A stretch of DNA of 59,892 nt from Thermoplasmata archaeon (GTDB taxonomy: Archaea; Thermoplasmatota; Thermoplasmata; Lutacidiplasmatales; UBA184), in assembly GCA_021801925.1 (NCBI GenBank), contig JAKABH010000005.1, positions 1 through 59,892 of the forward strand, given 5' to 3'. The notes under the pieces were generated by a model that had not been told where the DNA came from, searched no databases, and worked only from the letters and a program-made list of their open reading frames with translations. The translations under genes were made by a program, and so were the position numbers. Below, piece by piece: positions 1 to 59,892 of this stretch; position 1 is the stretch's first letter, and every line of letters starts with the position of its first letter.

Positions 1-1001
1 ACCGCGAACGTCGGGGTGAACAGGTCGGGCGGCAACCCGACCGCCTCGAGGACGACGGCCCCGTAGAACTCGACGTTGGTGTACAGCCGGGCCCCCGGCT
101 TCGCGGCGCGGAGGGCCGCGAGCCCCGCCGCCTCGACCGCCTCGGCAAGGCGGAGCCGGGCCGGCTCCGCGACCCGGCGGGCGACGGCGTGGAGCAGGAG
201 GTTCCGCGGATCCTCGGTCTTGTAGGCGCGGTGGCCGAACCCGAAGAGGATCTCCTTGCGGGCGAGCCGCTCGGCGATCCATGCCTCGGCGCGCTCCGGC
301 GCTTGGACCGCGTCGAGCATCTCGGAGACCCGCGCCGGGGCCCCCCCGTGGAGCGGTCCCTTGAGCGTCGCGAGAGCCGCCGTGGCCGCGCTGGCGAGGT
401 CCGACTGGGTGGAGATCGCGACCCGGAGCGCGAAGGTGGACGCGTTCATGCCGTGGTCCGCGAGCAGCACGAGGTACGACTCCAGGGCCCGGGCGATGGC
501 CGGCGCCGGTCGGTGACCGGTGAGCGAGCGCAGGTAGTTCTCCGCGTGCGAAAGGGCGGGGTCCGGCTCGAGCGGCGGTTCGCCGCGGGAGCGCCGCACG
601 TACCGCCCGAGCAGCACCGGGGTCTGGGCGATCAGCCGGTAGCCGTCCTCCCGCGTCGGGGGGTAGCCGAACGACCCGTCGCCGAGCGCCGAGAGGATCG
701 TCCGGAGCGCCTCGAGCGGCGGCAGGCCGGGCGGCAGCGCGTCGACGACCCGCAGCACCCCGGGGCTCGCCTCGCGGTGACGGCGGAGGGCGAGGGTCAC
801 TTCGGGCGATGGGTCGGCGGACGGCGGGTCCCCTTCGAGCAGCAGATGGACCGCGCTCTCGTACGGGACCCCCGGGACCAGGGCGTCGATCTCGAAGCCG
901 CGGTAGACGAGTTCCCCGGTCGCGCCGCCGACCCACGAGATGCGGGAGCGGTCGACGACAACGTGGTCGAGTCCCTTCGCGACGGGCGGCGCGGACGACA
1001 T
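1..1001 (-). CDS. gltA: Citrate synthase (3' end cut by window edge)
   Basis: Condenses acetyl-CoA and oxaloacetate to citrate, the entry step of the TCA cycle, in the cytoplasm. About 333 residues are present and the C-terminus lies beyond the left edge. Family motifs are clear: DHGMNASTFALRV, GPLHGGAP with the first catalytic histidine, and FGFGHRAYKTEDPR with the second. Close to the edge the protein reads TNVEFYGAVVLEAVG, so the position that is usually the catalytic aspartate (NVDFY) is glutamate. The start is the ATG at 1001. The C-terminal reading resembles bacterial/archaeal citrate synthase 2 types, so a 2-methylcitrate synthase activity cannot be excluded. It is transcribed away from the LSm operon. 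SucCD and Kor elsewhere in the window fit a TCA-cycle role. Confidence 0.93.
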   Translation of the reverse strand, partial: MSSAPPVAKGLDHVVVDRSRISWVGGATGELVYRGFEIDALVPGVPYESAVHLLLEGDPPSADPSPEVTLALRRHREASPGVLRVVDALPPGLPPLEALRTILSALGDGSFGYPPTREDGYRLIAQTPVLLGRYVRRSRGEPPLEPDPALSHAENYLRSLTGHRPAPAIARALESYLVLLADHGMNASTFALRVAISTQSDLASAATAALATLKGPLHGGAPARVSEMLDAVQAPERAEAWIAERLARKEILFGFGHRAYKTEDPRNLLLHAVARRVAEPARLRLAEAVEAAGLAALRAAKPGARLYTNVEFYGAVVLEAVGLPPDLFTPTFA

Positions 1002-1083
1002 GGGGTGGCGTAGCCGGCCGGAGACTTAGCGTCTCGACCGGCCGTCGGGAAAGGCTAAAGGCCGCCCGCCGGTCGGCGCGCCG

Positions 1084-1326
1084 ATGGTCGACTCGCCGAA
1101 CCGGCTCGTCGAGCGGATGGTCGGGCACCGGGTGACGGTCCGCCTCAAGGACGGCCGCCAGATGGCGGGGAAGCTCCGGGGGCTCGACGAGCACATGAAC
1201 CTGGTCCTCGACGAGGTCGACGAAACGACCCCGGAGCGAAGCCGCCACCTGGGGACCGTCGTGCTCCGCGGTTCCAACCTCGTCAGCCTGCACGACCCCC
1301 AGGGGAGCGCCGGGCCGTCGGCGTGA
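1084..1326 (+). CDS. LSm (Sm-like) archaeal RNA-binding protein
   Basis: An 80-residue Sm-fold protein. The Sm1 part, with VTVRLKDGRQMAGKLRGLD and the MNLVLDEV strand, and the Sm2 part VVLRGSNLVSL are both present. Members form six- or seven-membered rings that bind U-rich RNA and act in RNA processing in the cytoplasm. The length is normal for the family. It is the first gene of a four-gene run: its TGA overlaps the GTG of the riboflavin kinase by 4 bp. A weak AT-rich patch (GGCTAAAGG, about 1053-1061) lies roughly 27 bp before the ATG and may be its TATA element, which would make a leaderless mRNA. Confidence 0.93.
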   Translation: MVDSPNRLVERMVGHRVTVRLKDGRQMAGKLRGLDEHMNLVLDEVDETTPERSRHLGTVVLRGSNLVSLHDPQGSAGPSA

Positions 1327-2027
1327 CCGCTTCGGGCGCGCCCGCGCGCGACGGGAACCGATCCCGCCCGAAGGGGGAACCGCTCGCCGTCCTCCGCCTC
1401 CTCGCGCAGCTCGGGGCCGACCGGAGCCCGGTCGTCCTGACCTCGGGCGACGTCGGCGCCCGCCTCGGCGTCAGCCAGCAGGCGGCGGACCGCTACCTGG
1501 TCGCGCTCGAGCGGCGCGGGCTGCTGATCCGCGCGATGGCCCAACGGCGCCAGCGGCTGCAGGTGACCCCCGCCGGCCTCGATCTGCTCCGGGGCGAGTA
1601 CCACGCCTACCGCCGGATCTTCGAGGGGCCCGGTCGGCTCGCGTTCGACGGCGTCGTGGCGAGCGGCCTCGGCGAGGGGCGGTACTACCTCTCCCAGCCC
1701 GGCTACGTCCTCCAGTTCTCCGAACGGCTCGGCTACGCTCCGTACCCGGGCACCCTGAACGTACGGGCCAGCGCCGCCGGCCTCTCCCAAGTCGCCCTGA
1801 TCGAGCACTGGGCCGGGATCCGGATCGACGGCTTCCAGGCGAGCGGGCGGACGTTCGGGGGGGCGACCTGCTTCACGGCCCGGCTGAACGGCCATCCGTG
1901 CCATCTCATCCACCCCGACCGGACCCATTACCAGGACGTCGTCGAATTTGTCGCCCCCGTCTGCCTCCGCGAAGCCCTCCCCGTCAAGGACGGCAGCCCG
2001 GTGCGGGTCGAGCTGGAGGAGCTGTGA
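1323..2027 (+). CDS. ribK: CTP-dependent riboflavin kinase with N-terminal winged helix
   Basis: Makes FMN from riboflavin using CTP, the archaeal-specific kinase type. The 234-residue protein has a winged helix-turn-helix domain at about residues 20-85 (LGVSQQAADRYLVALERRG is the recognition region). The kinase domain starts near residue 115 with GLGEGRYYLSQPGYV and continues with GYAPYPGTLNVR, the family signature. Such HTH-kinase fusions may also act as flavin-responsive regulators, but nothing here proves that. The start is GTG at 1323, overlapping the LSm stop, and the end overlaps the RaSEA GTG by 4 bp, so translational coupling is likely. Confidence 0.93.
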   Translation: MTASGAPARDGNRSRPKGEPLAVLRLLAQLGADRSPVVLTSGDVGARLGVSQQAADRYLVALERRGLLIRAMAQRRQRLQVTPAGLDLLRGEYHAYRRIFEGPGRLAFDGVVASGLGEGRYYLSQPGYVLQFSERLGYAPYPGTLNVRASAAGLSQVALIEHWAGIRIDGFQASGRTFGGATCFTARLNGHPCHLIHPDRTHYQDVVEFVAPVCLREALPVKDGSPVRVELEEL

Positions 2028-3046
2028 CCTCGGAGTCGCTCGCCCGATCGGTCGCCCGGGAACGTCGGCCGGCCCCGGCCGAGCCCGCCGACGCGCGGCG
2101 CTACGTCAACCAATGGGTCGAGTCGGAGGCGCTCGGGGGGGAAACGGTTCGGGCGTTCGTCGTGATCCTAAGGACCCGGGGCTGCTACTGGGCCGACCAG
2201 AAGGGCTGCTCGATGTGCGGTTACGCCAAGGACACCCTCGGGCGCTCCGCGACCCCGTCGGAGCTCGCCGAGCAGCTCGGGGCGGCCGTCGCGCGGTACC
2301 GGGACGAACCGTACGTGAAGGTCTACACGTCGGGGAGCTTCCTCGACGACCGCGAGGTCGATCCCGCGAGCCGGCTGGCGCTCGTCCGCGCCTTCTCCGG
2401 CCGGAGCCGCCGCCTGCTGTTCGAGACGCTCCCCGAGTTCGCCACTCCCGAGACGCTCGGGCCGCTGCGGGACGCCTTCGCGGGGGAGCTCGAGGTCGCC
2501 CTCGGGCTCGAGTCGACGGATCCGCAGGTCCTCGGCCGGCTCGTGCACAAGAACGCGCCGCCGTCGGCCTACCTCGCCGCCGGCGATCGGGTCCGCGCCC
2601 TCGGGCTGCGCGCGAAGGCCTACCTCCTCCTGAAACCCCCGTACCTCGGGGAGGCGGAGAGCGTGCGCGACGTCGTCGCCTCGATCGGGGCGGCGCACCC
2701 GCATTTCGACACCCTCTCCGTGAACCCCGTGCACATCCAGAACGGTACGGTCGTCGAGTGGCTCTACCACCGCGGCCGGTACCGGCCGCCGTGGCTCTGG
2801 TCGGTCGTCGACGCCCTCCGCCAGGGGGCGCCGTCGCGGGGGTCGAGCCGGCTCGTCTCCTTCCCGACCGCCGGCGGCCTTCCGCGGGGACCGCACAACT
2901 GCGGCCGGTGCGACCGGACCGTCCTCGCCGCCATCGAGGCGGCGTCGCTCGCCCAGGAGTTTGCGCCGCTCGCCGAGCTCGACTGCGCCTGCCGGGCCGA
3001 GTGGGAGGCGGTCCGCCGGCTCGAGCCGCTGGGGGTCGAGGCGTGA
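2024..3046 (+). CDS. raSEA: Archaeosine biosynthesis radical SAM protein RaSEA
   Basis: In archaea this radical SAM enzyme works with ArcS to turn the preQ0-lysine adduct at tRNA position 15 into archaeosine. The 340-residue protein carries the iron-sulfur cluster motif in RTRGCYWADQKGCSMCGY (C-x7-C-x2-C, about residues 49-61), followed by a TIM-barrel-like body (VKVYTSGSFLDD, LEVALGLESTD, LSVNPVHIQNGTVVEW). A C-terminal cysteine set (NCGRCDRT and CAC) probably binds a second metal. The GTG at 2024 was chosen because it overlaps the riboflavin kinase stop by 4 bp; an open frame extends further upstream but lies inside that gene. ArcS is not in this window. The alternative reading is a generic Elp3-like radical SAM protein. 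Confidence 0.88.
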   Translation: MTSESLARSVARERRPAPAEPADARRYVNQWVESEALGGETVRAFVVILRTRGCYWADQKGCSMCGYAKDTLGRSATPSELAEQLGAAVARYRDEPYVKVYTSGSFLDDREVDPASRLALVRAFSGRSRRLLFETLPEFATPETLGPLRDAFAGELEVALGLESTDPQVLGRLVHKNAPPSAYLAAGDRVRALGLRAKAYLLLKPPYLGEAESVRDVVASIGAAHPHFDTLSVNPVHIQNGTVVEWLYHRGRYRPPWLWSVVDALRQGAPSRGSSRLVSFPTAGGLPRGPHNCGRCDRTVLAAIEAASLAQEFAPLAELDCACRAEWEAVRRLEPLGVEA

Positions 3047-3849
3047 CCGACGGGGTGCCGCCGCCACCCGCCGCCGCGGTGCCGACGATCCACCAGTTCC
3101 TGCGCGCCCACGCCGGCCCGCCGGCCGGGGGGGTCGTCGTCGGCCTCTCCGGGGGGATCGACAGCGCGCTCACCGCCCGGCTCGCCCGGGACGCCCTCGG
3201 GGCCGACCGTGTCCTCGGCGTGCTGCTGCCGGACGCGGCGTACCCGCCCGCGCTCCTCGCGGAGACCCAACACTATGCGGCCGAGCTCGGGATCGCGCAC
3301 CGGGTCGTCCCGATCGATCCCGCGGTCGCCGCCGTCGAGGGGCTCCTGCCCGAGCTCGTCGACCCGGTCGACCGGGGGAACCTCATGGCCCGGCTGCGGA
3401 TGGTCGTGCTCTACGCCCTCGGGCGACCGTCCGGCCGAAGGGTCGTCGGCACCGGCAACAAGTCCGAGCTCCTGCTCGGCTACTTCACCAAGCACGGCGA
3501 CGGCGGGGTCGACCTGCTGCCGCTCGGCGACCTCTACAAGACGCAGGTCCGTCGGCTCGCGGCGGAGCTCGACCTGCCGCGGGCGGTCCGGGAGCGGCCC
3601 CCGAGCGCGGGCCTCTGGAAGGACCAGACCGACGAGGGGGAGCTCGGGCTCCCGTACGACGACCTCGACCGGATCCTCTACGGGCTCGAGCAGCTCCGCT
3701 CGCCGGCGGAGATCGCCGAGCGGACGGGGCTCCCGCCCGCCGAGATCGACCGGGTGATCGACCGGGTCCGGCAGAACCGGCACAAGCGGCGCCCGGCGCC
3801 GATCCCGAAGCTCGGCCTCCGCACGATCGGGCTGGACTGGCGCGACTGA
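3043..3849 (+). CDS. nadE: Ammonia-dependent NAD+ synthetase
   Basis: Catalyses ATP-dependent amidation of deamido-NAD+ to NAD+. The 268-residue protein has the PP-loop GLSGGIDSALTARLA near residue 30, the GTGNKSELLLGYFTK motif, DLLPLGDLYKTQVR, and ELGLPYDDLD. There is no N-terminal nitrilase-type glutaminase domain, so free ammonia (or an unlinked glutaminase) is the likely nitrogen donor, as in most archaea. The GTG start at 3043 overlaps the RaSEA TGA by 4 bp, making this the last member of the LSm-ribK-raSEA-nadE run. A flavin kinase and an NAD synthetase in one operon suggest joint control of redox cofactors. Confidence 0.95.
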   Translation: MTDGVPPPPAAAVPTIHQFLRAHAGPPAGGVVVGLSGGIDSALTARLARDALGADRVLGVLLPDAAYPPALLAETQHYAAELGIAHRVVPIDPAVAAVEGLLPELVDPVDRGNLMARLRMVVLYALGRPSGRRVVGTGNKSELLLGYFTKHGDGGVDLLPLGDLYKTQVRRLAAELDLPRAVRERPPSAGLWKDQTDEGELGLPYDDLDRILYGLEQLRSPAEIAERTGLPPAEIDRVIDRVRQNRHKRRPAPIPKLGLRTIGLDWRD

Positions 3850-3909
3850 GGGGCACCAACCTTATCCCCCACCGCCCCCTCGTCAGCCGATCCGTTTCCT
3901 ACCCAGTCC

Positions 3910-4797
3910 ATGGACCGAGCCACCTATCAGCGCCTCTACGACTCGCTCGTCACCGACTCCGACGTCCAGCGCATCGCCGACGCCGAGCACCTGGATCCCG
4001 AGCTGCTGTTCGTCATCCACACCCACCGGGTGACCCGGGACGCGACGCGCCGCTTCTACGTCGTGAAGCGCCAGCTCCCCCGCCTCGTCCATCAGTGGAA
4101 GAACGGCCGGAGCATCCTCGAGATCGCCCGGGAGTGGCGGTTCCCGCCCGTCCTGATGGGCCAGCAGATGCTCGGGGAGCTCGGGATCCCCCGCAAGCGG
4201 GTCTGGGGGACGTTCCTGCATCCGGAGTCGGCACCGGATGCGCGGATCCGCGCGGAGGTCGAGGCGCTCCTCGAGGCGGACCGGATCTACTCGCCCCACG
4301 GCATGGAGCTCCAGCGGGAGCGCGGCCGCAAGGGGGAGGAACGGCTCGCCCGCTGGCTCGAGCGCCACGGGATCGGCTACCGCACGGAGAAGGACCTGCG
4401 CGGGAAGTTCGCGAAGACGCCGGACGCGCTGCTCGACGAGCCGATCGTCTACCGCGGCCAGAAGCTCGCCTGGATCGAGTCGAAGGCGAACTTCGGGGAC
4501 GACGTCGAACTGCGGAAGAACCTCCGCCGGCAGCTCGCGCCGTATACCCAGCTGTTCGGGGAAGGGGCGGTCGTCTACTGGTACGGGTTCGTGACGGGGG
4601 CGGAGTCGCCGCCCGGCATCCTGCTCTGGGACGGGGAGGGGATCGAGGCGATCACGCCCGAGGTCCCGGCCCGGAAGGACGGGGGATCTCCCGCTGGGTT
4701 CCCGTCGTCAGGTCCCGTTCGACCACCGCATCCGCCGCATACTCCTTCAGCCCCAGGATCAACGCCCGGCGGGCCCGTCGGCGGGCCGCCTCCTTGA
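3910..4797 (+). CDS. CDIN1/C15orf41-like TPD-motif nuclease-fold protein
   Basis: A 295-residue homologue of the archaeal-eukaryotic family that includes human CDIN1. An N-terminal helical/HTH part (RSILEIAREWRFPPVLMGQQ, about residues 65-85) precedes a PD-(D/E)xK-like core with FAKTPDALLDEPIVY (the TPD motif, about residues 167-180) and LAWIESKANFGDD (E-x-K). The core predicts a restriction-endonuclease fold, probably acting on nucleic acid; no substrate is established. A TATA-like ACCTTATCC lies about 30-45 bp upstream. The last 49 codons run antisense into the 3' end of hisS, and the last 40 or so residues are Pro/Gly/Ser-rich and unlike the family, so the tail is probably a recent read-through extension. 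Confidence 0.82.
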   Translation: MDRATYQRLYDSLVTDSDVQRIADAEHLDPELLFVIHTHRVTRDATRRFYVVKRQLPRLVHQWKNGRSILEIAREWRFPPVLMGQQMLGELGIPRKRVWGTFLHPESAPDARIRAEVEALLEADRIYSPHGMELQRERGRKGEERLARWLERHGIGYRTEKDLRGKFAKTPDALLDEPIVYRGQKLAWIESKANFGDDVELRKNLRRQLAPYTQLFGEGAVVYWYGFVTGAESPPGILLWDGEGIEAITPEVPARKDGGSPAGFPSSGPVRPPHPPHTPSAPGSTPGGPVGGPPP

Positions 4798-5956
4798 ACT
4801 GGCGGGACATCGAGCGGCCCAGCAGGTCGCAGTCGGCACGCTCGCCGGCCCGGCGGAGCGCCTGGACGATCCCGATCGCCTCCGGGATCCGCGCGGGCTC
4901 GGTAACGACCACGAACGACTCGAGCGGCGGCTCCCCCTCGGGCCACCGGCCGGCCTCGCGGAGCAGCAGCTCGAGCGTCTGGTCCCCGATCGCCAACCCG
5001 GCCGCCGGCGTCGGCGGGCCCCCGTACAGCTCCACCAGATGGTCGTACCGCCCGCCGCCGAACAGCGCCCGCGCCTCCCCGCGGCGGGCATACGCCTCGA
5101 AGACCGTCGAAGTGTAGTAGGCGAGGCCGCGGACGACGGTCGGGTCGAAGACGACCCGGTCCGACAGCCCGGCGCGGTCGAGCAGCAGGAACAGCCGGCG
5201 CAGTCGGTCGAGCCCCGCCCGTCCGCCCGCGTCGAGCCCGCGCCCCTCGAGCGCCCCGAAGAACGCTGCCGTGCCGGCGGCGGGGATCCCGTCGCCGGCC
5301 GATCGGAACAGTTCGGCGAGCTCTCCCGCCGAGCCGGCGGATACCCCGGCGGCGGCGAGCGCCTCCAGGAAGGCGGCGGGGGAGAGCTTGCGGTACCGGT
5401 CGACCGCCCGGAAGAACGGGGCCGACTCGCGGGCCCCGTAGAGACGACCGATCGCCTCCGCCGTCCCCCGGTCGTTGATCCGGAAGGCGTAGAGGTCCGC
5501 GGCCCCGACCTCGTCGAGGCAGAGGGCCGCCGTCGCCAACAGCTCCGCCTCGGCCTCCGGGCCGGGGACGCCGAGCAGATCGAAGTTGACCTGGAGGAAC
5601 TCCCGGGTGCGCCCGGACTGGGGTTCCTCGTACCGCCATATCTTCGAGATCGTGAACCACTTCACCGGCAGCGGTTCCGACTTCGCCCGTTCGGCAAAGA
5701 GCCGGGCGAGCGACGGCGTCGACTCGGGAACGAGCGCGACCGGCCGATCCCCCTTGTCGCGGAACGCCCAGATCTCCTCCGAGATCCCCTCGCCGCTCTT
5801 CGTCTGGTAGAGATCGAGGCTCTCGACGCACGGGAGTTCGAGCTCCGCGAAGCCCGCGCGGCGCGCGGCGGCCCGCATCCGCCGACGCAGCTCGGAGCGC
5901 GCGCCGGCGTCGGGCGGAGGATAGTCGCGGAACCCCCGGAGGGTGGCGAACGGCAT
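4652..5956 (-). CDS. hisS: Histidyl-tRNA synthetase
   Basis: Class II aminoacyl-tRNA synthetase that charges tRNA-His. The 434-residue protein has motif 2 around ISKIWRYEEPQSGRTREF, the histidine-specific VVRGLAYYTSTVFEAY, and motif-3-like FGGGRYDHLVELYGG with GLAIGDQTLELL; the anticodon-binding domain follows (residues about 345-430). The start is the ATG at 5956 (MPFATLRGFRDY): the GFRDY motif normally sits at the N-terminus, and a TATA-like CATATG lies about 27-32 bp upstream on this strand. The upstream in-frame ATG at 6025 would add 23 poorly conserved residues. The 3' end overlaps the CDIN1-like gene by 146 bp. The window also encodes its substrate, tRNA-His, at the far end. Confidence 0.95.
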   Translation of the reverse strand: MPFATLRGFRDYPPPDAGARSELRRRMRAAARRAGFAELELPCVESLDLYQTKSGEGISEEIWAFRDKGDRPVALVPESTPSLARLFAERAKSEPLPVKWFTISKIWRYEEPQSGRTREFLQVNFDLLGVPGPEAEAELLATAALCLDEVGAADLYAFRINDRGTAEAIGRLYGARESAPFFRAVDRYRKLSPAAFLEALAAAGVSAGSAGELAELFRSAGDGIPAAGTAAFFGALEGRGLDAGGRAGLDRLRRLFLLLDRAGLSDRVVFDPTVVRGLAYYTSTVFEAYARRGEARALFGGGRYDHLVELYGGPPTPAAGLAIGDQTLELLLREAGRWPEGEPPLESFVVVTEPARIPEAIGIVQALRRAGERADCDLLGRSMSRQFKEAARRRARRALILGLKEYAADAVVERDLTTGTQREIPRPSGPGPRA

Positions 5957-6201
5957 CGGCGCCCGACGGAGCCTCCGGCCATATGAATCCGCGCCTACGG
6001 GGGCGACGCGGGGGACCGGCCGCAAACCCGCGCCGGTCGCCGGCCGAGACCGACTCCCCGGACGGTCCGGCGCTGCATCGCCTCCCGCGGAGCACCCGTC
6101 CTCCGGCCCACCGTCGCACCGGGCCGCCAGCCCGCCCGTCCCGGCCGACCGGACCGGGGATGCCCCAAGCCCTAAGAGGGGTCGCCCCGGTAGGAGAGTC
6201 C

Positions 6202-9200
6202 GTGGGGCGCCACGGCCGTCCGGCGGGAGTGATCGTCCTGATCGCGGCGCTCCTGCTGGTCTCGGCGCTCCTGCCGATGTCGGACGCAGGCCGAAGCGGG
6301 ACGGACGCCCCCGCCCCCCCGGCCTCCGGACCGATCGCCGCGGCGTCGGGGAACGGGCCGGCGGCCGGTTCGAACGGATCCACGGCGGCCGCCCCCGTCC
6401 CGGCCCCCGCCGCCCCGCTCGGCCCGTCCGCGCTCGCGGCCTCGGGCCCGGCCGCCGAGGCGGTGGCGGCGATCCGGTCGGCCGGGGCGCCGATGCGCTA
6501 CGCCTTCCTGCCGGACTTTGCGGCGGCGCGGCCGAATCGGACCCCGGGATCGCTGGTCGGACCGACCTACCCGTCGGCCCCCGCCCCGATGGGCATCGCC
6601 GACTACGGGATCGTCAACCGCTCGGGAACGCTCGGGCCCGAGAGCCTCTCGACCACCGGCCTCGAAGGGACGTTCGCCCCGACGGCGCTCTCGGGGCTCG
6701 CGCTCGGGACCGGCGCCCCCGACTACTACGGGGTCCAGCTGAATGCGGTCCTGCAGAACGTGACCCTCTTCGGCAACGCGAGCTACTCGTTCTGGACCCA
6801 GAACGTGGCCGAGTACTCGACCTTCTCCCACCAGCTCACCCTGCTCGACAACCTCTGGAACTTCTCGAGCCCCCAGGGCCAACTGTCGGCGAACGCCCTG
6901 CTGGGGCACGGGGCGAACGGCACGCAGGTCGGGACGACGTACTACTACGACGTCGGGCCGACGATCACCATCGGCTACCCGTTCACGCTGCGCCTCTTCC
7001 TGGCCGCGTCGCTGGCCCAAGGGGACGCGGTCGTCTACTTCAACTACACCGTGCAGAACGCCTCGGTCACCCGCGCGGGATCGTTCGACGAGATCGAGTT
7101 CCACAGCCAGCCCACGGGCGGCTCCGCTCCGACCGCCCCGCCGGTCTACCGGGCCGACGGCGCGGCCCCGAACCCGCTCGGCCTCCCCGACGACTTCGAA
7201 CTCGACCTCGGCGGGCCGGGCGGGGGCAGCAATTTCGACGTCCTCCGGGCGGCGGCGGCGATGGAGCTCGACTACTGGGACGCGGCTTCGGGCCTCTTCG
7301 AGGTCGTCCCGTCCGCCTACAACGTCGGCGCCGATACGGGCGAGACCGCGATCGGGGTCGCGTCGACCTGGTCGCCCCAGGGCGGCGGCGCCCTCGGGGG
7401 AGCGCCCGGACCGTCGGTCCAGCTCGGCACCGGCCCGGCGTTCGTCGGCGGGGCGTGGAACGTCTCCAACGGCAGCGGCGGCCGCGGCACGGTCGACCTC
7501 ACGCTCTCGCCGGGGAACGGGTTCCTGTTCGTCGCCCCCGGGACGGCCCCCCCGGCCTCGGCCTACCAGTGGCTCCCGCCGACCGGGCCGTACGAGCTTG
7601 CGCCCGGGACCTACTCGGTCGAGGGGCTCGCCGCGCACCATGACCCGGGCGCGCTCGTGCTGACCGTCCCGTCCGGCGGCGTCCGGGCGAACCTGACCCT
7701 GACCTCCGACCCCTCCACGGGGGTCTACACGCCGCTCTGGGCGTTCTCGTCGGCCGCCCTCGCGAACATCTCCTCGACGTGCGCCCAAGGCGCCTGCACC
7801 CTCTGGTCGGACGAGGCCGGCCCGCTCGGCCAGCCGGGCTCGGGCGGGCCGTCGTTCCCGTGGTTCGGGGAGTCGAACGACTACCTCTTCCCGGTCTTCC
7901 CCGGGATCTGGCTGGCGAACGTCGCTGAGGCGCGCCTCCTCACCCCCCCGCCGCTCACGGTCGCTCCGCCGCCGTGGGAGGCCGCCGCCTGGCGCGCGCT
8001 CGGGGCGCCGGCGACGGACGCGCTGCCGACGTTCTTCTACAACGACACCGGCCTCTCGATCTCGTCGGCGACGTTCGCGAACTGGTGGTATGCGGGCGGC
8101 TACCTCGGCCCGGCGGCGGCCGACGCCGCCGTCGTGCTCTGGAACACGACCGACAGCCGGGTGACGAACTCGACGTTCCTCTCCGGCGGGGAGGCCCTCT
8201 ACCTCTACGGCGGGGAGGCGAACACCGTGACCGGCAATGCGTTCCTGAGCTACGATCCGCTCGCCGCGAATGCGGCCTCGATCGCGGGCGCGGTATTCGG
8301 AACGGTCGGCATCTACGAGGCCGACCCCGGGACGGCCGATCGGATCTACAACAACGCCTTCGGCACCTACGAGACCGCGATCGAGCCGAGGATCGACCCC
8401 TATACCGGCGAGCCGCCGGCCGTGCCGTACGACGCGAGTTGGAATGTCGCCCCCGCCGCCGGGGAGAACATCGCGGGCGTCGCCGGCATCGGAGGGAACT
8501 ACTGGTGGAACTACGGGACCTCGAACGATCCGTACGGGGTGCTGCCGTACAACGCCTCGGGCGGGATCGCGACCGGGGGAGATGCCGATCCGATCCTCCT
8601 GGCCCCGCTCTGGAGCGTTACGTTCGTCGCGGAGGGACTGCCGAACGGGACCGCCTGGCACGTCGGGGTCGACACGAGCACCGGGTTCGCCACCTCGACC
8701 TCCCCCGGGGGCCCGATCGTCCAGTACTGGCCGAACGGGGAGTACTTCGTGGAGGCGGACTCCGCGAACGGCTCGTACGGCCTCGCGACGATCGGGGTGA
8801 TCTCCGTCGCGGGGTACAACGTCACGGAACCTCTTGCCTTCCACCGGCTCTTCTCCCTCTCGTTCGTCGGGGTCAGCCTCCCGCCGGGAGCGTTCTGGAC
8901 GATCACCGTCTGGAACCGCCTCGGGAGCTGGATCGACCTGGGGAACGTCGCCGACTTCCCCGCCGAACGGCTGCCCGAGGGGACGTACAACTTCACCGTC
9001 GGCCCGCCGCCGGGCTATCTCGCCCGCCCGGCCAACGGCGTCCTCGACCTGGTCGCGAACGACTCCCTCTCGCTCGTCTTCGCCCCGCTCGGTGCGGCCG
9101 GGGCCGTCGAGGGGAGCGTGGCGCCGGCCGCCGGCCTCGCCCTGCGCATCGGCGGGCAGCCGGTCGCGCTCGGGGCCGGCGGGGCGTTCCGCGTCTCCGT

Positions 9201-9507
9201 GCCGGCGGGGATCTACGCCGTCGAGGCGACCGCCCCCGGCTACCTCCCGTACTTCAACAACGTCTCGGTCGCGGCCAACCAGACGGTCGAGCTGCGGATC
9301 GCCCTCACTCCGTCGGCGGGGCCGGCCGCGGCCGGAACGGCGCTCCTCGTCGCGATCGCCGCCGCGGTCGTCCTCGCGATCGTCGCGGCCGGCCTTGCCG
9401 TCTGGGGCCTCCGCCGTCGGCCGCCCCCGCCCGCCGACGCCGCCCCCCCGGCGGCTCCGTCGCCTCCGCCCGGGGCCGTCGACCCGCCCCCCTCAGCGGA
9501 GCGGTGA
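6202..9507 (+). CDS. Thermopsin-family (A5) surface protease with beta-helix and C-terminal anchor
   Basis: A 1101-residue exported protein. After a short start, a hydrophobic segment (VIVLIAALLLVSALLPM) acts as signal/anchor. The thermopsin domain spans roughly residues 110-450: PMGIADYGIVNRSG, SYSFWTQNVAEYST, LLDNLWNFSSPQGQ, YPFTLRLFLAASLAQGD and FDEIEFHS match the family of acid-stable archaeal proteases. A right-handed beta-helix of NosD type follows (NTTDSRVTNSTFLSGGEALY; GGNYWWNYGTSNDPYG), then Ig/PEGA-like repeats, a transmembrane helix near the end (LLVAIAAAVVLAIVAAGLAVWG) and a basic/Pro-rich tail. GTG 6202 is preferred because a TATA-like CCTAAGAG lies about 30 bp upstream; the upstream ATG at 5983 would add an Arg/Pro-rich stretch unlike an export signal. 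It overlaps the next gene tail to tail by 15 bp. Confidence 0.85.
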   Translation: MGRHGRPAGVIVLIAALLLVSALLPMSDAGRSGTDAPAPPASGPIAAASGNGPAAGSNGSTAAAPVPAPAAPLGPSALAASGPAAEAVAAIRSAGAPMRYAFLPDFAAARPNRTPGSLVGPTYPSAPAPMGIADYGIVNRSGTLGPESLSTTGLEGTFAPTALSGLALGTGAPDYYGVQLNAVLQNVTLFGNASYSFWTQNVAEYSTFSHQLTLLDNLWNFSSPQGQLSANALLGHGANGTQVGTTYYYDVGPTITIGYPFTLRLFLAASLAQGDAVVYFNYTVQNASVTRAGSFDEIEFHSQPTGGSAPTAPPVYRADGAAPNPLGLPDDFELDLGGPGGGSNFDVLRAAAAMELDYWDAASGLFEVVPSAYNVGADTGETAIGVASTWSPQGGGALGGAPGPSVQLGTGPAFVGGAWNVSNGSGGRGTVDLTLSPGNGFLFVAPGTAPPASAYQWLPPTGPYELAPGTYSVEGLAAHHDPGALVLTVPSGGVRANLTLTSDPSTGVYTPLWAFSSAALANISSTCAQGACTLWSDEAGPLGQPGSGGPSFPWFGESNDYLFPVFPGIWLANVAEARLLTPPPLTVAPPPWEAAAWRALGAPATDALPTFFYNDTGLSISSATFANWWYAGGYLGPAAADAAVVLWNTTDSRVTNSTFLSGGEALYLYGGEANTVTGNAFLSYDPLAANAASIAGAVFGTVGIYEADPGTADRIYNNAFGTYETAIEPRIDPYTGEPPAVPYDASWNVAPAAGENIAGVAGIGGNYWWNYGTSNDPYGVLPYNASGGIATGGDADPILLAPLWSVTFVAEGLPNGTAWHVGVDTSTGFATSTSPGGPIVQYWPNGEYFVEADSANGSYGLATIGVISVAGYNVTEPLAFHRLFSLSFVGVSLPPGAFWTITVWNRLGSWIDLGNVADFPAERLPEGTYNFTVGPPPGYLARPANGVLDLVANDSLSLVFAPLGAAGAVEGSVAPAAGLALRIGGQPVALGAGGAFRVSVPAGIYAVEATAPGYLPYFNNVSVAANQTVELRIALTPSAGPAAAGTALLVAIAAAVVLAIVAAGLAVWGLRRRPPPPADAAPPAAPSPPPGAVDPPPSAER

Positions 9508-10608
9508 CGGCCGGACCGGTTCCGACAGCTCGGGTTCGCGGCCGTCCGGGACGGCCTGCTGATCGACGAACGCCCGGACCCGCCGGTAGGAGACGACCGT
9601 GCCCACGAAGTTCCGCTGCCGGAGTTCGGCGAGACCGGTGCGGAGCTCCTCGACCGGCCCCTGGATCTCCCCCCCCGCCGACCGGATCTCGAGGAGGCGG
9701 TCGCGGAGCCGATAGAGCTCGGCGATCAGGCGGGGCTCGAGCACGGTCCAGAGCGCGATCGCCCCCCGGGCGAGCAGCCGTTCCCCCTCGCTCCGCCGCC
9801 CGCTCTGGATCAGCCGCCGCCCGCTCTCGAACGGCCCCAGGGCCGGTCCGGGATCGCCCCCGAGCTCCCGCACGGTCGCGGCGAGCAGCTCCCCCTCGGT
9901 GACGAGGATCCGACCGACCGCCCACTCCTCCTCGGACTGGTGGAGTTCGTCGCGCACCAGGGCGAGCCGCCGTTGCGCGCCGGTCACGTCCCGCCGGACG
10001 AGCGCCCGCCGGGCCGCGTCGAGCGCGGCGTCGACCGCCCCCACCGGCGAGAACGCTGCCAGCTCGTTCCGCTGGGCGAGCGCGGCGTCGTACTCCTCGG
10101 TGAGGGCGCTCGTGAGGTGGACGAACATCTCCCGGACGACCGTCGCGAGCGACGGGGTGTCCCGGACGAGCCGGGCGGCGGCGCCCCGCGACTCGAAGTC
10201 CCCGAAGTCGAGCCCGAGCCGCCGGCCGACGTGCCGGTACTCGTCGTACCGGGCGTCGAGTTCCGCCTCGGTCGTCGCGAGCGGGAGTTCGGGAAATTCC
10301 CCGATCGGGGCCGGGGCGGTCGGTGCCTCGAGCGGGGCGATCGACGACGGGGTCGGCGGCATCGCCGGGAACCGAAGCGGACGGGCGAGCAGCGCCTCCG
10401 TCGTCGCCGGCGGCTCGGCCGGCGCGTCGAGATCGACGCTCGACAGGAGTTCGCCGATCGTCCGGAGCGACGCCGGGCTCACCGTCTCCTCCGCGCCCGC
10501 CGCCTCGCGGACCGATTGGAACAGCGACTCCGAGAGCCGGCACTTCGGGCAGACCGGGGCGGCATCGGGGACCTCCGCCCCGCAGGCGGGGCAGGTGAGG
10601 GCGACCAT
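9493..10608 (-). CDS. Zinc-ribbon helical protein of unknown function
   Basis: A 371-residue soluble protein. The N-terminus is a zinc ribbon (MVALTCPACGAEVPDAAPVC, then PKC; two CxxC knuckles). After a Pro-rich linker, about residues 110-340 look all-helical with many charged residues (YDEYRHVGRRLGLDFGDFES; RRALVRRDVTGAQRRLALVR), suggesting coiled-coil or TPR-like packing. No enzymatic motif is visible. ATG 10608 was chosen because the zinc ribbon begins there; a longer frame to 10689 adds a stretch that would overlap tiaS. Only 4 bp separate it from the tiaS stop, so it probably shares that transcript. I do not recognise the family. Confidence 0.8.
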   Translation of the reverse strand: MVALTCPACGAEVPDAAPVCPKCRLSESLFQSVREAAGAEETVSPASLRTIGELLSSVDLDAPAEPPATTEALLARPLRFPAMPPTPSSIAPLEAPTAPAPIGEFPELPLATTEAELDARYDEYRHVGRRLGLDFGDFESRGAAARLVRDTPSLATVVREMFVHLTSALTEEYDAALAQRNELAAFSPVGAVDAALDAARRALVRRDVTGAQRRLALVRDELHQSEEEWAVGRILVTEGELLAATVRELGGDPGPALGPFESGRRLIQSGRRSEGERLLARGAIALWTVLEPRLIAELYRLRDRLLEIRSAGGEIQGPVEELRTGLAELRQRNFVGTVVSYRRVRAFVDQQAVPDGREPELSEPVRPSPLR

Positions 10609-10612
10609 GCGA

Positions 10613-12031
10613 CTACGCTCCGCCGGCAAGGATCGATCGGGCGCCGATCCTCGCCCGGCCGTCCCGGTGCGCATCGCAAGACCCCTCAAAATGGTATGGC
10701 CCGGGCGGGCCGGCCGGCTCCGGACCGAGCGGCGCCAGGTGCCGTCGGGCGGACGGCGTCGGATCGACCCGGCCCGGGGGCGGCGGCGCGGGCCGCGGAA
10801 GCCGACGGGCGGCGTCGGGGGGCCAGCGGTGTCGGCACGTCGGGCAGCGGTAGCCGCGGCACCGGCCGAGCGAGCGGGCCGACCGGCGGCACGCCGGGCA
10901 GATCGGCGGACGGCGGGCCGCTCCCTCCGTGCGGGCCCGTCGGACCTCGATCGCCTCGAGCCGGATCGTCGGCCGGTCCCCCCGGCTCCCCCACAGGCGA
11001 AGGAGGTCGCCGTCGACCAGGCGGCGGGCGACGGCCGGCAGCGTCTTCGTCGGCTCGAAGGCGATGCAGGGGATCGGCGGCCCGGAGGGGCCGCTCCGCA
11101 CCGAGAACGTCACGTGCCCGCCCGGGAGTCGGATCGGCTCCCCGACGAGCCGGCCGTCGAACCACCCCGAGCGGCCCGGCGGCCAGGCGGCGGGGTCGCG
11201 GCGGACCAGATGGTCGCCGCTGCCCTGGTTCGTCCGGAACAGCACCCAGCGCTCGACCGGCTCCGACCGGATGCGGGGGCGCGCCCGGAGGGCCGCGGCG
11301 GCCGTCCGGCTCCGCAGGCCGAAGAGGATCGGACAGGGCGTGTGGGGAGCGACGAGCATCCGGCGGGTCCGGGGATCGTGGCAGAGGAAGAGCGCGGGCT
11401 CCTCGCGCTGGGCCGCCCGTACGCTGCCCACGTCGACCCGACGGGGCCGGCCGACCCGGGCGGGGTCGCGGTACGAGATCGCCTCCCAGGTCGCCCTCCG
11501 CCCGGGCCAGGCGATCGCCGCCGCCGCCCCGACGATCCCCCGGTCGCTGCCGTCGACGCGGACCCATGCCGAACGGTCGGCGAGCATCGACCGGACGCGG
11601 TCGGGATCGACGATCTCCCGAACCGCCTCCCAGTAGAGGCGGGCGGGGAGCGCCCGCCGGACGGCGACGAGGGCCGGGTCGGTCCCGGCCTCGCCCCGGC
11701 GGGCCCCCCGGAGAACGATCTCCCAGGCGTCGTCGAGGAACGCGGCGGCGGGCCCGGCCGGCGGCGTGCGGCCGGACGGGTAGGCCCGTACCGGACGGCC
11801 GCGGATCGACCCGATCGGCCGGGCCGAGCCCCGGCCGACGCCGAACGCGGCGGAAAGGGCCGCATTCCCCCGGGTCTTCCACGGCACGTTCGGATTCAGG
11901 CGGACGAGGCGGGGGGCGCCGATCAGGTCGAGTCCGTGCGCCGCGGCCCCGGCGAGGAGCTCCGTGAGGACAAACGTCGTGCAGCCGCCGCGGGGGGAGT
12001 CGGTGTCGTCCACCCCCACGCGGAGCGTCAC
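10613..12031 (-). CDS. tiaS: tRNA(Ile2) 2-agmatinylcytidine synthetase TiaS
   Basis: Attaches agmatine to C34 of tRNA-Ile(CAU), producing agmatidine so that the tRNA reads AUA; an archaeal essential function. The 472-residue protein begins MTLRVGVDDTDSPRGGCTT, the TiaS/FLD hallmark, followed by RLNPNVPWKTRGNAAL (kinase-like domain), then a ferredoxin-like part and an OB-fold (FRTNQGSGDHL, about residue 265). A zinc ribbon (CPAC at about 386-389, CPTC at about 406-409) completes the family architecture. The last 60 residues are Pro/Arg-rich and longer than usual. The ATG at 12031 opens directly on the conserved motif. Confidence 0.95.
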   Translation of the reverse strand: MTLRVGVDDTDSPRGGCTTFVLTELLAGAAAHGLDLIGAPRLVRLNPNVPWKTRGNAALSAAFGVGRGSARPIGSIRGRPVRAYPSGRTPPAGPAAAFLDDAWEIVLRGARRGEAGTDPALVAVRRALPARLYWEAVREIVDPDRVRSMLADRSAWVRVDGSDRGIVGAAAAIAWPGRRATWEAISYRDPARVGRPRRVDVGSVRAAQREEPALFLCHDPRTRRMLVAPHTPCPILFGLRSRTAAAALRARPRIRSEPVERWVLFRTNQGSGDHLVRRDPAAWPPGRSGWFDGRLVGEPIRLPGGHVTFSVRSGPSGPPIPCIAFEPTKTLPAVARRLVDGDLLRLWGSRGDRPTIRLEAIEVRRARTEGAARRPPICPACRRSARSLGRCRGYRCPTCRHRWPPDAARRLPRPAPPPPGRVDPTPSARRHLAPLGPEPAGPPGPYHFEGSCDAHRDGRARIGARSILAGGA

Positions 12032-12062
12032 GGCGCGGGTTCCCGGCGGCGGTCGCCGCCGC

Positions 12063-12929
12063 TCAACCGAGCGCGGCGAGCAGCTTCTGGTAGGCGGCGG
12101 CGTTCGCCGTGAGGTCCATCTCGGCGCGGGCCGGCCCGGGGCCGCTCCCCACGACCTTCGTTTCGAGCCCGTCCCGCCCGGGCTGCGCGGGCCGGTGCAT
12201 GACCCCGATCGGGATCCGCCCGGCCGCCTGCGCCTCCAGGCAGAGGCGGAACATCGTCGCCCGGTCGGTCGGGTCGTAGCCGGGGAGCTTCGAGAGGTCC
12301 TGCACCTTCTCGCGCCAGAGCTTGTAGGTGTCGTTGTAGGTGACGCACGGCGACAGGTCTTCGATGAAGGCGAACCCGTGCCCTTCCCGGGTGAACCGGA
12401 TCGCCTCGGAAAGTACCGCGGTCATCGTCTTCGGATCCCCCGAGAACGTCCGGGCGATGAAGTTCGGGGCCGGGATCGACAGCGCCGTCAGGATCGCGTC
12501 GAACGGCTGCTCGATGTTCCCCTCGAACCCGACCTGGCTCGTCGGGGACGGCTGGCCCTTCGTGAGGCCGTACGTCTCGTTGTTCATCACGAGGTAGACG
12601 ATCGACGCGTTCTTCTTGAACGCGTGCAGGAAGTGCCCCATCCCGATGGCGTAGCCGTCGCCGTCGCCGCCCGCGGCGATCACCGTGAGCGCCGGGTTCG
12701 CGAGCTTCACCCCGATCGCCTGCGCGAGGAGGCGTCCGTGCAGGGCGTGGATGCCGTTGACTTCGAGGAAGTTGTGGATCGAGCCGGAGCAGCCGATCCC
12801 GCCGACCAGGACCAAGTCGTGCGGGGCGACCTTCTGCTCGAGCGCGGCCTTCTTCACCGCCGCGAGGACGCCGAAGTCCCCGCAGCCGGGACACCAGATC
12901 GGGGGCACCGGCTTCGCCGACTGCACCAT
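12063..12929 (-). CDS. korB: 2-oxoacid:ferredoxin oxidoreductase beta subunit
   Basis: Binds thiamine pyrophosphate and an Fe4S4 cluster and, with KorA, oxidatively decarboxylates 2-oxoacids (probably 2-oxoglutarate) to acyl-CoA, reducing ferredoxin. The 288-residue protein has the cluster cysteines CPGC at residues 13-16, a further Cys in GGIGCSGS and one in SPCVTYN, and the TPP motif AAGGDGDGYAIGMGHF with NNETYGLTKGQPSPT. Substrate preference cannot be decided from sequence: 2-oxoglutarate is favoured by the KorAB architecture and the SucCD genes in the window. It starts 3 bp after the korA stop codon. Confidence 0.93.
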   Translation of the reverse strand: MVQSAKPVPPIWCPGCGDFGVLAAVKKAALEQKVAPHDLVLVGGIGCSGSIHNFLEVNGIHALHGRLLAQAIGVKLANPALTVIAAGGDGDGYAIGMGHFLHAFKKNASIVYLVMNNETYGLTKGQPSPTSQVGFEGNIEQPFDAILTALSIPAPNFIARTFSGDPKTMTAVLSEAIRFTREGHGFAFIEDLSPCVTYNDTYKLWREKVQDLSKLPGYDPTDRATMFRLCLEAQAAGRIPIGVMHRPAQPGRDGLETKVVGSGPGPARAEMDLTANAAAYQKLLAALG

Positions 12930-12931
12930 CG

Positions 12932-14725
12932 CTAGGCCCCCCCGGCGATCTCGGCGACGAGCTGCGGCGCCCGGAAGTTCGCGCCGTCGTACTTGCGGAC
13001 CGACTTGAGTTTCCCGTGGAGGTCGGGCATCGTCTCGCGGAGGAGCCGCGCGAACTGGCCGGTGTAGTTGTGCTCGATGACGAAGGCGACGTCGACCGAA
13101 CGAAGGAACGGGTCGAGCTCGTGGGTCGGCACCGGGAAGAGCGTCCGGGCCTGGTAGAAGCGGGTCGCCGTCCCGCGCTCGGCGAGCAGCGCCTGGGCCT
13201 CGCGGATCGGTCCATACGTGCTGCCGAAGCCGATCAGCCCGATGCGGGCCGACGCGGGTCCGAAGCATCGGCCGGCCGGCAGTTCCTCCCGGGCGCGGAC
13301 CATCTTTTCCATCCGCTTCTGCATCATCCGCTCCCGGTTCGCCGGGTTCACCGAAACGTGCCCCCACTCGTCGTGCTCGTTGCCCGTGATCTCCGCCCAG
13401 ACGCCCGGGGTCCCGGGGGGGGCGTAGGGGCTCCGGCCCGAGTCGGTGAAGGCGTAGGCCTTGTACTGCTCGAGCCGCTGCACGTCGGCCGGGGCGAGGC
13501 GCTCCCCCCGGTCGATCTTCACCGCGGCGAGGTCGAACCGCGGGCTCGTCACCGTGTTCTGGCAGAGCGCCTGGTCGAGGAGGAGGAAGACGGGGAGCCG
13601 CCAGCGCTCGGCGAGGTTGAGCGCCTCCGCCGTCATCTCGAAGCAGTCGACCGGGGTCCCGGGGGCGAGGATGAACCGCGGGTATTCCCCGTGGCCGAGG
13701 TTGGCGAGGTGCGAGAGATCCGACTGTTCGTGGCGGGTCGGCTGGCCGGTCGACGGGCCGACGCGGGCGCAGTCGGCGACGACGATCGGGATCTCGGCGG
13801 CGCCGGCCTGCCCGATCCCCTCGGTCATCAGGCTGAGGCCCGGTCCGCTGGTCGACGTCATGACCCGGGCCCCGGCGTACGCCGCGCCGAGGATCATGTT
13901 GACCGCGGCGAGCTCGTCCTCCGCCTGCCGGACGACGCCGCCGACCGGAGGCAGGTAACGCTGGAGGTACTCCATCACCTCGGTCGCCGGGGTGATCGGA
14001 TAGCCGGCGAAGAACCGGCCGCCGCCGACGACGAACCCGAGCGCGACCGCCTGGTTCCCCGTCGTCATGATCTGGTCGTGGGCATTCCCGTCGGCGACCG
14101 AGAACCGGTCGGCGAGCCCGTCCGCCTCGAGGGCGGCGCGGCGGCCGATCTCGAGCGCCTTCAGGTTCTTCTCGAGCGCCTCGCCGCCCCGCCGCTTGAA
14201 TCGCTCCTCGATGACCCCGCGGGTCTCCGTCGGGTCGAAGCCGAAGATGACGCTGAGCGCGCCGTAGGCGGCGGTGTTCTTGAAGATCGGCTGGCCGAGC
14301 TGGCTGCCGACGAGCGTGGCGAACGGGAAGCCGGTGGCGTTCGGGAGCTCCGACTTGAACGTCGTCGAATCGTAGAGGATGTATCCGTGGGGAGCGAGCT
14401 CGTGGGCGCCGATCGCGACCGCCTCCTGGTCGAAGGCGAGCAGGACGTCGACCGTCGACTTCACCGCCGCGATCGGCTCCCGGCTCGCCCGGACGGAGGC
14501 GTCGGCATGGCCGCCCCGGATCCTCGAGAGGACGTTCCTCGAGGTGTAGACGTAGAGCCCTCGCTTGCGGAAGTAGCGGCCGAGCAGGTCGGAGACGGTG
14601 AGGGTGCCGTCGCCCCCCTGACCGCCGATCATCACGCTGACGTCCGCCAACGGCGCCGCGCGACGGCCGGCGGTCGGAACGGTCGATTCGGGATGGACGC
14701 CGGTTTGGGTCGCGGGGGTGGTCAT
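12932..14725 (-). CDS. korA: 2-oxoacid:ferredoxin oxidoreductase fused gamma-alpha subunit
   Basis: Partner of KorB. The 597-residue protein has an N-terminal gamma domain (about residues 28-210, MIGGQGGDGTLTVSDLLGRY, binds and helps position CoA) joined to the alpha domain (from about 225: GNQAVALGFVVGGGRFFAGY, then PITPATEVMEYL), the usual archaeal two-subunit KorAB arrangement. No ferredoxin domain is included, so an external ferredoxin is the acceptor. The ATG at 14725 follows a leader with a strong hairpin (14737-14757) and a good TATA box (14776-14786). korA and korB form a two-gene operon. Confidence 0.94.
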   Translation of the reverse strand: MTTPATQTGVHPESTVPTAGRRAAPLADVSVMIGGQGGDGTLTVSDLLGRYFRKRGLYVYTSRNVLSRIRGGHADASVRASREPIAAVKSTVDVLLAFDQEAVAIGAHELAPHGYILYDSTTFKSELPNATGFPFATLVGSQLGQPIFKNTAAYGALSVIFGFDPTETRGVIEERFKRRGGEALEKNLKALEIGRRAALEADGLADRFSVADGNAHDQIMTTGNQAVALGFVVGGGRFFAGYPITPATEVMEYLQRYLPPVGGVVRQAEDELAAVNMILGAAYAGARVMTSTSGPGLSLMTEGIGQAGAAEIPIVVADCARVGPSTGQPTRHEQSDLSHLANLGHGEYPRFILAPGTPVDCFEMTAEALNLAERWRLPVFLLLDQALCQNTVTSPRFDLAAVKIDRGERLAPADVQRLEQYKAYAFTDSGRSPYAPPGTPGVWAEITGNEHDEWGHVSVNPANRERMMQKRMEKMVRAREELPAGRCFGPASARIGLIGFGSTYGPIREAQALLAERGTATRFYQARTLFPVPTHELDPFLRSVDVAFVIEHNYTGQFARLLRETMPDLHGKLKSVRKYDGANFRAPQLVAEIAGGA

Positions 14726-14736
14726 GGGCTACCTGA

Positions 14737-14757
14737 TCGGCCGCGAAGCGCGGCCGA
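14737..14757 (-). promoter_or_regulatory. Perfect hairpin in the korAB leader
   Basis: A perfect 9-bp inverted repeat (TCGGCCGCG and CGCGGCCGA around AAG) lies between the TATA box and the korA start, 12 bp before the ATG. It falls about where transcription should begin, so it could be an operator overlapping +1 or a hairpin at the mRNA 5' end. Function is inferred only. Confidence 0.4.
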
Positions 14758-14775
14758 CTCTTTTCAGGTCGGTGC

Positions 14776-14786
14776 GATATTTAAGC
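14776..14786 (-). promoter_or_regulatory. TATA box of korAB
   Basis: Reads GCTTAAATATC on the minus strand, the best TATA match near korA. It is 51-61 bp from the ATG, implying a 5' leader of roughly 30 nt rather than a leaderless mRNA. Confidence 0.55.
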
Positions 14787-14825
14787 AAGTTCGGGCGCGC
14801 CGGCCCGGCCGGCGCGTCGGCGCCC

Positions 14826-15041
14826 TCAGAGGTCGCGGAGCAGCCGGCGGATCTCGTTCGCTGCGGCGTCGAGCTCGTGGGAGGCGGTCTCGGCGGCCCG
14901 GCGGGCGGTCCCCTTCGGGTCCTTCGCCGCGGTCCCGGCCTTCTCCAGGAGCCGTTGGGAAAGCCGCGCGCTCGCCGTGGCCAGATCCTTGGCGGCCCGC
15001 TTGAGCTCCTCGACCGTCTGGTCGATCGATGGATCGGACAT
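14826..15041 (-). CDS. Small helical protein (71 aa), unknown function
   Basis: A 71-residue, highly charged, Ala-rich protein, predicted almost wholly alpha-helical (EELKRAAKDLATASARLSQR; HELDAAANEIRRLL) with a Lys-Asp-Pro-Lys-Gly break in the middle, so two amphipathic helices are likely. No cysteines, signal peptide or membrane segment. It recalls YtxH/DUF883-type helical proteins in composition, without clear homology. The ATG at 15041 has a TATA-like AGGTATGTAGG about 30-40 bp upstream, consistent with a leaderless monocistronic gene. Function unknown. Confidence 0.6.
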   Translation of the reverse strand: MSDPSIDQTVEELKRAAKDLATASARLSQRLLEKAGTAAKDPKGTARRAAETASHELDAAANEIRRLLRDL

Positions 15042-15128
15042 GCCGTTCCCCACGGGGGGACGCCGAGCCCCTACATACCTCCCGCGGTCTAGGGAGGAGC
15101 GAGCCCAGATCGGGCGGAGGGGAGCCGG

Positions 15129-15881
15129 ATGGCCCAGGAGTGGAACCCGGAGCGGTATGCCCGGAACGCCGCGTTCGTGCCGGAGCTCGGGCGGGCGCTG
15201 GTCGACCTCCTCGCGCCGCAGAACGGGGAGCGGATCCTCGATCTCGGGTGCGGCCGGGGGGAGCTGTCGCGGGAGATCGCCCGCCGCGGCGCCCGGGTCG
15301 TCGGGGTCGACTCGTCGGCGGCGATGGTCGAGGCGGCCCGTCGGGAGGGGATCGACGCCCGGCAGGTCGACGGATACGATCTGCCGTTTCACGGCGAGTT
15401 CGAGGCGGTCTTCTCGAACGCCGCGCTCCACTGGATGAAGCGGGACCCGGATGCCGTGATCCGCGGGGTGCACCGCGCGCTGGTGCCGAACGGCCGGTTC
15501 GTCGGCGAACTCGGCGGCGCGGGGAACGTCGCGGAGATCCGCGCCGCGCTGCGGGCCGAGGTCGCCGCCCGGGGGCTTGACCCGGAGCGGGTCGACCCGT
15601 GGTTCTTCCCGACCGCGGAGGAGTACCGGGCCCGCCTCGAGTTCGGGGGGTTCGTCGTCGACGAACTGGACCTGTTCCCCCGGGTCACCCCCCTGCCGAC
15701 GGGGATCGACGGCTGGCTCGAGACGTTCGCCGCTCCATACTTCCTGGCCCTGCCGGCGGAAGAGCGCCCGACGGCCCGGGCCCGGGTGATCGAGCGGCTC
15801 CTCCCGACGCGATGCGACGCGCGGGGGAACTGGACCGCGGATTACGTGCGGCTCCGCTTCCGGGCCCATCGCGGCTCCTGA
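15129..15881 (+). CDS. Class I SAM-dependent methyltransferase (Tam-like)
   Basis: A 250-residue Rossmann-fold methyltransferase. Motif I is ILDLGCGRGELSREIARRG (about residues 36-54), the acidic SAM-ribose binder follows at VVGVDSS, and motif IV is VFSNAALHWMKRD. The WNPERYARNAAFV start, the NAALHWM motif and the RYA...Y-type C-terminus resemble trans-aconitate 2-methyltransferase, but the acceptor cannot be read from sequence. Soluble, cytoplasmic. It lies alone between the divergent small helical gene and the surface protein; a purine-rich GGAGGGGAGCCGG precedes the ATG. Confidence 0.88.
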   Translation: MAQEWNPERYARNAAFVPELGRALVDLLAPQNGERILDLGCGRGELSREIARRGARVVGVDSSAAMVEAARREGIDARQVDGYDLPFHGEFEAVFSNAALHWMKRDPDAVIRGVHRALVPNGRFVGELGGAGNVAEIRAALRAEVAARGLDPERVDPWFFPTAEEYRARLEFGGFVVDELDLFPRVTPLPTGIDGWLETFAAPYFLALPAEERPTARARVIERLLPTRCDARGNWTADYVRLRFRAHRGS

Positions 15882-15958
15882 TCCGCGTCGCCCCGGCCCC
15901 CGCCCGCGCGGCAACAAGGTTTAATTCGCCGCGGCACGCATCGACCGGCCGAGCCCCG

Positions 15959-17566
15959 ATGATGCCGAAACCGTCCACCCGGCCCCTGGCGCCGTACCGG
16001 TCCGTGATCGCCGCGGTCGCAGTCGCCGCCTGCCTGCTGCTCGGAGCGGGACTGTTCGCGCTGGCGCCCCACGCCGGCGGCCCCTCGGCCGACCTGCGTC
16101 CCGCATCGGGGGCCTCCGAGCAATGGGCGTTCGGGGGGATCGCCTCGGAGTCGTACAGCTGCTCCCTGGCCTCCTGCTTCGCCAACGTCACGGTCCCGAA
16201 CGTCACCTCCTTCTCCCTCTCGGCCCAGTTCTACGTCGAGTGGGCGGTGATCTACTCCCTCACCAACGTTTCCGCGGGGCAACAGATGATGGAGGTCGCG
16301 ACGGCGGCGAACGGCAGCGCCTCGATCCAGTTGAGCGAGTGCCTCGTCCTCGCCGCCGGCCAGCCGTGCACGTCGGACTCCTTCTCCGTCCGGGCGGTCG
16401 GTCTGTACTCCGCCACCGGATTCAGCAACGTGACCGTCGGGACGGTGAACCTCTCGAGCGGGGGCGCCGCCGGCTCCAACGGCTCGTCGGTCCCGGCCCT
16501 CGCCCTCGAGAACGCGCAGTCGACGGCCGCCTTCAACGTGAGCTACACCGAGACGTACTCCACGAACTCCCCGAACGCGGGCGGCGTGTCGAGCGGCCAG
16601 CTCTCGTTCGTCGCGGGGGGGAACGAGTCGTCGTCGATCCGGTTCGCCCAGCCGCTCGGCATCGTCCCGGTCGCCCCCCAGCCGGGGGAGACCTGGAACG
16701 CGAGCGCCCCGTTCTCCGCTTCCGGCACGTACCACGACGGCGAGCAGGCCTCCGTGGCCTACGGGGGAGGCGTCCCGATCTCCGCCGGCAACTGGTCGAC
16801 GCTCCAGGTCTCCCCGTCCGGAACCCTCTCCGCCAACGGCACCGACCTCGGCGCCACCACGTTGGTCGACAACTACACCTCGCCCCCGACGTCCGTCACC
16901 GCCCAACTGATCGAGGTCGACTTCGGCAGCGGGAACTTCTCCGCCTCGGACGGCTGGCTCATGAGCCCGACCGGCGTCTACGGGGGCCTGGACGCGCTCC
17001 TCGGAGGCTCCGGCTCGGTCCCGCCGGTCCTCACCTCGGCCCCGCACCGTTCGACGGCTCCCCTCCCCACGTCGTCCGGCGCCGAGTCGGCCTACTACCA
17101 GACCGGCACCGGGTTCGTCGGAGCCGAGGTCTCCCTCAACCTCTCGGGCACGACCGGGACCACCGGCGGGAGCCCCGTTCCCTCCGGCGGCTCGATGCGG
17201 GCCGGCCCGGAGCCGGTCTCGGTCGCCGAGTCGCAGTACCGGGCCATCCTCGCCGGCCCGGGGAGCGGCGCCACGGGGTTCGCCAGCTACTGGGTGCTCG
17301 CGGCGATCGCGGTCGTCGTGGTCGCGCTCGCCGTGGGGATCGCGCTGGTCGTGCGCCGGCGACGGCCGCCGGTCGCCGCCTCCGCCGGCGGACCGGCCGC
17401 GATCGGCGGCCCGGGCGCCGCGGCTCCGGTCGGCCCCGCTCCGCCCGGCGGGGCCCCGCCGGGTACCGCCTCCACGACCCCGGTCTGCCCGGCCTGCGGG
17501 GAGCCCGCGATGTTCGTCGCCGACTACCAGCGGTACTACTGCCCCCGCGACCAGCGGTACCTGTAG
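15959..17566 (+). CDS. Membrane-anchored surface protein with cytoplasmic zinc ribbon
   Basis: A 535-residue protein of unknown function. A hydrophobic signal/anchor (VIAAVAVAACLLLGAGLFAL, residues 20-39) leads into a long Ser/Thr/Gly/Asn-rich, beta-type extracellular region with many N-glycosylation sequons (NVT, NGS, NLS). A second transmembrane helix (ASYWVLAAIAVVVVALAVGI, about 441-460) is followed by basic residues, a Pro/Gly-rich linker and a terminal zinc ribbon (CPACGEPAMFV, then YYCPRD). Topology predicts that the zinc ribbon is inside the cell. A TATA-like GGTTTAATTC about 32-40 bp before ATG 15959 supports this start. A second ATG follows immediately. Confidence 0.8.
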   Translation: MMPKPSTRPLAPYRSVIAAVAVAACLLLGAGLFALAPHAGGPSADLRPASGASEQWAFGGIASESYSCSLASCFANVTVPNVTSFSLSAQFYVEWAVIYSLTNVSAGQQMMEVATAANGSASIQLSECLVLAAGQPCTSDSFSVRAVGLYSATGFSNVTVGTVNLSSGGAAGSNGSSVPALALENAQSTAAFNVSYTETYSTNSPNAGGVSSGQLSFVAGGNESSSIRFAQPLGIVPVAPQPGETWNASAPFSASGTYHDGEQASVAYGGGVPISAGNWSTLQVSPSGTLSANGTDLGATTLVDNYTSPPTSVTAQLIEVDFGSGNFSASDGWLMSPTGVYGGLDALLGGSGSVPPVLTSAPHRSTAPLPTSSGAESAYYQTGTGFVGAEVSLNLSGTTGTTGGSPVPSGGSMRAGPEPVSVAESQYRAILAGPGSGATGFASYWVLAAIAVVVVALAVGIALVVRRRRPPVAASAGGPAAIGGPGAAAPVGPAPPGGAPPGTASTTPVCPACGEPAMFVADYQRYYCPRDQRYL

Positions 17567-17620
17567 TCGCGCGGCTTGCGCCGGCGGGCGCGGGTCCCGG
17601 ATCCGGACCTCCGACGGGGA

Positions 17621-17630
17621 CGGTATATTC
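17621..17630 (+). promoter_or_regulatory. Probable TATA box of the pentose phosphate operon
   Basis: CGGTATATTC is the only good TATA match between the surface protein and transketolase. It is about 190 bp before the tkt ATG, so the mRNA would have a leader of some 160 nt, unusual in this window. No small gene could be supported in that leader. Confidence 0.45.
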
Positions 17631-17815
17631 CTGCATCCGTAACGACGGGCGATGACCTCCGCTCGACGCCGGCCGACGTTGCCGCCGCGCCGACCGACCT
17701 TGGGCGCCCGACCTCCGGTGACCCGAAAGGCCCGGATCGGGGCGGGCGAGGGTCGAACGTCGCGGGTCGGGGCGGGGGGAGTCCGGCGCGGTGCTCGGGG
17801 GCGAGAGGGGGAAGC

Positions 17816-19825
17816 ATGACGGACGACGAGCAGCTCTGCATCAACGCCCTTCGGTTCCTCGCGGTCGACATGGTGGAAGAGGCGCGCTCGGGGCACCCCG
17901 GCCTCCCGCTCGATGCCGCCCCGATGGCCTACGTCCTCTGGGACCGGTTCCTCCGCCACAACCCGGCGCATCCCCGCTGGGAGGATCGGGACCGGTTCGT
18001 CCTCTCCGCCGGGCACGGGTCGGCGCTCCTCTACGCCCTCCTCCACCTCTACGGGTACGATCTGCCGATGGAGGAACTCCGCCGCTTCCGCCAGTTCGGC
18101 AGCCGCGCCCCCGGCCACCCCGAGTACGGGCACACCCCGGGGGTCGAGGCGACGACCGGCCCGCTCGGCCAGGGGTTCGCGATGGCGGTCGGCATGGCGG
18201 TCGCCGAGCGGTACCTCGCGAGCCGGTACAACCGGCCCGGCCTGCCGATCGTCGACCACTGGACGTACGCGCTCTGCTCGGACGGCGACCTGATGGAGGG
18301 GCTTAGCGCGGAGGCGGCGTCGTTCGCCGGCTCCGTCGGGGTCGGCAAGCTGATCGTCCTGTACGACGACAACGGCATCTCGCTGGAGGGCCCGACGTCG
18401 CTCTCCTTCCGGGAGGATCTCCCGCGTCGGTTCGAGGCCTACGGGTGGCGGGTGCTGTCCGTGCCGGACGGCAACGACCTTTCGGCCCTCGACTCGGCAC
18501 TCCGCTCGGCCCGGTCGGATCCGAGCCGACCGACGCTCCTGCGGGTACGGACCCACCTCGGCTACGGCAGCCCGAAGCAGGACACTCGGGAGGCGCACGG
18601 GGAGGCGCTCGGTCCGGCGGCCGCCCGGGCGACGAAGGAACGGCTCGGGTGGCCGACCGAGCCGACCTTCCTCGTGCCGGAGGCGGTGCGGGCGCACGGC
18701 GCCGCCACGGCCCGTCGCGGCGCCGAGGCGGAGGCCGCCTGGACCGACCTGCGGGCGCGGTACCGCGCCGCCTTCCCCGATCTCGAACGGGAGCTGTCGG
18801 CGCTCTGGCGCGGGGAGCGGCCCGACGGGTGGGCGGCGAACGTACCGGCGTTCCCGGCGGGCGGCGTCGCCACCCGGGACGCGGGGGCCGCCGCGATGCA
18901 GGCGCTCGCCGCGGCGGACCCGGGGCTCGTCGGCGGCTCCGCCGACCTCAACCCATCGACCAAGACGTACCTCGAGGGGATGGGGGACTGGTCGCCGACC
19001 GACCCGTGCGGCCGGAATCTCCACTTCGGCGTCCGCGAGAACGCCATGGTCGCCATCACCAACGGGATGGCCCTCCACGGGGGCGTCCTCCCGTTCGCGG
19101 CGACGTTCCTGATCTTTTCGGACTATGCGCGGCCGTCGATCCGCCTCGCCGCGCTCCAGCAGACCCACGTCGTCCTCGTCTTCACCCACGACAGCATCGC
19201 CCTGGGGGAAGACGGGCCGACCCACCAGCCGGTCGAGCAGCTCGTCTCGTTGCGGGCGATCCCCGGCCTCATTGTCCTGAGGCCGGCCGACGCGAACGAG
19301 ACGGTGGAGGCCTGGCGGTTCGCCGCCCGGCATCCGGGTCCGGTTGCGCTCGCGCTCACCCGGCAGAAGGTGCCGCTCCTCGACCCCGCCCGTATCCCCC
19401 TCCGCGAGGGGGTCGGCCGCGGGGCCTACCCCGTCGTGGGGCCGACCGACCGGCGGCCGGACGTCGTGCTGATCGGTACCGGCTCGGAGGTTCACCTCTG
19501 CCTCGCCGCCCGGGAACGCCTGGAGACGGAGGGCCTCGCCGTCCGCGTCGTCTCGATGCCGTCGTGGGAACTGTTCGATGCGGCACCCGCCGACTACCGG
19601 GAGGCGGTGCTGCCGCCGGGGGTCCCGCGGGTCGCGGTCGAGGCGGGGAGCCCGCTCGGCTGGGAACGGTACGTCGGCGACCCCCGCGCCGTCGTCGGCC
19701 TCGCCCGCTTCGGCACCTCCGCGCCGGGGCCGATCGCTCTCGACCGACTCGGCTTCCACGTCGACCACGTGGCGGAGGTCGCGCGGGCGACCGTCCGGCG
19801 CGCGGCGAAGGGACCGGCGGGATGA
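17816..19825 (+). CDS. tkt: Transketolase, full-length
   Basis: TPP enzyme that moves two-carbon units between ketoses and aldoses in the pentose phosphate pathway. The 669-residue protein is a single chain, as in bacteria and eukaryotes; many archaea instead carry two half-length subunits. Motifs: [33 protein letters not shown], the TPP loop [14 protein letters not shown] with [10 protein letters not shown], then the Pyr domain [18 protein letters not shown] and [23 protein letters not shown] 17816 has a purine-rich Shine-Dalgarno-like GAGAGGGGGA just upstream. It is first in the tkt-pgi-gnd-zwf-pgl-hemerythrin run, and its TGA overlaps the pgi ATG by 4 bp. Confidence 0.95.
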
Positions 19826-21465
19826 CCGCGGCGGACGACCGGCCGGACCCGGCGTACGAGGGGCTCCGCGCCGCGGTCGACCGACGGCTCGCCTCTTGGA
19901 CGGAGACCGCCGTCGCCCGCCGCGTCTGGGAGCGGGACCCGACCGTCTGGCCGGCGGCCCCTCCCGCGGACGTCCGGGACCGCCTCGGGTGGCTCGACGC
20001 CCCGGCGCGGGCGCGCGCCGACCGGGAGGCCTACGTCGCCCTCCGGGAAAGCGCCCGCGAGGACGGCATCGAGACGGTCGTGCTGCTCGGCATGGGGGGA
20101 TCGAGCCTTGCCGCGCAGGTCTTCGGCACGGCGTTCGACCGACCGCCCGGGGCGCCCGACCTCCGGGTCCTCGACAGCACCCACCCCGACCGGGTCCGGG
20201 CGGTGCGCCTCGGACTCGCGCTGGGACGGACCCTCTTCCTCGTCGCCTCCAAGTCGGGGACGACCCTCGAGCCGAACGCGATGCTCGCCTACTTCTGGCA
20301 GGAGGTCGCCGCGGCCGGGGTGGCCCCCGGCCGGCAGTTCGTGGCGATCACCGACCCGGGGACCCCGCTCGAGCGGCTCGGCCGGGAGCGGGCGTTCCGG
20401 GCCGTGATCCCCGGGGCGCCGGACGTCGGGGGACGGTACAGCGCGCTGACCGCCTTCGGGCTCGTGCCGGCCGCCCTGCTCGGGGTCGACCTCGACCGGC
20501 TCCTCGACCGGGCGGAAACGATGGTCCGCGACTGCGGACCGGAACGCCCGCCCGCCGATCATCCGGGCCTCCGCCTCGGGGCGTTCCTGGGCGAGCTCGG
20601 GCTGGCCGGGCGGGACAAGGTCGTCCTCGCGGCCTCTCCCCGCTTTTGCGCCTTCCCCGACTGGGCGGAACAGCTCCTCGCCGAAAGCACGGGAAAGCGC
20701 GGGACGGGTCTCGTCCCCGTCCCCGCCGAGGTGCGGCCGCTCGATCCGCCGCGCGGGGCCGACGACCGGGTCTGGATCGAGATCGCCGGTACCGGGGAAC
20801 CGCCGATCTTCCCGGCCGGACCGGGAACGCCGCCGCACCGTCGGTTCTCGCTGGACGACCCGTACGATCTGGGGGCCGAGTTCTTCCGGTGGGAGTTCGC
20901 CACGGCCATGGCCGGTGCGGTCCTCGGGATCGATCCGTTCGACCAGCCCGACGTAGAGCTCGCGAAGGAGCTCGCCCGGCGCCGGATGGGCGCCGGAAAG
21001 GCGCGGACTCCCCCTCCGCCGGCGTCCCCCTCCGCGGGGCCGGACGGCATTCCCGCCGCCCTCGCCGGCTGGATGGCGGCGGCCCGGGGCGGGGATTACC
21101 TGGCGATCCAGGCCTACCTCGATCCGGCCCCGGCGATCGCCGAAGGCCTCGCGGCGCTCCGCGGGGCGCTGCGGGAGCAGCTCCGTCTGCCGACGACCCT
21201 CGGCTTCGGACCCCGCTTCCTGCACTCGACCGGTCAACTGCACAAGGGCGGGCCGCCGTCCGGGCTGTTCCTGCAGCTCGTCGACTCCCCCCGCCACGAC
21301 GTCGCGGTGCCCGGGGCGACGTACTCGTTCGGGGAGATCGTCCGCGCCCAGGCGGAGGGCGACGCCGAGGCCCTGCGCCGCCGGGACCGACGGCTCCTCG
21401 TCCTCGAACTCGGGGTCGATCCGGTCGCCGGACTCCGCCGCGTGACGGAGGCGGTCCGGGGATGA
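19822..21465 (+). CDS. pgi: Phosphoglucose isomerase of the transaldolase-fused type, standalone
   Basis: Interconverts glucose 6-phosphate and fructose 6-phosphate. The 547-residue protein matches the isomerase half of bacterial Tal-Pgi fusions: [16 protein letters not shown] (about 84-99), [18 protein letters not shown] (sugar-phosphate binding), [20 protein letters not shown] and [18 protein letters not shown], with the catalytic His-Lys region near residue 475. A transaldolase domain is absent; the protein begins straight with the isomerase. It could feed fructose 6-phosphate from the non-oxidative branch back to glucose 6-phosphate, making the pathway cyclic. ATG overlaps the tkt stop by 4 bp. 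Archaeal Pgi is more often the cupin type, so transfer from bacteria is likely. Confidence 0.88.
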
Positions 21466-21526
21466 GGCGGGAGTCGCCGGCGGATCGGGCCGGGCCGCAT
21501 CGGAGCGCGCGGGGAGGAGGGATACG

Positions 21527-22432
21527 ATGGAACTCGGGATGATCGGACTCGGACGAATGGGGGCCCAGATGGCCGAACGGATCCAGCGCGGCGGCCACCG
21601 GGTGCGCGGCTACTCCCGCCGCCGCGAAACGGTCGAGGCGGCGGCGGCGCGGGGGCTGTCGGCGACGACCGATCTCGACGAGCTTGTTGCGAGCCTCGCT
21701 CCCCCGCGCATCGTCTGGATGATGGTCCCCGCCGGCGCGCCGACCGAGGCGACCCTCGACGCGCTCCGGGCCCGGCTCAGCCCCGGCGACCTCTTGGTCG
21801 ACGGCGGCAATTCGTACTACCGGGACACGATCCGACGCGCCCGGACCCTCACGGAAGCCGGCCTCCGGTTCGTCGACGTCGGGACGAGCGGCGGCATCTG
21901 GGGCCTCCGGGAAGGGTACAGCATGATGGTCGGGGGGTCGCCGGAGGACGTCGCCCGCCTGCGGCCGATCCTGGAGGCGCTCGCCCCGGCACCGGACGCC
22001 GGATGGGGCCATGTCGGCGGGCCGGGCGCCGGCCATTTCGTGAAGATGGTGCACAACGGGATCGAGTACGGCCTGATGCAGGCGTACGCGGAGGGGTTCG
22101 CGATCCTCGGGGCGAAGGCGGAGTTCCGTCTCGACCTCGCCCAGGTCGCCGAGATCTGGCGGCGCGGGAGCGTCGTCCGCTCCTGGCTGCTCGACCTGAC
22201 GGCCGATGTCCTCCGCCACCCGGAGGAGCTGGCGCGCATCGCGCCGGTCGTCGCCGACTCCGGCGAGGGGCGCTGGACCGTGACCGAGGCGATCGACCTC
22301 GAGATTCCCGCCCCGGTGATCACCCTCGCCCTCCAGCAGCGGCTCCGCTCCCGGGAAACCGATCCGCTCACGGAGAAGCTGCTCGCCGCGATGCGGCAGC
22401 AGTTCGGCGGCCACGCGGTCGAACGCGAATGA
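21527..22432 (+). CDS. gnd: 6-Phosphogluconate dehydrogenase, decarboxylating (short form)
   Basis: Oxidises 6-phosphogluconate to ribulose 5-phosphate and CO2. The 301-residue protein belongs to the short GndA/YqeC-like class (bacterial long forms are about 470 residues). It shows the dinucleotide motif MIGLGRMGAQMAERI, the DGGNSYYRDT strand, GTSGGIWGLREGYSMMVGG and the catalytic-lysine segment GAGHFVKMVHNGIEYGLMQA. The basic YSRRRETVE after the second strand favours NADP+, but this needs testing. A strong Shine-Dalgarno GGAGGAGGG lies about 6 bp before the ATG, fitting the 61-bp gap from pgi. Its TGA overlaps zwf by 4 bp. Confidence 0.94.
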   Translation: MELGMIGLGRMGAQMAERIQRGGHRVRGYSRRRETVEAAAARGLSATTDLDELVASLAPPRIVWMMVPAGAPTEATLDALRARLSPGDLLVDGGNSYYRDTIRRARTLTEAGLRFVDVGTSGGIWGLREGYSMMVGGSPEDVARLRPILEALAPAPDAGWGHVGGPGAGHFVKMVHNGIEYGLMQAYAEGFAILGAKAEFRLDLAQVAEIWRRGSVVRSWLLDLTADVLRHPEELARIAPVVADSGEGRWTVTEAIDLEIPAPVITLALQQRLRSRETDPLTEKLLAAMRQQFGGHAVERE

Positions 22433-23898
22433 CCGTCCGGCCCCGGGCGGCGGACGGCCGCCGGCTCCTCGTCGCCTTCGGCGCGACCGGCGACCTGATG
22501 CAACGGAAGCTGCTGCCCGCGGTCTACGCCCTCGCCCGCGACGATCCGCCGGATCGGCCCCGCTGGGCGATCCTGGGGACGGCGCGCCGTCCGCTCGACG
22601 ACGGGACGTTCCGCCGGCAGGGGATCGCGGCGCTCGTCGCCGCGGGGGCGGCGACCGAGGCCGCCGCCGCGCGGTGGGCGGCGTCGGGCCTCCGCTATCA
22701 GCCCCTCGGCCGGGAGAGCGCCGCCGACTATCGCGCCCTCGCGGCCCGGATCGCCGAGGTCGAGGCGGAGCTCGATCTGCCGGGCGACCGGATCCTCTAC
22801 CTCGCCTTGCCGTACGACGCGCTCCCCGGGGTGCTCGAGGGGCTCCGGAGCGCCGGGCTCACCCGCTCCCGGGGCTACACCCGGGTCGTCATCGAGAAGC
22901 CGTTCGGGCGGGACCTCGCGAGCGCCCGGCTCCTCAACCGGCGGCTCCACCGCTCCTTCGCCGAGCGCCAGATCTACCGCATCGACCATTACCTCGGGAA
23001 GGAGACGGTCCAGAACCTCCTCGTCTTCCGGTTCGCGAACATGCTCTTCGAATCGGTCTGGTCCCGCGACCGGGTCGACCACGTCGAGATCACCGTCGCC
23101 GAGGAGCTCGGCGTCGAGGAGCGGGCCGGTTACTTCGACCGCGCGGGGGTCGTCCGGGACATGGTGCAGAGCCACCTCACCCAGCTGCTCTGCCTCGCCG
23201 CGATGGAGGTGCCCTCCTCGATGGGGGCGGACGAGGTCCGCAACGAGAAGGTGAAGGTCCTCCGGTCGATCGCCCCCCTGCGGCCGGAGGACGTCGTCCG
23301 GGGGCAGTACCGGGCCGGGACGGTCGGCGGCCGCCGGGTCCGCGGCTACCGGGAGGAGGACGGGATCGCCCGGGGGAGCCGGACCGAGACGTTCGCGGCG
23401 ATCCGCCTCCAGCTCAAGAACTGGCGCTGGCAGGGGATCCCGTTCCTGCTCCGGACGGGAAAGCGGCTCCCGCACAAGTCGACCCAGATCGTCGTCTGCT
23501 TCCGGACCCCGCCGGTCTGGTTCTTCCCCCGCTCGAGCGCGGCGGTGGTGGCGGCGAACCGCCTCACGATTACCCTCCAGCCCGACGAGGGGTTCGAGCT
23601 GGCGTTCGAGGTGAAGCAGCCCGGCCACGACATCCGCCTCCAGACGGAACGGCTCCACTTCCGCTACGGCGAGGCGTTCGGCCCGCTCCCGGACGCCTAC
23701 CAGACCCTCCTCGTCGACGTCGCGCGGGGGGATCCGACCCTCTTCGTCCGCGCCGACGAGGTCGAGGCGGCGTGGCGCGTCTACGACCCGATCCTTCGAC
23801 GGCCGGGGCGGCTCCATCCGTACCCCGCCGGTTCGTGGGGTCCCCCGGCCGCCGAGCGGCTCGCCCGCCGCGCCGGCGCCGATTGGAGCGCTCCGTGA
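22429..23898 (+). CDS. zwf: Glucose-6-phosphate dehydrogenase, bacterial type
   Basis: Oxidises glucose 6-phosphate to 6-phosphogluconolactone, the entry of the oxidative pentose phosphate pathway. The 489-residue protein has the coenzyme motif FGATGDLMQRKLLPA (about residues 17-31), VVIEKPFGRDL, and the substrate/catalytic motif IYRIDHYLGKETVQNLLVFR. Length and motifs are those of the classical bacterial/eukaryotic Zwf, not the short-chain-type archaeal G6PDH of haloarchaea. The ATG overlaps the gnd TGA and the TGA overlaps the pgl GTG, so translation is probably coupled. Acquisition from bacteria is the simplest explanation, though codon use and GC match neighbours. Confidence 0.96.
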   Translation: MTVRPRAADGRRLLVAFGATGDLMQRKLLPAVYALARDDPPDRPRWAILGTARRPLDDGTFRRQGIAALVAAGAATEAAAARWAASGLRYQPLGRESAADYRALAARIAEVEAELDLPGDRILYLALPYDALPGVLEGLRSAGLTRSRGYTRVVIEKPFGRDLASARLLNRRLHRSFAERQIYRIDHYLGKETVQNLLVFRFANMLFESVWSRDRVDHVEITVAEELGVEERAGYFDRAGVVRDMVQSHLTQLLCLAAMEVPSSMGADEVRNEKVKVLRSIAPLRPEDVVRGQYRAGTVGGRRVRGYREEDGIARGSRTETFAAIRLQLKNWRWQGIPFLLRTGKRLPHKSTQIVVCFRTPPVWFFPRSSAAVVAANRLTITLQPDEGFELAFEVKQPGHDIRLQTERLHFRYGEAFGPLPDAYQTLLVDVARGDPTLFVRADEVEAAWRVYDPILRRPGRLHPYPAGSWGPPAAERLARRAGADWSAP

Positions 23899-24707
23899 AG
23901 GTGCGGGTCGAGACCGCCGCCACCCCGGAGGCGATCGCCCACCGGCTCGCCCTCGAGATCGGCCGGGCCGCGCGGGCGGCGGTGCGGCGCCGGGGCCGGT
24001 TCGCCCTCGTCCTCTCCGGCGGCCGAACCCCCCAGCCGCTGTTCCGCCAGCTCGCCGCCGGGGTCGGAGGTCCGCTGCCGTGGGAGAAGACGGACGTCTT
24101 CTTCAGCGACGAACGCGCGGTTGCGCCGTCCGACCCGCGCAGCAACTTCGGCCTCGCCGACCGGCTCCTCTTCCGTCCGCTGGGCCGCCGGGGCCCCCGC
24201 GTCCACCGCATGGCCGGCGAACGCCGGCCGCTCGGGCGGGCGGCGGAGGAGTACGCCGCCGACCTCGCCGCCTGCCTCGGCCCGCCGCGGGGCGGGGGCG
24301 CCGGCCGCCCGGCCCCGTTCGACCTGGCGGTGCTCGGGGTCGGACCGGACGGCCACACCGCCTCGATCTTCCCGGGCCGGCCGGTCGGGAGGGGCGACGT
24401 GGTCGTAGTGCCGCGTGCGGCGCTCCCCCCGCGCGTCGCGAGGCTGTCGCTTTCCCTTGCCGCGCTCGGCCGCTCCCGCGAGGTGGTCTTCCTCGTCACC
24501 GGTGGGGAGAAGCGGACGCTGGTATCGGCGATCCTGAAACGGCCGCCCGGCCCGCGGCGGCGCTGGCCCGCCGCCCGGGTCCGGGCCGAGCAGACGGTCG
24601 CATGGTACCTCGACCGGGCCGCGGCCCCGCCCCGCCGGGCCGCGCCGCGACCGGGAGCCCGCCGCCGCCCCGGCGCCCGGGCGGCCGGGGCGGGCGCCTC
24701 CCCATGA
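23895..24707 (+). CDS. pgl: 6-Phosphogluconolactonase
   Basis: Hydrolyses 6-phosphogluconolactone to 6-phosphogluconate between Zwf and Gnd. The 270-residue protein is of the DevB/NagB-like fold: FALVLSGGRTPQPLFRQLA, VFFSDERAVAPSDPRSNFGL, and LAVLGVGPDGHTASIFPG, with VTGGEKR near the end. The final 40 residues are an Arg/Pro/Ala-rich tail not typical of the family. The GTG start at 23895 overlaps the zwf stop by 4 bp. With tkt, pgi, gnd and zwf it completes the oxidative pathway in one transcript. Confidence 0.93.
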   Translation: MKVRVETAATPEAIAHRLALEIGRAARAAVRRRGRFALVLSGGRTPQPLFRQLAAGVGGPLPWEKTDVFFSDERAVAPSDPRSNFGLADRLLFRPLGRRGPRVHRMAGERRPLGRAAEEYAADLAACLGPPRGGGAGRPAPFDLAVLGVGPDGHTASIFPGRPVGRGDVVVVPRAALPPRVARLSLSLAALGRSREVVFLVTGGEKRTLVSAILKRPPGPRRRWPAARVRAEQTVAWYLDRAAAPPRRAAPRPGARRRPGARAAGAGASP

Positions 24708-25477
24708 CCCCGCCCCCAAACCCCCCGATCGAGCCCGGGTCGGGCGAGGACTTCCTGACCCCGATCCACAAGGGGCTCCGTGGCATGATCTATGCGCTCG
24801 CCGATCGGCTCCAGTCGACCGATCTGGCGGATCCGGCGGCCGCCGCCCCGATGGTGGCGCAGCTCCGGCACGAGCTCGCCGGTCCGCGCCCGACCGCCTG
24901 CGTCGTCTGCCTTTTGCACGCCCACACCGGGGGCGAGGACATCTTCGCCTTCCCCGGGGTGCGGACGTTCGACCCGGATCTGATCGACGGCCTCCGGCGG
25001 GAGCACGCCGAGATCGAGGCCAAGATCCGGACCGTCGCCCGGCTCGGGGAGGAGCTCGCGGACGCCTCCGCTCCCGCGGCGCGCGGCCGCGCGGGCGGTC
25101 GGCTGCTCCGCGCCGCGAACGATCTCTTCGCGACGTACCTGGCCCACCTGAACCGGGAGGAGGAGAAACTGGTCCCGCTCCTCCAACAGCGTCTCTCCGG
25201 CCCGGAGATCGTCGCGCTCGGCGACGCGATGGAGCGGGCCTTGCGGCCGGACCGGCGGGCCGAGCTCCACCGGTGGATCCTCCGCTCCCTCGACCCGCCC
25301 GAACTTGCGGCCTGGCTCCGGGAGCAGCGCCGGCGCGGGCCGCCCGGGGAGTTCGCGGAGCTCCTCGCGGAGGGAGCGACGCTAGTCGAACCCGAGCGGT
25401 GGGCGCTCGCCTGCGCCCGCGCCGGGACTCACCGATCCGCGGCGGAGCCGCCCGCCGACGCCGGTTCGACGTCGTAG
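24704..25477 (+). CDS. Hemerythrin-like HHE-domain protein
   Basis: A 257-residue helical protein with the ligand pattern of HHE/hemerythrin domains: H22 (TPIHKGLRGM), H72/H74 with E78-D79 (LLHAHTGGEDIF), H101-x3-E105 (REHAEIE) and H148-x3-E152 (AHLNREEEKL). These could bind a di-iron centre sensing or carrying O2 or NO. About 70 C-terminal residues are outside the domain. Its ATG overlaps the pgl TGA by 4 bp, so it is made with the NADPH-generating enzymes; a role in oxygen/redox response or in protecting them is an inference. The 3' end overlaps the opposing membrane-protein gene by 49 bp. Confidence 0.85.
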   Translation: MTPPPNPPIEPGSGEDFLTPIHKGLRGMIYALADRLQSTDLADPAAAAPMVAQLRHELAGPRPTACVVCLLHAHTGGEDIFAFPGVRTFDPDLIDGLRREHAEIEAKIRTVARLGEELADASAPAARGRAGGRLLRAANDLFATYLAHLNREEEKLVPLLQQRLSGPEIVALGDAMERALRPDRRAELHRWILRSLDPPELAAWLREQRRRGPPGEFAELLAEGATLVEPERWALACARAGTHRSAAEPPADAGSTS

Positions 25478-26070
25478 AAGAGCGACCGCCAGCCCGGGCC
25501 TCCTTCGTAGACGCGATTCCGCACCCGGAGGCCCTGCCGCGCGGCGGCGTCCCGGCAGGCCTCGACCGCATCGACCGTCATGGCGAACGGGACCCGGAGC
25601 ACACGGATCTCGGCCGGGACCTCGCGCCGGTACGGGGTCGGGATCCCCCGGTAATCGGCGAGCTCAAGGCGCAGATGAGGATCGCCCCACCGCCGGACCA
25701 GGTAGCGGCCATCGGGCCAGTCGAACCGGAGTCCGTCCGGCCCGACGCGCAACTCCGCCGGCCCGCGGTCCAGGGGGACGCCCGAGAATCGGGCCATGGC
25801 GGCGCTCATCGCGACGAGCAGGGCCGCCACCCCCAGCAACAACACGAAGTGGCCCGACCGGATCCCCTGTTCGACGGCGAGCCCGATCGCCATCGCCGCG
25901 ATCACCGGGCCGAAGACGATCACGCCGATCGCCTGGCGCCGTCGCCCCCGATTCAACCGCCAGGCGGCAGCCTCCACCCCGCGGAGGTCGAACCGGGTCG
26001 AGACGGGCGCCGCCGCCGACGACGGGCGGCTTCCCGCCCCGACCGGAAGCGGAACCGGGTCGACGGTCAT
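25429..26070 (-). CDS. Two-helix membrane protein, unknown function
   Basis: A 213-residue protein with a short N-terminal cytoplasmic part, two transmembrane helices at about residues 50-95 (IGVIVFGPVIAAMAIGLAV; HFVLLLGVAALLVAMSAAM) and a C-terminal soluble domain (LRVGPDGLRFDWPDGRYLVR and later) rich in beta strands, somewhat like bacterial PH-domain membrane proteins. No catalytic motif is seen. The start is ATG 26070. It converges with and overlaps the hemerythrin gene by 49 bp, so the last 16 codons are antisense to it. Function unknown. Confidence 0.72.
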   Translation of the reverse strand: MTVDPVPLPVGAGSRPSSAAAPVSTRFDLRGVEAAAWRLNRGRRRQAIGVIVFGPVIAAMAIGLAVEQGIRSGHFVLLLGVAALLVAMSAAMARFSGVPLDRGPAELRVGPDGLRFDWPDGRYLVRRWGDPHLRLELADYRGIPTPYRREVPAEIRVLRVPFAMTVDAVEACRDAAARQGLRVRNRVYEGGPGWRSLFYDVEPASAGGSAADR

Positions 26071-26268
26071 TTTACCCCACCGGTCCCCCGGCCGCGCGGG
26101 GGAGGCGACCGGGCCTATGAGGTTGGGCCCCCCGCGCTCCCGCCATTACGCGGGCGTGCAAGGAGCGGGCGCTGCGCCCGGCGGCCAACGCCCGGGAGGA
26201 GGCCGTGCTCCCCGGCGTTCGCCGACGGTGGGGCGGGGTCTTAAGCCCCGGACGGGGCTCGTCGGTCG
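26071..26268. other. Intergenic divergent region, no gene seen
   Basis: About 200 bp between divergent genes. It holds the TATA-like GGTCTTAAGCC (about 26238-26248) serving the metalloprotease-like gene and a few GC-rich inverted repeats. I found no tRNA T-loop or coding signal in it. Confidence 0.4.
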
Positions 26269-26808
26269 ATGCCCCCCCGACTGCCCGCCGGAGTCTCGAT
26301 CGCCCGCACCGCCCCGATTCGGCGGTACCCGTTCGCCCGATTCTTCCGTGGGTTCGGCCGCGTCGCGGCGGTCCGGGAGCTGTTCGGGTCCGAGACGGCG
26401 GCCGTGCTCCGCGCGCAGCGGGTCGAGTTCTTCTCGTCGCCGTTTGGCTACATGGGCACGAGCGACCAGGACGGCCACCTGCTGATCAGCACCCACCACC
26501 TTGCCCACAGCGACCCGCGGACCCTCTACCTCGACCTGGTCCACGAGCTCGCGCACGTGAAGCAGTTCCGAGAGGGCCGACCGCTCTTCTACCCGAAGCG
26601 GAGCTACGTCGACGCGCCGTCCGAGATCGAGGCGTACCGGTTCACCGTCCGGGAGGGGCGCCGCCTCGGCATGACCGACGCGGAACTGCGGGAGTACCTC
26701 CGCGTGGAATGGATCTCTACGTCCGAACTGAACCGGCTGGCCCGCCGCTGCGGCGTGGCCGTACGGGGCCCGCGAGCCGACGCGCGCGGCTCCCGTCGCC
26801 GTCGCTGA
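26269..26808 (+). CDS. HExxH zinc metalloprotease-like protein
   Basis: A 179-residue soluble protein. The motif LVHELAHVKQF (about residues 88-98) is a zincin HExxH, and PSEIEAYRFTVREGRR about 25 residues later offers the third, glutamate ligand, the layout of small gluzincins/minigluzincin-like proteins. No signal peptide or pro-domain, and the basic C-terminus (ADARGSRRRR) is unusual. Leaderless expression is suggested by a TATA-like CTTAAGCC about 25-30 bp before the ATG. Substrate and whether it is an active peptidase are unknown. Confidence 0.78.
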   Translation: MPPRLPAGVSIARTAPIRRYPFARFFRGFGRVAAVRELFGSETAAVLRAQRVEFFSSPFGYMGTSDQDGHLLISTHHLAHSDPRTLYLDLVHELAHVKQFREGRPLFYPKRSYVDAPSEIEAYRFTVREGRRLGMTDAELREYLRVEWISTSELNRLARRCGVAVRGPRADARGSRRRR

Positions 26809-26875
26809 ACCGAGGCGGGCCGACGGGGCGCCGAACCGGTCGGCCGCGCGGGGGGACGGGGTGCCGGCCCCCGCG

Positions 26876-28033
26876 CTATCCGAGGCGCACCCGCGGGTCG
26901 AGCAGGGCGTAGACGATGTCGACGACGATGTTGGCGCCGACGACGAGGAAGGTGAACAGGATCGTCGTCCCGAAGATGAGGCCGAAGTCGTACGGCTGCT
27001 GCGCGGAGAGCGCGAGGATCCGGCCGACCCCGTTCAAGTGGAACACCTCCTCGATGATCGGAAAGCCGCCGATGAAAAAGGCGAACGTGAGCCCGAGGAT
27101 CGTTACGGTGACGTTCAAGGAGTTGCGGCCGGCGTGCCGACGGACGACCGCCGCCTCGCTCACGCCCTTCGCGCGCGCGGTCCGGACGAAGTCGAGGTTC
27201 ATCACCTCGAGCATGCTGTTGCGCACGAAGCGGAGCAGCACCGCGATCGAGCCGTAGGCGATGATCAGCGCGGGGACGATCATCCGCAGGAGCGTATCGG
27301 CCGCGATCAGCCACTGGCCGTGGATCGCCGCGTCGATCGTCGGGAAGCCGGTCGGGGTCGAGACGATGCCTCGGATGAGCCACGGCGGGTAGTTGTTGTT
27401 GAACGGGGTCGACCCCGGCATGCAGCCGGCGGCGGGCCACGACCCCCAGACCTCTTCGAACGCCCCGCTGCAGCCGGCGAGGTTGAAATGCTGGATCACG
27501 AGGACCATGGCGATGAGCGCCAACGAACCCAAGAGGAACGACGGGATCGCGAACCCGGAGAACGACATCACCCGGGCCACCTGATCCAGCGGCCGGTTCC
27601 GGTAGACCGCGGCCAGGCGGCCCAGCGGGAGCGCGACCAGCAGGATGATCACGAGGGCGAGCAGCGCCAATTCGACGGTGTACGGCAGGAGCCAGCCCAA
27701 GACCGTCGTGACGGGTTGCCCCTGCGCCGGCGGCATGGCGGAGACGGCCGCAGTGGCGTTTCCGACCCGCCCCCACTGGAACGTGAACGTGTTGTACATG
27801 TAGATCGCCCACTGGGTCGTGATCGGCTGGTTGAGGCCGAGGTAGCGCCGGCAGTGGGCGAGGTAGGCGCTCTGCGCCGCCTGGCCGCCGTGGAGCGGCG
27901 GAGGGCCGCAGTAGGAGAGGTACCGCTGGGTCGGCGGGACCCCGCTCACGAGGACGAAGGTGATCGTCATCACCCCGATCAGGACGGGGATGGTGAGCAG
28001 CAGTCGGCGAGCGATGTATGTCCCCATCCGCAT
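26876..28033 (-). CDS. ABC transporter permease, DppB/OppB family (solitary)
   Basis: A 385-residue inner-membrane permease of peptide/nickel-type importers. It starts MRMGTYIARRLLLTIPVLIG, the family N-terminus; has about six helices (e.g. YTVELALLALVIILLVALPL); and ends with the EAA loop region MLEVMNLDFVRTARAKGVSE and the typical EVFHLNGVGRI plus LLDPRVRLG. A large extracytoplasmic insertion (about residues 40-110 and 190-235) enlarges it relative to the usual 310-340 residues. No DppC, ATPase or binding-protein gene is nearby, so partners must be encoded elsewhere. Two in-frame ATGs (28033, 28027) are possible starts. Confidence 0.9.
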   Translation of the reverse strand: MRMGTYIARRLLLTIPVLIGVMTITFVLVSGVPPTQRYLSYCGPPPLHGGQAAQSAYLAHCRRYLGLNQPITTQWAIYMYNTFTFQWGRVGNATAAVSAMPPAQGQPVTTVLGWLLPYTVELALLALVIILLVALPLGRLAAVYRNRPLDQVARVMSFSGFAIPSFLLGSLALIAMVLVIQHFNLAGCSGAFEEVWGSWPAAGCMPGSTPFNNNYPPWLIRGIVSTPTGFPTIDAAIHGQWLIAADTLLRMIVPALIIAYGSIAVLLRFVRNSMLEVMNLDFVRTARAKGVSEAAVVRRHAGRNSLNVTVTILGLTFAFFIGGFPIIEEVFHLNGVGRILALSAQQPYDFGLIFGTTILFTFLVVGANIVVDIVYALLDPRVRLG

Positions 28034-28256
28034 GGTCGTCTACCGATCCGGCCCCCGTTCCTCCGAGCTGGAGGAGGTCCCGGGCCGGCGTAGCCGGGCG
28101 GGGCTATCAGGTTCGCGTTCGTTCTCCCCGGGCGCGGGCCGAACGCCGCGAACCGGCGATCGGTGGCCGGGCCGGCCGGCCTTCCGCGGGACCGGCGTTC
28201 CGGCGGGACGGCTCCTTGCGCGGGCCGAGGATGGCGCGGGATCCGGTTGTCCCGGC

Positions 28257-28667
28257 TTACGTAGGGACGGGGCCGAAGAATTCGATCCAGTTTCCGTCCG
28301 GGTCGGCGGTGTAGACGAGGTTCTCGCCCGGCTCCCGGACGCGGGCCACGATCGGAAATCGGCGCCGACGCAGCTCGGCCTCCCACGCTTCGACGTCCGA
28401 GACGCGGAAGCCGAGGTGGTCGAACTGGGTGCCGGGACGGAGCGGCTCGTAGAACGGGGTTCGGGGCGGGTAGTAGTTGAGCTCGAGGCGCTGCGTCGCC
28501 CCGGGGAAGGCGAGGTGGACCCACCGCCCGCCGTGGCCCATCGTGCCCCGACGATGGATCCGGAAGCCGAGACGGCGATAGAAGCGGACCGACCGGGGGA
28601 GATCGGCGACGCGGAGGCCGGCGTAGACGAACTCCACCCGCGGCCGGGACTTGGCGCTCGGACCCAT
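28257..28667 (-). CDS. VOC/glyoxalase-family protein
   Basis: A 136-residue vicinal-oxygen-chelate protein with two beta-alpha-beta-beta-beta modules. Metal-ligand-type positions are seen in RVEFVYAGLRVADLPRSVRF, LELNYYPPRTPF, FDHLGFRVSDVEAWEAELRR and YTADPDGNWIEFFGP; the first module has Glu/Tyr where glyoxalase I uses His. That leaves lactoylglutathione lyase, dioxygenase or resistance-type roles open. The start ATG 28667 has a TATA-like CTATAAGC about 25 bp upstream on this strand, indicating a leaderless mRNA. It is downstream of the ABC exporter in the same direction. Confidence 0.83.
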   Translation of the reverse strand: MGPSAKSRPRVEFVYAGLRVADLPRSVRFYRRLGFRIHRRGTMGHGGRWVHLAFPGATQRLELNYYPPRTPFYEPLRPGTQFDHLGFRVSDVEAWEAELRRRRFPIVARVREPGENLVYTADPDGNWIEFFGPVPT

Positions 28668-28723
28668 GCCCGCCCATTCGCCGCGGCGCTTATAGCGGCG
28701 GAGTCGCCCGTCGGCGGTCGCCG

Positions 28724-29599
28724 TCACTCGGCCTTGAGGTACCGGGAGGCAACGAGGGTGCCGATCAGCAGGATGGCGGCCGCGAAGACGGCGAGGTAGC
28801 CCAGATCGGCGACGTCGAACGTCCGGTACACGACCACGTCCCGGCCGAGGAGCGCGGCGTAGGTGACCGGGTTCCAGGCGGCGATCGTCTGCATCCACGA
28901 CGGGTAGTTCGCCGTCGGGAAGAGCGCCCCGCTCGCGAACATCAGCGGCATCGTGATGAAGTTCGCGATGACCCCCGGCGTCTGCCAATCCGTGCTTGAC
29001 GCGGTGATCGCGAGGAACAGCGCCGCGAACCCGATCCCGAGCAGCGTGAGCCCCACGATCCACCCGGCCCACATCCAGGCCGGCGCGTCGATGCGGACCC
29101 CGAAGGCGTAGGCGGCGACGACCATGACCGGGATCTGGACCAGCCCGCGCGTCGCCGCACCGATCGCCTTCGCGAGGTAGACCGTCGCCCGGCTGGTCGG
29201 GGTGAGGAGAATCCGCTTCATGAAGCCGAACCGCTTGTCCTGGATCGTGCTCATGGCGCCGAACATCCCGATGGCGAGCATCGAGGTGGCGAGCACTCCG
29301 GGCAGCAGGAACTGCACGTAGCTCGTCACCGCCGCTTCGCACGACGGGTTGCCGAGCCCGCAGAGCAGCGCCTTGAGCTCCGACAGCGGAACGTTCTCGA
29401 AGCTCGCGCCGAAGAAGGCGAGCCACATGAACGGCTGCACGAGGGTGATGACGATGACCCAGGGGTTGCGGAACGTCTTCAGCAGTTCGCGCGCATACAG
29501 GCCCCAGAACTGGCGGCCCTGGGCGACCCAGTCGGAGCGCCCCCGCCAGCCGGACAACACCGGGGTCCGGAGCGCGGCCCCCTCGACCTCCGCGCTCAT
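28724..29599 (-). CDS. ABC-2 type exporter permease
   Basis: A 291-residue membrane protein of the DrrB/NodJ type. About six transmembrane helices: WVIVITLVQPFMWLAFFGAS, LLPGVLATSMLAIGMFGAMS, then IPVMVVAAYAFGV, GLTLLGIGFAALFLAI and LAVFAAAILLIGTLVASR. The central ABC-2 signature is IANFITMPLMFASGALFP. It pairs with the adjacent ATPase, whose stop overlaps its ATG by 4 bp, forming a two-gene drug, lipid or polysaccharide exporter; the substrate is unknown. The loop PLSELKALLCGLGNPSCEAA is extracellular and holds two cysteines that could form a disulfide. Confidence 0.92.
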   Translation of the reverse strand: MSAEVEGAALRTPVLSGWRGRSDWVAQGRQFWGLYARELLKTFRNPWVIVITLVQPFMWLAFFGASFENVPLSELKALLCGLGNPSCEAAVTSYVQFLLPGVLATSMLAIGMFGAMSTIQDKRFGFMKRILLTPTSRATVYLAKAIGAATRGLVQIPVMVVAAYAFGVRIDAPAWMWAGWIVGLTLLGIGFAALFLAITASSTDWQTPGVIANFITMPLMFASGALFPTANYPSWMQTIAAWNPVTYAALLGRDVVVYRTFDVADLGYLAVFAAAILLIGTLVASRYLKAE

Positions 29600-30579
29600 C
29601 GCTGGGCCCTCCGTAGGTTGGCGTAGAACTTTCGGTAATCCGGCACGTCTCCGGCGGTCGCCTCCATGCGGCTGCCGGTCAGGTCGACGAAGACGCTTTC
29701 GAGACTCGGGCGCTCCACGTTCACCCGGTGGATCGACCGCGGATCGACCCGGGCGAAGATCGCCGCCAGCGTCTCGTCGGCGGAGGCGACCTTGAGCATC
29801 GACCCGCTCCCCTGGGCCTGGATCGAGAGCACGCCGGGCAGCTCTCGCAACTGGGCCTCCGACATCGGCGGCCGCGTCTCGAGCTCGATGAAGTCCGCCC
29901 GGACCCGGGCCTTGAGCTCGTCCGGGGTTCCCTGGGCGACGAACCGGCCGTGGTCGATGATCGCGACGTGGTCGCAGAGGGCGTCCGCCTCCTCGATGTA
30001 GTGGCTCGTGAGCAGGACCGTGATCTTGAACTCGCGGTTCACGCCCCGGATCAGTTCCCAGAGCATCCGGCGGGTGTTCGCGTCGAGACCGATCGTCGGT
30101 TCGTCCATGAAGATCACCTCGGGTTGGTGGAGCAGCGCGAGCGCGATCTCGAGCTTCTTCCGCATCCCGGTCGAGTAGCCCCCGACCTTGTCCCCCCGCC
30201 GCTCGTCGAGATCGAAGTAGCGGAGCAGGGCGCGGGCCCGCTCGGTCCACTCGGTCATCCGCTGCAGCTGCGCCTGCAGCCAGAGGTTCTCCCACGCACT
30301 CAGGTCGTCGTCCAGGATCACCTCCGCCGCGACCCAACCGATGTGCTGCTTGGCGTGCATCGGCTGTTGCCGGACGTCGAACCCGGCGACGGTCGCCGTC
30401 CCCGAGGTGATCTCGCTGAGGCCGGTGAGCATCTTGATGATCGTCGTCTTGCCGGCGCCGTTCGGTCCGAGCAGGCCGAAGATCCCGCCGGTGGCGACCG
30501 TGAGGTCGACGTGGTCGACGGCGGTGAGGCGCCCGTAGACCTTGGTGAGGCCCCGGGCGACGATCGCCTCCGCCGTCAC
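29596..30579 (-). CDS. ABC exporter ATP-binding protein (DrrA/NodI type)
   Basis: The 327-residue ATPase of the ABC-2 exporter. Walker A GLLGPNGAGKTTIIKML (residues 35-51), Q-loop region, signature YSTGMRKKLEIALAL (ABC signature deviates from LSGGQ, as often in this subgroup), Walker B EVIFMDEPTIGLD and the switch His in VLLTSHYIEEADAL. A C-terminal domain of about 100 residues (from RPPMSEAQLRELPG) is typical of DrrA/NatA-like proteins. The start is GTG at 30579 (MTAEAIVARGL). It is first in the operon with the permease; a pair of palindromes lies 120-150 bp upstream. Confidence 0.94.
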   Translation of the reverse strand: MTAEAIVARGLTKVYGRLTAVDHVDLTVATGGIFGLLGPNGAGKTTIIKMLTGLSEITSGTATVAGFDVRQQPMHAKQHIGWVAAEVILDDDLSAWENLWLQAQLQRMTEWTERARALLRYFDLDERRGDKVGGYSTGMRKKLEIALALLHQPEVIFMDEPTIGLDANTRRMLWELIRGVNREFKITVLLTSHYIEEADALCDHVAIIDHGRFVAQGTPDELKARVRADFIELETRPPMSEAQLRELPGVLSIQAQGSGSMLKVASADETLAAIFARVDPRSIHRVNVERPSLESVFVDLTGSRMEATAGDVPDYRKFYANLRRAQR

Positions 30580-30697
30580 GGTCCGTCGGCCCCCGGCCGG
30601 TCGCGACTCGGCCCGCGGGCGGCCCTTCGCGGGGGCTCCGACCCGGCGCTCGCCATCTCGTCGGTCGTCACGTTCTACGTTGGCAGCGGGGAATCCG

Positions 30698-30730
30698 CGC
30701 TAGTTAGCGGCTCGGTCAACGGCCGTTGAC
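30698..30730. promoter_or_regulatory. Stacked palindromes between exporter and DUF1059 genes
   Basis: CGCTAGTTAGCG (30698-30709, an inverted repeat around GT) and the perfect 16-bp palindrome GTCAACGGCCGTTGAC (30715-30730) lie between the divergent exporter and DUF1059 genes. The first contains a weak TATA-like element for the minus strand. They look like operator sites; the regulator is not identified. Confidence 0.4.
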
Positions 30731-30860
30731 CCGCGGCGGCCCGGCTCGGACGTCCCCTCCGGAAGCGGTCCGTCCCATCCGCTCCGGGGCCGACCGGCCC
30801 TAAACTGCGGTTAACGGGGGGGTTATACGGGTCGGGGGGGTGCGTTCCGCAGGTAGACCC

Positions 30861-31040
30861 ATGGCGGGATACAACTTTGCCTGCAAGAGCATCGGGATGG
30901 ACTGCGGCTTTGAGTTCCGGGCGGCGTCGTCCAAGGCCGAAGCGCTGGAACATGTGGTGGCCCACGCGAAGAACGCCCACCAGATCACGACGATCACCCC
31001 GGACCTCGCGAAGAAGGTGGACGCGGCGATTCGCCAGTAA
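30861..31040 (+). CDS. DUF1059-family small protein
   Basis: A 59-residue soluble protein: MAGYNFACKSIGMDCGFEFR, then EALEHVVAHAKNAHQI and a short helix. The two cysteines around IGMD and the HVVAHAKNAH segment match the DUF1059 family of archaea and bacteria, which often occurs as stand-alone small proteins; the Cys/His arrangement suggests metal binding. The ATG at 30861 has a TATA-like GGTTATACGG about 33 bp upstream, so it is monocistronic and leaderless. A strong terminator hairpin follows 17 bp after the stop. Function unknown. Confidence 0.85.
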   Translation: MAGYNFACKSIGMDCGFEFRAASSKAEALEHVVAHAKNAHQITTITPDLAKKVDAAIRQ

Positions 31041-31057
31041 GGCCCGAGGTTTTCCCG

Positions 31058-31091
31058 CCCCCGCCGGCGTCTCGCCGTCGGGGGCCTTTTT
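31058..31091 (+). terminator. Hairpin and T-run terminator
   Basis: A 12-bp stem with one mismatch (31058-31069 with 31073-31084, loop TCT) is followed by CCTTTTT, directly after the DUF1059 stop. The MFS gene on the opposite strand ends at 31125, so it may serve both directions, but the T-run is on the plus strand. Confidence 0.65.
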
Positions 31092-31124
31092 CAAAACGGA
31101 AGCCGGCGCGGATGAGCCCGGGAT

Positions 31125-32369
31125 TCACGCGCGGTCGATCGCCGTCGGGATCCGCCGCGCCACGATCCGCAGCAGCAGCATCCCCGGGATCGCGGGCAGC
31201 ACGAGCAGCGCCCACTCTTCCAACGGGTTGGCGACCCCGGCGAGCACCGCCCCTCCCACGAAGGTCGCCAACAGAGCCGCGGCCGTCTGGAGCGCGCCGA
31301 ACCCTCCGTTGTAGGCGCCGACCTCCTCCGGGGGCGCCAGATTCGAGGGCAGGGTGGAGTTCGGGATCGACAGGAGATTCTCGCCGAACGTGAGGACGAC
31401 GACCGCGACGAAGAAGACTGCGGTCGGGAGGAGCACCCAGAGGGCGGAGATCCCGAGCAGGAGGAACGCCGCCACGTAGAACGCTCCACCGGCCAGTGCG
31501 ATCGTCGTGTGACGCTGCCCGAGCACCCACCGGGTCGTCGGCGCCTGGCCGACGACTACGACCACCCCGTTCAGCGCGAGCCCGAGGCCGAGCACCGCGT
31601 AGGGGATCCCGAGCTTGGTGTGCACGAACAGCGAGAACGTCACGTTCCACTGGGAACTGGTGACGGCCAAGAGGGCGAACGCCGCCGCGACGTAGATCGC
31701 GGTCCGATCGCCGGCGAGCGCCGCGAGGCTGGCCCGGAGCGCTTGCCGGCGAACCGGGGCCACGCGCGTCCCGGGGACCGGCGTGGGGCCGCCCCGAAGC
31801 GTCTCGTCGTACGGGGACGGACCGAGGAACCCCGCGACGAACCCGGCGGCGCCTAGGATGAGGAACGCCGCGGCGACGACCGCCCCCGTGAATCCGAGGA
31901 GCGCGACCAGGATGCCTCCCGCGGCGACCCCGGCGGCGAACCCGGCGTTGTAACTGATGCGGTACCAGGTGAACCCGCGCGTCCGCTCGGAGCCGATCGT
32001 CCAATCGGCGATGTAGGCCGAGAAGGCGGCCCCGGTGGCACCCAGCAGCGCTCCCCCGCCGGCGGCGACGACGATCACCAGGCCGAAGGAGTGGATCGAG
32101 AATGCGTAGGCGAGCAGGGCGGTGAACGTCGCCTCGGTGGCGAGGCTGAGGACGATCAGGCGCCGGCGTCCGGCCCGATCGGTCCAGAGCCCGCCGAGGA
32201 GCCCGAACGGGAGCTGGATCGCGCCGACCCCCAGGAGGACGGTGCCGATCTCCAGGTAGCCGACGTGCAGGATCTCGAACAGGTAGAGCGCCAGGAACGG
32301 ATTGTAGATCGCGGCCCCGAACGTCCGGATGGCCATGCCGGCCGCAAGGAAGCGGAGATCGCGCTGCAC
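31125..32369 (-). CDS. Major facilitator superfamily transporter
   Basis: A 414-residue permease with 12 predicted transmembrane helices in two halves. The family loop motif between helices 2 and 3 is GLLGGLWTDRAGRRRLIV (G-x3-D-x2-GRR). The middle loop is about residues 185-210. Helix 4-5 carries YIADWTIGSERTRGFTWYRI, typical of drug-efflux-like MFS members; substrate unknown. The start is GTG at 32369, with an AT-poor TATA candidate (ACCTAGTTGATG) about 30 bp upstream. No gene is co-directional and close, so it is likely transcribed alone. Confidence 0.92.
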   Translation of the reverse strand: MQRDLRFLAAGMAIRTFGAAIYNPFLALYLFEILHVGYLEIGTVLLGVGAIQLPFGLLGGLWTDRAGRRRLIVLSLATEATFTALLAYAFSIHSFGLVIVVAAGGGALLGATGAAFSAYIADWTIGSERTRGFTWYRISYNAGFAAGVAAGGILVALLGFTGAVVAAAFLILGAAGFVAGFLGPSPYDETLRGGPTPVPGTRVAPVRRQALRASLAALAGDRTAIYVAAAFALLAVTSSQWNVTFSLFVHTKLGIPYAVLGLGLALNGVVVVVGQAPTTRWVLGQRHTTIALAGGAFYVAAFLLLGISALWVLLPTAVFFVAVVVLTFGENLLSIPNSTLPSNLAPPEEVGAYNGGFGALQTAAALLATFVGGAVLAGVANPLEEWALLVLPAIPGMLLLRIVARRIPTAIDRA

Positions 32370-32467
32370 GGGAGGACGGGGGCCGCTCCCCCATCAACTA
32401 GGTTGCGCACCGGAAGCCCGCACCGGCCGTGCGCCGGCCGTTACCGGATCGCGTCGTTTAGACGGAA

Positions 32468-32499
32468 GGGAGGGATCCGCTGCGCACGAGATCCCTCCC
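32468..32499 (-). terminator. Perfect hairpin downstream of the small membrane gene
   Basis: GGGAGGGATC and GATCCCTCCC form a perfect 10-bp stem with a 12-nt loop, 13 bp after the stop of the minus-strand small membrane gene. The following T content (TTCC, TCTAAA) is weak, so it could alternatively be a regulatory site upstream of the MFS gene. Confidence 0.45.
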
Positions 32500-32512
32500 G
32501 GGGCGCGCTAGG

Positions 32513-32797
32513 CTAGGCGGCCCGACCCTGCGTCGGACCCGACGCGACGGCCGACGGAGCCGGACATCGGGCACCGCTCGGAGGGTTCGAACAGGTCTCG
32601 TGCGTGGTCGTGGTCGTGTGGCCCGGGGTGCCTGCGGGCGTCAATGCGTTCAGGGCCACATAGCCGACCACACCCACCGCGACGACGCAGACCCCGATGA
32701 AGAGGGCGGCGATCGGCACGGAGGCACGGCAGGAGAGTCGGCGACGTCGGGACGCCGGAGATCGGTCGGGATTGGGCGGCGCTTCGTAGGTCGTCAT
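32513..32797 (-). CDS. Small single-pass membrane protein (94 aa)
   Basis: A 94-residue protein. A basic N-terminal part (NPDRSPASRRRRLSCRASV) precedes one transmembrane helix (PIAALFIGVCVVAVGVVGYV, about residues 32-51); a Thr/His-rich external region (HTTTTTHETCSN) contains two cysteines (about residues 72 and 80). ATG 32797 was chosen because CCTAGGAGGG, a strong Shine-Dalgarno, lies immediately before it; longer upstream frames are Arg-rich. The TATA-like GATAGACTATTTC about 60-75 bp upstream implies a leadered mRNA. Function unknown. Confidence 0.65.
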   Translation of the reverse strand: MTTYEAPPNPDRSPASRRRRLSCRASVPIAALFIGVCVVAVGVVGYVALNALTPAGTPGHTTTTTHETCSNPPSGARCPAPSAVASGPTQGRAA

Positions 32798-32962
32798 CGC
32801 CCTCCTAGGGCACCATAGAGTGGATGAAGGGACCGTGGGATCGGGGGGATACGACAGAAATAGTCTATCGCACGGCTCGTGTTCGGCCCGTACGAACCGG
32901 ACCGGCCCGGACCGGTCTCGCCCCCGCGGCGGACCCCGGTCGAGACGGCGGCCCGACCCGAC

Positions 32963-32976
32963 GGGGATAAATCCCC
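32963..32976 (+). promoter_or_regulatory. Palindromic TATA box of the MEDS regulator gene
   Basis: GGGGATAAATCCCC is a perfect inverted repeat of 6 bp around AA whose centre is the TATA box, 31 bp before the ATG at 33001. A protein bound here would block TBP, so autoregulation is a natural hypothesis. The sequence is seen; the regulator is inferred. Confidence 0.5.
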
Positions 32977-33000
32977 GACTGCGCATTGCTACAGCGTATC

Positions 33001-33720
33001 ATGCCGACACTGGTCGTCACCCCGAAGCAGGTCGGTCCGGGGGGCCACGGTCTCGCGCTCCACGTGGGCGAGGAGGAGGGGGCGGCTCAAGCCGCCGAGT
33101 TCCTCGCCGGCGCACCGCCCACCCAGCCGGCGAGGTTCTGGGTCTCCGACGCGGAACGGCAGCGGAGATACCAGGCGCGAGTGGCCGAGATCACCCCCGA
33201 GCATGTCGGCTGCGTGGCGATCCTGGACGAGGAACAGGTCCGCCCGATGAACGGGCATCTGCGTCCGGTCGAGACGATCGCCCAGTTCGTCTCCGGCCAT
33301 CCCGACGGGGTGACCGGCGCCGCCGACACCCTCGATCGTCACTGGAGTTCGACGACGGCGCCCAACTACCTCGAGTACGAGGCGTGGTTCCAGGCGCAAT
33401 CCCGGGACGCCTCCCGATTCCTCTGCCCGTACGATCTCCGCCGGCTGCCCCCGGGAGTCGCCCCGCAGGTCCTCCGGGAGCTCGGGAGGCACCACTCCCA
33501 CGTCGTGCTCTCCGAGTCGCAGGATCCGGCCGTCCTCCTTCTCGAACTGTTCGTCTTCGGGCGCCCGGAGGCGATTCCCCCGCGGCTCGCGCCCGCGCTC
33601 GACTGGGCCCGCCGCTGCGGGTACGTGCGGGACGGTCGGGGCGACGAGGACCTCGCCCTGACCGAGGCTGGGGAGCGGTTGGTCCGGACGTGGAGCGATT
33701 CGGCGACGGTCGACTGGTGA
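33001..33720 (+). CDS. MEDS-domain sensor/regulator (DcmR-like)
   Basis: A 239-residue soluble protein. Residues about 15-175 match the MEDS domain (methanogen/methylotroph DcmR sensory): GGHGLALHVGEEEGAAQAAE, the FVSGH strand, FLCPYDLRRLPP and HHSHVVLSES. The C-terminal about 60 residues, ending RCGYVRDGRGDEDLALTEAG, look like a winged-helix DNA- or ligand-binding piece. MEDS domains are proposed to sense hydrocarbon derivatives; the ligand here is unknown. The ATG at 33001 sits 31 bp after a palindromic TATA box, so it is probably leaderless; a TTG five codons upstream is less likely. It is divergent from the small membrane protein gene. Confidence 0.78.
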   Translation: MPTLVVTPKQVGPGGHGLALHVGEEEGAAQAAEFLAGAPPTQPARFWVSDAERQRRYQARVAEITPEHVGCVAILDEEQVRPMNGHLRPVETIAQFVSGHPDGVTGAADTLDRHWSSTTAPNYLEYEAWFQAQSRDASRFLCPYDLRRLPPGVAPQVLRELGRHHSHVVLSESQDPAVLLLELFVFGRPEAIPPRLAPALDWARRCGYVRDGRGDEDLALTEAGERLVRTWSDSATVDW

Positions 33721-33799
33721 CGCGTCGCCAGCCCCCGACCTGGCTTCGGACGGTCGGCGGCCGAAGGAGTCATGGGGGCGGTCGCCTCGCCGGGGCCGA

Positions 33800-34912
33800 A
33801 TGTCGGCGGAGGCCGCCGCAACGGAGCCCGACCGGAGGGCGGTGGAGCGCCCCCGTTCGGACCCCTCCTACCTGCTGCTCAACAATTACCCGCTGACGGG
33901 GATCGGGGACTTTGGCTCGGAGCTTGGGAGGACGTTCGCCGCCGCCGGGATCCCCCTCGCTTACGAGGAGACCCGCCCCGACGGACGGAAGGAGACGGCG
34001 CAGCTCGCCCGAGCGCTCCGCTGGCCCGGCACGCTGCTGGCGAACGTGGGCCTGACGGCGTGGGGCGCGTCGGGCCCCCGCAACTTCGCCGGGTTCGCCG
34101 CGCTCGGCGCCCGGATCCGCCTCGGGCGACCGACGATCGCCTTCGTCCACAACCCGATCGAGGTGATCGAGGTCGCCACCGCGGGCTACCGGATCGACTC
34201 CCTGGTCGGCCGCGGCGCCCACCTCGCCACCGCGCTGCTGCGCGGCAGCCGCCTCGTCGTCTTCAGCCCCTCGGTCGAGGAGGTCCTGCGCAGCCACTAT
34301 CGACTTCGTGCCGATCTCGTCACCCCGATCCCCTGCCCGCGGGCGATCCCGGCGGCCACGGACGAGCCCGCCCAGCCGCCGGTGGTGGTTGCCCTCGGCT
34401 ACCTGTCGCCATACAAGGGCCACGCGGCGCTGCCGGGGATCCGGGCCCGGGTCCGCGCGCCCGCGCATTTCGTCGTCGTCGGAGGGCCCCATCGGGTACT
34501 GATGCAGGACCCGGCGTATCGGGCCGCCCACGAGGCCCTGCTGCGGGAGCTGCGGGCCGCCGACATCGATCCCCTCGGGCGGATCGACGACCCGGAGCTC
34601 GACCGCCTGCTCGCCCGAACGGCGGTCGGATTGATGCCGTACGCCTCGACGCAGGGAGGGAGCTCGACGTTCTCCCGCTTCGCCTCGGCCGGTGTGCCGG
34701 TCGTCGCCCCCCGGCTGCCCCTGTTCGAATGGCTCGCTTCGATCGGGGCCGGGGTCTGGCCGGTCGATCCGGGCCCGGACGGCTTCGCGGACGGGGTCGA
34801 GCGGCTGCTCACGGACCGGACACTGCATCGTACCCTGGCCGAGCGGCAGCGATCGTTTGCCGAGTCGCACGACTGGCCCGCCTTCCTACGGAGTCTGCGA
34901 CAGCTCGCCTGA
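33800..34912 (+). CDS. Glycosyltransferase family 4-like
   Basis: A 370-residue GT-B transferase. N-domain: YLLLNNYPLTGIGDFGSELG and the IAFVHNPIEVIEVATAGYRI segment. C-domain: VVVALGYLSPYKGHAAL and HFVVVGGPHRVLM with the donor-binding loop GLMPYASTQGGSSTFSRFAS, then AGVPVVAPRLPLF. The ExFG-type motif of classical GT4 is replaced by the QGGSSTFSRF loop. Soluble or peripherally membrane-bound, presumably assembling surface glycans. Sugar and acceptor unknown. It converges with the giant membrane protein gene, overlapping it by 27 bp. The start ATG 33800 is supported only by the frame. Confidence 0.83.
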   Translation: MSAEAAATEPDRRAVERPRSDPSYLLLNNYPLTGIGDFGSELGRTFAAAGIPLAYEETRPDGRKETAQLARALRWPGTLLANVGLTAWGASGPRNFAGFAALGARIRLGRPTIAFVHNPIEVIEVATAGYRIDSLVGRGAHLATALLRGSRLVVFSPSVEEVLRSHYRLRADLVTPIPCPRAIPAATDEPAQPPVVVALGYLSPYKGHAALPGIRARVRAPAHFVVVGGPHRVLMQDPAYRAAHEALLRELRAADIDPLGRIDDPELDRLLARTAVGLMPYASTQGGSSTFSRFASAGVPVVAPRLPLFEWLASIGAGVWPVDPGPDGFADGVERLLTDRTLHRTLAERQRSFAESHDWPAFLRSLRQLA

Positions 34913-37900
34913 GGCCGGGCCCACCCGTGCGGGCGTTCGGGGGCCGTCGGCCGATCGAGGGCCGGCCGGGGGGCTCGGTCCCCGCCGGCTCGCGCTCCGC
35001 CGTACAACCGCGAGCTCGACGACGATCCAGAGCCCGGTCGCGGCCACGATCGCGGGGATCGATATCGCGTAGGCCGCGGCATCGCGGGTCGTCACGAACA
35101 CGCTCGTCGCCCGGCCGGGGTTCCACAGCAAGGTGGTGAGCGAACCCAAGGCGGGGTCGAGGGCCGCTCCACCGGTCGGGGTCAGACCCGGGTAGTAGGC
35201 GACCCGGACCCAGAGAAGCCCGCTCGCGCCGGGGTCGGTGACGGTGTAGCCGGCCGAGTCGGCCCGGACCGTGGGGCTAGGGGTCGGGGCGAGGTCCCCG
35301 AACGGGACCGTGGCGACCGCGTTCGAGACCCCGATCGAGATCGACAGATTCTCGGCCCGGGCGGCCGACGGCGCGCCGTCCGAGAGCACGGACACCGTCA
35401 CCTCGAGCGGAGCTGTCCCGGCTCCGCCCGTCCGGAACGGGGACGGCAGGAGGACCCCGTCCGGCGCGGTGGTCCCTCCGATCAGGGTCCCGTTCACGGC
35501 GAAGAGCAGCCCCGGCGGGGCGTTCGTCGTGACGACGATCTGGTCCGCGGCCGGCACCGGGCCGCTCAGCGCAAACGTCGCATACGGGGCCAGCGGTGGG
35601 GCCGGGGGGAACTGCCCGCTCACCGCGATCGTCGAGGCCGAGGCGGTCGGGAGAATCCGGACGCTCACGTTGGTCGCCCCGTTGGCCGGTGTCGTCTGGA
35701 CCAGCGAGAGCGCCGGGCCCGGGACGATCGGCGCCGACCCCGGCGAATCGGCGGCGGGGACGAAGGCGACCTCCGCCAGGTAGAGCGTGCCGCTCTCGAG
35801 CGTGAGGCTCCACGGCTGCCCGAGGGGGGCCGAACTTCCGTTGAGGTAGATCCGGTCCCACGTCCAGTTGGTCGGGGCCGGCGGTCCCGGGGCGACCGAG
35901 CCGAGCGTGAGGTTCTGGTCCCCGATCGACACCTCGAACCGGACCGGGACTCCCCCGAGCACCAGGAGCGAGAGCCACCCGGGGGCGGGGGCCCCGGCGA
36001 GCGAGAGCGGGAGGACGATCGGCGACGGGACGAGATCGCGGAGCAGGAGGGCGCTCCCGGCCGGGTCGTAGCCGCTCGAGGACGAGGCGTAGTATCCGCC
36101 CTGACCCCCGGACGGGGCGTAGCTGCCCGGGTCGACCCGGTCGACGGTCACGCCGGGGGCCGCCTCGAAAAAGTCGGCGTCGGGGAGCGCCGCGCGCACC
36201 GCCGAGAGGACCGACGACGGAGACGACAAGGCGGGTCCCTCCACCAGCACGGAGCCGACGGCGTTCCACCCGGAGCTGGCGGAGATCCGGAGCGTCCCCG
36301 AGCCGTCGCCCAGCGCGAACGGCAACTCGATCCAGACCATCGAATTGTTGGCCCCGGCGTAGCCCTGGCCGGTCTGGTACGTCGCGGTCGCCCCGGCCCA
36401 GGAGAAGGAGAGGACCCCGCCCTCGGCCCCGAACCGGACGGGGAGCCAGAGGCGGCAGCCCGTCGCGCCGCATCCGGCCGCGCGGACGGAGAGGCTCAGT
36501 ACGTGCTCGCCTCCGTCGGAGACGGCGAGCGGGCCGGGCCACGCATCGACGACGCTCGGCACCCCCTGCACCCGCGTGCTCGAGGTCCACGCCGCGCTCG
36601 GCTGCGCGCTGGGGGAGGCGGCGAGGAGCGGATCGGCCGAAGCCAGCGCGTCGCACCGCAGCCCGATGCCGAGCAGGGCGTTCGCATTCGGGGCGTAGAC
36701 CCGATCGACGAGGGGGAGCTCGTCGGGGCAGGTCGACGGGGTGAGATCGGTGGGGTAGAGGAACGCCTGGGCGGTGAGGTTGACGCCGGCGTAGGCGATC
36801 GCGTTGAGCTCCCCGTAGTCGCCGGCCACCAGGGAGAGGTGGTCGGCCGACGCGGCGACGCCCCCGTAGAAGAGGTTGCGGTACAGGACGAAATCGGCCG
36901 AGGAGTAGGCCGGCACGATCCCGACCTGGTCGGCCATGAGGCGGTTCGCGGACTGGCCGTACGAGAAGTTGAGGAACGTCCCCGAGCCGGCGGAGGAGGA
37001 CTGGGTCCCGTTGAGGACGAGGAGGTACTCGACCCCGATCGTCGCGAACAGTTCGCCGATGTAGCGGGTGGAGTTCGAGTAGAACTGCTGGTAGAGCCAG
37101 TAGGCGAACGTGTTCGACTGCGTCGGGTACGACCCGTAGGTGGAGATCCCGACCGTCCGGACGCTGGGGTAGAGGAAGAAGACGTTCTGCACGGGATGGG
37201 TCGAGTTGAACAGGAACCAGTTCACGTCGGGGTTGAACAGCGCCACGCCGGCGTAGCCGTGCCCGACCAGCTGTTCCAAGAGGGGCGGGATCGTCGCGTA
37301 GTCGGCCGGGTAGTCGATGGCGTGCATGCCGGCGCTGCCGCCATACGGGGCGAACGAGCCGTACGGAATCGCCGCGACCACGACCACGGCGCCGACCAGC
37401 GCGAAGGTCGTGTAGCGGTAGTACCGCTGGAGACGGGGCCGGGGGTAGCGTCGCCGGAGGACCCCGACGGCCCGGCGGAGGGGCCCGCGCAGGGGCACGG
37501 TCGGCGCCGTCGTCCGGGCGTGCAACGTCTCCCAGAGGGCCCCCGCCGCCAGGGCGTAGAGCGGCGCGACCACCATCCAGTCCCAGTAGTAGGAGGCGTT
37601 GAGCGCCTGGATGCCGGGGACGTGGAGATAGAGCCAGACGTTCAGCGGACCGATCGGACCGCTGGCGCCCGCCCCGAAGAACGACGCCAGGAGGACGAGG
37701 CCGAAACAGAGCAGGACGCGTCGATCCCGCGTGGCGATCCCTCCGACCCAGATGAGGACGAGGAGCGCGACGACCGCCGCGGACCAGCCGACGGCCAGCC
37801 CCGTGCTCACCTGAGCGACCATGTTGAAATTGAGGTTGAAGTAGCCGAAGAGGAAGAACACCCGCCACGGCGCGGCGCTGTACTGCACGTACGTCGACAG

Positions 37901-39040
37901 GGGCAGCGCCTGCGGGGAGGTCGCCCCGAGGTTGAGGGCGCCGAACAGCACGGTCACGAGCAGCGGGGCGAGCAGGATCGGGAGCATCCCGAAGCGGGCG
38001 TAGAACGTGGCGGCCGCGCGCCGCCACGTCGCGCGCGGCCGGTGGCGTCCGAGATACACCGCGCCGAAGACGAGATACAGCGCGACCCCGAGGAGGAACA
38101 GTTGGAGGCTCCAGAGCGAGAGGACGAGGAGCCAGAGGGCGAGCGGGAAGAACAACCACCGATCGGCCGGCCGGTCGGCAGCGCGGGCGAGGGCCGCCAA
38201 GCCCAGGAAGATGAACCCCTGCGAGACGAACTGCTGGAAATCCCCCTGCCCGTAGAGCGCCAGCTGGAACGGGCCGGCGAGCAGGAACGCCGCCGCGAGG
38301 AACTGTCCGGCGGGGCTCCGAACGAACGTGCGGACGAAGAGGAGGAACGCGATCCCGAGGAAGACCGTGGAGACGACCAGGAAGACCTTCGCGGCGGCGA
38401 CCGGTCCGATCGCGATCGCGAGCAGCGCGAGCGGCACCACCTCGGTCCCGTAGTTGACGAGGTCGACGAACGGGGCCGGGGTCGGGAAGCCGAAGTACTG
38501 GAAGGGGGTCCAGACCCCGGGCGGCGACAACAGCGCGCGGTACTGGCCGACGGTGTACGGCAGCTCGAGATTCCCGAAGGTGACGTAGGAATCGAACCGG
38601 AGAAGCCCGACGCCGAGGATCGAGAGGGCGAGGAGCGTGAGTCCAGCGCTCTGCCAGACGATCGGCCGCGCGAGGAACGCCCGAAGCCGGGGCCGGGCGC
38701 GGTCCCCGGGTCCGACGGGCGCCGGGGGCAGGTTCGGGTCGCGCGGGGCCGGCGGCGAGGCGGCGGTGATCGGGGGTCCGCACGGGAGTTCCTCGCCGCG
38801 GGCCGACGGCCCGCACGCACCCTCGGTGGGGTTGGCCGCTGCGCCGTCAGGGGACCCCGGGGAAGAGGTGTCGGGTCCCGGGACCCGGGACGGCCGCGTC
38901 GAGGTCGGAGCCGGCTCCGCTTCCCCCACGCCGGGGGCGACCCGCGCGCACGGGATAGGCCTTCTGAATGGCGGGCGGGCGACCGCCTGCCGCGTCGACC
39001 GGCCGGTTCGCCCCCGCTGCGCCGTGCTTCCCGGCCACAT
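34886..39040 (-). CDS. Giant multi-pass membrane protein, putative GT-C glycosyltransferase
   Basis: A 1384-residue protein. An Arg/Pro-rich cytoplasmic N-terminus (about 1-115) leads to a polytopic domain (about 120-660) with some 12 helices, an acidic loop GNLELPYTVGQYRA after the first helix and LYGQGDFQQFVSQGF, features of YfhO/arabinofuranosyltransferase-like GT-C enzymes. A large extracellular beta-rich part (about 660-1340; motifs WYLxQ not evident; Asn-x-Ser/Thr sequons abundant) and a final transmembrane helix (YAISIPAIVAATGLWIVVEL) complete it. Such enzymes use lipid-linked sugars outside the cell. The ATG at 39040 lies 3 bp after the upstream GT4 stop, so the two are co-transcribed. 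Activity is inferred from fold only. Confidence 0.78.
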   Translation of the reverse strand: MWPGSTAQRGRTGRSTRQAVARPPFRRPIPCARVAPGVGEAEPAPTSTRPSRVPGPDTSSPGSPDGAAANPTEGACGPSARGEELPCGPPITAASPPAPRDPNLPPAPVGPGDRARPRLRAFLARPIVWQSAGLTLLALSILGVGLLRFDSYVTFGNLELPYTVGQYRALLSPPGVWTPFQYFGFPTPAPFVDLVNYGTEVVPLALLAIAIGPVAAAKVFLVVSTVFLGIAFLLFVRTFVRSPAGQFLAAAFLLAGPFQLALYGQGDFQQFVSQGFIFLGLAALARAADRPADRWLFFPLALWLLVLSLWSLQLFLLGVALYLVFGAVYLGRHRPRATWRRAAATFYARFGMLPILLAPLLVTVLFGALNLGATSPQALPLSTYVQYSAAPWRVFFLFGYFNLNFNMVAQVSTGLAVGWSAAVVALLVLIWVGGIATRDRRVLLCFGLVLLASFFGAGASGPIGPLNVWLYLHVPGIQALNASYYWDWMVVAPLYALAAGALWETLHARTTAPTVPLRGPLRRAVGVLRRRYPRPRLQRYYRYTTFALVGAVVVVAAIPYGSFAPYGGSAGMHAIDYPADYATIPPLLEQLVGHGYAGVALFNPDVNWFLFNSTHPVQNVFFLYPSVRTVGISTYGSYPTQSNTFAYWLYQQFYSNSTRYIGELFATIGVEYLLVLNGTQSSSAGSGTFLNFSYGQSANRLMADQVGIVPAYSSADFVLYRNLFYGGVAASADHLSLVAGDYGELNAIAYAGVNLTAQAFLYPTDLTPSTCPDELPLVDRVYAPNANALLGIGLRCDALASADPLLAASPSAQPSAAWTSSTRVQGVPSVVDAWPGPLAVSDGGEHVLSLSVRAAGCGATGCRLWLPVRFGAEGGVLSFSWAGATATYQTGQGYAGANNSMVWIELPFALGDGSGTLRISASSGWNAVGSVLVEGPALSSPSSVLSAVRAALPDADFFEAAPGVTVDRVDPGSYAPSGGQGGYYASSSSGYDPAGSALLLRDLVPSPIVLPLSLAGAPAPGWLSLLVLGGVPVRFEVSIGDQNLTLGSVAPGPPAPTNWTWDRIYLNGSSAPLGQPWSLTLESGTLYLAEVAFVPAADSPGSAPIVPGPALSLVQTTPANGATNVSVRILPTASASTIAVSGQFPPAPPLAPYATFALSGPVPAADQIVVTTNAPPGLLFAVNGTLIGGTTAPDGVLLPSPFRTGGAGTAPLEVTVSVLSDGAPSAARAENLSISIGVSNAVATVPFGDLAPTPSPTVRADSAGYTVTDPGASGLLWVRVAYYPGLTPTGGAALDPALGSLTTLLWNPGRATSVFVTTRDAAAYAISIPAIVAATGLWIVVELAVVRRSASRRGPSPPAGPRSADGPRTPARVGPASGELSQTP

Positions 39041-39043
39041 CGG

Positions 39044-40270
39044 CTATCCGAACACGCGCCGGTAGATCGTCGAATAGGCGGCCAAGCCCCGCTCCGGGGC
39101 GAAGCGGGCCGCCTGGCGGAGCGACGCCCGCTCGAACGAGTCGGAGATCCCGCGGGCCAGCGCCTCCCGCAGCTGGGCCACGTAGCCGTCGATGTCGAGC
39201 GGCGACCGCACGTAGTAGCCGACCTCGCCGAGGATCTCCCTGGCGCCCGAACCGGGCGGCGCAACGACCGGGGTCCCGGAGGCGAGGGCCTCGAGGAGCG
39301 GCAGTCCGAACCCCTCTTCGCGGGAGGTGTGGAGGTAGGCGTCGGCGGCGTTGAAGTAGAGCGGATAGAGGTCCGGCGGGACCCGGTCCCGCTGGACGAT
39401 GCGACGGCCGACCCGGTAGAGCGGAGCCCCGACCTTCACGAAGGCCGTCCCGGGATCCAGCCGGCGCACGACCCGTTCCATCGTGGCGAGATTCTTGTTC
39501 CAGGTCGGGGCGCCGACACTGAGTACGAGGCGGCCGTCCGGCGGCAGTCCGAGCGTCCGTCGCGCCTCGCTCCGCGAACGGGGACGGAATACGGCCGGAT
39601 CGACCCATTGCGGGATCACCGTGCTCTCGATCCCGAGCCGGCGGGCGAGGACCGACTGGACGTGGCGGGAGGGGACGACGACCGCGTCCGCCGACGCGAT
39701 CTCCCGCCGGAGGCGAAGATTGAGCCGGTCCTGATAGAGATCGCGGAGGAGCAGTTCGGGGTGCCGAAGGGAGCGACGGTCGATCCCCCGGTAATAGTAG
39801 TCGTGGACGGTGACGATCCGGCGGGCAGCCTCGTTTCCGACCGAGTAGCCGGCGCCGCAGACGTGGACCCGCTGACCACGGAGATATTTTGCCGCCACCA
39901 GCGCCCGGTGGTTGCGTCGTCGTGCGCGGGGGGCGCCGAGGACCCCGGCCGAGGCGACCAGGCCCGGGGGCCGCTCCCGGCCGGGCGGGTTCGGCTGCCC
40001 GTGGTCCCGATAGCTCAGGTCCCACCACCGGAGCGTCGGGAAGGCCGGTCGGAGGCCGTCGTAGATCTTTCGCGCGAACACCCCGATGCCGCTGAAGGGG
40101 GGCTGGTCGTCGAGCAGGAAGATCGGGGCGAGCCCCGACGACGCCCCCGAGTCGGGGAGCATTCCCGGCCGGTCCGGCGATCGGGGCCGATCGGCGTCGG
40201 GGGCGTCCGAACGGGCCGCCCGGTCGGGCTCCAGGAGCGCGGATGCTTCGGGCGTTGTCGGGTGCGCCAT
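39044..40270 (-). CDS. Glycosyltransferase family 4
   Basis: A 408-residue GT-B glycosyltransferase. An acidic/Pro-rich N-terminus (about 40 residues) is followed by IFLLDDQPPFSGIGVFARKI; the C-domain has LVLSVGAPTWNKNLATMERV, LYFNAADAYLHTSREEGFGL and LLEALASGTPVVAPPGSGAR, the E-x7-E nucleotide-sugar motif region. It uses a nucleotide-activated sugar of unknown kind. It is followed 3 bp later by the giant membrane protein. The ATG at 40270 is 39 bp from a shared divergent TATA element. Confidence 0.88.
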   Translation of the reverse strand: MAHPTTPEASALLEPDRAARSDAPDADRPRSPDRPGMLPDSGASSGLAPIFLLDDQPPFSGIGVFARKIYDGLRPAFPTLRWWDLSYRDHGQPNPPGRERPPGLVASAGVLGAPRARRRNHRALVAAKYLRGQRVHVCGAGYSVGNEAARRIVTVHDYYYRGIDRRSLRHPELLLRDLYQDRLNLRLRREIASADAVVVPSRHVQSVLARRLGIESTVIPQWVDPAVFRPRSRSEARRTLGLPPDGRLVLSVGAPTWNKNLATMERVVRRLDPGTAFVKVGAPLYRVGRRIVQRDRVPPDLYPLYFNAADAYLHTSREEGFGLPLLEALASGTPVVAPPGSGAREILGEVGYYVRSPLDIDGYVAQLREALARGISDSFERASLRQAARFAPERGLAAYSTIYRRVFG

Positions 40271-40303
40271 GCTGTCGCACGACCCAGCGGTCGGTGGAAC
40301 AAG

Positions 40304-40314
40304 AGTTTATGAAG
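40304..40314. promoter_or_regulatory. Shared TATA region of divergent glycosyltransferase genes
   Basis: AGTTTATGAAG lies between two divergent glycosyltransferase genes, 35 bp from the plus-strand ATG at 40344 and 39 bp from the minus-strand ATG at 40270. One element might serve both, giving coordinated expression. Confidence 0.45.
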
Positions 40315-40343
40315 GGACGCGGCGCCTTCGGCTCCGACGCGCC

Positions 40344-41186
40344 ATGACGACCGTGTCGACCGCTGCATTCGGGGCTCAGGGCCGGTCGGCCGCCGGTCTA
40401 GGCCGGCCCGAAGTGCTGGTGACGCTGCCGGTCCGCGACGAAGCCCCTCGGCTCGTCGATACCCTGCGCGCCCTCTCGGCGGCGCTCGATGCCGCCGGGT
40501 TCCGGTACCGCCTCTCCGTTGCCGAGGACGGGTCGACCGACGGCACGAAGGAGCTGCTCGCCCGCCTGCCGACCGAGTTTCCCGGGATCCTGATCCAGCA
40601 ACACGAGCGGTCGCTCGGGCGGGGCAAGGCGCTTCGCCTCCTCTGGGCCCAGGTCGACGCCGACATCTACTGCTTCACGGACACCGATCTCGCGACCGGC
40701 CCGAACGCCGTGGTCGACGCCATCCGCCACGTGCTGGACGGGGAGGAGATCGTCGTCGGTTCCCGGTACGCCCCGGGCGCCGAGGTGCATCGACCGCCCC
40801 TGCGCGAACTCGTCTCGAAGGTCTACAACGCTCTGTTGCGGCTGACGTTCCGGGAGCGGATCCGGGACCACCAGTGCGGGCTCAAGGTCTTCAGCGCCGA
40901 GTCGATCCGACGCCTGCTACCGGCCTCGCGGGAGGATTCGTGGTTCTGGGACACCGAGATTCTGGTGCTGGCGCTCCAAGCGAACGTCCCGGTGCTCGAG
41001 ATGCCCGTCTACTGGGTCGAGCGGAAGACCCGTCGCACCCGCCTCGGCCGGCTCTTCTCCGACATCTACCTCCACGGCACCGGCCTGGTTCGCCTGCGCA
41101 GCCGCATCCAGATCCCGCGCGGCGAACTGCCGCCGGTCCGGCGGGCAGGCCCGACCCCGGACGCGTCGCTCAACTCCCGGTTCTGA
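40344..41186 (+). CDS. Dolichyl-phosphate sugar synthase-like GT2
   Basis: A 280-residue family 2 glycosyltransferase. The N-terminus VLVTLPVRDEAPRLVDTLR, then LSVAEDGSTDGTKELLARLP, and the DXD-like FTDTDLATGPNAVVDAI are the nucleotide-sugar site; EEIVVGSRYAPGAEVHRPPL and RDHQCGLKVFSAESIRRL match the DPM1/dolichyl-phosphate glucosyltransferase group. It lacks the C-terminal transmembrane helices of some bacterial GtrB proteins. It would transfer a sugar to a lipid phosphate to feed the GT-C protein next door. A TATA element lies 30-40 bp upstream. Confidence 0.87.
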   Translation: MTTVSTAAFGAQGRSAAGLGRPEVLVTLPVRDEAPRLVDTLRALSAALDAAGFRYRLSVAEDGSTDGTKELLARLPTEFPGILIQQHERSLGRGKALRLLWAQVDADIYCFTDTDLATGPNAVVDAIRHVLDGEEIVVGSRYAPGAEVHRPPLRELVSKVYNALLRLTFRERIRDHQCGLKVFSAESIRRLLPASREDSWFWDTEILVLALQANVPVLEMPVYWVERKTRRTRLGRLFSDIYLHGTGLVRLRSRIQIPRGELPPVRRAGPTPDASLNSRF

Positions 41187-41210
41187 ACGGCGCCCGACCG
41201 ACCGAGACGA

Positions 41211-42017
41211 TCACGGCTCCGCCGTGTCGTTCCGCCGGCCTCGTTCCGCACCGAGGGGTTCCGCCGAGGAGCTAGCCGGAGGCAAGGTCGCGCGGGAGCC
41301 CCGATCGGCGAGGGGGTGGGGGAGTCGACCCCGCGGCATCCGGCGCTCGAAGGGGGCGGCCGGCCGGCCCCGCAACCGATCCTCGCGCGGAGCCCTGAGG
41401 TGGGGCGGCCAGGGGTTTTCGGCCTCCGCCCAGAGCCCCCCCGGCGAACGGCTCGCCCCGCTCCGGCTCGGATCGAGCGGTTCGCCGACCGTCCCAGCGG
41501 GCGGACCTGTCAGGGGAATCCTCCACGGGGGCGGCGGGACCGGGGGGCGATCGTCCGCGGGACGGTCGCGCCCCCCGAGCGGGACCGACCCGGGGACGGA
41601 GCCGTCGGGGTCGGCCGAGAGGACTTCCCGAATCAGCGCGGGCACCGGCTCGGCGACCGTGGCCGCCACCGGCCCCCCCGACCGCAGCTCGCCGAGCTGG
41701 ACCGTCGACTGCAGCGGGAGAAAGCGGTGGTTGAGATCCGGCCGGCGGAGACGGCTCGACGGGGAGCCGACCGGGGCGCGGATCGGAGCCGAACGGAGGA
41801 GCGGGCGTCGGCGATGCCGCTCGATCATCCACCCGGCGAACCCCGCCGCGAACAGCCCCCCGGCGAGCGCCGCGAGCGCCCCCCGCTCCGATTCGAGGAA
41901 CGCTCCGACGGCGAGCGCGACCACGCCCGCGGCCCCCGGGACGAGGTACGGTCGCACCGAGAGCGCCCGGCGGACCGTGGGCCGCGATCCCCCGACAGGT
42001 CGCGGCATCCCGGCCAT
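41211..42017 (-). CDS. Membrane protein with Pro/Arg-rich tail, unknown
   Basis: A 268-residue protein. Residues about 22-65 form two close transmembrane helices (LVPGAAGVVALAVGAFL; ALAALAGGLFAAGFAGWMI), followed by a long charged, Pro/Arg-rich cytoplasmic region that may be disordered. The opposite strand is also open over nearly the same span (41224-42048) but is hydrophilic throughout; the minus frame is preferred because its membrane helices and ATG start look genuine. It is co-directional with the small membrane gene pair upstream of it. Could be a degraded or lineage-specific protein; function unknown. Confidence 0.5.
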   Translation of the reverse strand: MAGMPRPVGGSRPTVRRALSVRPYLVPGAAGVVALAVGAFLESERGALAALAGGLFAAGFAGWMIERHRRRPLLRSAPIRAPVGSPSSRLRRPDLNHRFLPLQSTVQLGELRSGGPVAATVAEPVPALIREVLSADPDGSVPGSVPLGGRDRPADDRPPVPPPPWRIPLTGPPAGTVGEPLDPSRSGASRSPGGLWAEAENPWPPHLRAPREDRLRGRPAAPFERRMPRGRLPHPLADRGSRATLPPASSSAEPLGAERGRRNDTAEP

Positions 42018-42104
42018 CGCCGGGTACGGCCGGCCGCCGGCGGGATGAACCTATCGTTCGACGGGAACCGACCGCGGCGCGGCCGCGCCGTCGGACCGGC
42101 CGGG

Positions 42105-42239
42105 TCAGATCGGATGGTAGGCGAACCAGAGCCCGCCGCCAATCGCCAGCACCAGCGCGATGATCACCACCGACACCCACCAGCCGGTGTAGTTGCCTTC
42201 CCGCATCTCGGGGCCCGGCGGCGAGCGGGTCGCCGTCAT
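42105..42239 (-). CDS. Micro membrane protein, 44 aa (second of an overlapping pair)
   Basis: A 44-residue protein: a short polar N-terminus, GNYTGWWVSVVIIALVLAIG as the transmembrane helix, and a short tail ending YHPI. Its ATG overlaps the TGA of the preceding 43-residue gene by 4 bp, which strongly suggests that both are translated as a coupled pair. Size and layout recall the small helices of respiratory or transport complexes, but no homology is recognised. Confidence 0.6.
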   Translation of the reverse strand: MTATRSPPGPEMREGNYTGWWVSVVIIALVLAIGGGLWFAYHPI

Positions 42240-42367
42240 GGGATCGGGGTCCCGATCATTCCGTAGATGCCCAGCAGGGCCACCGCGATACCGATGGCGA
42301 TGGAGACGGAGAACGTCACGATCACGAACATGGGGTTCACCGGGGGCAAGGGCGCATCGGCCGGCAT
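42236..42367 (-). CDS. Micro membrane protein, 43 aa (first of an overlapping pair)
   Basis: A 43-residue protein. A short polar N-terminus (MPADAPLPPVNP) precedes one transmembrane helix (MFVIVTFSVSIAIGIAVALL), with a few residues after it. ATG 42367; TGA overlaps the ATG of the 44-residue micro protein. Together they encode two single-pass helices of opposite N-terminal composition. Located just downstream of the FKBP gene in the same direction. Function unknown. Confidence 0.6.
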   Translation of the reverse strand: MPADAPLPPVNPMFVIVTFSVSIAIGIAVALLGIYGMIGTPIP

Positions 42368-42422
42368 CGGACGTACGACGTGCGGGGGGGTTCATACCCC
42401 CATCGTACGAGCGGAAACCCGC

Positions 42423-43334
42423 TCAGTCGGTGTCGGCGGGGGCCGGAGCGGAATGCGATGCTTCGGGGCTCCCCTTCGCGCCTTTGCCCCGCGCCGGCTC
42501 ATGCGAGTGGGTCGCGGCCGCCTTCCCGCCGGAGGGAGGTGGGGCGGCGGGCTCCGCCGGCTTGGGTTCCGCCGCAGGGGGGGCGGGCCCCTCCTTCTCG
42601 ACGGGGGTGAGGTACTCCTCCACCACTCGGATGGCGGTCGGATGGACCTGGGTCCGGATCCGATCGACGACGCGGGGCTTGGCGGCGAACCAGTTGAGGT
42701 CGAACTTCGTCCGGTCGGGGACCTGCACGGTCACGACGCGATCCGCGATCCCGATCTGGAACTCCGCGGCCCGGCCGTACAGGAGTTCGATCACGGCGCG
42801 GACCTGGTCGGCCGGATCCGCGATCCGCTCGACCACGGTGAACTTCCCGCGCAGCTTGCGCCCGGCGAACGGCGGGTTGAAGTCGACCCGGACCCTCGCC
42901 TGCGTCAGGCTGACGACGCGGCCGCGGCGGCCGTCGATCGTGAGGACCGTCCCGATGTCCAGATGGGCGTCCTCCCGGCGCATCTCGGGGAGGCGGGAGA
43001 TCTGGTGCATGGAGAACAGTTCGATGAGGTTCGGGTCGCGCTCCCCGAACGCCTCCGCGGGCGCAAACTCCTTCTCGAGCGACTCGCCGACCCGCAGGCC
43101 CACCAGCGCCTCCTCGACGCCCGGCGGGAAGTAGTCGCCGCGGATCTGATGCGGCCGAGGGCCCCAGGTCCGCCCCGTCGTCTCGGGAACCTTGGCCTCC
43201 TGCGCGACCTCCTGGTGGGTCGTCTCGATGAGCTCCGTCCGTCCGCCTCCTTCGGCCCACAGGTCGTAGTCGAGTCGGACGAGGTCCCCCGGCTGGGTGG
43301 CCCCGGCGGCATGTTTCGCGCCCTCGGACGGCAT
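42423..43334 (-). CDS. FKBP-type peptidyl-prolyl isomerase (SlyD-like)
   Basis: A 303-residue protein folding factor. The FKBP domain begins GDLVRLDYDLWAEGGGR; the SlyD-type insert-in-flap domain (about 105-190) is seen from RREDAHLDIGTVLTIDGRRG, with VRVDFNPPFAGRKLRGKFTV (the family VDFNHPLAG motif, one His replaced by Pro). A further about 70-residue middle region and a Pro/Ala/Lys-rich tail of about 55 residues with three histidines extend it. Cis-trans isomerase of peptidyl-proline, cytoplasmic. A TATA-like CCTTAAGG lies about 20-27 bp before the ATG, so leaderless. It is co-directional with the micro membrane pair downstream. Confidence 0.9.
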   Translation of the reverse strand: MPSEGAKHAAGATQPGDLVRLDYDLWAEGGGRTELIETTHQEVAQEAKVPETTGRTWGPRPHQIRGDYFPPGVEEALVGLRVGESLEKEFAPAEAFGERDPNLIELFSMHQISRLPEMRREDAHLDIGTVLTIDGRRGRVVSLTQARVRVDFNPPFAGRKLRGKFTVVERIADPADQVRAVIELLYGRAAEFQIGIADRVVTVQVPDRTKFDLNWFAAKPRVVDRIRTQVHPTAIRVVEEYLTPVEKEGPAPPAAEPKPAEPAAPPPSGGKAAATHSHEPARGKGAKGSPEASHSAPAPADTD

Positions 43335-43406
43335 GGCCCCGCGGAATCGGGGGGCTCCTTAAGGTTTGCCGAGGTGCCCTGAGGGCCGTCCCCGCCGGGG
43401 ACGCCG

Positions 43407-44246
43407 CTACGTCGCCGCCGGGGGACGGCCGGGCGGCCGGTCCCCCACCCGGGACCAGCGGACCCAGGCGTGGACCAGCGCGACCGGCTTCATCAGCGCC
43501 TCGACGTACCGGAGCGGGTGGCGGACCGGTCGGCGCCGCTCCCCGAGCCGCTCCGCGAGCTCGTGGTTCTTGAGCATCGACATCGCCATCTGGAAGAGGT
43601 AGAGGTAGCGCTTGCGCGCCCATCGAAGGTAACTCGTCTCGTTGCTCTTGTCGTGGTAGACCCACGCCTCGGGCAGGAAGAGCCCGCGGTAGCCCGCGCG
43701 GGCGACCCGCGTCTCGAGATCGTGGTCCTCCGCGGTCACGCGGGGATCGAACCCGAACCGGCGGACCAGGTCGCCGCGCCACGCCGAGTTCCCGAGGGGC
43801 AGGTACGTGACGCTCGCCGGGACCAGGTCCTGGTAGATCGATGCCTCCAGGAGCTCGTAGTACCGTTCGATCGGGTTCTCGGCGGCGCGGAGCGGGCGGG
43901 TCGGCCCGCCCGCGTAGGCCGCGCGGCCGTCCTCGATCGGCGCGACCACCGCGGCGAGCCAGCCGGCCGGCGCGGTCTCGTCCGCATCGAGGAAGGCGAT
44001 GACGTCCTCCCGCAGGTAGGGGAGCGAGGCGGCGCGGGCGTCGACCGGTCCCCCGGCAAAGCGCACGAGCTCCACGTGCAGGGACGGCCAGCCGGTCGTC
44101 GCCGCGCGCGCCAGCGGCTCGGGGGTCTTGGGCGACGCCGCGACGAAGACGCGGTCCGGCGCCCGGGTCTGGTGCGCGAGCGAGTCGAGGGCGGCGAGCA
44201 ACCGTTCGTCGTCCTTGACGGCGATCTCGACGACCACGGTGCCCAT
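43407..44246 (-). CDS. Glycosyltransferase family 2
   Basis: A 279-residue GT-A transferase. [20 protein letters not shown] begins the nucleotide-sugar fold; DXD-like [20 protein letters not shown], the [20 protein letters not shown] acceptor region and the [20 protein letters not shown] (ED motif) follow. The C-terminus ends with a probable amphipathic membrane-association helix ([10 protein letters not shown]). The activity is to add a sugar to a surface glycan or lipid intermediate; specificity unknown. It is divergent from the GT4 gene at 44333. ATG at 44246. Confidence 0.88.
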
Positions 44247-44301
44247 CGATCTGCGGCCGGCCGCGCGGGCGCATCCGGTCGCCCGGCCCAGCGCGCCCCC
44301 C

Positions 44302-44310
44302 GCTTAATTA
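44302..44310 (+). promoter_or_regulatory. TATA box before GT4 at 44333
   Basis: GCTTAATTA is centred 27 bp before the GTG start at 44333, so the gene is probably leaderless with a GTG initiator. The divergent GT2 starts at 44246 and might share the region. Confidence 0.5.
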
Positions 44311-44332
44311 GTCTGCCGGGCGGTGGCGGCGC

Positions 44333-45358
44333 GTGCGGGTCGTGCTGGTCGGCGGCGGCGTGCAACCGATCCCCCCCACCGGCTACGGGGGCGTCGAGCG
44401 GTTCCTCGACGACCTGCGGCATGCGCTCGAGGCGGACGGGATCGAGGTGGTCGTCCTGAACCGGGTCCGGCGCCGTCGCACCCGGGACGAGATCCCGTTC
44501 GCGCTCGAGGTGCCGCGCGCGCTGCGCCGCGAGCCGCACGACGTCGTCCACGTCCACACGCCGGTCGTCGCGAACCGGCTCGCGCTCGGGGGCACGCCGT
44601 TCGTCTACACCTCCCACTCGCGGCACTGGTACTTCCGCGATCGGCTCTCCCACCGATGGGGCTACTGGCTCGAGCGCCGGGCGGTCCGCCACGCTCGGGT
44701 CACCGTGGCGCTCACCCCGCGACTGGCCCGGACGATGCAAGAGGCGGTCCCGGCCCGGCGCCCGCTGCCGATCGAGGTGATCCCGATCGGCGTCGACGTG
44801 GAGGCGTTCCGGCCGGAGTGGGGGGCCCGCAGCGGTCGGCGGGCCCTGGGGGTGGGCGTCGTGCTCCCGTTCAAGCGCTGGCATCTCGCCGCCGCCGCGC
44901 TCCGGGGGACCGGCCTCTCGCTCCGGATCGCGGGCCCGGCCCCCTCTGCCGAGTATGCCGCGCGCGTCCGCGCGGCGGGCGAGGAGGTCGAGATCCTCGG
45001 GGAGGTCGACGAGCCGGCGCTCCGTCGCCTCTACGCGGAGAGCGACGTCCTCCTGCATCCGAGCGGGGTCGAGTTGCTTTCCGGCGCGGTCCTGCAGGGG
45101 CTCGCCGCCGGCCTCCCCGTGCTCGGGGGCCCGGTCCTCGAGGGGGTCGTCGACGACGGGCGGACGGGCTGGACCGTCCCCGATGCGGACGAGCGGCGGT
45201 TCGTCGACGGCCTGCGCGAGCACCTCCAGGAGCTCGGCCGCGATGACGGGGGCCGACGGGCGATGGGCGAGGCGGCCCGCGCGGCCGCCCAGGAGCGGTA
45301 TGCGTGGCCCCGGATCGTCGCGGCGCACCGGGCCGTCTACCGGCGGGCGATCGGCTAG
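44333..45358 (+). CDS. Glycosyltransferase family 4 (leaderless GTG start)
   Basis: A 341-residue GT-B transferase: MRVVLVGGGVQPIPPTGYGG is the typical N-terminus, followed by VVHVHTPVVANRLALGGTPF and TSHSRHWYFRDRL. The C-domain has VVLPFKRWHLAAAALRG and the SGVELLSGAVLQGLAAGLPV loop, where classical ExFG-type residues are Leu/Ser/Gly. Donor and acceptor are unknown. GTG 44333 is adopted because TATA lies at 44302-44310. It ends 4 bp into the convergent galE-like gene. Confidence 0.86.
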   Translation: MRVVLVGGGVQPIPPTGYGGVERFLDDLRHALEADGIEVVVLNRVRRRRTRDEIPFALEVPRALRREPHDVVHVHTPVVANRLALGGTPFVYTSHSRHWYFRDRLSHRWGYWLERRAVRHARVTVALTPRLARTMQEAVPARRPLPIEVIPIGVDVEAFRPEWGARSGRRALGVGVVLPFKRWHLAAAALRGTGLSLRIAGPAPSAEYAARVRAAGEEVEILGEVDEPALRRLYAESDVLLHPSGVELLSGAVLQGLAAGLPVLGGPVLEGVVDDGRTGWTVPDADERRFVDGLREHLQELGRDDGGRRAMGEAARAAAQERYAWPRIVAAHRAVYRRAIG

Positions 45359-46311
45359 GCCGGGGAGCGCTCGCGGCGCATCTCCGCGATCGTCCGGTCG
45401 ATCGCCCCGGCGCTGTCGGTGGAAGGGTTCCAGCCGAGCCGCCGGATCCGGTCGATCGCCAGGAGCTGCTGGGGGATGTCCCCGACCCAGCCCCGCGGGC
45501 CGCCGGTGTAGTCGATCCGCGCGCGACCGCCGTGGGCCGCAACGACCTTCTCCGCGATCGAACGCACCGAGATGCGGTCGGTCGTTCCGAGATTGAATAC
45601 GTTCACCGGCTCCCGGGCCCGATCGAAGCCGGTGAGCATGCCGTCGACGCAATCCTCGGTGCGGAGATAGCTCTTCGCCTGGCTCCCGTCCCCGAGGACC
45701 TCGAGCCGCGTCGGGTCGCGCCGCAGCTTCTCGAAGAAGTCGGGGAGGATGCCGTGGTTCATCCCGGGCCCGATGATGTTCGCGAACCGATAGATGTGGG
45801 CCGTGAGCCCATACGAATGCGCGTAGCCCGAGACGAGCGCCTCCGCCCCAAGCTTCCCGGCCCCGTACATCGATTCGGGGAGCAGCGGCCCGTACTCCTC
45901 GGGGGTCGGGAAGACGCGAGCCGCGCCGTAGACGACGCTCGAGGAGGAAAAGACCAGGGAACCCACGTCGGCCCGCCGCGCCGCCTCGAGGACGTGGAAC
46001 GTCGCCAGCGTGCCGTTCTCGAGGTCGATCCGCGGCTGTTCGGTGCCGAGCCGGATATCCGGGTTCGCCGCCAGGTGCCAGACGGCGACCGCGTCCTGGA
46101 ACTCCGCCTGGAAGGTCGCGGGCTCGCGGAGGTCGGCGCGCACGAACCGGAGCCGGTCGCTGGAGGGAAGCTGCTCGACCCGGCCCCCCGAGAGGTTGTC
46201 GATCACGCGGATCGCGTGCCCCCGCCGGAGCAGCGCGGCGACCAGGATCGAGCCAATGGCGCCGGCACCTCCGGTCACGACGACGGGACCCGAAGTCGGT
46301 GCGGACGGCAT
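45355..46311 (-). CDS. NAD-dependent nucleotide-sugar epimerase (GalE/WbpP-like)
   Basis: A 318-residue extended short-chain dehydrogenase. The Rossmann motif VVVTGGAGAIGSILVAALLR (about residues 10-29) binds NAD; catalytic residues are the Ser in LVFSSSSVVYG and the Tyr-Lys pair in MYGAGKLGAE (YxxxK). The NLGTTDRISVRSIAEKV region is typical of UDP-glucose 4-epimerase-like proteins. It would supply UDP-sugars to the surrounding glycosyltransferases. A TATA box is at 46334-46345, 27 bp upstream, so the mRNA is leaderless. Some members are dehydratases, so epimerase is probable, not certain. Confidence 0.88.
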   Translation of the reverse strand: MPSAPTSGPVVVTGGAGAIGSILVAALLRRGHAIRVIDNLSGGRVEQLPSSDRLRFVRADLREPATFQAEFQDAVAVWHLAANPDIRLGTEQPRIDLENGTLATFHVLEAARRADVGSLVFSSSSVVYGAARVFPTPEEYGPLLPESMYGAGKLGAEALVSGYAHSYGLTAHIYRFANIIGPGMNHGILPDFFEKLRRDPTRLEVLGDGSQAKSYLRTEDCVDGMLTGFDRAREPVNVFNLGTTDRISVRSIAEKVVAAHGGRARIDYTGGPRGWVGDIPQQLLAIDRIRRLGWNPSTDSAGAIDRTIAEMRRERSPA

Positions 46312-46333
46312 CGCGGCGGCGGCACTCGGGCAA

Positions 46334-46361
46334 GCATATATAAACCGAGGGGCGCCTAAAT
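46334..46361. promoter_or_regulatory. Divergent TATA boxes
   Basis: GGTTTATATATGC (minus strand, complement of 46334-46346) is 27 bp before the epimerase ATG. CGCCTAAAT (46353-46361, plus strand) is about 36 bp before the ATG at 46394. These two boxes make the divergent promoters of the two neighbouring genes. Confidence 0.55.
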
Positions 46362-46393
46362 CCCCCCCGCGTGGTTACGCCCTGGGGGGCCAC

Positions 46394-46618
46394 ATGCGGA
46401 CGTACGTACGGATGGTATTCCACTCCGAAGGGGCCGACCCGACGCGGGTCCTCGAGGTGATGCGGTCGGTCGGATTCGAGGAGTCGATGGGAATGCACGA
46501 CTTCGTCCACAAGTGGCGGGATCGGGCCTCGATCGACGAGGTCGTCCACCTGGTGACGACGATGCACGCGGCGCTGAAGGGATTGGACGTGAGCTACGAG
46601 ATCACGACGATCAGCTGA
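46394..46618 (+). CDS. Small conserved-looking protein (74 aa)
   Basis: A 74-residue soluble protein with no signal or membrane segment. It has a beta-alpha-beta feel: MRTYVRMVFHSEGADPTRVL, a helix around VLEVMRSVGFEESMG, HDFVHKWRD, and VSYEITTIS at the end, compatible with a ferredoxin-like fold. Methionine- and histidine-rich for this genome. ATG 46394 has a TATA element 36 bp upstream. It is followed 28 bp later by a winged-helix gene in the same direction, so the two may be co-transcribed. Function unknown. Confidence 0.7.
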   Translation: MRTYVRMVFHSEGADPTRVLEVMRSVGFEESMGMHDFVHKWRDRASIDEVVHLVTTMHAALKGLDVSYEITTIS

Positions 46619-46646
46619 GCGTGCTCCCCAGGGACCTCTCGTATCC

Positions 46647-47063
46647 ATGGCACGGCAGGAGCTCGGCCGCCTCGAACGGCAACTCCTCGTGCACCTGCTC
46701 GAGCACCGGGGCAATCAGGTCCGCTTCGAGGCGGACCAGTGGACCACCGAGTTCGGGATCCTCCGCAAGTTCGCGGCGGAGGACCCGGGGCTCCTCAAGA
46801 ACGCGATGCGGCTGCTCGAGATGTCGCGCATGGTCTACCGAAGGACCCAGTACGTGGTGGGCTATTCCGAACCGAAGCACGTGCTGTCGCTCACCCCGGC
46901 CGGCCACCGGGCCGCTCTCGAGATCCAGCGGACCCACGACGGCGCATTCGAGAGCGAGGCGACCCGGGATCGGAATCCGGTGGCGACCCACGTCGCCGCC
47001 GACGGCGACCCGACGGCCGACCCCGAGGGCCTCGGCCGGCCCCCGGACCGTTCCGCCGAGTAG
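46647..47063 (+). CDS. Winged-helix protein, probable transcription factor
   Basis: A 138-residue protein. Residues about 8-90 are a compact helix-turn-helix domain: RLERQLLVHLLEHRGNQVRF, FGILRKFAAEDPGLLKNAMR, LLEMSRMVYRRTQYVVGYSE, and LSLTPAGHRAALEIQR, the wing. The C-terminal 45 residues are acidic and disordered-looking. Archaeal single-domain wHTH proteins commonly regulate transcription. Only 4 bp from the GNAT gene and 28 bp from the small protein before it. DNA target unknown. Confidence 0.75.
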   Translation: MARQELGRLERQLLVHLLEHRGNQVRFEADQWTTEFGILRKFAAEDPGLLKNAMRLLEMSRMVYRRTQYVVGYSEPKHVLSLTPAGHRAALEIQRTHDGAFESEATRDRNPVATHVAADGDPTADPEGLGRPPDRSAE

Positions 47064-47067
47064 CGCC

Positions 47068-47619
47068 ATGGGGGCGCTCGAGGGGCCGAAAGTCCGCCTG
47101 CGCCCTCCGGTCGCCGCCGACGCCCCCCGGATCTTCGAGTGGTACCGAGATCCCGAGGTCGTCGCGCCGTTCGACCGATATGCCTCGGAGCCGTACGAGT
47201 CGTTCACTGCCCCCGGCGAAGACGCCCCGCCCGACCCCGCGTCGCTCGCCCCGCGGTTCGTCGTGGAGCCGCGGTCGGGCGGGCCGATCGTCGGGGTGGT
47301 CGGCCATTACGTTCCCCATCCGGTCCTCGAGACGCGGGAGGTGTGGTACCTGATCGGCGAGCCGGAGGCGCGCGGCCGGGGGTACGGCTCCGAGGCGGTC
47401 GGCCGCCTCGTCGAGCACCTCTTCGAGACCACGGCGGTCGATCGGATCGGGATCAGCTGCGACGTCGAGAACCTCCCGTCCGTGCGGCTCGCCGAGCGGC
47501 TCGGATTCCGTCGGGAGGGGACCCTCGGCGGGGCGCTCTTCCACCACGGGCGCTGGCACGACGTCGCCGTCTACGGGCTCAGACGGGCGGAGCGGCGTCC
47601 CCCGGCCCGACCAGCGTGA
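47068..47619 (+). CDS. GNAT N-acetyltransferase (RimJ-like)
   Basis: A 183-residue acetyl-CoA-dependent acetyltransferase. VRLRPPVAADAPRIFEWYRD is the N-terminal strand/helix; the acetyl-CoA loop is EARGRGYGSEAVGRLVEHLF (RGxGxG), followed by ENLPSVRLAERLGFRREGTL, typical of RimJ/RimL-type amino-acid or protein N-terminal acetyltransferases. The substrate is unknown. ATG at 47068, 4 bp after the winged-helix stop, so it probably lies in the same transcript. The last 41 bp overlap the convergent AlaX gene. Confidence 0.9.
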   Translation: MGALEGPKVRLRPPVAADAPRIFEWYRDPEVVAPFDRYASEPYESFTAPGEDAPPDPASLAPRFVVEPRSGGPIVGVVGHYVPHPVLETREVWYLIGEPEARGRGYGSEAVGRLVEHLFETTAVDRIGISCDVENLPSVRLAERLGFRREGTLGGALFHHGRWHDVAVYGLRRAERRPPARPA

Positions 47620-48331
47620 AGCCGAGCCGCGTCCGCGCGACGTCCCCGTCGCCGACCTCCAGGCGGATCGGTCCGATCTCGCCGGTGGAGGCGAGGTGCG
47701 TGCCGCCGCACGGGCAGGCGTCCTCCGCTTCGATCTCCACGATCCGCACCGGATCGACGTGCGGCGCGAGGGGGACCAACCCCGACCGGGGGGCGGAGGG
47801 ACGGGACTCCCATTCCGATCGGGGGACGTGGCGGATCGTCACCGGCCGCGCCCGGGCGACCGCCTCCTCGAACGCCCGGGCGAGCGCCGCCTCCTCCCCC
47901 GCCGGCAGGGGCCCTTCCAGCACGATCGACGCGGAGCGGCCCTGGAGGCGGGCCGCCGCGGTCCGTTGCCCGGTCCGGGCGAAGACGAGGGCGCTCAACA
48001 GGTGCTGGCCGGTGTGCAGGCGCATGTGGCCGTAGCGTCGGTCCCAGTCGAGGGTCCCTTCGACCTCGGCCCCGATCGCGAGGGCCGATCCCCCGGTGCG
48101 TCCGCGACGGAGGCGGTGCACTACCGCCGGGCCCGAGCGGGCGACGTCGACCACCGAAAACTCGACGCCGGCGACGCGGAGCCCGCCGCGGTCCGGCGGC
48201 TGGCCGCCGCCGCCTGGGTAGAAATAGGTCCGATCGAGCACGACCCCGCCCGGCGGGAGCGCCGTGATCCGCGCGCGGAAGCTCCGCACGTAGCCGGCTG
48301 GCCCGTCGGCGAGGTAGGCGAGCTCGGTCAT
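47579..48331 (-). CDS. alaX: Alanyl-tRNA editing protein AlaX
   Basis: A stand-alone editing domain that hydrolyses mischarged Ser-tRNA(Ala). The 250-residue size matches AlaX-M/L: an N-terminal OB-like half (RTYFYPGGGGQPPDRG, about residues 34-49), then the zinc/catalytic motif RLHTGQHLLSALVF (HxxxH) and the later CPCGGTHLAST (Cys and His ligands). The spacing suggests a complete metal-binding site. The ATG 48331 follows the GNAT gene tail in convergent orientation, with 41 bp overlap. No AlaRS gene is in the window. Confidence 0.93.
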   Translation of the reverse strand: MTELAYLADGPAGYVRSFRARITALPPGGVVLDRTYFYPGGGGQPPDRGGLRVAGVEFSVVDVARSGPAVVHRLRRGRTGGSALAIGAEVEGTLDWDRRYGHMRLHTGQHLLSALVFARTGQRTAAARLQGRSASIVLEGPLPAGEEAALARAFEEAVARARPVTIRHVPRSEWESRPSAPRSGLVPLAPHVDPVRIVEIEAEDACPCGGTHLASTGEIGPIRLEVGDGDVARTRLGFTLVGPGDAAPPV

Positions 48332-48400
48332 CGCGCGCCCGGAAGGGCGACGCCCCCAAACCCGTTGCGCCTCTCCAGCTCCCTCGAAGGCCGAAGCAAC

Positions 48401-48409
48401 CTTTTTAGA
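48401..48409 (+). promoter_or_regulatory. TATA region of the PCNA gene
   Basis: CTTTTTAGA is the only AT-rich stretch before the PCNA ATG at 48440, centred about 35 bp upstream; consistent with a very short leader. Confidence 0.4.
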
Positions 48410-48439
48410 GGGGACCGATGTCCGACCGCGAGGGTCGCG

Positions 48440-49168
48440 ATGTTCCAGCTCCGGATCAAGATGGAGAACCTCCGCGAGATCGTCGAGGTCGTCTCCACGC
48501 TGGTCACCGAGGTCAAGCTCTCGGTCTCCAAGGACGGGCTGGAGGCGAAGGCGGTCGACCCGTCCCGCGTCGCCATGCTCGTCCTGAAGCTCGAGAAGCC
48601 GATCTTCGAGGAGTTCACCGGGGAGCCGACCGAGATCGGCGTCGACATCGACAAGCTCCGGGAGGTCCTGCGGCTGTCGAAGCCCGGCGACGTCATCGCG
48701 CTCCAATTCGACGGCAAGCGCCTGGTCGCGAGCGTGGGCCGCCTCACGCGCCAAATGGCCGTGGTCGATCCCGCCGGGATCACCGACCCCAAGGTCCCGA
48801 ACGTCTCACCCCCGGCGAGCGTGACGGTGAAGATGGACGACCTGCGGCAGGGGATTCGGGGGAGCGAGAGCTTCACGGACCACGTGACGCTGAGCGTCGA
48901 GCCGGAGGCGTTCACGATGCATTCGGAGGGGGACACCGACCGACTCGACCTCCGCCTGCCGAAGGAGGCCCTCACCCGGATCGAAACGAAGGAGGCGGTG
49001 AAGAGCATGTATCCGCTCGACTTCTTCGCGGCGATGGTGAAGGCGATCACCGCCGACGAGGCGACCTTGCACGTCGGCAACGAATACCCGCTCAAGATCG
49101 AGTTCTCCATGGGCGCCGGCCGCGGCGAGGGCCGCTACCTCCTCGCCCCCCGCGTCGAAGAGGACTGA
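48440..49168 (+). CDS. pcn: DNA polymerase sliding clamp (PCNA)
   Basis: A 242-residue homotrimeric ring subunit that tethers polymerase to DNA at replication forks. It shows VKLSVSKDGLEAKAVDPSRV at the N-terminal domain, LRLSKPGDVIALQFDGKRL in the central loop region and KSMYPLDFFAAMVKA with the typical C-terminus MGAGRGEGRYLLAPRVEED. Length matches the family. The ATG at 48440 begins directly at strand 1 (MFQLRIKMENLREI). It lies in the divergent interval with alaX and is followed by thiolase. No special features. Confidence 0.96.
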   Translation: MFQLRIKMENLREIVEVVSTLVTEVKLSVSKDGLEAKAVDPSRVAMLVLKLEKPIFEEFTGEPTEIGVDIDKLREVLRLSKPGDVIALQFDGKRLVASVGRLTRQMAVVDPAGITDPKVPNVSPPASVTVKMDDLRQGIRGSESFTDHVTLSVEPEAFTMHSEGDTDRLDLRLPKEALTRIETKEAVKSMYPLDFFAAMVKAITADEATLHVGNEYPLKIEFSMGAGRGEGRYLLAPRVEED

Positions 49169-49237
49169 CCTCTTCGCGGTCCGCGGCCCCCACCCTGGGG
49201 GGGCAGCCTTCATAATCGCCGGGCCGCTGGAACGGCG

Positions 49238-50443
49238 ATGACCTCTCCGCGCGAGCCGTCCGTGGCGATCCTCTCCGCCGTCCGTACCCCGATGGGCAAG
49301 TTCGGAGGCACGCTGCGTCGTGTCCCCGCGACCCGGCTCGGCACGATCGCGGCGCACGCCGCCCTCGCCCGGGCCGGCGTCGCCCCCTCGGAGGTCGACC
49401 AGGTCCTGTTCGGCATGGCGATCCAGGCCGGGGCCGGTCAGAACCCGGCCCGCCAGGTGCTCCGGGGGTGCGGGGTCCCGGATTCGGTCGGCGCGGCGAC
49501 CGTCAACATGGTCTGCGGCTCCGGAATGAAGGCCCTGCACCTCGGCTTCGCGATGATCCGCGCCGGCCTCGCCCACCGGGTCGTGGTCGGAGGCATGGAG
49601 TCGATGTCGGGCTCCCCGTACCTCGTCCCCGGGGCGATGCGATGGAGCCCCCACCCCGGTCCCCAGACGCTCGACGACGCGATGCAGCACGACACCCTGG
49701 TCGACGCCTACGGGGAGCACGAACTGATGGGGTTCACCGGCGAGCGGATCGCGAAGAAGTACGGCCTCTCGCGCGCCGACGTCGATGCCTTCGGCCTGCG
49801 CAGCCACCTCCGCGCATCGGCCGCCGTGAAGGACGGCACGTTCGACGCGGAGGTCGAGCCGGTGCCCGAGGCCGATACCCGCACCCCGGGCGGCCTCGCA
49901 CGGGACGAGTGCCCGCGGGCCGACACCACCCTGGAGGGCCTCGCCCGCCTGCGGCCCGCCTTCGCCCCGGACGGGCTGCTGACGGCGGGCAACTCCTCGA
50001 AACTCTCCGACGGGGCCGCCGCGCTCGTGCTCGCCAGTTCCGAGGAGGTCCGGCGTCGGGACGCCCGGCCCGTCGCCTGGATCCATTCGGTGGCGGAGGG
50101 CGGCGTCCATCCCCGCGACGTCATGGAGGCGCCGATCCCGACCGTCAAGGCCCACCTCAAGGCGACGGGCCTGGCCGCGGCCGACTTTGCCCGGGTCGAA
50201 CACAACGAAGCGTATGCCTCGGCCTCGATCGCCGTCCAGCGGACGTTCGGCTTTTCGGAGGACCGGTTCAACGTCCACGGCGGCGCCATCGCGCTCGGGC
50301 ATCCGATCGGCTCGAGCGGCGCCCGGATCGTCGTGACCCTGGTCCACGAGCTCGCCCGCGCCCGGCAGCGGCTCGGTCTCGCCACCCTCTGCATGGGGGG
50401 GGGAAACGGCCTGTCGGTGATCGTCGACCGCGACGGACCGTAG
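49238..50443 (+). CDS. Acetyl-CoA C-acetyltransferase (thiolase, bacterial type)
   Basis: Condenses two acetyl-CoA (or thiolytically cleaves 3-ketoacyl-CoA). The 401-residue protein has the nucleophilic cysteine in NMVCGSGMKALHLG (about residue 91), the covering EHNEAYASASIAVQ region (classical NEAFA), the HPIGSSGAR acid-base His and the final CMGGGNGLSVI. The architecture is that of bacterial/eukaryotic thiolase II, unlike the archaeal SCP2-type thiolases involved in mevalonate synthesis; its role may be catabolic or in acetoacetyl-CoA supply. TATA at 49208-49217 is 25 bp before the ATG, so leaderless. Confidence 0.94.
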   Translation: MTSPREPSVAILSAVRTPMGKFGGTLRRVPATRLGTIAAHAALARAGVAPSEVDQVLFGMAIQAGAGQNPARQVLRGCGVPDSVGAATVNMVCGSGMKALHLGFAMIRAGLAHRVVVGGMESMSGSPYLVPGAMRWSPHPGPQTLDDAMQHDTLVDAYGEHELMGFTGERIAKKYGLSRADVDAFGLRSHLRASAAVKDGTFDAEVEPVPEADTRTPGGLARDECPRADTTLEGLARLRPAFAPDGLLTAGNSSKLSDGAAALVLASSEEVRRRDARPVAWIHSVAEGGVHPRDVMEAPIPTVKAHLKATGLAAADFARVEHNEAYASASIAVQRTFGFSEDRFNVHGGAIALGHPIGSSGARIVVTLVHELARARQRLGLATLCMGGGNGLSVIVDRDGP

Positions 50444-50530
50444 GGGACGGAGCGCCCGACCGGCCCCCGGCGGAGGCCGGCGGCCCCCGCTAGCGTAGGG
50501 TTTAACTCCCGGGAGGAAGGCTACCCCCCG

Positions 50531-51280
50531 ATGACGTGGTCCTCGGGCCAGAAGTATCTCGCCGAATTCGTCGGAACGTTCGGGCTGCTCCTGGCCGTCG
50601 CGGGGCCGGCGGTCCTGTCGCTCAACCTGCCCCTCGATGCCGGCTCGGACGCCCGGGTCCTCCTCATCAGCCTCGCCCTCGGGGCGGGAGTGATCGGGAT
50701 GATCTACGCGTTCGGCGACATCTCGGGGGCCCACTTCAACCCCGCCGTGACGCTGGCGATGTGGGCGGTCGGCCGCTTCCGCGCCCGGGACGTCGTCCCG
50801 TACATCGTCGCGCAACTGCTCGGGGGCGTCCTGGCCGTCGGGGCGGTCGCGGGGATCGCCTACGGCTCGTCCAGCCTCTGGGCGAGCGCCCGTTCGATCG
50901 CCCTCTCCTCCCAGGGGTATGCCGGCAACGGCTCCCCCTACACGGTCGGGGTCGGCTCCGTCTTCCTCTTCGAGGTCGTCTTCACCTTCTTCCTCGTGAT
51001 CGTGATCCTGATCGCGACCCGATCGGAGAACTTTTCCAAGAACCTGGCCCCGGTCGGGATCGGCCTCACGCTCGCGATGGCGAACATGATCGGGATCCCG
51101 ATCGACGGCGCCTCGGTGAACCCCGCCCGGAGCTTCGCGCCCGCGATCCTCTCCGCGGGCTGGTCGGGCAGCACGTGGGCGATCCAGCAGGACTGGCTGT
51201 TCTGGGTCGCCCCGATCGTCGGGGCCCTTTTGGCGGCCGGGCTGGCCCGGGTGATGCGGCCCGCCCACGCGATCGACTGA
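50531..51280 (+). CDS. Aquaporin / MIP-family channel
   Basis: A 249-residue membrane channel with six helices and two half-helices. The NPA motifs are GAHFNPAVTL (N70-P71-A72) and SVNPARSFAP (about residues 197-199). The conserved glutamate in the first helix (AEFVGTFG) and FLFEVVFTFFLVIVILIAT support the fold. Water, glycerol or small solutes are candidates; the selectivity-filter residues were not assigned. A TATA-like GGGTTTAACT lies 28 bp before the ATG. It is divergent from nothing, and is followed by a convergent unknown gene 10 bp after its end. Confidence 0.94.
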   Translation: MTWSSGQKYLAEFVGTFGLLLAVAGPAVLSLNLPLDAGSDARVLLISLALGAGVIGMIYAFGDISGAHFNPAVTLAMWAVGRFRARDVVPYIVAQLLGGVLAVGAVAGIAYGSSSLWASARSIALSSQGYAGNGSPYTVGVGSVFLFEVVFTFFLVIVILIATRSENFSKNLAPVGIGLTLAMANMIGIPIDGASVNPARSFAPAILSAGWSGSTWAIQQDWLFWVAPIVGALLAAGLARVMRPAHAID

Positions 51281-51290
51281 GCCGACCGCC

Positions 51291-51728
51291 TCAGATCCGG
51301 AGGGCGGTGCGCGCCGGCGTCGACAGGAGGGCGGACGCCCGCTCCTTCGGGAGATAGCAGCGCACCCCCTCGGGCAGGGCGGTGCGCTGCCAGACGACGC
51401 CCCCCTCCGTGAACTCCGGGGGCTCCGCCCCGACCTCGACGACCGTCTCGATGAGGCGCGGGGGCGGCGCGCCCCCGGCCGGGGCGAGGCGCAGTTCGTC
51501 GTTCGCCTCGTCGAGCACGATCCACGCCCGCGGCACGACGAGGCGCAGCCGGACGAGCCGGGGACGGAACTGGCTCTCGCTCTCCGTCTCGGTGCGGTCG
51601 AAGACCGCGTACGGCTCGCCGTCCCACTCGCCCGCGTGGTCGAACGAGAAGGAGCGTTGGCGGAATTCGAGGACGTTCACCTCGAGGTCGGCATCGGAGA
51701 GCACGCCGCTCGGAGCGGGAACCCCCAC
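51291..51728 (-). CDS. Uncharacterised 145-aa protein
   Basis: A 145-residue soluble protein, rich in beta strands (LVRLRLVVPRAWIVLDEAND; LIETVVEVGAEPPEFTEGGV) and with no cysteines except one near the C-terminus (GVRCYLPKER). It might be a small beta-barrel binding domain. No motif allows a family assignment. The start is GTG at 51728. It converges with the aquaporin gene (10 bp apart). Function unknown, and I cannot exclude that the true start is downstream. Confidence 0.6.
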   Translation of the reverse strand: MGVPAPSGVLSDADLEVNVLEFRQRSFSFDHAGEWDGEPYAVFDRTETESESQFRPRLVRLRLVVPRAWIVLDEANDELRLAPAGGAPPPRLIETVVEVGAEPPEFTEGGVVWQRTALPEGVRCYLPKERASALLSTPARTALRI

Positions 51729-51777
51729 ATAACGTCCGGGGCCGGAGCGGGCCCCGCCGCCGGGGCGCCTCGGGGAT

Positions 51778-51790
51778 AGCCTAATAAACC
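51778..51790 (+). promoter_or_regulatory. TATA box of the eL41 gene
   Basis: AGCCTAATAAACC is one of the best TATA matches in the window, centred 33 bp before the ATG at 51818. It supports the short coding region as a real gene. Confidence 0.6.
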
Positions 51791-51817
51791 GCCTACCGTC
51801 CCCCCGCCCGTCTCGTC

Positions 51818-51925
51818 ATGAAACGCTCTTCGCGGGTTTGGAAGAAGCGCGGCCACATGCGCTGGAAGTGGCGCAAGAAGCGGATGCGCCGCCGCATGCG
51901 GGCGCAGAAGATGCGGAAGCGCTGA
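51818..51925 (+). CDS. rpl41e: Ribosomal protein eL41 (35 aa)
   Basis: An extremely basic 35-residue protein, MKRSSRVWKKRGHMRWKWRK followed by KRMRRRMRAQKMRKR. The MRWKWRKKRMRR core and the KKRGHMRWKW start match archaeal eL41, the smallest ribosomal protein, a single helix in the large subunit. The gene is normally missed by automatic calling because of its length. The ATG at 51818 is favoured by a TATA box at 51778-51790; an internal ATG at MRWKW is a second possibility. A palindromic terminator follows. Confidence 0.85.
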   Translation: MKRSSRVWKKRGHMRWKWRKKRMRRRMRAQKMRKR

Positions 51926-51963
51926 GGGTCGGTTCCGTCGGGGACCGTGCCCGAACCCGTTCT

Positions 51964-51984
51964 CCCGCCCGATCGGGCGGGTTT
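51964..51984. terminator. Palindromic terminator between convergent genes
   Basis: CCCGCCCGATCGGGCGGG is a perfect 18-bp palindrome followed by TTT. It lies 38 bp after the eL41 stop and just downstream of the opposing zinc-protein stop (51989), so it may terminate both transcripts. Confidence 0.55.
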
Positions 51985-51988
51985 CCCT

Positions 51989-52213
51989 TCAGTTCCAGCC
52001 GAGGCGGTCGAGGGTCCGGGCGGCCTTCGTGCTCTTCTTCCACTCCCGGTAGTGGTCGCGGCAGAGCGGGGCCCGCCGCCCCTTCTCCGGCAGCGCGGCG
52101 AATGCCTTGCGCGCCTCCGCGAGGGCGAGGTGACGGACCGAGTCGGCGCCGCATCCGGGCACAACGCACGGCTCCGGTGCCTCCGCCGCCCGCGGCCGCG
52201 GCCCGTCCGGCAT
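51989..52213 (-). CDS. Mini zinc-binding protein, third gene of the sucCD operon
   Basis: A 74-residue basic protein. PCVVPGCGADS has the pair C-x4-C, and APLCRDHYREWKKSTKAART has C-x2-H, giving a plausible zinc site, ending TLDRLGWN. The central region is helical (LALAEARKAFAALPEKGR). Its ATG overlaps the sucD TGA by one base (TGATG), so it is translationally coupled to succinyl-CoA synthetase. Possible roles (RNA/protein contact or regulation) are unknown; I recognise no named family. Confidence 0.72.
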   Translation of the reverse strand: MPDGPRPRAAEAPEPCVVPGCGADSVRHLALAEARKAFAALPEKGRRAPLCRDHYREWKKSTKAARTLDRLGWN

Positions 52214-53097
52214 CAGCGACGGGCCCCGTCCCGAAGCGCCGCCGCGACCAGGTCGGGGATCTCGTACGGGAAGCGGGCGACGGTCGCCCCGGCCGCCTCC
52301 AGCGCGGCGACCTTGGTCGCCGCCGTACCGCGGCCCCGGGAGATGATGGCGCCGGCGTGTCCCATCCGCTTGCCCGGCGGGGCACTGCGACCCGCGATGT
52401 AGGCGACCACGGGCTTCGAGAAATGCTGCCGGATGTAGTCGGCGGCGTCCTCCTCGGCGGTCCCGCCGATCTCGCCGACGAGGACGACCAGATCGGTGTC
52501 CGGGTCCGCTTCGAAGAGCGGGAGCGCGTCGACGAACGACGTCCCGACCACCGGGTCGCCGCCGAGGCCGATGCACGTCGACTGGCCGAGCCCGTGCTCC
52601 TTGATGCCGTTCACGATCTCGTAGGTCAAGGTGCCGCTCCGCGAGATGACGCCGACCCGACCGGGCCGGAACACCACGTTCGGGGTGATCCCGACCTTGG
52701 CGGTCCCCGGCGCCGCGATGCCGGGGCAGTTCGGCCCGATGATGCGGGCCCCCCGGCTTCGCGCGTAGTGGTACATCACCAGCATGTCGTGGAACGGGAT
52801 GTGCTCCGTGACGATGACGGCGAGGCGGATGCCCGCGTCGACCGACTCGAGGAGGGCATCCTGGGCGTATGGCGCGGGAACGAAGATGCAGGAGGCGTTC
52901 GCGCCGGTCCGCTCGACCGCATCGCGGACGGAGTCGAAGACCGGCGTCCCCTCAACGGTCGAACCGGCCTTGCCCGGGGTCACCCCGGCGACCACCGCCG
53001 TGCCGAAGAGCTTCATCTGGCGGGTGTGGACCGTCCCCTGGTGGCCGGTGATGCCCTGCACGACGACCTTCGTGCCGGCGTCGACCAACACGCTCAC
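52213..53097 (-). CDS. sucD: Succinyl-CoA synthetase alpha subunit
   Basis: With SucC interconverts succinyl-CoA + ADP (or GDP) + Pi and succinate + CoA + ATP. The 294-residue protein has the CoA-binding Rossmann fold [35 protein letters not shown] and the phospho-histidine in [15 protein letters not shown]. The start is GTG at 53097; its GTGA overlaps the sucC stop by 4 bp, giving equimolar translation. An ADP-forming acetyl-CoA synthetase is less likely because the subunits are separate and of SucCD length. Confidence 0.94.
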
Positions 53098-54227
53098 GGC
53101 CGGCCCCCCGCGGCGGCGACCGCCGCCTGCGCCGACTCCCGGAGCTGCGGGATCGACGTGATCCCGGCGGCCCGGAGGATCTCGATCCCTTCCGCCTCGT
53201 TGTTGCCCCGGATCCGGGCGACCAGCGGGAACCGCTCCGACGCCGGGACCTGCCGCATCGCCTCGACGAGCCCCTTCGCCACGGTATCGCACCGGGTCAC
53301 CCCGCCGAAGATGTTCAGGAAGACCGCCCGGGGCTTCGCCCGGGCCATCAGCAGGAACGCCTCCGTGACCTTCGCCGGGTCGTCCGTCCCGCCGAGGTCG
53401 AGGAAGACCCCCGGCCGGCCGCCGTACTCGGCGAGCACGTCCAGGGTGGCCATCGTGAGCCCGGCGCCGTTCGCGATGACCCCGATGTTGCCGTCGAGCT
53501 GGACGAAGGCGATCTCCTTCTCCCGGGCGATCTCCTCGAGCGGGGTCCGATCGTCGCGGATCTCGGCGTACTGGGGATGCCGGAAGGCGGCGTCGTCCTC
53601 GATGATCACCTTCGCGTCGAGCGCCACCAGTCCGTCCCCGACGACCGCGAGCGGGTTGATCTCGACCAGCTCGGCGTCCTCCCCGTCGAACGCCGCCCAG
53701 AGCGCGTCCAGGAGGCGGTCGAGCGCCTTGGCCGGGCCGCCGGAGAGGCCGAGGACCTTCGCGGCGCGCCGCTTCTGATAGCCGGTCAACCCCGGGAACG
53801 GGTCGATCGGCAGCCGGACGATCTGCTCGTCCGGCACCGACTCGATCTCGACGCCCCCTTGGGCGGAGACGATCAACATCGGCATCCGGGCGGCGCGATC
53901 GAGCGTAAGGGCGAGATACAGCTCCCGGGCGATCGGCAGCTTCTCCTCAAGGAGGAGCTCCTTGACCCGCTCGCCCTTGAACTCCAGACCGAGGATCGCG
54001 GCGGCGGCGGCACGGACCTCCGCCGGCGTGCCGGCAAACTGGACGGCCCCGCCCTTCCCGCGTCCCCCTGCGAGCACCTGCGCCTTGATCACGCACGGGA
54101 GAGGAACGGTGCCGGCCCGGACGAGCTGCTCGGCTTCCTCGGCCGACCGGGCCACGTGGCCCTTCGGGAGGGGAACGCCGTACGTTCGAAACACGTCCTT
54201 CCCGCGCCACTCCGCGAGCTTCACCAT
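53094..54227 (-). CDS. sucC: Succinyl-CoA synthetase beta subunit
   Basis: The 377-residue ATP-grasp subunit: [20 protein letters not shown] (nucleotide binding), [39 protein letters not shown] and [20 protein letters not shown], the usual landmarks. It has no extra domains. The ATG 54227 has a TATA-like TCACTTAAGG about 25-35 bp upstream. It is first of the sucC-sucD-zinc protein operon. Together with citrate synthase and KorAB it indicates a largely complete TCA cycle. Confidence 0.95.
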
Positions 54228-54328
54228 GGGAACCTCGCCCGTCGAGGTCGCCCGTCACTTAAGGCCGACGGTCGGGGCGCCGCTCCCCGGACCGGACCGG
54301 GGCCGGCCCGGCCGTCGGGGGCCCCCGC

Positions 54329-54363
54329 GTTCACGTTGTGAACGGGCGTTGTAGCCTGTTCAC
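54329..54363 (+). promoter_or_regulatory. Palindromic operator upstream of the metal transporter
   Basis: GTTCACGTTGTGAAC (54329-54343) is an inverted repeat GTTCAC around GTT; a further direct half-site GTTCAC is at 54358-54363, immediately before the TATA box at 54371-54380. The spacing of full site and half-site centres is about 25 bp. The HTH regulator two genes downstream is the natural candidate binder; this is inference. Confidence 0.55.
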
Positions 54364-54370
54364 GGACAAA

Positions 54371-54380
54371 TCGGTTATAT
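54371..54380 (+). promoter_or_regulatory. TATA box of the ZIP-like transporter
   Basis: TCGGTTATAT with its TTATAT centred 32 bp before the ATG at 54410. It abuts the GTTCAC half-site, so a bound regulator could block or assist the basal factors. Confidence 0.6.
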
Positions 54381-54409
54381 GCGGGCCGTCGGTCCCCGGC
54401 CGACCTCCG

Positions 54410-55183
54410 ATGTACGGGTTCCCGGTCTTCCTGGCGCTGACGGCGGCGATGGGCCTGTCGATCCTCCTGTCGCTCCCGTTGATCTACAGCCGGCGGGCGC
54501 AGGGCCGATGGGGCGTCGGGCTCAACGCCGCCGCCATCGGCATCCTGTTCTTCCTGCTCGCCGACGTCTTTTCCGATGCCAGCCCGATCCTCTATCCGCG
54601 GGGCTACGTCGCGAACCCGGCCTACGCGTTCGCCTTCGGAGGAGCGTTCCTGCTGGCGTTCGTGGGTCTCTACCTTGTCGACCATTCGGCCGTCCGGGGC
54701 CGCGCCGAACCCGGCCCGACCGGCCCCCTGCGGATCGCCACGATGATCGCCATCGGGATCGGCCTCCAGAACCTGACCGAGGGGCTGGTCTTCGGCGTCA
54801 ACTGGACCCTCGGCAACCTCGGGATCGTGGCGGTCGTCTTCCTCGGCTTCTTCCTCCAGAACATCAGCGAGGGGTTCCCGATCGTCTCCCCGTTCCTGGG
54901 GACGGCCGAACGCCGGCGTTTCGGCGAGATCGTTGGGCTGTTCCTGATCGGGGGACTCCCCACGATCCTCGGGGGGGCGATCGGCTACTTCTGGAGCAGC
55001 GACCTCTTTCTCGTGGTCTTCGATGCCGCCGCCATCGGGGCGATCGCCTACGTGCTGCTGCCGATGCTGCGGGTCGCGTTCCGGCCCCTCGAGGACCGGG
55101 CCGCGACGACCCGTCGCAACCAGATCGTCTACCTCGGGGTCATGGTGGGGTTCCTCCTGGGCTTCGCCGTGAACGCGATCTGA
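54410..55183 (+). CDS. ZIP/GufA-family metal transporter
   Basis: A 257-residue membrane protein with about eight helices, a plausible divalent metal (zinc, iron or manganese) carrier. The two signature helices contain LQNLTEGLVFG (Q120-N-L-T-E-G125) and LQNISEGFPI (Q150 to G155), equivalent to the ZIP HNxPEG/HExPHE motifs, with Gln in place of the first His in both. This suggests altered or relaxed metal selectivity. A possible cytoplasmic metal loop lies near HSAVRGRAEPGPTG. ATG 54410 has the TATA box at 54371-54380. It is directly followed by the regulator gene (TGA-ATG). Confidence 0.75.
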   Translation: MYGFPVFLALTAAMGLSILLSLPLIYSRRAQGRWGVGLNAAAIGILFFLLADVFSDASPILYPRGYVANPAYAFAFGGAFLLAFVGLYLVDHSAVRGRAEPGPTGPLRIATMIAIGIGLQNLTEGLVFGVNWTLGNLGIVAVVFLGFFLQNISEGFPIVSPFLGTAERRRFGEIVGLFLIGGLPTILGGAIGYFWSSDLFLVVFDAAAIGAIAYVLLPMLRVAFRPLEDRAATTRRNQIVYLGVMVGFLLGFAVNAI

Positions 55184-56044
55184 ATGCCCGCGGGCCGTGG
55201 TCCGGGCCAGCCGGGGTCGACGGGCACCGGTTCGGGCGCCCGACCGGGCGGCGGGCGGACGACCGTGACCGACCCCGCCCCGTCCCCGGTCGCCTGGGTC
55301 CAGGTGATGCAGGCCCTCGTCGCCCGCGAGCTCGTCGAGTCGTTCGGCCTTTCCGAACGGCAGGCGGCCCCGCTGCTCGGGATCGTCCCGTCCTCCGTCT
55401 CCCAGTACCTCTCGGGAAAGCGGCTCGGCGGGAGCCTCGCACGCCACCTGAACGACCCGGAGGCCCGACGGCTGGCCCGACGGACCGCCCAGGCCCTGGT
55501 GGAGGGGCCGGCGAGCCCCCGCCTCGTCCTGGAAGCGACGGTCGCCCTCTCCGAGCGGCGCCCGTCGGGGGACCGTGCGGCGCGCCGCCCCCCGGCGGCG
55601 GCGCGGCTCCCCGCCTCCGCGCGGAGCGGGGTGCCCCGGTGGATCCGGCAGCGGATCGCGGGGGAGCAGGACGCCGTCGCCGAGTGCATGCGCCTCGCGC
55701 AGCGCGCCCGGGACGAACTCACCCGGGCCCTCTTCCGGCAGATCGCCTCCGACAGCCTCCGCCATGCCGAGATCGTGGCCTCGCTCGGGGCCTACCTCGA
55801 CCGGGGGATCTCGGCGAGCCGGCCGACCGGCGTGACCCGCCGGGACATCGACGCCCTGCTGCGGCGGGAGCACGCGGCCGAGGCGTCGACCGCCGGGAGT
55901 CCCCCGCCCGATCTGGGAGGGGTGATGCAGCTCCTGTGGGAGAGCATGGAGGCGGACGAACGCAAGCACGAGCTCCTGCTCCAGGGACTCCGAGCGGCGA
56001 CCCCGCCGGCGGCGGAGGCTAGACGGCCGGTGCCGGTCGGCTAA
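55184..56044 (+). CDS. HTH regulator with ferritin-like sensor domain
   Basis: A 286-residue protein. Residues about 40-85 are a helix-turn-helix: ALVARELVESFGLSERQAAP, then GIVPSSVSQYLSGKRLG, of the type found in archaeal predicted regulators. Residues about 155-270 form helical bundles with metal-ligand-like groups: E161 (GEQDAVAEC), D190-x3-H194 with E196 (ASDSLRHAEIV), E229-H230, and E259-x2-H262 (DERKHELLL, ExxH), resembling a ferritin-like di-metal site. It follows the transporter with no gap (TGA then ATG at 55184) and so is probably its co-expressed regulator. A GTG at 55265 could be the start; the first 27 residues are Gly/Pro-rich. Confidence 0.72.
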   Translation: MPAGRGPGQPGSTGTGSGARPGGGRTTVTDPAPSPVAWVQVMQALVARELVESFGLSERQAAPLLGIVPSSVSQYLSGKRLGGSLARHLNDPEARRLARRTAQALVEGPASPRLVLEATVALSERRPSGDRAARRPPAAARLPASARSGVPRWIRQRIAGEQDAVAECMRLAQRARDELTRALFRQIASDSLRHAEIVASLGAYLDRGISASRPTGVTRRDIDALLRREHAAEASTAGSPPPDLGGVMQLLWESMEADERKHELLLQGLRAATPPAAEARRPVPVG

Positions 56045-57342
56045 CCCCGGCGCGCCGGGGTCCGCCGACGGGGGCGCGGCCGCGAACCCGGCCGGCCGGC
56101 CGGGCTCCCCCCGAGGGCGGCGAGATCTCCAGCGAGCTCGTCGAGCAGGGCGCCCGCGAACTCGGGCTTCGGCGCCCGGATCCAATGACGTTCCCCGGGA
56201 CGGGGAAGTACGAGGGCCTCGGTCCGGTCGCTTCCCATCGTCCGGGCGTCGTTGGCGACGACCCAGTCGGCCCGGGTCTCCGTCCGCAGCCGCTCGGCCT
56301 TCCGCTCGAGCTCCGCCGGCGAAAGGCCCGCGTCGAGCTTGAACGCCACCAGGCGGGTCGGGGACGGGGCGAGCCGGCGAAGCTCCGGCAGGAGCTTGGG
56401 CGCCGGGCGGAGCTCGAGCGAGAGACCGGCCGCGGCCCGCGAGTCGATCTTGCCCGGTCTCGCATCGAGCGTGAAATCCGGCAGCGCCGCCGGCACGAGC
56501 ACGGCGCCGGCCCGGCGGAGCACGGCGCGCCGCCGCCGGGCCAGGGCCCGAAGGTCCTCGATCGACCGCCACGGATAGGTCGGGATCCACGGGGGGATCG
56601 CCACCTGCATCGCCCCGGCCCAGAGCTCCACCGCGGCCCCCCGATAGAACGCCTGGGTCGCGAGCGCGACCGCCGAGGCCCCGGAGCTCTCGTTGGTGAT
56701 CGAACGGACCGAGTCGATCGGCTCGCGGCCCGCCCCGCCGATCACCACCGCGCCGCGCCCCGCCCACGGCCCGCGCGCGAGGCGGTGGAGCACCGCGGCC
56801 GCGACCGTCTCGGGGGCGGCGATCTTCGCCTCGCCTTCCCCGCTCGTGGCCGAGATCGAACCGACCCCCCACCGCTCGAGCCGCGCGAGACTCTCCCGCA
56901 GCGCGGGATTCTCGGCCATCTGGGCGTGCATCGCCGGGGCGACGAGCATCGGCACCTTGGCGCCGAGCGCGACGGCGGCGCACGATGTGACCGGCGTGTC
57001 GTCGATCCCGTGGGCGATCTTGGAAAGGGTGTTCGCCGTCGCCGGTGCGATGAGGTAGAGGTCGACCTGTCCCTCCCCCGGCCCCAGCAGGCTCACGTGC
57101 TCGACGGCCCCGGTCAGGCGGGTGATGGCGGGGCGGCCGGTGGCGAACTCCACCGCCTCGGCCGGGAGGATCCGCGTCGCCTCCCCGCTCATCACCGCAT
57201 CGACCTCCGCCCCGTGGCGGAGCAACTCGCGTACGATCTTCGGGATCTCGACGGCGGCGATCGACCCGGTGATGCCGATGAGGATGTGCCGGCCCTCGAG
57301 CAGTCGGCTCGTGGTCCCCCGGATGACGCGGCTCGGGTGCAT
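56041..57342 (-). CDS. coaBC: Bifunctional phosphopantothenoylcysteine decarboxylase/synthetase
   Basis: Two consecutive steps of coenzyme A synthesis: ligation of phosphopantothenate to cysteine (CoaB), then FMN-dependent decarboxylation (CoaC). The 433-residue protein begins with the flavoprotein half (LIGITGSIAAVEIPKIVREL; DLYLIAPATANTLSKIAHGI; the active-site-type His/Cys region near PAMHAQMAENPALRESLARL). The CoaB half starts near residue 195 with RGAVVIGGAGREPIDSVRSI and NESSGASAVALA, and has ADWVVANDARTM. The last 35 residues are Arg/Pro-rich. ATG 57342 has a TATA-like CCCTATTAGG 33 bp upstream. The convergent regulator gene overlaps its tail by 4 bp. Confidence 0.93.
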   Translation of the reverse strand: MHPSRVIRGTTSRLLEGRHILIGITGSIAAVEIPKIVRELLRHGAEVDAVMSGEATRILPAEAVEFATGRPAITRLTGAVEHVSLLGPGEGQVDLYLIAPATANTLSKIAHGIDDTPVTSCAAVALGAKVPMLVAPAMHAQMAENPALRESLARLERWGVGSISATSGEGEAKIAAPETVAAAVLHRLARGPWAGRGAVVIGGAGREPIDSVRSITNESSGASAVALATQAFYRGAAVELWAGAMQVAIPPWIPTYPWRSIEDLRALARRRRAVLRRAGAVLVPAALPDFTLDARPGKIDSRAAAGLSLELRPAPKLLPELRRLAPSPTRLVAFKLDAGLSPAELERKAERLRTETRADWVVANDARTMGSDRTEALVLPRPGERHWIRAPKPEFAGALLDELAGDLAALGGSPAGRPGSRPRPRRRTPARRG

Positions 57343-57370
57343 GGCAACCCGCCGGGTCACCCGCGCGGGG

Positions 57371-57407
57371 CCTAATAGGGACCCGGGGGGGCGCGGGCGC
57401 CTTAAAG
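57371..57407. promoter_or_regulatory. Divergent TATA boxes of coaBC and the HAD gene
   Basis: CCCTATTAGG on the minus strand (57371-57380) is 33 bp from the coaBC ATG at 57342. CTTAAAG on the plus strand (57401-57407) is centred 27 bp before ATG 57431 of the HAD gene. The distance supports leaderless starts for both. Confidence 0.5.
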
Positions 57408-57430
57408 CGGAGGCGGGGATGGGCCGGTCG

Positions 57431-58297
57431 ATGCCGCACGGCGCCCGCCGCCCCGCCCCGTCCCCGCCGTCCTCCGAAGCGCCGCCGCTCGTTGAGGAGC
57501 CCCTCCCGCTGGTCCGCTCGACGAGCCAGTTCGCCGAGGTCGCCCGACCGGTCCGCGCCCCCCGACCCCCGGTCGCCCCCCGGCTCGTGGAGCGCGGCGT
57601 GGTGGTGTTCGATCTGGACGGCACGATCCTGGACGACATGGGCCTGGTCAGCGCCGTTGCGGGGGACCTCCTCGAGAAGGCGTTCGGCACGCCGGCCGAG
57701 GAAGGCCGGATCCACTACCTCGCGACGACGGGGATGCCGTTCGAGGCGCAACTGGCGCAGCTCTACCCGGGTGCGCCGCCGGCGCTCCGTAGCGAGACGG
57801 CCCGCACGTTCCACCAACGCAAGGTCACCGAGGCCTACGCACGGGCCAAACCGTTCCCGGAGGTGCCGAAGCTGTTGAAGCGCCTCGCCGGCGACCGCTG
57901 GACCCTAGCCGTCTCGACCGGGGCCGAAGGGGAGATGGCCGACCTGCTGCTCGAACGGGAGGGGCTCCGGTTCTGGTTCGAGGAGGTCCTCGGATCGGGC
58001 GACGGGACGAAACGGGAGCATCTGCAGGAGTACCGGCGTCGCTTCCCGGATCGGCCGATGTTCCTGGTCGGCGATTCGCGGTTCGACATGGAGGCGGCGC
58101 AGTCGACCCCGGGAGTCGCCGCCATCGGGCGGGCGTCGCGCGTGCCCGGCTGGACGCTGACGCCCAAGGATCTTGCCCAGTGGGGCGCCGTGTGGGCCGA
58201 CTACGAACTCGGCGGGCTCCCCGAGGCGCTCGAGCGCCTCACGCGCCCGAGCCGCCGCGGGGGGCGGCGCTCGTCCGCCCCGAAGCGGTCGGCGTAG
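57431..58297 (+). CDS. HAD-superfamily phosphatase (Gph-like)
   Basis: A 288-residue protein. After about 50 Pro/Arg-rich residues the HAD core begins: VVVFDLDGTILDDMGLVSAV (nucleophile Asp and second Asp), the Thr/Ser motif VSTGAEGEMADLLLEREGLR, then FEEVLGSGDGTKREHLQEYR with the lysine, and MFLVGDSRFDMEAAQS (the acidic pair). A cap helical domain lies at about 75-125, so it is C1-type, as in phosphoglycolate or beta-phosphoglucomutase-like enzymes. ATG 57431 is preferred over ATG 57419 because the TATA box is 27 bp upstream. Its stop codon abuts the tRNA-His gene on the other strand. Confidence 0.87.
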   Translation: MPHGARRPAPSPPSSEAPPLVEEPLPLVRSTSQFAEVARPVRAPRPPVAPRLVERGVVVFDLDGTILDDMGLVSAVAGDLLEKAFGTPAEEGRIHYLATTGMPFEAQLAQLYPGAPPALRSETARTFHQRKVTEAYARAKPFPEVPKLLKRLAGDRWTLAVSTGAEGEMADLLLEREGLRFWFEEVLGSGDGTKREHLQEYRRRFPDRPMFLVGDSRFDMEAAQSTPGVAAIGRASRVPGWTLTPKDLAQWGAVWADYELGGLPEALERLTRPSRRGGRRSSAPKRSA

Positions 58298-58405
58298 GGC
58301 CGGGACCGAGAGTCTCAGGCGACGGGGGGAGACCCCGCCGCGCTTTGAACCCGGGTCGAGGGATCCACAGTCCCCCAGGATAGGCCAAGCTACCCCATCC
58401 CGGCC
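58298..58405 (-). tRNA. tRNA-His (GTG anticodon) with a 32-nt intron at T-loop position 59/60
   Basis: Read on the minus strand: G(-1) at 58405 and C73 at 58298 (the tRNA-His identity pair); acceptor GCCGGGA/TCCCGGC; anticodon stem GGGGA/TCCCT with loop CTGTGGA, anticodon GUG; T-stem CCGGG/CTCGG with TTCAAA at 58344-58349. The T-loop is interrupted by 32 nt (58312-58343). Removing it gives the standard TTCAAAT loop and a 76-nt tRNA. The junctions sit in a bulge-helix-bulge: 4-bp central helix (TTCA with TGAG), bulges AA|G and AC|T, then an inner stem of 9 bp (GCGGCGGGG with CCCCGTCGC, one G-U). No CCA is encoded. The D-stem contains one mismatch. Confidence 0.85.
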
Positions 58406-58457
58406 ACGGAGCCCGGACGGAGCGGCCGGCTGAAAAGGTTTCCGTCGGTCCGGCGGG

Positions 58458-58691
58458 CTACCGCGGCCGGCCGGACTCGGGGTCAGCGGTCGTCAGGTGG
58501 CGGCGGCGTTCGGCGCCCTCCGCCCACCCGACATAGAGGAAGAAGACGCCGAGCCCGACGGCGATCGCCGCGGCGAGGTACGCCTCGAAGAAGATCCAAT
58601 CGGCCCCGGCCCAGACCAGGCCAACGCCCAAGGCGATGCCGAGGGCGATCGTCACCGCCCCCCCGAGGAGGAACGTCGTCTCCCGCAGCAT
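58458..58691 (-). CDS. Small two-helix membrane protein
   Basis: A 77-residue protein with two transmembrane helices, LLGGAVTIALGIALGVGLVW (about 8-27) and AYLAAAIAVGLGVFFLYVGW (about 37-56), and a charged C-terminal tail (ERRRHLTTADPESGRPR). The short loop contains WIFFE. ATG 58691 has a purine-rich GGGAGACG just upstream (a Shine-Dalgarno candidate). It is downstream of the methyltransferase gene on the same strand and may be co-transcribed. No family recognised. Confidence 0.7.
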   Translation of the reverse strand: MLRETTFLLGGAVTIALGIALGVGLVWAGADWIFFEAYLAAAIAVGLGVFFLYVGWAEGAERRRHLTTADPESGRPR

Positions 58692-58724
58692 GCTCGTCTC
58701 CCTCCCCCACGCCGCCGGGGGGCA

Positions 58725-59426
58725 TCACTTGTAGGCCCAGACGACCGCCTGGCCGAAGAACCGCCAGGGGACCCCCACGTGCGAGAATCCGGCGCGGTCG
58801 AGGGCCGCCGTCTCGGCGGTGAGCGTACAGGGATGGTCGTAGCGCTCGTGCTCATGCCAGACCTCCTGCAGGGTCGTCCATCGGGCCCCGGAGCGGGCGC
58901 CCTCCGACAGCGACGCGGCCATCTGCGAGTACCGCTGGTCGAAAAGCGGGTCTTCCGGCAGATGGTCGTCGGCATCGCCGAAGTATCCGCCGCGCGGCAG
59001 GGCCCGGTGGATCCGGCGGAAGAGGCTCCACTTCTGCGGGTCGGACAGGTGATGGATGGCGAGGGCCGAGACGACCGCGTCGTATCGCTCCTCGGGGAAC
59101 TCCCCCAGATCCCCCGCGACCAGCTCGACCCGGTGGCGATCGGCCCGCAGCTTCGTCCGGGCCCGCGCGATCATGCGGGGTGACAGGTCGATCCCCCGTA
59201 CCTCGGCGTGCGGGAACGTGGCGAGCAATAGGGCGGTGAACGTGCCGGTACCGACCCCGAGCTCGAGGACGCGGAACGACCGGGTCGGCAGGAACGGGAT
59301 CCCGCCCAGCAGGGCTCGGTGGAGGTCGGTGTACCCCGGCATCGACTCCGAAGCGGTGCGGTCGTACTCCCGGGCCTCCCGGTCGAACTCCCGCCGCTGG
59401 GCGTGACCGGCTCCCGCGCGCGGCAT
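58725..59426 (-). CDS. Class I SAM-dependent methyltransferase (UbiE/CmoA-like)
   Basis: A 233-residue methyltransferase. Motif I is VLELGVGTGTFTALLLATFP, followed by VRGIDLSPRMIARARTKL and the DLGEFPEERYDAVVSALAIH motif IV, LRRGGYFGDADD-type region and FDQRYSQMAAS. HHLSDPQKWSLFRRIHRALP is typical of ubiquinone/menaquinone or CmoA-like enzymes, but the substrate is not shown. M9 (ATG at 59426) is preferred: a TATA-like ATAGCCCTAAG lies about 28 bp upstream. Followed 33 bp later by the two-helix membrane gene. Confidence 0.88.
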   Translation of the reverse strand: MPRAGAGHAQRREFDREAREYDRTASESMPGYTDLHRALLGGIPFLPTRSFRVLELGVGTGTFTALLLATFPHAEVRGIDLSPRMIARARTKLRADRHRVELVAGDLGEFPEERYDAVVSALAIHHLSDPQKWSLFRRIHRALPRGGYFGDADDHLPEDPLFDQRYSQMAASLSEGARSGARWTTLQEVWHEHERYDHPCTLTAETAALDRAGFSHVGVPWRFFGQAVVWAYK

Positions 59427-59449
59427 CGGGTCCGGGAAGGCGGGGGCCA

Positions 59450-59892
59450 CTTAGGGCTATCCGCCCGTCCCGCGCCCAAGGGCGGTAGCGGGGTCCCGCG
59501 GCCGGAGGCCCCGCACGACGACCATAGACCCGGGGGGCCACGGACCCGTGCCGCGGCTCCTGGCGGGGGCGCGCCGGCGCGGGCCGCCGGAGGTCGCCCC
59601 GCCGACCGTCCCGCACCGGAAGGTGGGGCGGCCGATTTCGGGGGAGGTCGTCGTTGGACACCGGCCCCGCACGACCGCGCGGGTGGCGCCCCGGCGGTGT
59701 CGCGGCGGCCCGCCCGGGCGAGGAGGGCCGCTTCCCGGCGGCACGCCGCCGCCCTCGGGAGCGCGACCGGGCCCGGCCGGCGAGGTCACGGCTGCTGCGG
59801 AGTTCCCCCGAGAGAGGGCGGTCGCCCGCCTCGCGGAGAAAGGTCCCAAGGTATTCCGTCCCGGGGGGGAACCCCCCCGGGACCCGAGAAGA
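59450..59892. other. Unassigned GC-rich, structured stretch
   Basis: Nearly 440 bp to the window end without a convincing gene. The longest open frame (59457-59849, minus) encodes a Gly/Arg/Pro-rich 130-residue sequence with no domain signals and is likely chance. Dense complementary GC runs suggest a structured RNA or a regulatory region; RNase P- and SRP-RNA landmarks were looked for and not found. It includes the exact hairpin at 59858-59883. Confidence 0.3.
59858..59883. repeat. Perfect 12-bp hairpin at the right edge
   Basis: GTCCCGGGGGGG and its exact complement flank a two-base AA loop. It is the most perfect inverted repeat noticed in the non-coding parts. It may be a terminator or a stem of an RNA continuing beyond the window. 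Confidence 0.6.

Follow-up and report, generated by a model that had tools for sequence, protein, structure and literature searches.

Archaeal tRNA introns that lie away from the canonical position 37/38 have been described in Thermoproteales and other lineages, where they have bulge-helix-bulge (BHB) motifs, occur in several isoacceptors, and include 59/60 among their listed positions (PMC4090602, PMC3218864). By contrast, Euryarchaeota with an alpha4 or alpha2 splicing endonuclease (EndA) are said to carry canonical 37/38 introns only (PMC4090602), and Korarchaeum, whose homodimeric EndA is described with a specific loop, is named as the only archaeon that combines an alpha2 EndA with non-canonical introns (PMC4033280). 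Many tRNA introns, often at non-canonical positions, have also been reported in Atabeyarchaeia and Freyarchaeia, which are uncultured soil archaea of the Asgard group (PMC11291895), and the 59/60 junction recurs in the circularly permuted tRNAs of Thermofilum and Cyanidioschyzon (PMC3218864). The gene described here, from a soil archaeon, is a tRNA-His interrupted at this same junction. It lies on the reverse strand of the window (the whole stretch of 59,892 nucleotides that was analyzed), and its parts are as follows.

58298-58405, minus strand: unspliced tRNA-His(GTG), including the encoded G(-1) and C73, without an encoded CCA (R1, a model of intron-bearing tRNAs, 96 bits, E 2e-21)
58344-58405, minus strand: 5′ exon, G(-1) to A59, near-invariant across 101 loci
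58312-58343, minus strand: predicted intron of 32 nt between positions 59 and 60
58298-58311, minus strand: 3′ exon, U60 to C73
58366-58368, minus strand: anticodon GTG
58350-58354, minus strand: T stem, 5′ strand (49-53), whose partner across the intron is 58306-58310
58306-58310, minus strand: T stem, 3′ strand (61-65)
58346-58349, minus strand: central BHB helix, exon strand UUCA (54-57)
58314-58317, minus strand: central BHB helix, intron strand UGAG
58343-58345, minus strand: 5′ bulge AA/G, predicted cut 58344/58343
58311-58313, minus strand: 3′ bulge AC/U, predicted cut 58312/58311
58319-58341, minus strand: intron hairpin (h′), arms 58333-58341 and 58319-58327, with covarying pairs in 37 distinct tRNA-His introns
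57122-58297, plus strand: ORF for a HAD-family hydrolase (start tentative), whose TAG stop adjoins the tRNA 3′ end (Pfam HAD_2, E 2.4e-13)

Removal of 58312-58343 leaves a 76-nt tRNA-His that folds into a perfect cloverleaf: its acceptor stem is unbroken, its T stem has 5 bp, and its T loop reads TTCAAAT. A standard tRNA is restored in this way from a gene interrupted at 59/60 and not at 37/38. An earlier note on this DNA had proposed a T-loop intron in tRNA-His, and its coordinates, GTG anticodon, G(-1):C73 pair, 32-nt insert after TTCAAA, and restored TTCAAAT loop all agree with our annotation; the proposal itself is borne out by the complete spliced form and by the parsed loci and covariation given below. 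As the same note had remarked, no nucleotide separates the tRNA 3′ end (58298) from the stop codon of the HAD ORF, a TAG on the opposite strand (58295-58297); among 70 distinct loci of the genus, 55 have a TAG adjoining the tRNA in this way. A second intact tRNA-His(GUG), which would have spoken against the proposal, was searched for with Rfam and at the DNA level, and none was seen in the draft genome (89 contigs, 94.7% complete).

Standard tRNA finders handled the locus poorly. On the raw window, ARAGORN, which the earlier note had suggested as a check, returned only a misbounded tRNA-His (58328-58405), and it found nothing in the trimmed unspliced gene; given the spliced sequence, it recognized a full tRNA-His. 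Rfam at the gathering threshold gave no match on the window, the tRNA model scoring below threshold at the unspliced locus. Because standard finders misplace or miss such genes, lists of tRNAs compiled for these genomes will be incorrect unless intron-aware models are used.

In the unspliced RNA, aligned at the T stem, U54-U55-C56-A57 of the exon pairs with UGAG near the intron 3′ end. A 3-4-3 geometry can be drawn at the exon-intron borders, in which 3-nt bulges (A58 A59/i1 and A C/U60) flank the 4-bp helix UUCA:UGAG with its one U-G pair. In this drawing, the helix within the intron opens with a C-C mismatch just beyond the 5′ bulge; in the minimum-energy fold, by contrast, i1 is paired with i26 and the 5′ bulge has 2 nt. 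For the complete unspliced RNA, the folding energy is −59.9 kcal/mol, with a z-score of −2.2 relative to shuffled sequences. The BHB had been called strict, which is partly right for this gene: the 3-nt bulges around a 4-bp helix can indeed be drawn, with the mismatch and the minimum-energy fold as a reservation. The word applies to only some of the introns considered here because about half of them have no fourth helix pair.

The exon pattern, with a gap of 18 to 45 nt allowed between its halves, was searched against GTDB genomes and matched 86 stretches, nearly all titled Thermoplasmata archaeon and including Candidatus Lutacidiplasma silvani AcS3-62 and UBA184. With 86 GTDB contigs carrying the same gene, the earlier impression of a Thermoplasmatota-like genome was right, and on these sequence matches the window is assigned to Candidatus Lutacidiplasmatales within Thermoplasmatota (PMC9287336). 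Two GTDB records titled 'bacterium' (L095, L135) also match this archaeal pattern, and their titles look wrong. Three assemblies carry the intron-bearing gene on two contigs each (L087/L133, L091/L153, and L137/L161), through either duplication or mixed strains. A comparison with relatives, likewise suggested beforehand, found a full-length intron-bearing tRNA-His in 31 of the 37 genomes of the genus, the other six being incomplete drafts, and a DNA search revealed no intronless tRNA-His in the genus.

Altogether, 101 loci were parsed; their exons are near-invariant, and their introns, 29 to 33 nt long, comprise 71 distinct sequences. The helix pairs of the gene covary above every shuffle and slide control, and the acceptor and T-stem pairs that span the insert are kept across loci. 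Within the intron hairpin, 8 of 10 pairs show changes on both sides, and no shuffle matches the observed score (37 tRNA-His introns). The BHB helix also covaries, UUCG occurring with CGAA and UUCA with UGAA. Among 26 diverse sequences, position 57 forms a G-C pair with the intron in 12 and an A-U pair in 11, and is left unpaired in 3. No shuffle reaches the observed score, and the pattern is the one expected under selection on a BHB. This combination of near-invariant exons, many distinct introns, and covariation above the controls indicates, at the sequence level, that the insert is not a chance feature. Of the 37 aligned tRNA-His introns, 19 retain the fourth central-helix pair (A57 with U) and 18 have lost it. 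Many introns that have lost it carry G at i27 and C or U at i1, which are able to pair and may represent a 3-bp form of the central helix.

The T-loop intron of tRNA-His has company in its own genome. Using Rfam and model R1, we found at least 12 tRNA genes with an intron at 59/60, namely, those for His, Arg(TCT), Arg(TCG), Asn, Ala(GGC), Gln(CTG), Gly(TCC), Asp, Glu(CTC), Ser(GCT), Ser(GGA), and Leu(TAG), each of which was properly bounded by ARAGORN only once the intron had been removed. They make up about a third of the roughly 37 tRNA genes counted, the census being a lower bound from model searches on a draft genome. The fourth central-helix pair is lost in 6 of these 12 introns; the motif is strict in tRNA-Gln, for instance, and relaxed in tRNA-Ala. 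Anticodon-loop introns also occur in this genome, for example, in tRNA-Tyr, tRNA-Leu(TAA), and tRNA-Trp; a probable tRNA-Trp(CCA) with a long anticodon-loop intron (L033, G000:C51:100-500) was scored by Rfam in its 3′ part only, below the cut-off. The tRNA-Pro(TGG) of the genome (L184, G000:C10:3-112) carries its insert not in the T loop but in the D loop, and D-loop inserts, often ending ...CTACAATGG, are present in tRNA genes of relatives (L249, L250, L266, and L277). Judging from sequence, such an ending could base-pair with GTAG, which is conserved in the D arm, in the manner seen in the T loop.

Model R1 gave matches at E <1e-18 in every one of the 37 genus members searched, the present genome among them. 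A restriction of the introns to the genus, which the E-values had suggested, was rejected because the lengths and sequences of individual genes place them in other families. Within the order and class, 59/60 introns extend to further families, and they also occur in the methanogens of the class and elsewhere in the phylum. Outside tRNA-His they measure 13 to 48 nt; those of the further families include some of only 13 nt with perfect UUCA:UGAA helices. A smaller model, R2, matched 40 of 147 genomes of the phylum. Matches numbered 7 to 11 per genome for the window's family; families f8 and f20 gave one or two, f23 and f41 gave several, and f19 gave none. The tested f8 and f20 genomes encode methyl-coenzyme M reductase, which marks them as methanogens of this class, most likely Methanomassiliicoccales; the gene that carries the intron is a tRNA-Arg in both families, with the anticodon TCT in f8. 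A tRNA-His with a T-loop intron is also present in G052 (f16) and G086 (f23), whereas in family f2 of the window's order the tRNA-His intron of both genomes (L275 and L276, in G037 and G039) is at 37/38 and not in the T loop. A tRNA-Gly of G037 has a very long anticodon-loop insert (L279), and several tRNAs of G038 (L219, L224, L227, L237, and L242) have two introns, one in the anticodon loop and one of 13 to 14 nt in the T loop.

The genome encodes one EndA (G000:C12:10678-11481), with two PF01974 domains in one ORF, and no second PF01974 protein was found in it. The same two-domain layout is seen in relatives. The second domain keeps the catalytic Tyr, His, and Lys motifs; the architecture, whose determination the earlier note had proposed, is accordingly that of a single alpha-prime-2 enzyme, with two fused domains from one gene. 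We used 3p1y, the solved structure of an A. fulgidus EndA chimera bearing a grafted Crenarchaea-specific loop, for comparison. The present EndA, YGSPIGHRLELSLLEA, has no CSL- or ASL-type insertion at the 3p1y loop site, where it resembles native A. fulgidus EndA, and the CSL-type insertion is also missing from the EndA of G029, G018, G037, and G038. The ligase RtcB is present as well (E 4e-172), so that both cutting and joining enzymes are encoded.

It had been supposed that this genome needs an endonuclease with relaxed position specificity. An ordinary two-domain alpha-prime-2 EndA without the CSL-type insertion was found instead, and relaxed position specificity is not needed because EndA recognizes the BHB and not its position. 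Homodimeric EndA from Ferroplasma, also a member of Thermoplasmata, cleaves minimal BHBs as well as a BHB that was built into a hairpin of an mRNA (PMC8707768), and the Haloferax enzyme cleaves BHBs of rRNA and of a 5′ UTR (PMC7714728). Since both act on BHBs outside tRNA, a T-loop BHB should, by analogy, be within reach of an ordinary alpha-prime-2 enzyme. A review classes alpha-prime-2 EndA as narrow and links relaxed motifs to the CSL or ASL loop (PMC6379350); "narrow" here refers to the motif and not to the position.

We consider it very probable that the locus is a functional, single-copy tRNA-His gene with a 59/60 BHB intron spliced by EndA and RtcB. In the transcript, the T-loop UUCA (UUCG in other tRNAs) would pair near the intron 3′ end beside the T stem to form the BHB, the single alpha-prime-2 EndA would cut both bulges, and RtcB would join the exon halves, restoring the UUCAAAU loop and a tRNA fit for translation. 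What the exon contributes to the motif is UUCRAA, which hardly any other part of tRNAs surpasses in constancy, and an intron ending in YGAA-A-N would presumably fit nearly any tRNA at 59/60. The sharing of this T-loop sequence by nearly all tRNAs would account for the recurrence of 59/60 introns in at least 12 genes.

Two points speak against splicing by this enzyme. One is the C-C mismatch with which the intron helix of this gene begins; the other is the relaxed motif, the fourth pair being lost in about half of the tRNA-His introns and half of the genome's own set, although the EndA type is described as narrow (PMC6379350). This relaxation is the ground for supposing that an unrecognized extra subunit or nuclease assists alpha-prime-2 EndA, a reading in keeping with the reviews, given that the CSL or ASL loop is missing here. 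We regard it as very unlikely, as the genome holds no other PF01974 protein, many relatives have strict motifs, and there are reports of homodimeric EndA cleaving BHL-like motifs (PMC8707768; for the A. fulgidus enzyme on full-length pre-tRNA, PMC6379350).

That the insert is retained, giving tRNAs whose T loop is enlarged or whose T arm has an additional helix, is highly improbable. The minimum-energy fold would let the insert extend the T stem as a structured arm, but insert length and hairpin sequence vary freely, in tRNA-His and even more so elsewhere, while the BHB helix and bulges are conserved; furthermore, some relatives have the same isoacceptor without an insert, and the loop left after removal is always the standard UUCRAAU. 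The incompleteness of the draft assembly leaves gaps in which a working gene might lie, the present copy then being a degenerate tRNA-His broken by an insertion. This is scarcely credible beside the near-invariant exons of the interrupted gene at 101 loci, the pairs kept across its insert, and a genus in which the DNA search found no intronless tRNA-His.

The kind of intron is already known, and it is the lineage and place that are unexpected. Relative to the Thermoproteales type, the host belongs to Thermoplasmatota and has a one-protein alpha-prime-2 EndA rather than a heteromeric enzyme, and a single position predominates, the genome having shown few non-canonical sites besides it. Korarchaeum shares the homodimeric enzyme, but the loop described for its EndA has no counterpart in the present one. 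In Atabeyarchaeia and Freyarchaeia, 92-95% of tRNA genes have introns, often several (PMC11291895), compared with about a third here, in the T loop; and unlike in the permuted tRNAs, the gene halves are in normal order. The canonical 37/38 introns of Euryarchaeota have the same motif and presumably the same enzyme, differing in position. Our literature search found no paper on T-loop introns in Thermoplasmatota, although database listings, for example, of methanogen cases, may exist, and a word search of the paper on Lutacidiplasmatales (PMC9287336) found no mention of introns.

In the reviews, tRNA introns at non-canonical positions go with an EndA that is heteromeric or bears a loop (PMC4090602, PMC4033280), and the trait is widespread in this phylum; the abundance of 59/60 introns alongside a loop-less alpha-prime-2 EndA contradicts them, and the present lineage is an exception. 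The interest of the finding lies in the number of these introns beside such an enzyme and in the series of motifs from strict to relaxed, a natural range of substrates for one enzyme that makes the EndA co-evolution rule directly testable. Tentatively, the T-loop introns may be a spreading Thermoplasmatota family that moves between tRNA genes, as the complementarity of the intron 3′ end to the universal T-loop sequence might allow, and that plain alpha-prime-2 EndA tolerates, in Lutacidiplasmatales including the 3-bp form. If so, intron proliferation would be separated from the EndA loop that is said to permit it.
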